Under the pieces are notes generated by a model. It searched no databases. It had not been told where the DNA came from and saw only the letters and a program-made list of their open reading frames with translations. This document shows, in pieces, positions 1 to 32,291 of a stretch of 32,291 nt of DNA. Positions within the stretch are counted from its first letter, which is position 1, and each line of letters begins with the position of its first letter. The DNA lies in IMG/VR virus record IMGVR_UViG_3300025154_000294, positions 1 through 32,291 of that record. One strand, given 5' to 3'. The DNA is from a virus. A program made the translations under genes and the position numbers.

Positions 1-295
1 TCCCGAAGCATCTCCGACTTCTCCCTCCCCAATCCTCTAAAGTTACAATCCAGTTAATCATATTCTTTTTCCCGAAAATAAAATCCAAAAAGATTTTCAT
101 TTCGGCAACAAGTTTTTGATCTAACTGTACATAAAAAACTCCACCATTCCGTAGGAGTTTATAGCAAAGACTTACCCAAGAAAAATTTGGGTCCTCATAA
201 ATCATGTCCGCATACACACAATCCACAATTTCCCCGTTCTCCAATAAATCCTGCATAACCCTTACATTGTCCCCACAGTATAACCTCTCAGTCAT
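1..295 (-). CDS. DNA methyltransferase-like protein, N-terminal part (cut by window edge)
   Basis: An open frame starts at ATG 295 and runs off the left edge with 98 codons visible. The beginning LYCGDNVRVMQDL resembles the GD.L..L..L opening of the N4/N6-adenine DNA methyltransferase fold seen in type III Mod-like enzymes. DMIYEDPNF sits where catalytic motif IV (DxxYxDPPY/F) is expected, and LLRNGGVFYVQLD resembles the following strand (LKPxGxxxxxxD). If active it would methylate adenine or cytosine amino groups in phage DNA, perhaps against host restriction. The motif IV variant DPNF in place of DPPF/DPPY is odd and could mean altered or lost activity. The C-terminal part, including any SAM-binding FxGxG motif, is outside the window. 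It lies 65 bases downstream of the reductase gene in the same direction, with AGGTAGGA upstream of the start. Confidence 0.6.
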   Translation of the reverse strand, partial: MTERLYCGDNVRVMQDLLENGEIVDCVYADMIYEDPNFSWVSLCYKLLRNGGVFYVQLDQKLVAEMKIFLDFIFGKKNMINWIVTLEDWGGRSRRCFG

Positions 296-360
296 GGATA
301 AAAATCCTACCTTTTCCCTGTAAAGGGCCAGATTACTTTCAAGAATTTTTCAGCCTGATT

Positions 361-2949
361 TCAAATTCCACAAACTCCGCCAACACAATCCTCATTAGCC
401 TCGAAAATCACACCTTTTCGTTGCCGGGCATATTCGAAATCAACTTGAGTAAGTGGCTGCCCGCCTCTCGCACCATCCGGGTATGCGGTAATTCCCCTTA
501 ATTGGGGTAAATACTTATACAAAATTTTTCCAAAATATTCTGGATCATCGTTACCAACAGTACCAAATGCAGGGAGATTCACTGTAGAGGAAATAGAATT
601 ATCCACATACTTTTGAACAAAACTTTGAAAGGCCACTCTCCGCTCCACATCTAAAGAAAGAGAATAAGCATCCTCGATATCATTAGGATTAATTCCCTGC
701 TCTACTAATCTTTCTGCAACAAAATCCACCACGTATTGTTTTTTCCACCCATCAGGAGTTAGATACCTTCTTTGATATGCTGTAGAAAAAATAGGTTCAA
801 TTCCGGAAGTAGTCATTCCACCAGCAATTGCTGTAGAACCGTTTGGAGCAATTGCACGAACTGCTACAGGAGTATTATAAGAAAGCTGATCCGCCCATTT
901 TTTAGCGGAGAGATCGGATGTGGATTTCCAGGTAGCAAGCCATGAAGCAAGCTCCTCACTTTCACCATAAGGTTTCCCCCTAAGAACCATCCACTCATGC
1001 ATCCCCATTAAACCTAATCCAAGCCTTCTCTGTCTCCGTTGGACTTCTTTTGCCTTTGATGTAGGAACATCGGAATATTCTGTACCGACTAAAAGAAATA
1101 AAGTTGCTAAATCAGTAACCCACGACAGCTCTTCTATCGTAGAAATCCTACCGAGATTTAAGCTACCCAAGCAACATACATCTGAATCCTCAGAAGATAC
1201 AACCTCTGTGCAATTATGCGCAACAACCCCTTCAACAACTCCCCAATGATATTCTGGTAGGGTAAAGTCATATACATCCTCATTAAAAGTAGGCGTTATT
1301 GATTTAACAAACGGTGCTCCTTTAGTTAGTAATTCTGTAAGTTTCTCCACTTTGTACAATTGATAGAAATTTATTTTATTATAGAAATTTGTCCGACTTT
1401 CGAAATCAGAAATATTTAAATCATAGCTCTCTTTTACTGTATAGGTACCATTTTTAAAAACAACCTCATGGGATTTATTCGTAGTTACATAAGAAGAGAT
1501 AGAAAAACTGTCTTCTAGCAACTCTTGAAGTTGTTTTATAAACCTAATACTCGTTGCTTTATAACAAATACGCCCATAATTATTAATAGTACCATTAGCA
1601 GAAAAACACCCCCTTAAAAAAGAAGCAAGTTTATTAGTATCCCAAGTTTCAATGTTACTAGGAAACTCCCTTTCCGGAAGCTTTTTATTATCAAAACCTA
1701 GGGCAAGTAGGTCCTCTTTTATATCTTGTAAATAAATAGACCGCTTCCCCGTGGTATACTTTCTGCCCTCTAGTAGTTTCAGAATATCTGAGTCCTTAGC
1801 TCCAATATTAACCTCAACACCACGATGTTGGTCAGATTTTAATCTACCAAGATCCCCATCTCCCTGAATAAACCCTAACAAGGTATAATAACCATCTAAT
1901 ACCGGATATCGAAGATAGGGCATAAGCTGGGTTCCTTTGGCATTTCCAGCTTTAATTTCATTTCCGGAAGTATCTCGAAAAAGGTGGTCTTCTGTACAGC
2001 GTATTTTTTTATTCGTCGACAGATTTAATATCACAACCGGTTTATTTCCGGTTTTTCGGACAACCCCAAGAACTTTGTTTCCTAAGGCATCGACGAGCTC
2101 TTGTTCACCCAGTTTAAACAAGTTTTCTAGGGAAACATAGCCGTTCGGAGTAAGGATTCTCATATCTCCAGTAAAACAAGCGTTGCGGAGTGATTCTTCC
2201 CGATTACTATAGTCTACAGAAAAACCGGGTTCTCCGGTCTTTACCATCCTGTTAATTACACGCCAGTAGATTTGCTGTGCCTGGGAATACTTGGGATTAT
2301 TCTCATCCTCAAAAGCCTCGAAAAAATCTTTGGTTAAGATTACAGAGATATTGGTCATATCCATTGCTGCCGGAAAATCAAAATCCTTTTCTTTTAATTT
2401 ACGAACATCGGGACTCCAATTTTTCATCTCAATAAAATCAAGAATATCGGGATGTGCCCAGTTTAGCCCGGCCCAAATTGCCGAACGACGCTTACCACCA
2501 GACATAACTCCTCTACCAATCTCATTAATTACATTCATAAGTGGAAGGGGGCCAGAGGATTCTCCACCGCTTCTTTTAAGTTTTGCTCCCCTCTCCCGAA
2601 TCCTAGAGTAATCTATTCCAATCCCCCCTCCGGACATTAGCATAACCGTCGATTTACTCGCTAAGTCGCCCCAGCCTTCACGGGAATCTTCTGCACGTAA
2701 AAGATAGCAATTGTTTACCTGGTGGTATTCTCTCCCAGCCTGGGCTAAAAACCTTCCACCAGGAATAAATTTTCGTTCTGAAATAATGAGTTTAATTGCA
2801 TCTCGAATATCCTTACTAATAGAAGGAGCCACAGAAAAAACACTGTCTACAACCCTGCTTGCAATCTCTTCCCAAGTTTCGAAACTCCCACCTGTTTTTG
2901 GGTGGGAGTATCTTAATTGCATAATACTATTGGCGAAATCTGTCAGCAC
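361..2949 (-). CDS. nrdJ: Adenosylcobalamin-dependent (class II) ribonucleotide reductase, with intein
   Basis: Reduces ribonucleotides to deoxyribonucleotides for phage DNA synthesis. The precursor is 862 residues; removing the intein (258-579) leaves about 540. Visible signatures: NNCYLL at about 79-84 (first redox cysteine), GGGIGIDYSRIRERG at 107-121, SGGKRRSAI, the active-site N-A-C-T-E formed by N256-A257 joined to C580-T-E, VCCLGSLNLG with the partner cysteine, APNGSTAIAGG and SGIEPIFSTAY in the C-terminal half, and a terminal CVGGVC tail like the cysteine pair that re-reduces class II enzymes. The C-x4-C tail and the absence of any nrdB or nrdG in the window favour class II (B12) over classes I and III, but a distant small subunit cannot be excluded. 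The start is GTG, preceded by GAGG at a spacing of about 8. The free-standing Hint/HNH gene is immediately upstream. Confidence 0.88.
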   Translation of the reverse strand: MLTDFANSIMQLRYSHPKTGGSFETWEEIASRVVDSVFSVAPSISKDIRDAIKLIISERKFIPGGRFLAQAGREYHQVNNCYLLRAEDSREGWGDLASKSTVMLMSGGGIGIDYSRIRERGAKLKRSGGESSGPLPLMNVINEIGRGVMSGGKRRSAIWAGLNWAHPDILDFIEMKNWSPDVRKLKEKDFDFPAAMDMTNISVILTKDFFEAFEDENNPKYSQAQQIYWRVINRMVKTGEPGFSVDYSNREESLRNACFTGDMRILTPNGYVSLENLFKLGEQELVDALGNKVLGVVRKTGNKPVVILNLSTNKKIRCTEDHLFRDTSGNEIKAGNAKGTQLMPYLRYPVLDGYYTLLGFIQGDGDLGRLKSDQHRGVEVNIGAKDSDILKLLEGRKYTTGKRSIYLQDIKEDLLALGFDNKKLPEREFPSNIETWDTNKLASFLRGCFSANGTINNYGRICYKATSIRFIKQLQELLEDSFSISSYVTTNKSHEVVFKNGTYTVKESYDLNISDFESRTNFYNKINFYQLYKVEKLTELLTKGAPFVKSITPTFNEDVYDFTLPEYHWGVVEGVVAHNCTEVVSSEDSDVCCLGSLNLGRISTIEELSWVTDLATLFLLVGTEYSDVPTSKAKEVQRRQRRLGLGLMGMHEWMVLRGKPYGESEELASWLATWKSTSDLSAKKWADQLSYNTPVAVRAIAPNGSTAIAGGMTTSGIEPIFSTAYQRRYLTPDGWKKQYVVDFVAERLVEQGINPNDIEDAYSLSLDVERRVAFQSFVQKYVDNSISSTVNLPAFGTVGNDDPEYFGKILYKYLPQLRGITAYPDGARGGQPLTQVDFEYARQRKGVIFEANEDCVGGVCGI
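1213..2178 (-). mobile_element. Intein with LAGLIDADG endonuclease inside the ribonucleotide reductase
   Basis: Residues 258-579 of the reductase precursor, 322 residues. It starts with C258 (CFTGDMRILTPNG, splicing block A), has TEDHLF (block B, TxxH) at about 319, and ends VYDFTLPEYHWGVVEGVVAHN (blocks F and G) with N579, followed by C580 as the C-extein nucleophile. Two LAGLIDADG-type helices are recognisable, LLGFIQGDG near 357 and LASFLRGCFSANG near 442, so this is a full-length intein with a homing endonuclease domain. The second helix lacks the usual acidic residue (SANG), so endonuclease activity may be reduced. Splicing residues Cys1, block B His, penultimate His and terminal Asn are all present, so splicing should be intact. 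Confidence 0.92.
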
Positions 2950-2963
2950 TTATTAATCCTCAA

Positions 2964-3635
2964 CTAGCAGAAAGCAACAATGCCAGATTCATCCCCTGCT
3001 ACTGGAATGTCATCAGCAATAATAAAACAACCTGTATTATTAACAGAAAAAGTATACAGTGGGAGGTAGCCCCCCTCACTAATACTGACAACTTTGTGAT
3101 TCTTCTTAAAGAATCCTTTAGCTTTTCTAAACGGATAATGTACTCGATTATGATCAGCTATGGAAAGTAACTCAAGATTATCCAAATTATTATTAATCTC
3201 TTGGAAATCTTTGTGGTGGATAATCATTCCTTCCGGAACCTTCCCATGATAATATTCCCAGATAAGACGGGCGATATATCTATGTTGTACTCGACCATTA
3301 GCCCAACCATATATTCTCCAGTGTCCATCTCTATGTATAGAAGCAGAGAACGCCTTTACGGACATACCTGGTCTTAAATCCAATGCCTGGATTGGATCTC
3401 CACGAAAAGCTGTAAAATGGAAATCTTTCTTTACCGAAATTTTCAGTCCACTATCAAACTCAACCAATACGGTGGGAAACTCTCCCACTGCTTGTACTCC
3501 CTCAATTTCCCCAACATCCGGTAGTCTAGTTTCCGGATTCCACGAATAGACTAAAACTCCCTCTGTATTTTCGAGGGAGCTAATCTCCACCGCCTTTTTA
3601 TAGACGGTATGAATTTTTGTATTTCCTGCAATCAT
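2964..3635 (-). CDS. Free-standing HNH endonuclease embedded in a degenerate Hint (intein-like) domain
   Basis: The 223 residues fall into three parts. The N-terminal 95 or so read like the first half of a Hint domain (IAGNTKIHT like block A, VEFDSGLKISVKKDFHFTAF like block B, LDLRPGM). The middle is an HNH nuclease of the AP2/HNH phage type (RYIARLIWEYYHGKVPEG, then IIHHKDFQEINNNLDNLEL). The end resembles intein blocks F/G (LYTFSVNNTGCFIIADDIP). Residue 1 is the initiator Met rather than Cys, and the C-terminus reads PVAG...VAFC rather than HN, so protein splicing is not expected. AAAGGA precedes ATG 3635, so it is a genuine separate gene, not a frame-broken intein. It ends 14 bases before the reductase start, a typical place for a free-standing homing endonuclease. 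Confidence 0.8.
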   Translation of the reverse strand: MIAGNTKIHTVYKKAVEISSLENTEGVLVYSWNPETRLPDVGEIEGVQAVGEFPTVLVEFDSGLKISVKKDFHFTAFRGDPIQALDLRPGMSVKAFSASIHRDGHWRIYGWANGRVQHRYIARLIWEYYHGKVPEGMIIHHKDFQEINNNLDNLELLSIADHNRVHYPFRKAKGFFKKNHKVVSISEGGYLPLYTFSVNNTGCFIIADDIPVAGDESGIVAFC

Positions 3636-3646
3636 TTCATAATCCT

Positions 3647-3850
3647 TTAGTTATTATTAAAATACATATACAAAGCACGTAAGAAAATAACCATTCCATT
3701 AGTCATAGCTCCGCCAGTGACAACATCAGCAGCGGTACTAAAAGCGGTAATTGCCCCAATAGCAATTTCAGCCCGGTAGCCATCACGGCGATAAACTTCA
3801 TGCAGTACCGAAGTAGGAACGTTACTATCTTTTCTTTTCCAAAGTGTCAT
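3647..3850 (-). CDS. Hypothetical protein, 67 residues
   Basis: I do not recognise this protein. It starts at ATG 3850 after a good AGGAG box and ends 11 bases before the Hint/HNH start. The first 32 residues are charged (RRDGYRAE), followed by a small-residue-rich stretch (AIGAITAFSTAADVVTGG) and a hydrophobic C-terminus (GMVIFLRALYMYF) that could be one membrane-associated helix. It lies in the leftward operon between a zinc-binding protein and the homing nuclease. Confidence 0.6.
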   Translation of the reverse strand: MTLWKRKDSNVPTSVLHEVYRRDGYRAEIAIGAITAFSTAADVVTGGAMTNGMVIFLRALYMYFNNN

Positions 3851-3851
3851 A

Positions 3852-4244
3852 CTATTCTCCTATACAAGATGAATTTTCTTCTTTTAGCCACACAGATTTA
3901 TATTTCTGTAGAGTGTCTGCTAAACACTTTTCACAATAAACTGACCACCATCCACCTACCCGTTCCAATTGTCCGGGGGCTCCACAACCCTCACAAGTAT
4001 CCTCAGCAAGGATTTCATACTTCTGGATTACATCTTCTATTTCTTCTGTAACATAGGAGGTATAGATTCTTAATCCTCCCCACTTCTCTTTAATTTGTAG
4101 TATGCTAAAATCTGGCGAAAGATTTAGTTTCGCCAGATCAAACAAGCATTTTACAACTAGAGACATCCACCCGTTCCCAACAGAACAGCTAAGAACGGGG
4201 AAGGGTACCTCTTTAATCTCCGGTTTCTGGTAATCCTTCATCAT
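3852..4244 (-). CDS. Hypothetical phage protein with treble-clef/zinc-ribbon cysteines
   Basis: About 130 residues. The core shows LQIKEKWGGLRIYTSY, then CEGCGAPGQLERVGGWWSVYCEKC, that is a C-x2-C...C-x2-C set likely to bind one zinc ion. I recall this arrangement (KxGGLR, CxxCGxPG, GGW, CxxC) from conserved phage proteins of unknown function. The open frame begins at 4250, but GGAGG lies only 3 bases before that ATG. The third codon (ATG 4244) has better spacing and is preferred here. The start overlaps the end of the upstream gene by about 30 bases, suggesting translational coupling. Confidence 0.7.
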   Translation of the reverse strand: MMKDYQKPEIKEVPFPVLSCSVGNGWMSLVVKCLFDLAKLNLSPDFSILQIKEKWGGLRIYTSYVTEEIEDVIQKYEILAEDTCEGCGAPGQLERVGGWWSVYCEKCLADTLQKYKSVWLKEENSSCIGE

Positions 4245-4548
4245 CTTCATTAACCTCCGGATGTGTCAACGTTACAATCATGGTACTAGAGCCCTCTCCG
4301 AATTTGAAGTTAGCCGCAATACCAGAAGCTACAAGAGCTTCAAACTCTTCAATACCAACCTCAAAAGTAGAGATGTCAAACCGATCCATTACAAAAGCCA
4401 AAATCTGGGATAGTTGGGCACGTTCCTTACGGAAGAAATCATAAGCTTCAACCATATTTAGAAGCTCTGCATTCATAGTCTTAAAGACTTTATCCCTACC
4501 CATGATAGTTTTCCAGTCATCAGGTGTTAGTTGATCAAGATCGTTCAT
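4213..4548 (-). CDS. Hypothetical protein, 111 residues
   Basis: No family recognised. The start ATG 4548 overlaps the stop of the preceding gene (TAATG). The predicted structure is a helical N-terminal half (AELLNMVEAYDFFRKERAQLSQILAFVMDRF) followed by beta-like sequence ending TMIVTLTHPE and an acidic tail EDDEGLPETGD. The middle resembles the gene just upstream (4548-4802): ERAQLSQILAFVMDRF against ERNRFFVALLAFFLKD, each followed by an F/P-EF element and a closing strand. The two may be tandem paralogues. Confidence 0.65.
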   Translation of the reverse strand: MNDLDQLTPDDWKTIMGRDKVFKTMNAELLNMVEAYDFFRKERAQLSQILAFVMDRFDISTFEVGIEEFEALVASGIAANFKFGEGSSTMIVTLTHPEVNEDDEGLPETGD

Positions 4549-4802
4549 TATCGTGGGCTCCCTTTATCCAAAGTAATCCTAATATCCCCATCTGGAAAAG
4601 TCTCAACATTTAATTTATAACGAGATAATTCCCCGTTGTAAAACTGATCCATAAACTCCGGGCTTAGATAAACACTATCCCCATTATCCTTAAGAAAGAA
4701 AGCGAGAAGCGCAACAAAAAACCGATTCCGCTCCCAAACCAGGGATTCAATCTGATTTGTCAAACTATCCGTCTTACTTACACTAAACAAACCTGTCTCC
4801 AT
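4548..4802 (-). CDS. Hypothetical protein, 84 residues
   Basis: No family recognised. A longer frame opens at 4823, but the ATG at 4802 has AAAGGAG five bases upstream and is the likely start, giving METGLFSVSK. The sequence is a helical region (SLTNQIESLVWERNRFFVALLAFFL) followed by SPEFMDQFYNGELSRYKLNVETFPDGDIRITLD, which reads as beta strands. It resembles the downstream neighbour in layout. The stop overlaps the next start as TAATG. Confidence 0.65.
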   Translation of the reverse strand: METGLFSVSKTDSLTNQIESLVWERNRFFVALLAFFLKDNGDSVYLSPEFMDQFYNGELSRYKLNVETFPDGDIRITLDKGSPR

Positions 4803-4812
4803 AGTATCTCCT

Positions 4813-5013
4813 TTAAAACGCAATCCGAATTAGACCTAACAAAGAAATTAAAAGTACCAAAGAAATTACACCCCCCAATAAGAAACCTACTAAAACACTT
4901 GGCGGTTTAATCTTCTTAATCTCCACACCAATAATCATCAAAAAGATGAGTAGAAATGTGAAAAATGCCGCCAAATAACTTCCATAAATCAAACCTTGTT
5001 CCTCAGATAACAT
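4813..5013 (-). CDS. Small membrane protein with two transmembrane helices
   Basis: 66 residues from ATG 5013, chosen because AAGGAG lies just upstream; the longer frame to 5061 overlaps the dUTPase gene and lacks such a site. It has two hydrophobic helices, SYLAAFFTFLLIFLMIIGV and LVGFLLGGVISLVLLISLL, separated by a basic turn EIKKIKPPS. No catalytic motif is seen. A holin or accessory membrane role is conceivable, but nothing in the sequence decides it. Confidence 0.65.
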   Translation of the reverse strand: MLSEEQGLIYGSYLAAFFTFLLIFLMIIGVEIKKIKPPSVLVGFLLGGVISLVLLISLLGLIRIAF

Positions 5014-5023
5014 ACCTATCTCC

Positions 5024-5470
5024 TTAGCTTGGGTTCTCCAGTTGGGTAACAATTCCACCACTCGATCCCCTAGCAGTCCTTGTTTTGTGAATAGATTCCA
5101 AAGGAACCTCTACAAACTCGAACTTGAAAAATGGTAGCACAATCATCTGTGCAATTGCGGTTCCTACTGGGATTCTCAAGACATCCCCAGAAGTATTCAT
5201 AACTTTTACAAGCAACTCACCCTGGTATCCTCCATCCACAATTCCACCACCAACTAGATAATTACGAGAACTCTTATTTGCAATCCAGACAAAAAAACCA
5301 TCCGGAACTTCTACAGTAACCCCTGTTCTCACAATTCCAATACCGCCGTCCGGGATTTCACTATACTCTAAAGCATATAAATCCATCCCAGCATCTGTTG
5401 GAGTTTTCCTAGTGGGTAACTTTGCTGACTTATCCATCTTAGCATACTTTGCCATAAATTTATACTCCAT
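5024..5470 (-). CDS. dut: dUTP diphosphatase (dUTPase)
   Basis: Hydrolyses dUTP to dUMP and diphosphate, keeping uracil out of DNA and supplying dUMP for dTMP. The five trimeric-dUTPase motifs are in order: DAGMDLYA (1), NKSSRN (2, PRSG-like), GGIVDGGYQGEL (3, with the catalytic Asp-x-x-Tyr arrangement), GTAIAQMIVLP (4), and RGSSGGIVT near the C-terminus (5, the P-loop-like flap, usually RGxGGFGST). Length from ATG 5470 is 148 residues, normal for the family. That start follows AGGAGG at good spacing; the frame stays open to 5554, but that stretch overlaps the tiny membrane-protein gene and is unlikely to be coding. Motif 2 is atypical. Confidence 0.9.
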   Translation of the reverse strand: MEYKFMAKYAKMDKSAKLPTRKTPTDAGMDLYALEYSEIPDGGIGIVRTGVTVEVPDGFFVWIANKSSRNYLVGGGIVDGGYQGELLVKVMNTSGDVLRIPVGTAIAQMIVLPFFKFEFVEVPLESIHKTRTARGSSGGIVTQLENPS

Positions 5471-5636
5471 CCTTCTTATCCTCCTGTGACAAGGCCAGAC
5501 CTGCCGCAAAAATAAACAAAGAAAATAAAAATACTTCCCAGTTATTACACACAACTGCTAGAAAGCACGCCACCGCGGAAAGCACCAACATAAGACTACA
5601 AATAATAAACTTACTTCTTAGCACTAGGCTCTCCAT
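5460..5636 (-). CDS. Tiny two-helix membrane protein, 58 residues
   Basis: This small frame (MESLVLRSKFIICSLMLVLS...) starts at ATG 5636 inside the end of the upstream 57-residue gene and stops at 5460 just inside the dUTPase gene. Two hydrophobic segments, FIICSLMLVLSAVACFLAVV and VFLFSLFIFAAGLAL, are followed by a charged tail QEDKKDGV, as in small phage membrane proteins. The start lacks a strong Shine-Dalgarno, so translation would depend on coupling with the overlapping upstream gene. The end of this frame also carries the AGGAGG used by dUTPase. The function is unknown. Confidence 0.55.
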   Translation of the reverse strand: MESLVLRSKFIICSLMLVLSAVACFLAVVCNNWEVFLFSLFIFAAGLALSQEDKKDGV

Positions 5637-5784
5637 TCTGAAAGATTTGACTCAACTGGTAACTAGCAAACCAATGTCCCTGTAAATCAGAGAGCTCCTG
5701 TATATAAAGAGAATGATTATAAATCTTCTTAACCTGGGAATCAATCTCACTCTTATGTGCATCACAATATTCTTCAAACGTCAC
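5611..5784 (-). CDS. Hypothetical protein, 57 residues
   Basis: Starts with GTG 5784, overlapping the primase stop as GTGA, with AAGGAG upstream. The sequence (VTFEEYCDAHKSEIDSQ...) looks alpha-helical throughout and ends NGEPSAKK. No family recognised. The tight overlaps on both sides and the good ribosome site support a real gene. Confidence 0.6.
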   Translation of the reverse strand: MTFEEYCDAHKSEIDSQVKKIYNHSLYIQELSDLQGHWFASYQLSQIFQNGEPSAKK

Positions 5785-6686
5785 TTCGAACTCCTTTGAT
5801 ATAAATACATCGAATGCTCCTCTATAAGAGCTTCGAGCTCCTTTACATTTCCACCCGCATTAAAGAAATCTACAAGATCGAACTTATCATCGTAACCGGG
5901 AAATGTAAAAATTTTTGTTCTGTATTGTCCTAAACACGAGGCTACAATCCCTACCCCATGCTTTCCTGCTCGATCATTATCATAAATAACAACGATCTCT
6001 TTCTGCCGCATAAAATAAATAAACCATTCAGTAAGCCAACCACCGGAACCAGCATTCCCACTAACAGCAGGTAGTCCCTCTTGAGTAAGCCTAAGACAAT
6101 CTGTCAACCCCTCTGTAATATAGACTTTATCCGTAAACTTTAGAATATCGGAATTGAATAAAACTGGTCCGACATTCTTATAATAATTCGTAATTGACCT
6201 CTTACCGTTTATATTATCCGATCTCAGTTGGAATTGCCTGAGTGCATTATCCATAAAGATCGGAACTGTATTGTAATTATTGTACCACCCCAATCTAAAT
6301 CTGTCAATGGTTGAATCACTAATCCCCCTATTATACCAATACTGCCTCTTATCCTTCTCCTGACCATACTCAAAGAATACATCTACAAGCTTGGGATAAA
6401 CATAGACATCACCAACTTTTGTATTTACAGTAAGAGTAAATGTATCTTCATACTCATAATTAGCAAGGTATTTCTTAGCTTCGGGGAAAGATAACTTTCT
6501 TACTCCCATTAAGTATGAAATTGCCCCGCCAGATAGCTCTTTACTATTCCAGAAAAAGATTCCTTTTTCCTTGTCTAAAACAAGGCTATCGTGGTCGGTG
6601 GCTTTGCCCCACCGAGAATTCTCCTTTGTTTCAAACCCAAAATCTTCATCAATTAACTTTGCTAGAATTTCGGCATTTCTAACCAT
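5781..6686 (-). CDS. DnaG-type primase with TOPRIM domain and cysteine-free N-terminal domain
   Basis: Probably makes RNA primers for the phage replisome together with the DnaB helicase encoded upstream. 301 residues. The TOPRIM core is clear: VYITEGLTDCLRL at 188-200 (catalytic Glu192), VSGNAGSGGW, then VVIYDNDRAGKHG at 232-244 (DxD metal site). The N-terminal 65 residues resemble the CHC2 zinc-binding domain in layout (SLVLDKEKGIFFWNSKELSGGAISYLM) but the zinc cysteines are absent. The middle, YWYNRGISDSTIDRFRLGW, matches the primase RNA polymerase linker (RGI....I..F.LGY). ATG 6686 has AGGAGG upstream. A separate helicase gene is present, so this is not a T7-type fusion. Confidence 0.82.
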   Translation of the reverse strand: MVRNAEILAKLIDEDFGFETKENSRWGKATDHDSLVLDKEKGIFFWNSKELSGGAISYLMGVRKLSFPEAKKYLANYEYEDTFTLTVNTKVGDVYVYPKLVDVFFEYGQEKDKRQYWYNRGISDSTIDRFRLGWYNNYNTVPIFMDNALRQFQLRSDNINGKRSITNYYKNVGPVLFNSDILKFTDKVYITEGLTDCLRLTQEGLPAVSGNAGSGGWLTEWFIYFMRQKEIVVIYDNDRAGKHGVGIVASCLGQYRTKIFTFPGYDDKFDLVDFFNAGGNVKELEALIEEHSMYLYQRSSK

Positions 6687-6694
6687 GCTGCCTC

Positions 6695-6862
6695 CTATTC
6701 TTCTTCAAGTAATTTTTCTTTCTCTTCTCGGCGCTTTTTAATTTCCTCAGATCGCTTTTTCTGTAGTCTCGGATAGTCTTTAGTCCCTGAGCCATCTACC
6801 ACCATACCATAACGACGACGCTGGATTTTCCGTTCTCGACGTACAGCTTTATCTAGTTTCAT
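6695..6862 (-). CDS. Small basic coiled-coil protein, 55 residues
   Basis: Short frame MKLDKAVRRERKIQRRRYGM... ending in a highly charged helix KKRSEEIKKRREEKEKLLEEE. Strongly basic N-terminal half; the last 25 residues look like a single charged helix. The ribosome site (GAAAG) is weak. It sits between a zinc-ribbon gene and the primase in the same direction with little spacing. The function is unknown. Confidence 0.5.
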   Translation of the reverse strand: MKLDKAVRRERKIQRRRYGMVVDGSGTKDYPRLQKKRSEEIKKRREEKEKLLEEE

Positions 6863-6898
6863 ATTGTTCTTTCAAATACTCCATTTTTGAAAATAACT

Positions 6899-7078
6899 CT
6901 ATTCTATTTTCCACCCGGTTTTCTCTCCGACTCTCTGGATAATTTCCGGGTCGAAAACAATCTCTAATTCCCCATTTTCTAGGGTGTACACTGTTTTACA
7001 GAAATTACAGACTAGGTACTTATTCGGACTTAGAGTAACGATTCGGAGACAGGATCTACAAACCCCACACTTAGCCAT
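6899..7078 (-). CDS. Small zinc-ribbon protein, 59 residues
   Basis: MAKCGVCRSCLRIVTLSPNK... with C-x2-C-x2-C followed by CNFC (C-x2-C), fitting a one-zinc ribbon, then a short acidic domain ending EKTGWKIE. The start ATG overlaps the stop of the upstream membrane-protein gene by 8 bases. Such small ribbons may bind nucleic acid or host polymerase, but nothing here identifies a partner. Confidence 0.6.
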   Translation of the reverse strand: MAKCGVCRSCLRIVTLSPNKYLVCNFCKTVYTLENGELEIVFDPEIIQRVGEKTGWKIE

Positions 7079-7232
7079 TTCTATTTTTCTTAAAGATAGC
7101 TGAAATAGTCATTATAGCAATCGCAAAAATTGCTGCAACAACTGCTACCTGTAAGCCCTCCTTTGGGAGATCGTTCCCAAAAAGAATAAGCACCAATAAG
7201 ATTAATAACGCCCCGGTTGCAATATCCATCAT
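7071..7232 (-). CDS. Small membrane protein, two helices, 53 residues
   Basis: MMDIATGALLILLVLILFGN, then a second hydrophobic stretch VAVVAAIFAIAIMTISAIF and a basic tail KKNRNG. The start overlaps the previous stop as TAATG, and the stop overlaps the zinc-ribbon start, a tightly coupled trio. Two short helices with a basic tail are holin-like, but several other genes here look the same, so no role is assigned. Confidence 0.55.
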   Translation of the reverse strand: MMDIATGALLILLVLILFGNDLPKEGLQVAVVAAIFAIAIMTISAIFKKNRNG

Positions 7233-7444
7233 TATGCTCCACTTGTCATAACATGATCTGGATCAATATAAGGTAACGGTGGTAATTCAGTTGTATACAC
7301 GTAGATAACTTTATGTTCCTCTTTAAGGATAGAAATTACCTCTAACAAGAAATCCACCGCATCCCTTTCAAAAACATAAGTACCATTATCAACCATTCGT
7401 TGAATATTTCGTAAACGACTTTCATCATGTTCTGCTAAAATCAT
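7232..7444 (-). CDS. Hypothetical protein, 70 residues
   Basis: First gene after the tRNA block, starting at ATG 7444 with AAAGGAG upstream. Helical sequence (ESRLRNIQRMVDNGTYVFERDAVDFLLEVISILKEE) followed by a proline-rich end TTELPPLPYIDPDH. No family recognised. It probably shares a transcript with the genes down to the primase. Confidence 0.6.
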   Translation of the reverse strand: MILAEHDESRLRNIQRMVDNGTYVFERDAVDFLLEVISILKEEHKVIYVYTTELPPLPYIDPDHVMTSGA

Positions 7445-7462
7445 TTTATCAATCTCCTTTGA

Positions 7463-7537
7463 GCTCCTGAAGTGACTCGAACACTCATGAATCCATTAAC
7501 CTTTCCACTAGTTAGAAACAAGGGGGTATACAGGAGC
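7463..7537 (-). tRNA. tRNA-like element with non-canonical core
   Basis: On the minus strand a perfect 7-bp acceptor (GCTCCTG/CAGGAGC) and a T arm with loop TTCGAGT and stem GAGTG/CACTT are present, total 75 bases. I cannot fit a standard D arm and 5+7+5 anticodon arm between them. The best alternatives are TTTCT/GGAAA closing a seven-base loop AACTAGT, or TAAC/GTTA closing a ten-base loop. No anticodon is assigned. It could be a decayed tRNA or another tRNA-shaped RNA. CCA is not encoded. Confidence 0.4.
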
Positions 7538-7544
7538 ATACAGC

Positions 7545-7608
7545 ACCTGGGGTAGGATTCGAACCTACAACAAGGCCGTCGCCCGTCTCGCCATTCGACT
7601 ACCCAGGT
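7545..7608 (-). tRNA. tRNA-like element, anticodon arm apparently truncated
   Basis: Minus strand, 64 bases. Perfect acceptor ACCTGGG/CCCAGGT, a perfect T arm GTAGG-TTCGAAT-CCTAC, and a D arm GTC-GAATGGCGA-GAC. Only 16 bases separate the D and T stems (GGGCGACGGCCTTGTT), too few for a 17-base anticodon arm plus variable loop. It looks as if about 8-9 bases of the 3' anticodon stem and variable loop are missing. No anticodon is assigned; it is probably a pseudo-tRNA. Confidence 0.5.
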
Positions 7609-7618
7609 ATAACACATA

Positions 7619-7688
7619 GTCGTAAGGGGGATTCGAACCCTCATTTCACTGTAAACACGGTGGTCTTCCCAAGTTAGACGATTACGAC
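7619..7688 (-). tRNA. tRNA, anticodon uncertain (possibly Asn-GTT)
   Basis: Minus strand, 70 bases. Perfect acceptor GTCGTAA/TTACGAC, D arm GTCT-AACTTGGGA-AGAC, T loop TTCGAAT with stem GAGGG/CCCCC (one A-C mismatch). The anticodon arm is short: CACCG-TGTTTA-CAGTG with one C-A mismatch and a six-base loop. If T-GTT is read as U33 plus anticodon, the tRNA would be Asn-GTT, but a six-base loop is abnormal. Confidence 0.55.
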
Positions 7689-7691
7689 TAC

Positions 7692-7735
7692 AAAAAAAAA
7701 AGGAGAAAATCTCCAGCAGGCTACCACCCCTGCTG
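7692..7735 (-). terminator. Rho-independent terminator with preceding hairpin inside the tRNA block
   Basis: Read leftward: a 7-bp hairpin CAGCAGG...CCTGCTG (7714-7735), then GGAGA-TTT-TCTCC (7702-7714), then ten T (7692-7701). The GC-containing stem directly followed by a T run is a classical intrinsic terminator. It lies after the two Glu tRNAs and before three further tRNA-like elements. Confidence 0.8.
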
Positions 7736-7740
7736 AATAG

Positions 7741-7813
7741 TGCCCTCGGGGAAAATCGAATTCCCATGAACAGATTGAAGGTCTGCTATACTAAGCCATT
7801 ATATGACGAGGGC
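7741..7813 (-). tRNA. tRNA-Glu (TTC)
   Basis: Minus strand, 73 bases including discriminator A. Acceptor GCCCTCG/CGAGGGC, short D stem ATA/TAT with a GG-containing loop, anticodon arm GCAGA-CCTTCAA-TCTGT (one G-T wobble), T arm GGGAA-TTCGATT-TTCCC. The anticodon is TTC (reads GAA/GAG). The base before the anticodon is C, not the near-universal U33. CCA is not encoded. Confidence 0.75.
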
Positions 7814-7820
7814 AAAACTG

Positions 7821-7894
7821 TGCTCCCGGAGAAACTCGAATTCTCATGAGTAGATTGAGAATCTACTATACTAGGCCGTTTATATGACGGGAGC
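7821..7894 (-). tRNA. tRNA-Glu (CTC)
   Basis: Minus strand, 74 bases including discriminator A. Acceptor GCTCCCG/CGGGAGC, anticodon arm GTAGA-TTCTCAA-TCTAC (perfect 5 bp, U33 present, anticodon CTC, reads GAG), T arm GAGAA-TTCGAGT-TTCTC. It resembles its neighbour tRNA-Glu (TTC) in the D and variable regions, suggesting duplication. It is the first tRNA downstream of the 7933-7960 promoter. Confidence 0.88.
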
Positions 7895-7932
7895 GCATGT
7901 GTATTATTTAGTTATTAATGTTCTATACTTCT

Positions 7933-7960
7933 ATTATACACTAACCCCTCGTCTTGTCAA
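7933..7960 (-). promoter_or_regulatory. Sigma-70-type promoter for the tRNA genes
   Basis: On the minus strand a perfect -35 TTGACA (7955-7960) is 16 bases from a perfect -10 TATAAT (7933-7938). The transcript would start near 7926 and run directly into tRNA-Glu (CTC). The initial transcribed sequence contains TTAATAACTAAATAAT (7903-7918), also found after a promoter at 19934. Confidence 0.9.
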
Positions 7961-7976
7961 GAGTGAATATCTGTAT

Positions 7977-8049
7977 AGCCGGTTTGGGGATCGAACCCAA
8001 CTTATAACGAACTTATGGAGATCGCAAGACACCAAGCCTTCCACCGGCA
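7977..8049 (-). tRNA. tRNA (CAT anticodon, Met or Ile2)
   Basis: Minus strand, about 73 bases. Acceptor GCCGGT/ACCGGC (six pairs plus a terminal T-T), D stem AAG/CTT with loop GCTTGGTGT, anticodon arm CGATC-TCCATAA-GTTCG with one T-T mismatch, T arm TTGGG-TTCGATC-CCCAA. The anticodon is CAT; whether it is Met or lysidine-modified Ile cannot be told. The base before the anticodon is C rather than U33. It lies upstream of the tRNA promoter, so it belongs to the preceding operon's transcript. Confidence 0.7.
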
Positions 8050-8054
8050 ACAAA

Positions 8055-8255
8055 CTAACCCCTACTTAGATCATCAATGTAAGACTGTAGACGAAACATT
8101 GCCGCTACAATCGCTACACCAATGAGTACAAATACAATACTCAGATAATCCTGATGCTTTGCATACGAGATAATTAGGGGTACTCCTAAAATAATACTAG
8201 TAATAATCCCTACCATAATAAATACAAAACTCATCCCTCGTAATAAATTTGGCAT
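8055..8255 (-). CDS. Small membrane protein, two helices, 66 residues
   Basis: MPNLLRGMSFVFIMVG... with two hydrophobic segments, FIMVGIITSIILGVPLIISY and LSIVFVLIGVAIVAAMF, and a short polar tail. The start at 8255 lies 6 bases after the upstream stop with a weak GTAGG site; ATG 8234 is an alternative. No function can be assigned. It ends 6 bases before the CAT tRNA. Confidence 0.6.
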   Translation of the reverse strand: MPNLLRGMSFVFIMVGIITSIILGVPLIISYAKHQDYLSIVFVLIGVAIVAAMFRLQSYIDDLSRG

Positions 8256-8261
8256 TTTAAC

Positions 8262-8585
8262 CTACTCAGGCAGACTTTCACTGTATGCTTTATACTTCTT
8301 AAGGCTGGTTTCATAGTAGGCTACTGATAGAGTAGCATTCAAAGTTACTAAGATAACTTCTTTCAGAAAAAGCATAAAATCAGTAGGAATCTGATATTCA
8401 CCAATTCCCAGCCAAGCAAGTAGAGGTCGAACCAAGACACCCAGGGCAGCTAAGAAGATAAAATAGAATTTATCATTAAAGTTTACGCCGGGTTCGCCCA
8501 TCCAGCGGCGAAGTAACCACTTCAACCCCTCAAGCAACAACATTGATACTGCCGGAGCAGTAACCACTAACTCAATCTCATTCAT
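8262..8585 (-). CDS. Membrane protein, possibly holin-like, 107 residues
   Basis: Starts at ATG 8585, overlapping the kinase stop as ATGA. N-terminal hydrophobic segment (LVVTAPAVSMLLLEGLKWLL) followed by RRW, a second helix (FYFIFLAALGVLVRPLLAWLG), a third weaker one (FMLFLKEVILVTLNATLSVA), and a charged tail. Size and topology fit some phage holins, but no lysis enzyme is seen nearby, so this is only a possibility. Confidence 0.6.
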   Translation of the reverse strand: MNEIELVVTAPAVSMLLLEGLKWLLRRWMGEPGVNFNDKFYFIFLAALGVLVRPLLAWLGIGEYQIPTDFMLFLKEVILVTLNATLSVAYYETSLKKYKAYSESLPE

Positions 8586-9181
8586 CGTAACTCCTTATCA
8601 TAAATTATACTAAGAGCACCTTTTGCTCTTTCTTTTAATTCTACCATAGATCGTGCATCATTGTCAATACGGAAATCATACCAATCATCATCTGTTAAAG
8701 AAGTTTCCGATGGGTGATTATAAAACTCCGTACTCCAAAGAGCCTCATGTTTTGGTGCGTTCACACGAACACTATAAACATAAAATCCCTGGTTTTTTAG
8801 ATACTCATACTCATTCGGGTAGCGCCAATCATCAATGATAACACACCCGGTACGCCAAACCATATCAGAAATCAGGACACCTATTTTAGAAATCCAGATA
8901 TCCGGGTTATAGTCTCTACCCATCTGCCCAATATTTTGTAAGAGGGCTCTTCCTTTATCATCTTTTACACCATTCCACCCAAACTCTTCCCTAGCACACT
9001 CCTTTACAGGATAGGCAACCGGAACAATGTTTGTTAGAATTCCATTTGATACAAGAACCTCAGACATTACCTGAGCAACAGTAGATTTCCCGGTTCCTGC
9101 TTTACCACTAACTAAGATTATCTGAAATCTAGCGGGTAAACTTCCCCACCGCTTCTGGTCCGTCTTCATCAAGAAATTCAT
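8582..9181 (-). CDS. Deoxynucleoside monophosphate kinase
   Basis: Phosphorylates dNMPs to dNDPs, recycling nucleotides from degraded DNA and feeding the polymerase. P-loop SGKAGTGKST at 25-34. CAREEFGWNG, ALLQNIGQMGRDYNPDIW and VIIDDWRYPNEYEYL follow the phage dNMP-kinase pattern (GR...P..W; the (D/V)xR(F/Y)xNE block binding the dNMP). 199 residues is usual for the family. The start (ATG 9181) has no strong ribosome site and lies inside the preceding gene by 53 bases; ATG 9169 is an alternative. It works with the reductase and dUTPase of this operon. Confidence 0.82.
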   Translation of the reverse strand: MNFLMKTDQKRWGSLPARFQIILVSGKAGTGKSTVAQVMSEVLVSNGILTNIVPVAYPVKECAREEFGWNGVKDDKGRALLQNIGQMGRDYNPDIWISKIGVLISDMVWRTGCVIIDDWRYPNEYEYLKNQGFYVYSVRVNAPKHEALWSTEFYNHPSETSLTDDDWYDFRIDNDARSMVELKERAKGALSIIYDKELR

Positions 9182-9371
9182 AATATTCTGATAAAATCCC
9201 TTCTAAAATTTTAATACTGATGTATTCATTAAATACTAGAAATTTCAATATAGCTGCAAGAGTAGAAATAGAGATAATAACTCTAGTATTTGTAGCAATG
9301 AAAAATCTATCCCCCTCATCTTGCCTAAAAACTAAGCTATTAACTCCTTCTAACCTATTGACTCGTATCAT
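9129..9371 (-). CDS. Hypothetical phage protein, 80 residues
   Basis: The start ATG 9371 follows GGAGG at a spacing of 8, better than the longer frame to 9413. MIRVNRLEGVNSLVF opens a likely beta-rich segment (FFIATNTRVIISISTLAAIL), then a helical half ILKFLVFNEYISIKILEGILSEYYEFL. I recall similar small proteins as conserved phage hypotheticals of unknown role. It overlaps the genes on both sides. Confidence 0.65.
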   Translation of the reverse strand: MIRVNRLEGVNSLVFRQDEGDRFFIATNTRVIISISTLAAILKFLVFNEYISIKILEGILSEYYEFLDEDGPEAVGKFTR

Positions 9372-9612
9372 CAGGAGCCTCCGGAAGATTGAAAAGATCT
9401 CCGCGAACAGCATACAAATACATCAGAATCTCATTGGAGGTCTTCTTAACTCCCTCCTCCTCAGACTCAGCAACATCAGAAACTTCTAAAACTTGCTGCT
9501 CCCAATTCTCCAAATCAGAAGACCTGCGATGCACAACCTGATGGGTAATATCATACTTACCATCTTCCCGCTGAATAGACCGAATAATTGTCATCATTTC
9601 TTTACCGTGCAT
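9355..9612 (-). CDS. Hypothetical protein, 85 residues
   Basis: ATG 9612 has AAGGAG upstream. MHGKEMMTIIRSIQREDGKYDITHQVVHRR looks beta-like, followed by a helical, acidic region and PEAPDDTSQ. It overlaps the next gene by 17 bases. No family recognised. Confidence 0.6.
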   Translation of the reverse strand: MHGKEMMTIIRSIQREDGKYDITHQVVHRRSSDLENWEQQVLEVSDVAESEEEGVKKTSNEILMYLYAVRGDLFNLPEAPDDTSQ

Positions 9613-9624
9613 TTTAAATCTCCT

Positions 9625-11139
9625 TTACACACTACGCTTATTCCACTGCCGAGTAAACTCTAACCGATCATGCAATTCTTCAAGAATATCAACATCCCCT
9701 AAATTATGATCAAGAACGTACTTCAAAGAAGCGGGATCACCGTACTTTGCTTTTCTCCACGCATCCTTACTAATCGGGGTTTTACCAACAATACCCAAGT
9801 AATCACAAGCATTATCAAGCGATTTACGAGAAATTTTCAACTTGGATTTTACAGTGTAGTAAACATCCCAATGGTATAAATCACCATACCCAGGAAATGG
9901 GATATTATAATGCAAAGCTTTTGCACGCATATATGGAAAATCGAAACCTGTATTATGACATGGATAACCCTCTACAATATAAGTACCTGTAGAAGTTCCT
10001 AGACCACAAACCTCCATATTACCTACAGGAGTAATAGATACTATCTCCGTTTGCTCAACAATCGGCAGTATACCCAGCTTTTCTATGTCCAATTTAAAAA
10101 GTTTACTGGGCCTAATCTCCCCAAGAAACTTTAATTTGTCCGCTTTTGAGCCTGTAATTGTAATAACATGCTGATCCCCATGTTGCGGATCATATTTTCT
10201 AGTTGTAAATTCATAACCTAAACGTTCAAGTGCCTCACAATAACTATCATAGGTCGCCTTATTAACAACACTATTTTGGGAAGCATTTATCATGAGATTC
10301 CACTGTTCCATGTCTCTATCATCATGCTTAGCAGCTTGTGAAATACTACCCTCTCCATCAAAAAACCCAGAAACGTAACCAGCATCCTTCTCTTTTGACT
10401 CTTCCCATACGTCGAATACCTTTGTTAGGGTATTTATTTTATTATTAAAATGCAGCAATTGGCCGGTGGTTCTCCATACCCAAGTCTTGTGACGTTGTAC
10501 CAACCAGGGATGGTCCTCAGTAGCAATAATGGTTTTTCCGTTTTTAAACTTAATTTCAAAAACAGGTTTTTCAACTGGGATATTGCCCACCACGGTACTT
10601 TTTCGAATAAGCCTATTCCGCCGCCCCTCCACAGCTTCCTCATCAAAGCCTACAACCTCATCACCTGGAACAAGTTCTTCAACGTTTCTCCAAGTTAAGT
10701 CCGCCATTAGAATCTTATGTCCCGGAGTTACGCAACTATAATATCCGACAATAATATCATAATTACTAAGGGCAGCCACAAACTCTTCAACAAGACGTCG
10801 ATCCTGCGTACCATTAAACAACTCTTCTTTAGTAACTACTGCGCAATCATACCTTTTCTCACCCTTTGATTTAATTACCCAGGAAAGTACAGTACCAAAA
10901 TCCGCGTTCAGGTTATCGGTTTCAATATCAAAATAGCCGACCCGAGTGCCGGGAACCTTGTACCAGGGAATACCCGTCTTTTTCTCAAATTGTTTAGCGT
11001 CTAAACGCTCACCACCATTCTTGATCTTAATAAGACCACGAGCAAAACAACTCTTGTGATCCGGCCAACGATGACGGTGAATACACGTAACATCTCCATA
11101 AGTCTCAATTACCTTTTGAATCTCACTCTCAGAATACAT
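9625..11139 (-). CDS. RNase H-like (DnaQ/DEDD) 3'-5' exonuclease, with intein
   Basis: The precursor is 504 residues; excising the intein (136-396) leaves about 243. Exo I is VGYFDIETD at 67-75 (catalytic Asp and Glu). Exo II is split by the intein: NYDIIVGYYS joined to TGFDFPYMRAKAL, giving a GxxSxGFDFPY block like family B polymerase exonuclease domains. Exo III is HNLGDVDILEELH near the end (D within YxxxD/HxxxxD spacing). An N-terminal segment with C19, H21, H23, H28 and C31 (CIHRHRWPDHKSC) may bind a metal. No polymerase domain follows, so it is a stand-alone exonuclease, perhaps for proofreading or DNA processing. ATG 11139 has AAGGAG upstream. The N usual in exo II (GHN/GYN) is S here. 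Confidence 0.82.
   Translation of the reverse strand: MYSESEIQKVIETYGDVTCIHRHRWPDHKSCFARGLIKIKNGGERLDAKQFEKKTGIPWYKVPGTRVGYFDIETDNLNADFGTVLSWVIKSKGEKRYDCAVVTKEELFNGTQDRRLVEEFVAALSNYDIIVGYYSCVTPGHKILMADLTWRNVEELVPGDEVVGFDEEAVEGRRNRLIRKSTVVGNIPVEKPVFEIKFKNGKTIIATEDHPWLVQRHKTWVWRTTGQLLHFNNKINTLTKVFDVWEESKEKDAGYVSGFFDGEGSISQAAKHDDRDMEQWNLMINASQNSVVNKATYDSYCEALERLGYEFTTRKYDPQHGDQHVITITGSKADKLKFLGEIRPSKLFKLDIEKLGILPIVEQTEIVSITPVGNMEVCGLGTSTGTYIVEGYPCHNTGFDFPYMRAKALHYNIPFPGYGDLYHWDVYYTVKSKLKISRKSLDNACDYLGIVGKTPISKDAWRKAKYGDPASLKYVLDHNLGDVDILEELHDRLEFTRQWNKRSV
9952..10734 (-). mobile_element. Intein inside the 3'-5' exonuclease
   Basis: Residues 136-396, 261 residues. Starts CVTPGHKILMADLTW (block A), TEDHPWL (block B TxxH), one clear LAGLIDADG-type helix VSGFFDGEGSI at 256-266, and ends MEVCGLGTSTGTYIVEGYPCHN (blocks F/G). 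C-extein +1 is Thr397. Only one LAGLIDADG motif is obvious, so the endonuclease domain is compact or degenerate. Cys1, block B His and His-Asn are present, so splicing should work. Confidence 0.9.
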
Positions 11140-11140
11140 A

Positions 11141-11599
11141 TTATCTCCTTACAACCTTATCCTTTAATGTTGATTGCATGTATTGCCTAGCAATCTCTAC
11201 TTGTTCATCTGTTAAATTGTGATCTTCTTGTAGTCTACGAAGAAACTCATCATCACAAAAAATATAACCCGTATAATAAGATATTAAAGCACACAATGCC
11301 CTAAAACGAAATACTGCTGTTTTATTTACAACTCCTAAACGTTTACCAACTTCTCGAAATGAAAATCCAGCACCAATTAAAGAGAGGAATTCCACATCTT
11401 TATTTTTTATTATACCAAGATTTACCAATTCCGCTATCTTTTTCTCTATCAAGAGTAGATCATTATAAGAGTCTGAATCCAGATTGAATGCAGATTCATA
11501 GCTATCATGATCAGTATCTGCAATACTTTTTTCAGGTGAAGAAACAGCGTTATGAATCTCGTCACTTCTCCTAAGTAGGTACTCTATATACCAAGACAT
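11141..11599 (-). CDS. Helix-turn-helix protein, sigma region 4-like
   Basis: 152 residues. Segment FLSLIGAGFSFREVGKRLGVVNKTAVFRFRALCALI reads as an HTH of the sigma-70 region 4/LuxR type (G.S..E.A..LG.S..TV...). The N-terminal 50 residues are acidic and polar. It may be a DNA-binding regulator or a stand-alone sigma-like factor for phage transcription; no region 2 is present, so a full sigma factor is unlikely. The start overlaps the nuclease stop as TAATG with GGGAGG upstream, so it is cotranscribed with the replication genes. Confidence 0.6.
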   Translation of the reverse strand: MSWYIEYLLRRSDEIHNAVSSPEKSIADTDHDSYESAFNLDSDSYNDLLLIEKKIAELVNLGIIKNKDVEFLSLIGAGFSFREVGKRLGVVNKTAVFRFRALCALISYYTGYIFCDDEFLRRLQEDHNLTDEQVEIARQYMQSTLKDKVVRR

Positions 11600-12288
11600 T
11601 ACTCACCCTCCCGCCTGCACATTTCATAATGAGCACAATTCTTACAGGCACCACTTATTCTACCAATACCATTATAACCAAATAACCCTTGTCGAATAAA
11701 ACTTTTTGTTTTAATAATTCTAATTACATCCGGAATAATAGAACTAAAAAGCTCTTCTTCTAACTGTTTATCATAATCAAACTTTACAATTCTACCCTTT
11801 GTAAGGGAAGCAAACCCTACAAACTCAGCCGGAACACTGAACAATCTACGGAATGCATAGTTATAAATAATAAACTGCGGGTCGTTCGCAACAGAAAACG
11901 GTGTTGAGACTGAAGTTTTCCAGTCTATAACCATTTTATTTTCCACACTTACACGATCCATTTTCCCTACTAAGAAAAGATCTTCTCCAATTTCGAGACG
12001 AAAATACTTTTCAACAAGATCATTTTCATTAAGAAGATAGTAAAAGTTTCCAAAGAAACTCTCTAACATTCTAACACATTTATCCTTCTCTGGACCTTGC
12101 AAATTTGTAAGGTTTACATATTCGTAAGCAGCTCTCTCATCCCGCCAGTAATCCTCGATCACCTTATGGACTACAGAACCTACTAATTGTTCTGTAGTTT
12201 GTATAGCTTGTTCCGGATAATTGATTCTAAAATCAGCCCGTTTAGAACATACCAGAACATCTTTAATCATGGAAGCACTGATGTTCAT
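11599..12288 (-). CDS. PD-(D/E)XK exonuclease of the RecB/Cas4 type, likely iron-sulfur
   Basis: 229 residues. Order: ISASMIKDVLVCSKRADF with Cys14, GSVVHKVIEDYW (conserved His), VGKMDRVSVENKMVIDWKTS (the D...D-x-K catalytic core, with D of GKMDRV and DWK), QFIIYNYAF (Q..xY motif IV), and a C-terminal CKNCAHYEMC. One N-terminal plus three C-terminal cysteines is the 4Fe-4S pattern of Cas4 and AddB-type nucleases. It probably acts in recombination or replication with the RecA and SSB-like proteins. The stop overlaps the next gene as TAATG, and the start overlaps the previous stop as ATGA. It contains a copy of the palindrome found at 19881. Confidence 0.82.
   Translation of the reverse strand: MNISASMIKDVLVCSKRADFRINYPEQAIQTTEQLVGSVVHKVIEDYWRDERAAYEYVNLTNLQGPEKDKCVRMLESFFGNFYYLLNENDLVEKYFRLEIGEDLFLVGKMDRVSVENKMVIDWKTSVSTPFSVANDPQFIIYNYAFRRLFSVPAEFVGFASLTKGRIVKFDYDKQLEEELFSSIIPDVIRIIKTKSFIRQGLFGYNGIGRISGACKNCAHYEMCRREGE
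12094..12113. repeat. Second copy of the 20-base palindrome, inside the RecB-like nuclease gene
   Basis: ACCTTGCAAATTTGTAAGGT differs at one base from the perfect palindrome at 19881-19900. It lies in coding sequence (codons for the residues around NLTNLQG). It could be a dispersed operator or chance; 19/20 identity makes chance less attractive. Confidence 0.5.
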
Positions 12289-12647
12289 ACCACACTTGCT
12301 CTAGCATTTGCACTATCAGTAATATAAATATCAATCATCCCACGCATAACCTGGAAACGGAGCTTTGCTCCCTCTAGGGCGGCTTTTACTTCCGCTAATT
12401 TCATTCTTTTATCAAAAAGGTTTCCGTCTAAACCACGAATCTGATAGGTTGATTTTACTAGCTCCATAGACGGAGCCTTACCGTTGACAAAGTAATTTGG
12501 GTTGGTTGTGACTTCTGTGGTGGTCTTAGCCACTTCTTCATCAATCACAGCCTCCATCTTCTCTACCTTCTCATACAACTCACGAATTAAATCAGTAAGT
12601 TGCATCATATCATCAAAATCAGGTGGGGCAAATCGTTTATCTGACAT
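12285..12647 (-). CDS. Hypothetical helical protein, 120 residues
   Basis: Starts at ATG 12647 with AGGAAG upstream. Mainly alpha-helical: LTDLIRELYEKVEKMEAVIDEEVAKT looks like a coiled coil, then a loop TTNPNYFVNGKAPSM, then a second long helix LFDKRMKLAEVKAALEGAKLRFQVMRGMID. No family recognised. ATGA overlap with the nuclease gene suggests a partner role. Confidence 0.6.
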   Translation of the reverse strand: MSDKRFAPPDFDDMMQLTDLIRELYEKVEKMEAVIDEEVAKTTTEVTTNPNYFVNGKAPSMELVKSTYQIRGLDGNLFDKRMKLAEVKAALEGAKLRFQVMRGMIDIYITDSANARASVV

Positions 12648-13044
12648 TGCTATTAACTTCCTTTTGTATTTTTTCTAATTCTCGGCAATTTTTATATGCC
12701 TGTAAAAATAATTTATTATCCATAATAGAACTGATGGTAAAGACTACGGATCGAGTATAAGACATATCTCCACCCAGAGTGCGGTACATCTGCCACATAT
12801 CCACATCCAATTCCCGCTCCCATCCTGGGAACGAAAAATATTTCTTTACTACGTCATCTACATACTCTACCTCAGCAGCTATGGTATCTGCAACCATCTG
12901 ATTAGTTTGCCCGCTTGCTACCCGTTCAAGGATATCTAATACAGCATACTTTTCAACCACATCAGCCCGGATACCAAAGTTTTTCTGGTAAAGAAAAAGA
13001 AAATAATCCCATAAAGTTTCGTATTTAGTCATCTTCTTCACCAT
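12637..13044 (-). CDS. Hypothetical protein with HTH-like segment, 135 residues
   Basis: MVKKMTKYETLWDYFLFLYQ... followed by NQMVADTIAAEVEYVDDVVKKYF, which could form a helix-turn-helix. The rest is helical and ends ELEKIQKEVNSNVR. The start may be ATG 13044 or ATG 13032; neither has a strong site, and both lie in the overlap with the preceding nuclease gene. Function unknown. Confidence 0.6.
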   Translation of the reverse strand: MVKKMTKYETLWDYFLFLYQKNFGIRADVVEKYAVLDILERVASGQTNQMVADTIAAEVEYVDDVVKKYFSFPGWERELDVDMWQMYRTLGGDMSYTRSVVFTISSIMDNKLFLQAYKNCRELEKIQKEVNSNVR

Positions 13045-13438
13045 TAATCATAGTGATGTAATTCATAATTTCAATAAAATCCTCCAGGGAAAGAACAACA
13101 AAATGTTTTACCCCGGATCGAGCATCACTAAACTTACAGAATAAAGCCGGAAGAGATTGGGTGTTAGCAGCCTCTTCATGGATTTTATCAATCCACTCCT
13201 TTTTTACGGTTAATTGTTTTGATCCCCCATACCCAACTTTTGCTTCGCCCCGAATCTTTTTAGGGAACCCCGCAATCTTTCCACTAATATCCCCGGTGAG
13301 TAGACCTTCTCCCATAATTGTTCCTATTGCACCACTTCCAGGAATTCTTTTGAATGTAGCTTTATCTAAATGTTTATTTAGAAGATCCACTACGAGATTC
13401 TCCCAAGCAGTCCCTTTAACTTTAGCCCGGTTCACCAT
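13025..13438 (-). CDS. PD-(D/E)XK endonuclease, Holliday-junction-resolvase-like
   Basis: 137 residues. KGTAWENLVVDLLNK (conserved Glu of helix 1), RIPGSGAIG, LTGDISGK (Asp), and RGEAKVGYGG (E-x-K) form the core of the small phage PD-(D/E)XK family related to archaeal-type Holliday junction resolvases; VKKEWIDKIHEEA and ALFCKFSD follow in the usual order. It probably cuts branched DNA during recombination-dependent replication or packaging. GAGG precedes ATG 13438, and the gene begins 4 bases after the helicase stop. Resolving activity is inferred, not shown. Confidence 0.75.
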   Translation of the reverse strand: MVNRAKVKGTAWENLVVDLLNKHLDKATFKRIPGSGAIGTIMGEGLLTGDISGKIAGFPKKIRGEAKVGYGGSKQLTVKKEWIDKIHEEAANTQSLPALFCKFSDARSGVKHFVVLSLEDFIEIMNYITMINGEEDD

Positions 13439-13441
13439 TCT

Positions 13442-14725
13442 CTAGTCCTCATAAATAATATTACTTTCATCAATGAATTTCAACATAACAGTTCCTACTG
13501 GTCCATTACGTTGTTTTCGGATAATATTTTCAATGATACCCTTATGCTTACTCTCACGATTATAATACTCATCTCGGTAAAGCATAATCACATTATCCGC
13601 ATCTTCTTCGAGATTACCACTCTGACGTAAATCCGCAAGAGTTGGCCGTTTATCATCCCTGGATTCTAGTGAGCGGTTTAATTGTGATACAACCACACTA
13701 GTAATTCCCAACTCATTAGCTAAAAGCTTTACGCCACGAGAGATCCTCCCCAACTCATGGGTTGCTTCTGTACTACGTTCAGCCATCAACTGAATATAAT
13801 CAAGGTAGGTAACAGACAGGTCGTTATTTTTCTTTAGTTTCCTAACAGTAGATGTGTAGTAGTCAATATCGGCGGAGTAGTTTGAGTCTACAACAATCTT
13901 TAAATCTCTTAGACGCTTAGTAGCTTCAAAAATAGCATCTACTTCTTTTTGATTAAGATTGCCAAAACGAATTTTACTAATTGAAATACCAGTCTCTATA
14001 GCAAGCATACGTTCGATCAAAACTTTTTTTGGCATCTCTAGTGAGAAGATCGCAACAGAGCTACCAGCTTTTGCTGTTTTTAATGCCGAGTTGCAAATCC
14101 ATGCGCTCTTTCCCATCGAGGACCTTGCGGCGACAATCCAAACCTCGCCTTTTCCAAAACCGCCCGTAGTCAAATCTAAACTCTGAAAACCAGTAGTCAG
14201 ACCGGGCATTTTTCCACCGGCAGCAACCCGCTCCTGGATATCTCCATAAGCAGCGGTTAGGATATCACTAAAATCTGCTAGATCTTCTTTACCATGTGCT
14301 GTAGCTAAATTATCCAGAGTACGGCGAATTTGTGACAGTGCTAAATCTACCCCACCAGCTTGTACAGTATTTTGTGCATCTGTAGCAGCTTGGATTAGTG
14401 ATCTTCCGCGATAAGAATCAATAACTAAATTCTCATAGAAACTAATATTATCTTCTGGATAAGAAGCATTATATAAGTAAGTAAGTAATTGTTCTCCACC
14501 AACCTGTGGGAGCATCCCCGTACTTTCCATGTAACTTCTCAAGATCGGAAAAGAAGCTGCATTCCCGTCTGCATTAAGATCTGCTATGGATTGGAAAATC
14601 ATCTCATAGTTCTTAGTTGCAAACATTCCGTGCCGTAACCCAGTAAGTTCATAATACTTACCAGGATTTTTTAGTATAATACTTAGAACAGCAATTTCAG
14701 CATCGTGATTAAAAAGCTCACTCAT
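13442..14725 (-). CDS. dnaB: Replicative DNA helicase, DnaB family
   Basis: Hexameric 5'-3' helicase that unwinds the replication fork. 427 residues. The N-terminal DnaB domain (NHDAEIAVLSIILKNPGKY...) is followed by the RecA-like core: Walker A AARSSMGKS at 199-207, FSLEMPKK, Walker B VTYLDYIQLM at 305-314, VVSQLNRSLESRDDKRP and LRQSGNLEEDADNVIMLYRDEYY near the end, all diagnostic. The length is near the bacterial DnaB average (about 450). GAGG precedes ATG 14725. The adjacent upstream gene could be a loader. The primase is a separate gene at 5781-6686. Confidence 0.95.
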   Translation of the reverse strand: MSELFNHDAEIAVLSIILKNPGKYYELTGLRHGMFATKNYEMIFQSIADLNADGNAASFPILRSYMESTGMLPQVGGEQLLTYLYNASYPEDNISFYENLVIDSYRGRSLIQAATDAQNTVQAGGVDLALSQIRRTLDNLATAHGKEDLADFSDILTAAYGDIQERVAAGGKMPGLTTGFQSLDLTTGGFGKGEVWIVAARSSMGKSAWICNSALKTAKAGSSVAIFSLEMPKKVLIERMLAIETGISISKIRFGNLNQKEVDAIFEATKRLRDLKIVVDSNYSADIDYYTSTVRKLKKNNDLSVTYLDYIQLMAERSTEATHELGRISRGVKLLANELGITSVVVSQLNRSLESRDDKRPTLADLRQSGNLEEDADNVIMLYRDEYYNRESKHKGIIENIIRKQRNGPVGTVMLKFIDESNIIYED

Positions 14726-15083
14726 CTAAATTCCTCATGAATACCTTTTTATTTTTACCGAGGTCTTTTCTTTGTTTGTTGATAAAATCTTCCAGGGTTT
14801 CTTGCGGATATGCTTTCATTTTCTCTAAGCGTTTCTTAGCAAAGTAAGAAAGAAGCCCTGCTGGATTTCCTGGACGAACATTATCCATATCTGCTACATC
14901 TAGCACTGAAAAATAAATTAACCTAGCTCCATAGATTTTAACTAACTTAGAGAAAATACCCATCAGTTTTCCATCTATGTTTGTATCAGTTAGCTCACCA
15001 AACATTCTGGCTAAGTGGGTACCTGCCCGACTAGGTTCATTCTCAAGTAAATCAGCATATTTAGCTGCGAGTCCGTCGTCCAT
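14718..15083 (-). CDS. Hypothetical protein upstream of dnaB, 121 residues
   Basis: The sequence is helical (AAKYADLLENEPSRAGTHLARMFGELTD; KLMGIFSKLVKIYGARLIYFSVLDVADMD) with a basic end (FAKKRLEKMKAYPQETLEDFINKQRKDLGKNKK). It overlaps dnaB by 8 bases. Position and size suggest a replication accessory or helicase loader, but no AAA+ or other motif is visible, so this is context only. Confidence 0.6.
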   Translation of the reverse strand: MDDGLAAKYADLLENEPSRAGTHLARMFGELTDTNIDGKLMGIFSKLVKIYGARLIYFSVLDVADMDNVRPGNPAGLLSYFAKKRLEKMKAYPQETLEDFINKQRKDLGKNKKVFMRNLDE

Positions 15084-15276
15084 TTGTCCACCATTCTCCG
15101 CTATCCCAATAGATTGAAATTAAATTTAACTCCGCTTCCCAGTATAATCCAATACTGAATGTTTGTAAATCACCAGTACCTGGATGGAATGACCAAGTAA
15201 TACAAACAAATGACAACAACCAGATACTTTTAAACGGCGATTTAAAATCCGCAGAATATATTTTATACAGGTTCAC
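15061..15276 (-). CDS. Hypothetical protein, 71 residues
   Basis: Starts with GTG 15276, overlapping the previous stop as GTGA, with AAGGG seven bases upstream. The sequence is rich in aromatic residues (SIWLLSFVCITWSFHPGTG, FSIGLYWEAELNLISIYW), reading as alternating beta strands. I recall small phage proteins with a similar CITWSF...GLYW pattern, function unknown. The overlaps with both neighbours support it as real. Confidence 0.6.
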   Translation of the reverse strand: MNLYKIYSADFKSPFKSIWLLSFVCITWSFHPGTGDLQTFSIGLYWEAELNLISIYWDSGEWWTNGRRTRS

Positions 15277-15536
15277 AACCGAACCCTTACAGAAACGGGC
15301 TGCTCTTTTTGTGCTTCCTTCTGTATCTCAATAAATGCGGGGTGGTCATATCGCCCTTTTCGAGCAGCATCCCACTCGGAGAAATCACTAACACCTAGAT
15401 CTGTTAACATCTTAATTAAAACCGGGATTGCCCAGTAATGGTTTAAAATTGTATGCAGATTGCTCGAGTTGATCTTAACCTTACTTACAGAACCAACCTC
15501 AATCACAATTGAGTCATCTTTTATAACCGTATTCAT
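15273..15536 (-). CDS. Hypothetical protein, 87 residues
   Basis: ATG 15536 with AAGGA upstream. MNTVIKDDSIVIEVGSVSKVKINSSNLHTILNHYWAIPVLIKML opens with beta strands, then helical sequence and a basic C-terminus (PVSVRVRL). No family recognised. A 110-base gap with possible short hairpins separates it from the SSB-like gene; nothing firm is seen there. Confidence 0.6.
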   Translation of the reverse strand: MNTVIKDDSIVIEVGSVSKVKINSSNLHTILNHYWAIPVLIKMLTDLGVSDFSEWDAARKGRYDHPAFIEIQKEAQKEQPVSVRVRL

Positions 15537-15646
15537 GTTTATCCTTCTTTCAAGTATTTCGTGGGGTACTGATTTGCACAGTTTTCTTACTACCTTTCCC
15601 GCAGCAGCGGTAGGATACGCCTTTTACGCTCCCACTTACTTCTTAT

Positions 15647-16465
15647 TTAGCTACCAAACAGATCCGAAATAGCGTCTTGAATGTCAGACTCTACTTCCTT
15701 TGATACTTTCTCAACCTTCGGAAGATCGCTTTGCTTTTCTTCACGACGGGAGAGGAAGATATCCCGCAACTGAGCACCGTTGACCAGATCACCAAGTTCC
15801 TGAGCAGTAAGCCGAATGGTTGCAGTTTCCAAATCCCACAACTTATACTCACCGTCCAGAATATCCCGATTCGTTGAGGCCATCGGGGTAATGGCAGTCT
15901 TGCCATTAGCACTCTTAGTTACCAGCCAATTTACATCAAAGTTATTGAGACCAATAATATCGTTATTATCATCAAGAGTAGAGTTGTGCAGAGCGAACAA
16001 AACGTCTGCATTACTCTGACTGATCCCAAGAATCTTAACTTTGTTAGACTTGGTAACAGGAACCTCAGCTACCATAACATTACACTTGTAGCACATCGGG
16101 GAGAACTTCCCATCTGCACCACGCTTTACTTCGGCACCACAGCCCGGGCACACTTTAACCTGAGTACGATCCAAAACATTCATCAAGAAGCGAGTCTGAC
16201 GAGACATGAATCCCTTCTGCTTATTATAGTCATGAGGAAACTCGACCATCAGGCGTTTGTTTGTCTTACAAATCGGGCAATCCTCACCGGGACAAGCAAT
16301 CGTCAGCTTACGATCAGGGATGTAGTGAATAAAAACCTTGTGTGGGGTAGCCAACACACGTGTAGTGTGCTGTCCAACCGATAAAGTCAAATACTCCGGT
16401 TTTTCAAAAGTTGACCGAGGTTGCTCTTTCTTCTCAAAAATTGAAACATCAAAATCAGCGCCCAT
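15647..16465 (-). CDS. Single-stranded DNA-binding protein (gp32-like) with two zinc-binding sites
   Basis: 272 residues. An OB-fold-like region contains two cysteine clusters: C58-x4-C63-x2-C66 and C106-x2-C109...C125-x2-C128. The acidic tail DIQDAISDLFGS is typical of SSB/gp32 tails that recruit replication partners. It sits between recA and dnaB in the replication operon with AGGAG before ATG 16465. T4 gp32 has one zinc site; here the second cluster forms a full ribbon. The function is inferred from tail, size, cysteines and context. Confidence 0.75.
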   Translation of the reverse strand: MGADFDVSIFEKKEQPRSTFEKPEYLTLSVGQHTTRVLATPHKVFIHYIPDRKLTIACPGEDCPICKTNKRLMVEFPHDYNKQKGFMSRQTRFLMNVLDRTQVKVCPGCGAEVKRGADGKFSPMCYKCNVMVAEVPVTKSNKVKILGISQSNADVLFALHNSTLDDNNDIIGLNNFDVNWLVTKSANGKTAITPMASTNRDILDGEYKLWDLETATIRLTAQELGDLVNGAQLRDIFLSRREEKQSDLPKVEKVSKEVESDIQDAISDLFGS

Positions 16466-16466
16466 A

Positions 16467-16772
16467 TTATTCTTCTCCTGTAGTCTTTAGGTGTCCATTA
16501 AGGACTTGTTTTAATTCATCAAATGTTTGTACCTTTGATTTTTCCAAAGCAGCGATCACATCTTCTGATGCAAGACCGGCGGTTTGTTTTACCAAAGATA
16601 TATATCTCTGAAAACTTATCTCGGTTGTCAGTAACTGCAAATATCGAATTCGATCAATCACTTCTGGATTGAAAGCGATATCTGCGGGAATCTGGGTAAT
16701 CTCTTCCCCAAATTCTATATTCTTATAATCTCCGAGCCAATACAATCTTTTCACTCTTAGTGTTCTCTCCAT
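16467..16772 (-). CDS. Hypothetical protein between recA and the SSB-like gene, 101 residues
   Basis: MERTLRVKRLYWLGDYKNIEFGEEITQIPADIAFNPEVIDRIRYLQLL... begins with strands, then helices, and ends LNGHLKTTGEE. AGGAGAT precedes ATG 16772. It ends one base before the SSB-like gene, so the two may be functionally linked, but no family is recognised. Confidence 0.65.
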   Translation of the reverse strand: MERTLRVKRLYWLGDYKNIEFGEEITQIPADIAFNPEVIDRIRYLQLLTTEISFQRYISLVKQTAGLASEDVIAALEKSKVQTFDELKQVLNGHLKTTGEE

Positions 16773-16795
16773 ATCATCTCCTATAGTATAAATTT

Positions 16796-16809
16796 ACCCC
16801 ATTTGGGGT
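16796..16809 (-). other. Intergenic hairpin downstream of recA
   Basis: ACCCC-AAAT-GGGGT on the minus strand between the recA stop and the next gene. No T run follows in the direction of transcription, so it is probably not a strong terminator; it may stabilise or mark the 3' end of the recA message. In the opposite direction it is followed by a T-rich stretch, but no rightward gene precedes it. Confidence 0.5.
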
Positions 16810-16821
16810 TTTACTTTATTT

Positions 16822-16837
16822 ATTATTCAGTTATTAA
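16822..16837 (-). repeat. Third copy of the leader motif TTAATAACTGAATAAT
   Basis: On the minus strand this 16-mer spans the recA stop codon and differs by one base from the motif after the tRNA promoter (7903-7918). A related form (TTAACAACTGAATA) follows the promoter at 19934. No promoter is seen next to this copy. Confidence 0.5.
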
Positions 16838-17862
16838 AGTTCTTCAGCAACTTCGGGAAGCAAATCTTGCAATTCCTTCGTTCGCTCGTTACGCATAATA
16901 GTATAGCATGCTTCTACTACCTTGTCAAGTACCTCTTTGTTTTGATTAAGAAATTCTAATGTTTTCCCTAACCCCTGACCAATATTCTCTCCTTCAAAAC
17001 GATAGTAAGCACCTGCTTTATTTATGACACCAATAACTTCTGCAAACTCTACAATGTCCCTAGTCCGATCAATCCCAATGCCCCACAGAATAGGGATAAA
17101 GTGGGATTTGAAAGGCCGAGCTAGTTTATTCTTCTTAATGCTAAATGTAGTCAAGATACCAATTTCTTCATCACCTACAGTAATACGAGTAGCCTTACTT
17201 CCTGTAGAGGCGAGAGAAATTCTCAAACTACACATATGCCGAAGAGCATGTCCACCCGGGCTTTCCAAAGTCGGGACATAAGCTCCGATCTTATCTCGTA
17301 CTTGATTCACAAACACAAAAGCAGTTTCTGTGTTCCGAATTGCATGACTATTTCTTCGTAAGAACTTAGCAAGATCTTTAGGGATAACTCCCATTGTATC
17401 TTTCTCAAACTCGTTCGCTCGTTCTCGTTTTGAAACAAGATTAGCCAGAGAATCTAAGAAGATACAACCAAACTCGCCCGAAGCAATTGCTTGCTCAGAT
17501 GCTGTAAAAGCATCGTCTGAAAGATCTGTTTGCAGAAGAATAAAATTCTCCTCAGTCGCCTCCGGAGCAATCATTCGAATATAATTATAATCCAATCCAT
17601 GCTCGGCGTCAATATACAAAACCTTCTTACCAGAGAGGATAACATTCCTTGCTATACTCAAGCAGATGGTTGTCTTCCCGACACTTTCTGGACCATAAAT
17701 TTCTGTGAACTTTCCAATTGGAATTCCACCAATTCCTGTACAGTAATCTAAACTAAGTGATCCCGTTGAAATTGCACGAACATCTCCGTACATCTCATCT
17801 GTAACAACATAGTCAGAATACTGCTCAAGAAAACCCTTCAAGAAATCCTTGCTTTTTGCCAT
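16834..17862 (-). CDS. recA: RecA-family recombinase
   Basis: Catalyses homologous pairing and strand exchange for recombination-dependent replication and repair. 342 residues, near bacterial RecA (about 350). Walker A GPESVGKTT at 57-65, LYIDAEHGLD, FLDSLANL (Walker B), VFVNQVRDKIGAYVPTLESP (loop L1/L2 region) and GGHALRHMCSLRISL are all RecA hallmarks. The C-terminus ends PEVAEEL, mildly acidic. AAGGA precedes ATG 17862; the polymerase stop is 2 bases upstream. Confidence 0.95.
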   Translation of the reverse strand: MAKSKDFLKGFLEQYSDYVVTDEMYGDVRAISTGSLSLDYCTGIGGIPIGKFTEIYGPESVGKTTICLSIARNVILSGKKVLYIDAEHGLDYNYIRMIAPEATEENFILLQTDLSDDAFTASEQAIASGEFGCIFLDSLANLVSKRERANEFEKDTMGVIPKDLAKFLRRNSHAIRNTETAFVFVNQVRDKIGAYVPTLESPGGHALRHMCSLRISLASTGSKATRITVGDEEIGILTTFSIKKNKLARPFKSHFIPILWGIGIDRTRDIVEFAEVIGVINKAGAYYRFEGENIGQGLGKTLEFLNQNKEVLDKVVEACYTIMRNERTKELQDLLPEVAEEL

Positions 17863-17864
17863 AC

Positions 17865-19745
17865 TTAATCCTTATACCATGAATCAGAAATAAAAACATC
17901 TAACACTGCGGGAATTTTTCCCAAAAACCTCTGTTCAACCTCTTCCATAGTTTTCTTCACAAAAGCGGTTGCCTCCTCTACTATTTCTTCTCGTACTTCA
18001 AAAACCAGTTCGTCATGGACCTGAAGTAAAATTCTAAACTCATCTCCAAACGGCTGTGTTCTGTCCAAAGTAACCATTGATAATTTAACAATGTCTGCAC
18101 TTCCTCCTTGAATAATATGATTAATTCCTTCTCGTTTTATAGCGGACGTAAGTTTCTCATACTCAAAAGCATCCTTATATAAAACCTTCGCTTCAAAATT
18201 CCGTCTCCTGCCATAAGGTGTAACAGAATAACCTAACTCTAAAATCTTCTTTCCGGCGGCAGGAATAAACCTACCTAAGTTTGGGTATCCGGTGAAATAT
18301 TTCCGTAGATAATCCCTGCCTGTTTCAATTGGGAGACCAAAATTGTATAGTAAGCCGTACTCAGTTGTTCCGTACACAACAGCAAAATTCAAAGTCTTCC
18401 CATCTTTGCGTTGATCCTTTGTAACCTCTTCAACGGGCACACCAAAAAGAAGAGAAGCTGTTTTTATGTGCAAGTCAATTCCATCAATAAAAGCCTGAGA
18501 CATAACTTCTTCATGACTCACAGCAGCCAACAATCTCAACTCAGCTTGAGAATAATCTGCTGTAATAATCTTATACCCAGAACGAGCTACAAAAGCCGTC
18601 CGGTATTCGTTCTTCTTCGGAATATTCTGCATGTTCGGCGTATTTGAAGAAAACCTTCCCGTCTCTGTCCCAAGTTGATTAAGCTCACAATGAATCCTAC
18701 CATCTACGGGAGAAATATAATCAATAAAATTCTCTCCATAAGTATTCATCTTCTTCTCCAAATCACGATGGGTCAGGAGAAGATTAATAAACTCGTATTC
18801 AAACCGAAACTTACCAAGTGTCTTCTTATCAACAGAAGAAAGCCCAGGAATTCCACATAACTGACCAATAATACACCCGATTTGCTTATTTGAGTTAAAA
18901 TTAACATTAGAACATACTATATGAGCTATATTCTCAGGAACCGTTGTTTCTGATAATTCCTTCTGGAATTTCTTTGTTCCTACTGGTATAGCAAGAAACT
19001 CAAATGCCTCAAGAGCATTAGAAAATTCTTTTGTGGCAAACAAAACCCGGAACTCATTATACAAGTCAAACAGCACTTCTTTGTCCTGTTTATCAAGAGT
19101 TTCAACCAACCCAAGCCAGGCTTTTTTATCTAAAAGAAGACCGGAATACTCCATTTTCGCCACGGTTGATACTAACTCATTTTCCAAATCCAGGACCCGC
19201 TGTTGGCGTTGCTCTTGCAGAGCGACTACCTGTTTTTGATAAATGTCCGGAAGATATTTAACATCCAGAACGGAGTACAGGAGTTGTTCCTGTGTGAAAG
19301 AATCAACCTCCGGATTAAATCCTTCAAAAGTTAAACGGACTTCTTTATCAAGGACAACCCCACAATACTTCTCTACGAGAGAAGCGAGGGAGAAGTATTG
19401 AGAAGAAAGCCCCTGATTAATTAAAACTTCAGCCAGCATTGTATCATGGACACTCCGCATCCATTCGCCTGTTACGCGATAGATGACCTTCAGGTCGTAT
19501 TTAGCGTTATGCATGATAGAAAGCTTTCCTGAGTCTATGATTAACTTAATAACATAAGAAGCAAAATTCTTTTGTTTATTAAGATCAATAATAAATAAAT
19601 CTTCTTCAATGCCAAGTTGAAGAAGAAGTGGTGTACACTCAATTGGATTCTTTGAAGTAGTCTCCGTGTCAATAGAAACCAAATTACTGCCTATCAATTT
19701 TTTCACTAACTTATTTTTATTAGTGTTATCTACTAAAGTAAACAA
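17865..19745 (-). CDS. polA: Family A DNA polymerase with 3'-5' exonuclease
   Basis: Replicative or repair polymerase of the Pol I type. 626 residues, lacking the 5'-3' exonuclease domain, as in T7-like and many phage enzymes. Exonuclease motifs: SIDTETT (D26, E28), IMHNAKYDLKV (D84), YSVLDVKYL (D161). Polymerase motif A TADYSQAEL (D397), the O-helix RKDGKTLNFAVVYG (R446, K450, F454, Y458) and motif C LQVHDELVFEV (H577, D578, E579). The residue equivalent to E. coli Pol I Phe762 is Phe (F454). The start is TTG 19745 with AAAGG 8 bases upstream. It is the first gene of the leftward operon behind two promoters. Confidence 0.95.
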   Translation of the reverse strand: MFTLVDNTNKNKLVKKLIGSNLVSIDTETTSKNPIECTPLLLQLGIEEDLFIIDLNKQKNFASYVIKLIIDSGKLSIMHNAKYDLKVIYRVTGEWMRSVHDTMLAEVLINQGLSSQYFSLASLVEKYCGVVLDKEVRLTFEGFNPEVDSFTQEQLLYSVLDVKYLPDIYQKQVVALQEQRQQRVLDLENELVSTVAKMEYSGLLLDKKAWLGLVETLDKQDKEVLFDLYNEFRVLFATKEFSNALEAFEFLAIPVGTKKFQKELSETTVPENIAHIVCSNVNFNSNKQIGCIIGQLCGIPGLSSVDKKTLGKFRFEYEFINLLLTHRDLEKKMNTYGENFIDYISPVDGRIHCELNQLGTETGRFSSNTPNMQNIPKKNEYRTAFVARSGYKIITADYSQAELRLLAAVSHEEVMSQAFIDGIDLHIKTASLLFGVPVEEVTKDQRKDGKTLNFAVVYGTTEYGLLYNFGLPIETGRDYLRKYFTGYPNLGRFIPAAGKKILELGYSVTPYGRRRNFEAKVLYKDAFEYEKLTSAIKREGINHIIQGGSADIVKLSMVTLDRTQPFGDEFRILLQVHDELVFEVREEIVEEATAFVKKTMEEVEQRFLGKIPAVLDVFISDSWYKD

Positions 19746-19842
19746 TTTATTTTTCCTTTATTTGACTACCAGGTTTTTTCAACCTCTCACTTCCGCAGTG
19801 ATCGGCGGCTCAATTATTCTGAGCGTCACTTTATCTTTTTAT

Positions 19843-19870
19843 ATTATACACGTTTCGAACGTTTTGTCAA
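19843..19870 (-). promoter_or_regulatory. Sigma-70-type promoter for polA operon (proximal)
   Basis: Minus strand TTGACA (19865-19870), 16-base spacer, TATAAT (19843-19848). Both boxes are perfect consensus. The leader to the polA TTG is about 90 bases and can form short hairpins (GCTCA...TGAGC; AGGTT...AACCT). Confidence 0.88.
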
Positions 19871-19880
19871 TAGAATTGGT

Positions 19881-19900
19881 ACCTTACAAATTTGTAAGGT
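19881..19900. promoter_or_regulatory. Perfect 20-base palindrome between tandem promoters, candidate operator
   Basis: ACCTTACAAATTTGTAAGGT is its own reverse complement. It lies about 10 bases upstream of the proximal -35 box and about 30-45 bases into the transcript of the distal leftward promoter. It could be a repressor or activator site, or form an RNA hairpin in the distal transcript. No regulator gene is identified in this window. Confidence 0.65.
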
Positions 19901-19933
19901 GTTCATATTCAGTTGTTAATGTGCTAGACTCTT

Positions 19934-19961
19934 ATTATACATAGCAAATTAGTTCTGTCAA
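19934..19961 (-). promoter_or_regulatory. Sigma-70-type promoter for polA operon (distal)
   Basis: Minus strand TTGACA (19956-19961), 16-base spacer, TATAAT (19934-19939). It is followed by a transcript start region that matches the tRNA promoter's at 22 of 28 positions, including ACATTAAC then AACTGAATA. Confidence 0.88.
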
Positions 19962-19976
19962 GAAGCAAATTGCCTA

Positions 19977-20004
19977 TTGACAAATATATTATTCCTGATA
20001 TACT
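19977..20004 (+). promoter_or_regulatory. Rightward promoter for the zinc-finger to terminase operon
   Basis: Plus strand TTGACA (19977-19982), 16-base spacer, TATACT (19999-20004, 5 of 6 matches). The transcript would start near 20011, at or just before the AAAGGAG of the first rightward gene, so the leader is very short. Confidence 0.8.
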
Positions 20005-20023
20005 TTATCTAAAGGAGAATGCG

Positions 20024-20290
20024 GTGGCTATAAAAGCAAAAGACAAGTGGGCTTGTTCATACTGTGGTAAGCAGTTCAAGAGATCAATGGATGCGGATCT
20101 TTGTAGAGATAACCATGATCTAGTGTATGTTATGCTTAGTAAAAATGATCTTAATAGGTTAGTTCAGTTTATTTTTCTTCGGGATGAAGAACTATTAACC
20201 CCAACCCTAGTAAAAAGTTTACGATTTTATCTGAAAGGAAATGATAAGAATGATCTGTCCCCAGTGCCAGAAGATTATGGAAAACTATAA
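20024..20290 (+). CDS. Small zinc-finger phage protein
   Basis: 88 residues from GTG 20024, six bases after AAAGGAG; the longer frame from 19970 runs through the promoter and is not used. VAIKAKDKWACSYCGKQFK gives C-x2-C, followed by DADLCRDNHDLVYV with further Cys/His ligands, fitting one zinc finger. The remainder is helical (SKNDLNRLVQFIFLRDEELL; LVKSLRFYLK). Similar proteins are common, unnamed phage genes near the packaging region. It may bind nucleic acid; the role is unknown. Confidence 0.7.
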   Translation: MAIKAKDKWACSYCGKQFKRSMDADLCRDNHDLVYVMLSKNDLNRLVQFIFLRDEELLTPTLVKSLRFYLKGNDKNDLSPVPEDYGKL

Positions 20291-20462
20291 ATTAGAATTC
20301 CTACTTGGAGTAGATAGACCTTATGTGAATATCTATATTCATAAAGAATGCATAAAAATGGTTGGAATTGGGCAATTTGTGGCACAAAACAAAGAAAAAC
20401 TGTATAATATCTATAGTGAACAGATCAAGTCAAAGGGAGTAAAAAGTGCCAGAGGAAACTGA
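20250..20462 (+). CDS. Small CxxC protein, 70 residues
   Basis: MICPQCQKIMENYKLEFLLGVDRPYVNIYIHKECIKMV has C-x2-C and a later H-x2-C, a treble-clef-like set. ATG 20250 is preferred over ATG 20241 because AAAGGAA lies at good spacing from it. It overlaps the end of the previous gene by 41 bases and the next by 17. Function unknown; it pairs with its zinc-finger neighbour in layout. Confidence 0.65.
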   Translation: MICPQCQKIMENYKLEFLLGVDRPYVNIYIHKECIKMVGIGQFVAQNKEKLYNIYSEQIKSKGVKSARGN

Positions 20463-21159
20463 AAAGCATTACACAGATAAACGATATTCCAAACGGGTCA
20501 GAAATCTCAAACAATATAGAGATCTTTCTGACGTAGAATTTGATGAAAAGATGGCCGAGTATGAAATGAATGCTCAACCGTCTATGACGTTAGAAAGACG
20601 GATTGATGCCAAGCTTTCCTCTTTCACCGAAGACTATGATCTTACTGATCTTAAGATTAATGATCAATTAGTTCTCCGGGCACTTATTCAGGCCATTCTT
20701 CAGCTTGAAGATCTCGAGCAAGTTAACAATAATATTCGTGGTATGGGCGTATCTTTAGATAATATTACCATACTCCGTGAGTTGAATAACATGATGTCTT
20801 CTCTACGGAAAGATATTTCCTCCATGCAGGAAGATCTTAAAATCACCCGTAGGCACCGTAAAGGTGATAAAGAGCAGAGTGTTATCAACTATCTTGAGGA
20901 TCTTAAAATCAAGGCAAAAGAGTTTTACAAATCTCGGATGGCCTACGTTTACTGTCCGGAATGTAAAATGCTTTTAGGTACGGTGTGGTTTAACTACCCA
21001 GAAAGTAAGAAGACGGTTTTGAAATTTAAATGTGAACACGATCTCCCGTCTTCTGATGGTAAAGTTACTAAGTGTGGTACATACGTTGAAGTTACCCCGG
21101 TAGAATTAATGGAAAAAGGTGGAACAAATATTACCAATGTCCCAGAAACATTCAAATAA
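20446..21159 (+). CDS. Coiled-coil/zinc-ribbon protein, possible small terminase or packaging factor
   Basis: 237 residues from GTG 20446 (GGGAG upstream). The N-terminus is charged (HYTDKRYSKRVRNLKQYRDLSDVEFDEKM), the middle is a long helical coiled coil (LILQLEDLE... ELNNMMSSLRKDISSMQEDLK), and the C-terminus is a ribbon (YCPECKMLLG ... CEHDLPSSDGKVTKCGTYV). Several phage genomes have a protein of this shape just before the large terminase, so a small-terminase role is possible, but there is no HTH that I can see. Here an eight-gene cassette separates it from terL. Confidence 0.65.
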   Translation: MPEETEKHYTDKRYSKRVRNLKQYRDLSDVEFDEKMAEYEMNAQPSMTLERRIDAKLSSFTEDYDLTDLKINDQLVLRALIQAILQLEDLEQVNNNIRGMGVSLDNITILRELNNMMSSLRKDISSMQEDLKITRRHRKGDKEQSVINYLEDLKIKAKEFYKSRMAYVYCPECKMLLGTVWFNYPESKKTVLKFKCEHDLPSSDGKVTKCGTYVEVTPVELMEKGGTNITNVPETFK

Positions 21160-22048
21160 GGTTTTATTCGCTGGTGGGGGGAGAAGGGTTGCCCTGTCTA
21201 AAAGATTTCTCTCTTCTGGCTTTTCCGTAGAAGGATATGAATTAGATCCACGTTGTCCACTAGCTAATGTTGGAACTGTTCATAAAGGCTACGCTTGGGG
21301 AGATCCGCGTTTCAGAGTTGACTTTCTTAATCTCTTGGAAGTTGGTAATTTTGATCTTGTTATCCCACTTCAAGATGCTGCTGTAGCTATGCTCTCTTCT
21401 TTTGTCTTACCAAATCTAGTGTGTTCAGAAGAAGAAGCAGCGGAGACTTGCTTGGATAAAGGGAAGTTTGAAGATTTTATGTTACAGAATTTCCCACACA
21501 TTTATCCAAAAATAGTTCGAAGTAGTTTTCCGGTTATTGCAAAACCGATTCGTGGTTTCGCTTCTCAAGACTTGCATAAGGTCTACAACTATGATGATCT
21601 ACAGCACTTTTCTAAGAACCCGAACTATGTTATCCAGAATTTTGTATTTGGTACTGAGTATTCGGTAGATTCTTACTTTAGTCCTTTAGGTGTTTGGTAT
21701 GGTTCTGTACCTCGTATTCGTAGCAGGGTTAGTGGTGGAGAAGTAATCTCAAGTGAGACAGTCTCCTTCCCGGAACTTGTTCACCTTACAAAGAGAGTGA
21801 GTACGCTTATGGGACTTACTGGACCAACTAATACCCAGTTTATTGTTTCCCAAGATGGGGAAATCTTTATGACAGAAATCAATGCTCGATTTGGTGGTGG
21901 TTGCACTCTTTCAATGGAGGCGGGGTTAGATGTCCTATCCTACTTAAAGATGGATTATTTAGATGGGCCCGAGGTTGATCCCATCTTAGGTGGATATAAA
22001 GTAGGTTTAAAATTAGAAAGAAGTCACCGTGACCACTTCTTTAACTAG
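21119..22048 (+). CDS. ATP-grasp enzyme, carbamoyl-phosphate-synthase/PylC-like
   Basis: About 303-309 residues. An N-terminal Rossmann-like part (KVLFAGGGRRVALSKRFLSSGFSVEGYELDPRC) is followed by an ATP-grasp fold: CLDKGKFEDFM, FPVIAKPIRGFAS (the lysine loop), YVIQNFVFGTEYSVDSYF, and MTEINARFGGG (metal- and ATP-binding ENxRxGGG-type motif). Such enzymes ligate a carboxylate to an amine or similar nucleophile using ATP. In this cassette it may decorate an amino sugar or other small molecule. The start is GTG 21119 or ATG 21137, overlapping the previous gene by 23-41 bases. Confidence 0.8.
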   Translation: MEQILPMSQKHSNKVLFAGGGRRVALSKRFLSSGFSVEGYELDPRCPLANVGTVHKGYAWGDPRFRVDFLNLLEVGNFDLVIPLQDAAVAMLSSFVLPNLVCSEEEAAETCLDKGKFEDFMLQNFPHIYPKIVRSSFPVIAKPIRGFASQDLHKVYNYDDLQHFSKNPNYVIQNFVFGTEYSVDSYFSPLGVWYGSVPRIRSRVSGGEVISSETVSFPELVHLTKRVSTLMGLTGPTNTQFIVSQDGEIFMTEINARFGGGCTLSMEAGLDVLSYLKMDYLDGPEVDPILGGYKVGLKLERSHRDHFFN

Positions 22049-22418
22049 ACCTCTAAAAATTGCTATAGACCTCGACGGAACTGCTTGGAAACATACTTAT
22101 TTCTTTTCTGAATTTTGTCAAGCAATGGTCAAGCGAGGTCATCAGGTAGGAATTCTAACCGCCCATTCTCCAGATCTTGCAGATTCTGATTATGATCTGT
22201 GGAAGAAAAGAGGATTCCCGGAACCAAGTTTTTATATCTGTAATTCAGATAAAGAGTGGATCGGGAATTTAAAAAGAAAAGAAATGATTAAAAATCATAT
22301 TGATGTTTTATTTGATGATTTTGGTGGGAATAATACCGCTATAGAAGATACCTTCTTCTCTACTGGGGAAATTAATACGGATAAGGTTTTAATTCTAAAG
22401 GTTATAGGTAGTGAATAA
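22029..22418 (+). CDS. HAD-superfamily hydrolase
   Basis: 129 residues from GTG 22029. IAIDLDGTAW carries the DxDGT nucleophile and acid/base Asp, GILTAHS the second motif (T/S), and HIDVLFDDFGGN the acidic fourth motif. A short, cap-less form like phosphatases acting on sugar phosphates or nucleotides. It overlaps the ATP-grasp end by 20 bases, and its own end overlaps the next start by 8. The substrate is unknown; in the cassette a sugar phosphate is plausible. Confidence 0.75.
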   Translation: MTTSLTRPLKIAIDLDGTAWKHTYFFSEFCQAMVKRGHQVGILTAHSPDLADSDYDLWKKRGFPEPSFYICNSDKEWIGNLKRKEMIKNHIDVLFDDFGGNNTAIEDTFFSTGEINTDKVLILKVIGSE

Positions 22419-22998
22419 TATTTTAGATTTCTCAAATGCAGAATCTTTTTATCGGTTTGGAAGGGAACAGCCCCACTTACAGATCTTAGATTACTGTCTT
22501 AACAAAGAAAAATTTATGGGGCAAATTTTAGAGTTTGGAATTTGGACTGGTATTTCTACTAACCATATTGCTTCAAAGATTAAGCCTAGAATTTTACATG
22601 CTTTTGATTCCTTTCGCGGTTTACAAGTAGAATGGCGTGGTTTGGAAAAAGATTACTTTGCTCTTAAGGAACAACCAAAATTAGAAAGTAATGTTAGGTT
22701 ATATAATGGTTATTTTTCAAGCACCGTCTGGGATTTTCTAAATAATTTAGACACGACTCCTATTTCTTTTATCAATATTGATTGTGACTTATATAGTTCT
22801 ACTGTAGATTTCCTATTCCCCCTAAACGAACTGATTATTCCGGGGACCATCTTATATTTTGATGAGCTGTATGGTTATACTGGGTATAAAGATCAGGAAT
22901 ATAAGGCACTGGTTGAATTCTGTGATACATATAAAAGAGAGATTCGGACAATAGCATTTAATGATAGTATGGGCGTGGCCGTGGAGGTTTTAAAGTGA
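22411..22998 (+). CDS. SAM-dependent methyltransferase, TylF/MycF-like
   Basis: 195 residues from GTG 22411. ILEFGIWTGISTNHIA is motif I (E.G...G.S), ILHAFDSFRGL follows (AFDSF.G, typical of TylF-like and macrocin O-methyltransferases), and SFINIDCDLYSSTVDFL with YFDELYG supply the metal-site acidic residues (D-x-D-Y.. and DE). These enzymes O-methylate sugars with a divalent metal. The gene overlaps both neighbours and sits with an FkbM methyltransferase two genes later. Confidence 0.82.
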   Translation: MNNILDFSNAESFYRFGREQPHLQILDYCLNKEKFMGQILEFGIWTGISTNHIASKIKPRILHAFDSFRGLQVEWRGLEKDYFALKEQPKLESNVRLYNGYFSSTVWDFLNNLDTTPISFINIDCDLYSSTVDFLFPLNELIIPGTILYFDELYGYTGYKDQEYKALVEFCDTYKREIRTIAFNDSMGVAVEVLK

Positions 22999-23306
22999 GT
23001 GATACTTTAGGTAGTTTAATTGATAAATTAAATACAGTAGACATGAAGATGTTTGCTACACAAGATGAATTCTATGTAATTCGGAAATTAAGTTATGAAG
23101 AATTTGTAGAACAATTTGCTAGTGACGAAGAAAAACTTAGAAAACTCTATGAAGTATTCCATAGAGGAATTGATTTGAACCTGCAACGCAATAATCTGAT
23201 CAAGGAAATTGATGAAAAGCTCGTGGAGATGTTTATGTCCTTCGCACGAGGAGAAGATTTGGATTCTGGCAGATTTATTCAGAGACCGTATAAGACCTAT
23301 GGATAG
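22995..23306 (+). CDS. Hypothetical small helical protein of glycan cassettes, 103 residues
   Basis: GTG 22995 overlaps the previous stop as GTGA. Helical throughout: GSLIDKLNTVDMKMFATQDEFYVIRKLSYEEFVEQF..., GIDLNLQRNNLIKEIDEKLVEMFMSFA, ending RFIQRPYKTYG. I have a recollection of similar proteins beginning with a LIDKL.xV motif in phage and bacterial glycan clusters, but no activity is known to me. No catalytic motif is visible. Confidence 0.6.
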   Translation: MSDTLGSLIDKLNTVDMKMFATQDEFYVIRKLSYEEFVEQFASDEEKLRKLYEVFHRGIDLNLQRNNLIKEIDEKLVEMFMSFARGEDLDSGRFIQRPYKTYG

Positions 23307-23973
23307 TAGGATGATATATCATGGGCATGGGGTTCCCCCATCAGATGAGGTGTTATATACCAATTACTTTCATGATATAGTTGGAAGTGAGAACGTAGCT
23401 ATAGAGTGTGGTGCAGCTAATTTCGGGATATCTACTTATATATTCGAGAAATACTTTGGCTGGGCGTGCATGAATTTGGAAGCATCTAAGTATGCCTTTA
23501 AGCAGCTAGAAGAAAATAGAGTTTTAGCTTGTAACTATAATATCGCTCTTTCTAATAAGGATGGTACGGCTATTTTTAGAGATATAGTGTCTGCTCCGGG
23601 TGGGGGTAATGACAATGGTTCTCTTACACACACAGAGGCCCACCTAAAGGAGTTAAAAGGGTATGGCTGTGTGTTTGATGAGTATGCCGTTACGACTGTA
23701 ACCTATAAGACCCTAATCTCGATGCCTGTTAGATTACTTGTGCTTGATATAGAAGGACATGAATTACAAGCTATATGGGGGATGTCCGGCTCTGCTTTTC
23801 TCCCACAGGTCGTGTGTGTAGAGTACCCCATAAGTGGTTTTGATAATATATTTAATGCTATGACTTCATTAGGATATAAATATAATTTTACAAGTTGCAA
23901 TAATGCTTATTACTCATTTATAGAAAAGGATAGCTGGTTTGGGGCAACAGAAAGAATGAAGGACATACAATGA
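23299..23973 (+). CDS. FkbM-family methyltransferase
   Basis: About 224 residues. AIECGAANFGISTYIFE is motif I, CMNLEASKYAFKQLEENR the adenosine-binding segment, NIALSNKDGTAIF and LLVLDIEGHELQAI (FkbM D-x-E-G-x-E) follow, then VVCVEYP. These enzymes O-methylate sugars or polyketides. The start ATG 23299 overlaps the previous stop; ATG 23311 is an alternative. Its stop overlaps the aminotransferase start as ATGA. Confidence 0.82.
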   Translation: MDSRMIYHGHGVPPSDEVLYTNYFHDIVGSENVAIECGAANFGISTYIFEKYFGWACMNLEASKYAFKQLEENRVLACNYNIALSNKDGTAIFRDIVSAPGGGNDNGSLTHTEAHLKELKGYGCVFDEYAVTTVTYKTLISMPVRLLVLDIEGHELQAIWGMSGSAFLPQVVCVEYPISGFDNIFNAMTSLGYKYNFTSCNNAYYSFIEKDSWFGATERMKDIQ

Positions 23974-25070
23974 TCCCCGTTTATAAACCATACTTTTATG
24001 GAAATGAAAAGAAATATGTTACCCAAGCGATTGAATCCTCTTGGGTTTCTTCTTCTGGGTATTTCCTCGACAAAGCCGAAGAAATTCTCAAAGATTATTT
24101 AGGTGTTAAATACCTACTCCTGACATCAAACGGAACCACTGCTATGCACTTGGTTGCCCTTGCTCTCCGCGATAAAACGGGTGCTACTGAAATTATTGCC
24201 CCGAATAGCGTTTATGTAGCTGCATGGAATAGCTTACGGTTTACTACACCCTTTTTGATGTACGTTACAGATACAGACTTAGATACTTGGAACTACCCAG
24301 AAGAAGAACTCCGACAAAATATCTACCGAGCAAATGCTTGCTTAGTAGTACATAATCTAGGAAACATAGTCAACGTTCCTGAACTAAAACGAAAATATCC
24401 ACATATAACCTTTATTGAGGACAGTTGTGAAGGCTTTGGGGGAACCTATGAAGGAAAAAAAGCAGGTACGGAATCTCTAGCTTCTGCCTATTCGTGGTAT
24501 GCAAACAAATCCATTACCTCAGGGGAGGGTGGAGCATTTGTTACTAATGATGAGAAGTTATACATTTTAGCAAAGAAACGCCGGGGACAGGGCCAGTCTG
24601 AGACTCGTTTTGTACATGATATTCTAGGGTTTAATTACCGCCTTACAAACTTACAGGCTGCTTTATTAGTAGCTCAATTAGAGCAGCTTAGTAAAATCCA
24701 GGTACTCAAAGAATCTCGATACTTAAACTATAAGGATCTTATCGAATCTATTGGTAATCCTAAATTGGTTATTCAGAAAACAGCGGAGAATACTACCCAT
24801 TCCAATTGGATGTTTGGTATAAGAGTTATTGGTAACCCAGGTTATCATGTTGCTGAGAAGTTCTTCCTTGACCGGGATATAGAAACAAGACCCTTCTTTT
24901 ATCCTATAAGCTCTCACAAACACCTGAGAGGGTCTGCTAATAACTCCCCAAAAGCAAGTCTTCTACAAAAAGAAATTATTATTTTACCGTCCTACCCAGA
25001 ACTTACTTTTAGGGAACAGCAGTATGTAACCTCAGTCTTAGAAGAGTATGTAGATAAACATGTACCGTGA
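23970..25070 (+). CDS. DegT/DnrJ/EryC1/StrS sugar aminotransferase
   Basis: 366 residues, the family norm. MIPVYKPYFYGNEKKYVTQAI, LLTSNGTTAMHLV, IIAPNSVYVAAWN, FIEDSCEGFGGTY (Asp for the PLP pyridine nitrogen) and SWYANKSITSGEGG (PLP lysine in the [S]xxxxKxITxGEGG motif) are all diagnostic. It makes an amino sugar by transamination of a keto-sugar nucleotide. No dehydratase or nucleotidyltransferase is seen in the window, so the substrate may come from the host. ATGA overlap with the FkbM gene. Confidence 0.92.
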   Translation: MIPVYKPYFYGNEKKYVTQAIESSWVSSSGYFLDKAEEILKDYLGVKYLLLTSNGTTAMHLVALALRDKTGATEIIAPNSVYVAAWNSLRFTTPFLMYVTDTDLDTWNYPEEELRQNIYRANACLVVHNLGNIVNVPELKRKYPHITFIEDSCEGFGGTYEGKKAGTESLASAYSWYANKSITSGEGGAFVTNDEKLYILAKKRRGQGQSETRFVHDILGFNYRLTNLQAALLVAQLEQLSKIQVLKESRYLNYKDLIESIGNPKLVIQKTAENTTHSNWMFGIRVIGNPGYHVAEKFFLDRDIETRPFFYPISSHKHLRGSANNSPKASLLQKEIIILPSYPELTFREQQYVTSVLEEYVDKHVP

Positions 25071-25923
25071 AATTTGTTTTTATCAGTATTATGGTAACGG
25101 TGATTATCATAATTCAAAAGAATTTGTTCGGGAACTTGTACAAGCTTTTCCAGAAACGGGTTTCTTCTATGCTCATTTACATAGTCCATATTTAACAGAA
25201 GACCTGGATAGAATCCGTTATGCACAACCACAAGAATGGATAATGGAACCATCAAAAGCCTATGTTAAAGGGCAGGCAAGTGACCTGTATTTTAATACGT
25301 GGCTTGGTTTAGATAGTAGAAACATCTTACCTGGAATTGGGTTAAGTTTAGAAAACTATAGGAAGTATTATGAATATATACTTAGATCCGCAGGTATCAG
25401 TTATAAGTTCTCTGATAATCTTACTAAATATATTCCTCGGATTAACTTTAGTAGACTATACCAGAAATCTATTGTGGATGCGTTTGTTGACGGGAGAAAG
25501 AATATTGTTCTGGTGGCTACCGGGGATGTTTTTTCTGGGCAGGCTAGAAATTTTCCGATGTTACCATTAGTAGAGAGATTAGCAGTTCAATTTCCCGATA
25601 AAGATTTTGTAGTCACTACTCCAATTCAGAATAAATACCCCAATCTTTATAGTACAGTAGATATTTTTGATAGGGCATTTGATCTAAATGCTATTGGGTA
25701 TCTTAGTACCTACTGTGAAACAATTATAGGTAGGGCTTCCGGTCCTTATGTATTTACTCAAATTTATAATAATTTATTTAATCCGGATAAAAAATTCTTA
25801 GCAATAACAAACCACCGGAACAGTTCACAGATAACGATTGGGCTGACAGTACCAGCTATGCAGTTTTGGCAGAGCGATTCCGAAGATCCCTACAAAGAGA
25901 TGGAGACAGTTGTATCAATATGA
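25060..25923 (+). CDS. Glycosyltransferase-like protein, GT-B/GT9-type (tentative)
   Basis: 287 residues from ATG 25060, overlapping the aminotransferase by 11 bases. An N-terminal YYGNGDYHNSKEFVRELVQAFP element is followed by a second Rossmann-like part NIVLVATGDVFSGQARNF..PMLPLVERLAVQFPDKDFVVTTP and TYCETIIGRASGPYVFTQIYNN, a layout like heptosyltransferase-type GT-B enzymes (GxGD at the N-terminus, a late R/G-x-SGP loop). I do not recognise a specific family. In context it probably transfers or binds a sugar. Confidence 0.5.
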   Translation: MYREICFYQYYGNGDYHNSKEFVRELVQAFPETGFFYAHLHSPYLTEDLDRIRYAQPQEWIMEPSKAYVKGQASDLYFNTWLGLDSRNILPGIGLSLENYRKYYEYILRSAGISYKFSDNLTKYIPRINFSRLYQKSIVDAFVDGRKNIVLVATGDVFSGQARNFPMLPLVERLAVQFPDKDFVVTTPIQNKYPNLYSTVDIFDRAFDLNAIGYLSTYCETIIGRASGPYVFTQIYNNLFNPDKKFLAITNHRNSSQITIGLTVPAMQFWQSDSEDPYKEMETVVSI

Positions 25924-26825
25924 AAAAGACAGTTATTGGTATTGTTACTTTTGGAAATTTAGAGTTCACACAGTTAGCGGTACAATCAGTTTGGGATACT
26001 GTAAAATCTCCGTATAAATTGTGTATTATTGTAGGGAAACCTGGGGATGGTGATACCGCTGGTTGGTGTGCTCGAAATGATATTCCTCATATTGTACACA
26101 ATCAGAACTACGGGTTCCCCTATTCTTTAAATGATCTTTATGATTTTACTTGGGAACACTGGAAATATGATAATCTAGTAACAATGGGAAACGACGTCAT
26201 TGCTTACCCATATGCAATTGATTCCCTAATATCTGTAGAGGAGAAGATAGGCTATGATTGGTTATGTTCACAAGAATATAATGTCAAAGCTTTAGTAAAA
26301 GATTTCCCTGAAGTAAGACCTCTTTTTAATGGGGAAGATCTAAAATTTGCTTCGTGGAAAGAAAAGCCGTGGGAGCGATTTACAGGTTGGAGTGATCAAG
26401 TCGGATATGATGTTGGAGGGGGAATGAGTGATACACATAACTTAGCGTTATATACTCGATCTTTCTTCGATCAGGTGGGTTATATTGACGTAAATCACTA
26501 CCCGGCTTATTTTGAAGACAACGATTTAGCACGACGGGCAATCCTTGCTGGAACCAAATCTGCAAAAGTTACAAATTCTTATTACTTTCATTTTTGGAGT
26601 AGAACTATCAAGCAAGGAAGTGGTGGATCTAATAATAAATTCTTCAACCTAAACCGGAATTACTATATCCGTAAATGGGGAGGAGATTTTATGAAGGAAA
26701 GATTCTCAATTCCCTTTAATGGGGCTGAAACGGAGATTGGTGGGGTTCATTTACCAAACTCATATAAAATTGATAGTCGAGAAGGGGAAGATAAAATCGT
26801 TGCTTATTGGAGAAATAAAGCCTAA
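25920..26825 (+). CDS. Glycosyltransferase family 2-like protein
   Basis: 301 residues from ATG 25920 (ATGA overlap with the previous stop); the longer frame from 25866 is unlikely. TVIGIVTFGNLEFTQLAVQSVWDTV is the GT-A opening, HNQNYGFPYSLNDLYDF with NLVTMGNDVIAYPYAIDSL resembles the N.G...A.N.G and D-x-D region (here GNDV), and YFEDNDLARRAILAGTK the late ED acceptor-site motif. It ends by overlapping the terminase start as TAATG. It probably transfers a nucleotide sugar to a virion or other acceptor. Confidence 0.78.
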   Translation: MKKTVIGIVTFGNLEFTQLAVQSVWDTVKSPYKLCIIVGKPGDGDTAGWCARNDIPHIVHNQNYGFPYSLNDLYDFTWEHWKYDNLVTMGNDVIAYPYAIDSLISVEEKIGYDWLCSQEYNVKALVKDFPEVRPLFNGEDLKFASWKEKPWERFTGWSDQVGYDVGGGMSDTHNLALYTRSFFDQVGYIDVNHYPAYFEDNDLARRAILAGTKSAKVTNSYYFHFWSRTIKQGSGGSNNKFFNLNRNYYIRKWGGDFMKERFSIPFNGAETEIGGVHLPNSYKIDSREGEDKIVAYWRNKA

Positions 26826-29800
26826 TGGCAATTAAGGAACTAGTATCTCAAGAAGATTTGGTATTCTATGAGATTATGAAAAACCCGGTCTTGTTTGGTG
26901 AATTTGTATATAACATGGACCGGTTAGATAGAGAAGAGAAGTTTGCTTTTACTGTATACCAAAAGGAATTTCTTCTTGATGTTAGTAACTACCAATCATT
27001 AGCCTGTGGTCGAGCAGTTGGAAAAACTCTAGGGCTGTCAATACTAATGATTTGGTACCTTGTATTTAATGTATTTCCAAATGATTATATCTTATATACA
27101 GTTCCTTCTAAAGTTCATCTGGAACCTGTGTTTACTAATCTTATTCGGTTATTCAGAAGCAATTCTTTTCTAAAACAATTCATTGAACCTCGGGGTGGTA
27201 TTAACGGGTCAGATTATACAGTCAAGCTGCTGAATCAAGCTACCCTTCTATGCCGTATTGCAGGACAAAGTGGAACCGGTGCTAATGTAATTGGTTTACA
27301 TACTCCGGTTATACTTTTGGACGAGTGTATTGTAGCTGGACAGGGGGTAGCCTGTCCACGGGGTAGCAGGAAAATAGCTGATCTTGCGGTTGGCGATAAA
27401 ATTCTTTCCTGGAATGGGGAAGATATCGAGGAAGACAGTGTGATTTCAGTTCAAAAAGTAAAAAGAAACCAGCGAGTTTTAGAAATTGAAACCAACTCTG
27501 GAAAAATTAAAGTAGGTGAAAACCACCGGTTTTATACAGATAGTGGGTATGTTGAAGCCGGAACACTAAATGTTGGGGACACACTTTATTCTATTGAACC
27601 CCCTAAGCACGGTGCTTGGACCAACAGTGAAATTTCCTATGTAAAAAATGCTACATCTAATGGTGTCCCTGTTTACGAAATTGCTAAAACTCTCCACCGG
27701 ACCGCGCAATCTATTTTTAGAAAGATCGCCCGTCTGGGTACTTCTGTTCGTGGTTCCTTCGATGATGTTCCATTAACATCTGAACAATATCAGATTATTG
27801 CTGGATCATTATTGGGAGATGGTTCTGCTGGTATAGAAATCAATAGGGCTAGATACCACACAAATCATAGCCTAAAACAAAAAGAATATGTGGATTGGTT
27901 ACGATCTAAGCTAGGTAGACTTGTCAGGGCAGAGCCTAGAATCTCAAAAAACGGTGGTTGGGGAGAATATAATTATTCCTTTGGAACACTCGGCCACCCG
28001 GAAATTTTAGCTTTGGCAGAGGAGTTATATATCAATGGAAAGAAAACCGTAACCAGGTCCTATCTTGATAGGTTAGACTCACTAGGTTTAGCTGTTTGGT
28101 TTATGGATGATGGCTCAACCAGTGGGATGTGGTCAACGCATTCTTTCTCCGAAGAAGAGAATAAACTCATTCAAGAATATTTATTAGAGAAGTGGGGCAT
28201 TGAGTCCACTGTTTACTTTGTTTCAGATAAAAACCTGTATTGTATTCTAGTAAAGAATTCCTCACTGAAAGTTCTCAGGAAAATTATAACTCCTTATATT
28301 CCAGAATGTATGCAATACAAGGTAGGGAACGGGACTTATAATAATACTATTCCGGAAATAGAAGTAGTAAAAAATGCCGAGAAAAAAGAAACCCTTCTCC
28401 CGAGAAAGATCCTCAGTATTCGTGTTATAAAAAGAACAAAAGCGGGGTATCTTTATACACTTGAGGTAGAGAAAAACCACAACTATTTTGTCGGTGGAAT
28501 TCTTACTAAAAACAGTGGTTATTACCCCCACAGAACTTTCCAAGAATTACAGCCCTCCCTAAATACATTTACTCCTGGATTTAAACTTCTAACCTCAGGC
28601 GTACCTACTGGCCTACGAGAAGGAAATGTTCTTTACCATACCGATCAAGAAAACTCAAGCTACTCTAAGCACAGGGTTTCCGCCCTTCAAAATCCACGTT
28701 TTTCTGAAGAAGATAAACAACGTGCTCTTGAGCAGTATGGTGGGGAGGATTCTGAAGATTACATTCACTTTGTGTGTTTTACCCCGGAAACTCCTATTAT
28801 TACTAGTTCTGGTATTAAGCCAATATCAAAAGTGGCTAGTGGTGATATCGTATTAACTCATACAGGAAACTGGAAGAAAGTTACAAATACATTTTCTAGG
28901 GAATATTCTGGCAAGATTCTGGGGATTAAGACGGAACGTTATTATAATCCTATTTGGTGTACCCCAGAGCACCCGGTTTATGCAAAGAGATTAAAAAAAG
29001 TTTCTTGGAAAGGAAATTCAGAGTGTGCTTTATGGAAAGGAAACATACGACGGGTTAGAGATAACCATAAAAATGCTGTAAGTCTTTTGCCTGAATTTGT
29101 TTTGGCAAGTAAATTAGAACGACTAGACCGGGTTTCTTTTCCCAAAGCAACTTTTACAAAAAAGCTACCAGCTAGAATTGATCTTAAGGATCTGGGTACT
29201 GTGAGAGGCGATTATGTCTACACAAAGGTAAACGCACGTTTTGGAAAATCCCGTTTGGTTTCTAAAACACCTAGATATTTGGAAGTTACAGATGATTTTC
29301 TTTTTTTCATTGGTATTTTTATTGCCGAGGGTGGGAATTCTCTGGCCCGCGGTCAATGTTCTATCTCATTAAATGTTAATGAGATAAACATAAAAAATAA
29401 AGTTATCGCCTATTTAAAAAGTATAGGACAAAACCACTGGGTAACCGTTGTAAACAATAGTTTGCAGGTGTGTTTCGGTTCCAGAACCCTATCAAACTTT
29501 TTGTCTAAGTTTGTTGGGTGTGGTGCAGAAAATAAACATATTCCGGCAGAGTTTTTAGGGGTGGATTCAAGAGAGTTACTTCCCCTTTTAGATGGTTTAT
29601 TTTCAGGGGACGGGTCTTGCAGAGTAAAAAAGCACAGATTTGAAGCCTCCTATACTACTATATCAAAGAGACTCGCCGATGATATTTTGTTTATTTTATA
29701 CGGACTCGGTGTAAGAGCAGAGCTTTTAAAGAAAATCAACACAGATTATAAATATATCTGTGCAAATAAGAAACCATCTTTGGGAAGACCTGTTTATACC

Positions 29801-30784
29801 CTACGTCTGGGTCATACAGATATCGCAGCGATTTATACTAATAAAGTTAGTATAGAGAATACATTCGATGACGGTTCTTTAGCGATTCCGATCAAAAAGA
29901 TTGGTGAAGCTGAATATACTGGTTTAGTTTATAACCTAGAAGTAGAGGACGATAATTCTTATGTGACTTGTGGATTTTCGGCACATAACTGTGGGTTGCA
30001 TGGAAAACCTGTATTTTCTCTCTTTGATCGTGGAGCTTTTGAGATTATTAATAACCCGGTTTATAAATTGGTTATTAATGGGTGGGAAATTTCTGAGAAC
30101 ATTGATGATTATATCACCCGTGCAAACTTAATCCCACAAATCCCAGACAAGTCTTATAAATGCATTATAGGGATTGACTTAGGTTATACGGAACCAACAG
30201 CAATTATTATTCTATATCAAGATGGCTACGGAAGAATTAAATTCCACGCTCGTATTACCCTAAATAAAGTATCCTACACCATTCAGGATCGGTTTATTGA
30301 CCTTCTTGATTCTAAGTTTAAACCCTATATTATTGGTATAGATGAGGGTGGTGTTGGTAAGCCGGTTGTCCAAAGATTGAAAGAATCCTTAGACTATGCC
30401 CATAAGGATTATCATAAAAGACTGATACCGATCAATTTCTCTACTGCTATTGTTATGGGAACAAATTCAGATGGTGAGGAGATTAAAACTAAAACAAAAC
30501 CCCTAGCTGTTTCAGTATTACAAGAATATGCTAATAACCATAAAGTTGTATTCTCTAGTACAGATTTTGAAATGGTTACAGAACTTGAAAGAATGACTTA
30601 TTCTAAAACAGTAACTGGGGAAATTGTTTACAAAACGCTCACCGAGCGAGGAGGTAAAAAAGGCGAAGACCACTTCACAGCAGCCCTCCTATGTGCGATA
30701 CTAGCCTACTATCTAGTCCATGAAACTATGGACTTCACAAAAAAGCGACAGAAGCTGATGAAAAGCTCTTGGTTCGCAGGATAA
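26825..30784 (+). CDS. terL: Terminase large subunit interrupted by two inteins
   Basis: DNA-packaging motor and nuclease. The precursor is 1319 residues; excising inteins 168-563 (396) and 651-1055 (405) leaves about 518, a normal terminase size. ATPase: CGRAVGKTLGLS at 61-72 (Walker A) and VILLDE at 162-167 (Walker B with catalytic Glu), extein continuing SGYYPHRTFQEL. LLTSGVPTGLREG is the coupling motif. Nuclease: IIGIDLGYTEPTAII (first Asp), IIGIDEGGVGKPVVQRL (second Asp) and GEDHFTAALLCAI (third acidic/His). ATG 26825 overlaps the glycosyltransferase stop. Function requires both splicing events. Confidence 0.95.
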   Translation: MAIKELVSQEDLVFYEIMKNPVLFGEFVYNMDRLDREEKFAFTVYQKEFLLDVSNYQSLACGRAVGKTLGLSILMIWYLVFNVFPNDYILYTVPSKVHLEPVFTNLIRLFRSNSFLKQFIEPRGGINGSDYTVKLLNQATLLCRIAGQSGTGANVIGLHTPVILLDECIVAGQGVACPRGSRKIADLAVGDKILSWNGEDIEEDSVISVQKVKRNQRVLEIETNSGKIKVGENHRFYTDSGYVEAGTLNVGDTLYSIEPPKHGAWTNSEISYVKNATSNGVPVYEIAKTLHRTAQSIFRKIARLGTSVRGSFDDVPLTSEQYQIIAGSLLGDGSAGIEINRARYHTNHSLKQKEYVDWLRSKLGRLVRAEPRISKNGGWGEYNYSFGTLGHPEILALAEELYINGKKTVTRSYLDRLDSLGLAVWFMDDGSTSGMWSTHSFSEEENKLIQEYLLEKWGIESTVYFVSDKNLYCILVKNSSLKVLRKIITPYIPECMQYKVGNGTYNNTIPEIEVVKNAEKKETLLPRKILSIRVIKRTKAGYLYTLEVEKNHNYFVGGILTKNSGYYPHRTFQELQPSLNTFTPGFKLLTSGVPTGLREGNVLYHTDQENSSYSKHRVSALQNPRFSEEDKQRALEQYGGEDSEDYIHFVCFTPETPIITSSGIKPISKVASGDIVLTHTGNWKKVTNTFSREYSGKILGIKTERYYNPIWCTPEHPVYAKRLKKVSWKGNSECALWKGNIRRVRDNHKNAVSLLPEFVLASKLERLDRVSFPKATFTKKLPARIDLKDLGTVRGDYVYTKVNARFGKSRLVSKTPRYLEVTDDFLFFIGIFIAEGGNSLARGQCSISLNVNEINIKNKVIAYLKSIGQNHWVTVVNNSLQVCFGSRTLSNFLSKFVGCGAENKHIPAEFLGVDSRELLPLLDGLFSGDGSCRVKKHRFEASYTTISKRLADDILFILYGLGVRAELLKKINTDYKYICANKKPSLGRPVYTLRLGHTDIAAIYTNKVSIENTFDDGSLAIPIKKIGEAEYTGLVYNLEVEDDNSYVTCGFSAHNCGLHGKPVFSLFDRGAFEIINNPVYKLVINGWEISENIDDYITRANLIPQIPDKSYKCIIGIDLGYTEPTAIIILYQDGYGRIKFHARITLNKVSYTIQDRFIDLLDSKFKPYIIGIDEGGVGKPVVQRLKESLDYAHKDYHKRLIPINFSTAIVMGTNSDGEEIKTKTKPLAVSVLQEYANNHKVVFSSTDFEMVTELERMTYSKTVTGEIVYKTLTERGGKKGEDHFTAALLCAILAYYLVHETMDFTKKRQKLMKSSWFAG
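27326..28513 (+). mobile_element. Terminase intein 1, at the Walker B/catalytic Glu junction
   Basis: Residues 168-563, 396 residues. Starts C168 (CIVAGQGVACPRG...), block B region GENHRFYTDSG, LAGLIDADG-type helices IIAGSLLGDGSA near 324 and LAVWFMDDGST near 422, and ends YTLEVEKNHNYFVGGILTKN with N563; +1 is Ser564. The penultimate residue is Lys, not His, a tolerated variant in some inteins. The intein begins immediately after Asp-Glu of Walker B. Confidence 0.93.
28775..29989 (+). mobile_element. Terminase intein 2, between ATPase and nuclease domains
   Basis: Residues 651-1055, 405 residues. Starts C651 (CFTPETPIITSSG), block B CTPEHPVYA, LAGLIDADG-type helices FFIGIFIAEGG near 827 and LLDGLFSGDGS near 921, and ends VYNLEVEDDNSYVTCGFSAHN with H1054-N1055; +1 is Cys1056. 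All splicing residues and both endonuclease helices are present, so it should splice and may be mobile. Confidence 0.94.
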
Positions 30785-30790
30785 CAAATT

Positions 30791-32291
30791 ATGGAACGAA
30801 CAGAAAAAAGTCAGTTAGCTAAGGCACAATATAGCTTCATGACGTCTCCCAGCTCTACTCCGTGGGGTCCTCAAGACATAGACAAAATGGATTCGGCTCC
30901 GCACAAAAACTACGGTGAGGTAGTAAAGGAGTGCAGGTTCTTTTATAGAAAAGATCCGATTGCTGGTACAGTTGTAGATAAACTAATTGAAATTGGTATT
31001 ACGGATTTGGTCATTAGTAAGGGAAAACTCTCCCCGAACGAGCTAAAAATCTTTACGGCTGTAAAAGATAGGTTACAAGAATTTGCTGAGACCTGTGCCG
31101 TTGAATACCTTTTAACCGGTTTAGTTTATCCCGAAGTGAAATTTGCAAGCCTTCCAACCTCTGATTTCAGAGAGTACGGGATTAAGAAGATGTCTACCAT
31201 CTCCGTTCCTGTTTCTATGTGGGTTAGAGATTCCTCAACAATTAAAATCAACTCCCCAGAACAATCAGATATGCTATCCTACTATCTAGTTGTTCCCGAT
31301 AAGACCATCTTTTTTATCACAAATAAAGGTATGTATCCAGATGGTACTAAGGATCTGCCTTTGTACGAAAAATGGTTAAAATACTACCCAGCATTTGTAG
31401 CCGAAGTTCGCAAGGGAACTAAAGAATTTAAGCTAGAACCTGAATATACCGTGTCTCGGAGAAAACCGTTGGCAGATAGTAGCTACCCAACACCCTATCT
31501 CCATGCCGCACTCGAAAGCCTCAAGCATAAACGAAACCTAAAAAGACTAGACTACTCCCTGGCAGCTAGAGCAATTGGTGCTATTCAGCAGTTCAAAGTT
31601 GGTAGTGATGATTTTCCAGTAACAGAAGATGAGTCAGAAACATTCCAGAGTTTGAAAGATCAGATGACTTATAGGAACTCTGGTGGGCGTGATCTCGAAC
31701 GTATTTTTCAGCTTTTCACAAACCATACTGTAGAAATCAAATGGGTTTACCCCCCATTGGAACCCATCCTAGATGATAAGAAATATATCGGTGTGAACGA
31801 GGATATTTTCTATTCTCTTGGATTTCCTCGGATTCTGACCACTGGCGAATCACAAAGATCTGGTACTTCAGAACCGGAGTACGCTACTCTCTCTCCTGTA
31901 AAAACTATGAACAATATGCAGAGAAAGATTTTACAGATCATTAAAGATATTGTTAAAAGAATTGCTACCGAGAATAATCTTAGTGATTACCCGGAAGTTA
32001 GATTCAAACCCATTTCTCTGCATAGCTTTGTAAACTTCATCGAAGGTCTCCGTAATCTTTATGATACTGGAAACCTGAGCCGCTCGACCTATGTTGATGC
32101 TTTCGGTTATGTTTTCGAAGATGAAGCAAAACAACTGAGTGATGATAAAGATACCATGAAAAGTTACGGGTTGGATGATTTCGCACCGAAACCATACTCC
32201 AATCAACCCGGAGCACCTAAACAACCAGAAACGCCGCAAGATAAGCCAAAAACGGCTGAAAACACTAATAAAACGGCTGGAGTGAGCAATG
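30791..32291 (+). CDS. Portal protein, N-terminal part (runs off window)
   Basis: Open frame from ATG 30791 to the window edge, 500 codons without a stop, starting 7 bases after the terminase stop (AGGA upstream). The region KKYIGVNEDIFYSLGFPRILTTGES with SPVKTMNNMQRKILQIIKDIVKRI matches the layout of portal proteins (the crown-to-stem region with a G.P..L..G... segment), and FVNFIEGLRNLYDTGNLSRSTYVDAFGYVFEDEAKQL resembles the late helical wing. Portals form the dodecameric ring through which terminase pumps DNA; the gene follows terL as expected. Confidence 0.75.
   Translation, partial: MERTEKSQLAKAQYSFMTSPSSTPWGPQDIDKMDSAPHKNYGEVVKECRFFYRKDPIAGTVVDKLIEIGITDLVISKGKLSPNELKIFTAVKDRLQEFAETCAVEYLLTGLVYPEVKFASLPTSDFREYGIKKMSTISVPVSMWVRDSSTIKINSPEQSDMLSYYLVVPDKTIFFITNKGMYPDGTKDLPLYEKWLKYYPAFVAEVRKGTKEFKLEPEYTVSRRKPLADSSYPTPYLHAALESLKHKRNLKRLDYSLAARAIGAIQQFKVGSDDFPVTEDESETFQSLKDQMTYRNSGGRDLERIFQLFTNHTVEIKWVYPPLEPILDDKKYIGVNEDIFYSLGFPRILTTGESQRSGTSEPEYATLSPVKTMNNMQRKILQIIKDIVKRIATENNLSDYPEVRFKPISLHSFVNFIEGLRNLYDTGNLSRSTYVDAFGYVFEDEAKQLSDDKDTMKSYGLDDFAPKPYSNQPGAPKQPETPQDKPKTAENTNKTAGVSN

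Follow-up and report, generated by a model that had tools for sequence, protein, structure and literature searches.

The gene that we call P0001 raises two questions: did an intein here become an independent gene with its nuclease kept, or does the gene belong to a Hint-HNH family of its own, and what might its nuclease target? P0001 lies in a window of 32,291 bases, which is the whole of a virus record, as part of a tightly packed row of genes on the minus strand. This row consists of a 67-aa ORF (3647–3850), P0001 itself (2964–3635, a 223-aa ORF with its ATG at 3633–3635 and its TAG at 2964–2966), and nrdJ (361–2949, GTG start), which encodes a B12-dependent ribonucleotide reductase (RNR), and the gaps between the three are 11 and 14 nt. 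A Shine-Dalgarno-like AGGA (3643–3646, minus strand) can be read from the sequence 7 nt 5′ of the P0001 ATG. Upstream of this ATG the frame meets an in-frame stop and is open for five codons only, so there is no N-extein, and given its own ATG and a stop directly after its C-terminus, P0001 does not lie in frame within a host protein. The first-pass annotation had described a free-standing gene adjoining nrdJ, and the layout bears this out, with the P0001 stop 14 nt ahead of the nrdJ GTG. The 67-aa ORF directly upstream of P0001 has no matches in Pfam, PHROGs, or NCBIfam.

The same annotation had seen two Hint halves around an HNH domain, a reading that hinged on Hint similarity in the flanks. 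For the nuclease, Pfam places HNH_3 at residues 120–164 (E = 9.9e-14), within a region that we delimit at aa 98–178 (3102–3344, minus strand) from the Pfam match, an alignment with I-HmuI, and conservation. The His-Asn-His of the HNH motif, H141 (3213–3215), N153 (3177–3179), and H162 (3150–3152), is unchanged in P0001 both in the I-HmuI alignment and by conservation among relatives, and H141 and N153 match the His and Asn that we take to be catalytic in I-HmuI. For the Hint halves (aa 1–97 at 3345–3635 and aa 179–223 at 2967–3101, both minus strand), profile searches agreed with the annotation in part: no Hint model was found in P0001 by Pfam or PHROGs, both of which give HNH only, but Hint similarity emerged with NF052663 and with a purpose-built profile. 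NF052663 (NCBIfam, intein-containing RtcB-related) matches residues 3–159 (E = 2.7e-6), and in the NCBIfam alignment residue 3 of P0001 falls at model position 80 and Cys1 of the nrdJ intein described below at position 78, so that Met1 of P0001 occupies the Cys1 position. The purpose-built Hint-HNH profile was made from HNH inteins with the relatives L267 and L172 left out; the isolated N-flank (the first 97 residues) matches it at E = 3e-5 and beats all 1000 shuffles (500 of the N-flank and 500 of the C-flank). An AlphaFold2 model of P0001 (pLDDT 85.6, pTM 0.80, from an alignment of ten sequences) was compared by Foldseek. The matches are solved inteins that align with it from end to end, among them the split intein NrdJ-1 (8ubs) and, with a TM of 0.81 by target length, NpuDnaB (4o1r). 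As modelled, P0001 is a Hint fold, with N and C halves forming the horseshoe. We regard the Hint-HNH observation as confirmed: it is more than chance, and it had been read correctly.

The origin of this arrangement is indicated by its relatives. The seven nearest full-length ones (L267, L317, L319, L324, L172, L322, and L323; 35–48% identity) are without exception in-frame inteins of phage RNRs, inserted at NP|CGE, immediately ahead of the cysteine conserved in the RNR N-x-C-x-E motif. L267 is 48% identical to P0001 over residues 2–221 (E = 1e-66), and L172 is 41% identical (E = 1e-49). Searches with P0001 alone gave no full-length relative in GenBank phages, plasmids, or viral contigs, returning weak HNH-only matches or nothing; L317, L319, L324, L322, and L323 were reached with a Hint-N query, and L172 and L267 by step-wise alignments. 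The first HNH alignment (A1) returned mostly ordinary HNH homing endonucleases, yet it was through this alignment that genuine HNH inteins were first reached. Sequences of T7-like, Staphylococcus, and Lactococcus 936 phages that seemed to match Hint were discarded, as the ORFs, read or annotated, are HNH only. The curated cut-off of Pfam Intein_splicing (35.8 bits) is reached by L267 (40.6) and L317 (49.9), but not by P0001. This RNR position also holds HNH inteins that are more distantly related, in phages of Vibrio, Salmonella, and Dickeya and in cyanobacterial phages. A tree of 21 HNH inteins places P0001 within the RNR clade (97/96) and groups it with L267 and L172 at 100/100, and separate trees of Hint-N and HNH both recover this trio, which indicates that the parts share one history. 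Judged by homology and trees, P0001 is a former RNR HNH intein that was inherited as one unit of Hint-N, HNH, and Hint-C. The phage of L267 is a distant relative of the window’s phage, since their DNA polymerases are 43% identical. A Hint-HNH family of its own, the other option first raised, did not hold up, given that each of the seven full-length relatives found is an ordinary RNR intein and P0001 is the sole free-standing copy found, a count that covers one viral and one genome collection searched by pattern scans.

P0001 covers exactly the intein, with residue 1 in the Cys1 column and its last residue in the column of the terminal Asn. All five splicing residues examined have been lost, each in a column that is invariant across the seven RNR inteins: C1M (3633–3635), T69K (3429–3431), and H72F (3420–3422) in the N-half, and H202G (3030–3032) and N223C (2967–2969) in the C-half, all on the minus strand. 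Where a functional intein has a nucleophile at residue 1 (Cys/Ser, or Ala), P0001 has Met, and in place of the block B TxxH and the terminal Asn it has K69xxF72 and Cys. Replacement of Cys1 by the start Met, as proposed at the outset, is seen with NF052663 and in the alignment of relatives alike. Of the terminal His-Asn proposed to be lost, the Asn is now Cys (SGIVAFC* in P0001 vs. SGVVSAN|C in L317); the ending of the relatives themselves is S-A-N, or S-C-N in one case, and not H-N. An alternative C-terminal end for P0001, PVAG, came from a first MAFFT alignment and was dropped, as closer relatives (PVAGDFSGVVSAN) fix the end as SGIVAFC. Across invariant columns more broadly, P0001 breaks 24 of 66, and each true intein, by leave-one-out, 0–9 of 66–75.

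The neighbouring nrdJ had been taken to be without an intein, and this proved incorrect. Its aa 258–579 (nt 1213–2178, minus strand) are a LAGLIDADG intein at an RNA|C-TEV site, with canonical Cys1 (CFTGD) and HN|C (AHN|C) ends. It is unrelated to the HNH inteins and uses their exact codon boundary, before the Cys of RNA|C-TEV, and the nrdJ N-extein (2179–2949, minus strand) puts 785 nt between this insertion site and the ex-intein gene. The nrdJ intein is most closely related to RNR inteins from Nodularia phages (43%) and from L291 (41%). A recent death of this intein, considered for its second motif (SANG), was rejected as the N is conserved in the Nodularia phages and L291, and the resident intein may be independently mobile. 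In the nrdJ ORFs of L032, L036, L069, and L073, this site likewise carries LAGLIDADG inteins; these start RNA|P-I/V..., have Pro for Cys1 and a Cys in block F, and resemble class 3 inteins. A comparison with related phages for presence and absence, as the first-pass annotation had suggested, gave absence on both counts: in the closest nrdJ relatives (L006–L011, of which L011 is a short contig; 64–68% over the N-extein), neither an nrdJ intein nor an upstream Hint-HNH gene was found, and no full-length P0001 match was found among 50 related contigs.

From these sequences, nrdJ is a plausible target of P0001. The DNA around the insertion site is identical at 14 of 24 positions between the window’s nrdJ and L267, so recognition of the window’s own nrdJ by P0001 is uncertain. 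On the other hand, P0001 might be a free-standing homing endonuclease with a target other than nrdJ, such as the neighbouring intergenic region or an unrelated gene, and its adjacency to nrdJ might be historical. This would fit the modest conservation of the insertion-site DNA, and for free-standing phage endonucleases the cleavage site is often hundreds to thousands of bases away from the gene that encodes the enzyme (PMC2988022). We consider such a target rather unlikely, given that the ancestry of P0001 is specific to the RNR cysteine site and that the gene adjoins an RNR gene.

A second alternative is that P0001 is a decaying relic, in which an RNR intein copy landed between genes and lost splicing, and in which the frame and the HNH are merely not yet erased. 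That a single copy was found and that all of the splicing residues are already lost would suit a relic, and a neutral relic would be expected to lose Hint and HNH alike. The end branch of P0001 for Hint is 2.06 vs. a median of 0.34, which amounts to a rate about sixfold that of the median relative, and for HNH it is 0.45 vs. a median of 0.70. In three-taxon tests, there were 37 vs. 8 changes in Hint (p = 1.5e-5) and 13 vs. 7 in HNH (p = 0.26). The direct contrast of lineage-specific changes between Hint and HNH is not significant (Fisher, p = 0.20), and the case for unequal rates rests on the branch lengths and the separate three-taxon tests. With about two changes per column in Hint since divergence, an HNH below the family median, and a 223-codon frame that is intact with a start and a ribosome site, we find a relic improbable. 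The pattern points to a loss of constraint on splicing and a retained constraint on the nuclease, and since the splicing residues are lost, Hint is fast, and HNH is not accelerated, P0001 is best explained as a splicing-dead ex-RNR intein with a nuclease that selection still maintains. The initial proposal of an intein turned independent gene with its HNH kept is thus supported by homology, by the residue losses, and by the rates. A domesticated, non-homing function, as a nuclease of phage DNA metabolism or as a regulator of nrdJ or of its intein’s splicing, has a precedent in the domesticated intein-derived nuclease HO (PMC7282813) and would suit the apparent operon with nrdJ, but it is very improbable because the gene is absent from the closest nrdJ relatives and the searched contigs, and so is not a conserved phage function.

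We think it quite probable that P0001 is an ex-RNR intein, cut out at the intein borders, that has a constrained nuclease and acts as a free-standing, nrdJ-cutting homing endonuclease. As the sequence shows, an RNR HNH intein was excised exactly at its borders, with its own ATG replacing the Cys1 codon and the exteins gone. P0001 would be expressed as a soluble Hint-HNH protein, in which the Hint shell would now serve only as a scaffold or a DNA-binding surface. In co-infecting phages, the protein would cut nrdJ alleles at the ancestral site or close to it, and the resident nrdJ would be shielded by a different intein, of the LAGLIDADG type, that interrupts the target site. With the resident phage as the template for repair, nrdJ, its intein, and the adjoining endonuclease gene, 785 nt from the intein, would be co-converted, which could allow a joint spread of intein and ex-intein (collaborative or trans homing). 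P0001 is probably selfish, a homing nuclease whose origin would parallel the one proposed for the yeast HO endonuclease, and it perhaps helps the resident LAGLIDADG intein to spread. That two unrelated selfish elements of one RNR codon cooperate, with the LAGLIDADG intein shielding the site and the HNH cut of the neighbouring ex-intein spreading both, is a more tentative suggestion, which we hold to be possible rather than probable.

Among known systems, the RNR HNH inteins at N-P-C-G-E are like P0001 in their Hint-HNH-Hint layout, length, and full-length homology (35–48%). They differ in that they lie in frame in RNR, with Cys1, TxxH, and the terminal Asn preserved, whereas P0001 is free-standing, has no exteins, and has lost all of these residues. 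The yeast HO and WHO genes are intein-derived stand-alone genes that have no exteins and keep a splicing domain that does not splice, and WHO genes adjoin their target gene FBA1 (PMC7282813). P0001 shares with them an intein ancestry and the lack of exteins and of splicing residues. However, HO and WHO are eukaryotic, have a LAGLIDADG nuclease and an extra zinc finger, and derive from the VMA1 intein (PMC7282813). P0001 is not a member of that family, as it has an HNH nuclease and, by Pfam, no zinc finger. A repeat like the duplicated target fragment of WHO was not seen.

Cooperation between a free-standing nuclease and a splicing element has been described for introns. The free-standing HNH enzyme MobE of T4 supports trans homing of the defunct I-TevIII intron in nrdB (PMC2988022), and collaborative homing has been documented for F-CphI beside psbA (PMC10448857). 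Both resemble the present locus in that a splicing element occupies the insertion site of a gene and a free-standing endonuclease is encoded next to that gene (PMC2988022, PMC10448857). They differ in that their splicing element is a group I intron and no Hint domain is described for their nuclease, while in the case of P0001 the element is an intein and the cleavage is putative. In Lactococcus phage 949, hypothetical proteins between RNR genes have intein traces like the Pho and Chy RIR1 inteins (PMC3653736); unlike for P0001, the part of that account available to us gives traces only, with no residue-level or evolutionary analysis (PMC3653736). In the literature surveyed, the intein-derived stand-alone homing elements described are yeast HO and WHO, and P0001 would be a phage case with an HNH nuclease. 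With intact same-site RNR inteins as close relatives and a rise in rate in Hint only, P0001 makes the transition from intein to gene directly testable. The P0001-nrdJ pair is a possible intein version of collaborative homing, and if the cooperation of the two elements is true, it would represent an intein that homes collaboratively as well as a phage equivalent of how HO and WHO arose.

Further inteins were noted in the window and in other phages. The gene for the terminase large subunit (26825–30784) seemingly has two (LAGLIDADG_2 and LAGLIDADG_3), the first of them in the LLDE Walker-B region, and an RNase H-like exonuclease gene (9625–11139) is split by an intein that matches LAGLIDADG weakly, giving, with nrdJ, at least four inteins in 32 kb. 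In the nrdA of Vibrio phage SUMAE (L282, 2501–3190), an RNR HNH intein has met the opposite fate, with its splicing motifs intact and its HNH motif decayed. In Lactobacillus phage CL2 (L284, 1670–2590), a terminase ORF enters Hint-N and then stops, and a separate HNH ORF comes next, an arrangement that may reflect a broken intein, a fractured gene, or a sequencing frameshift.
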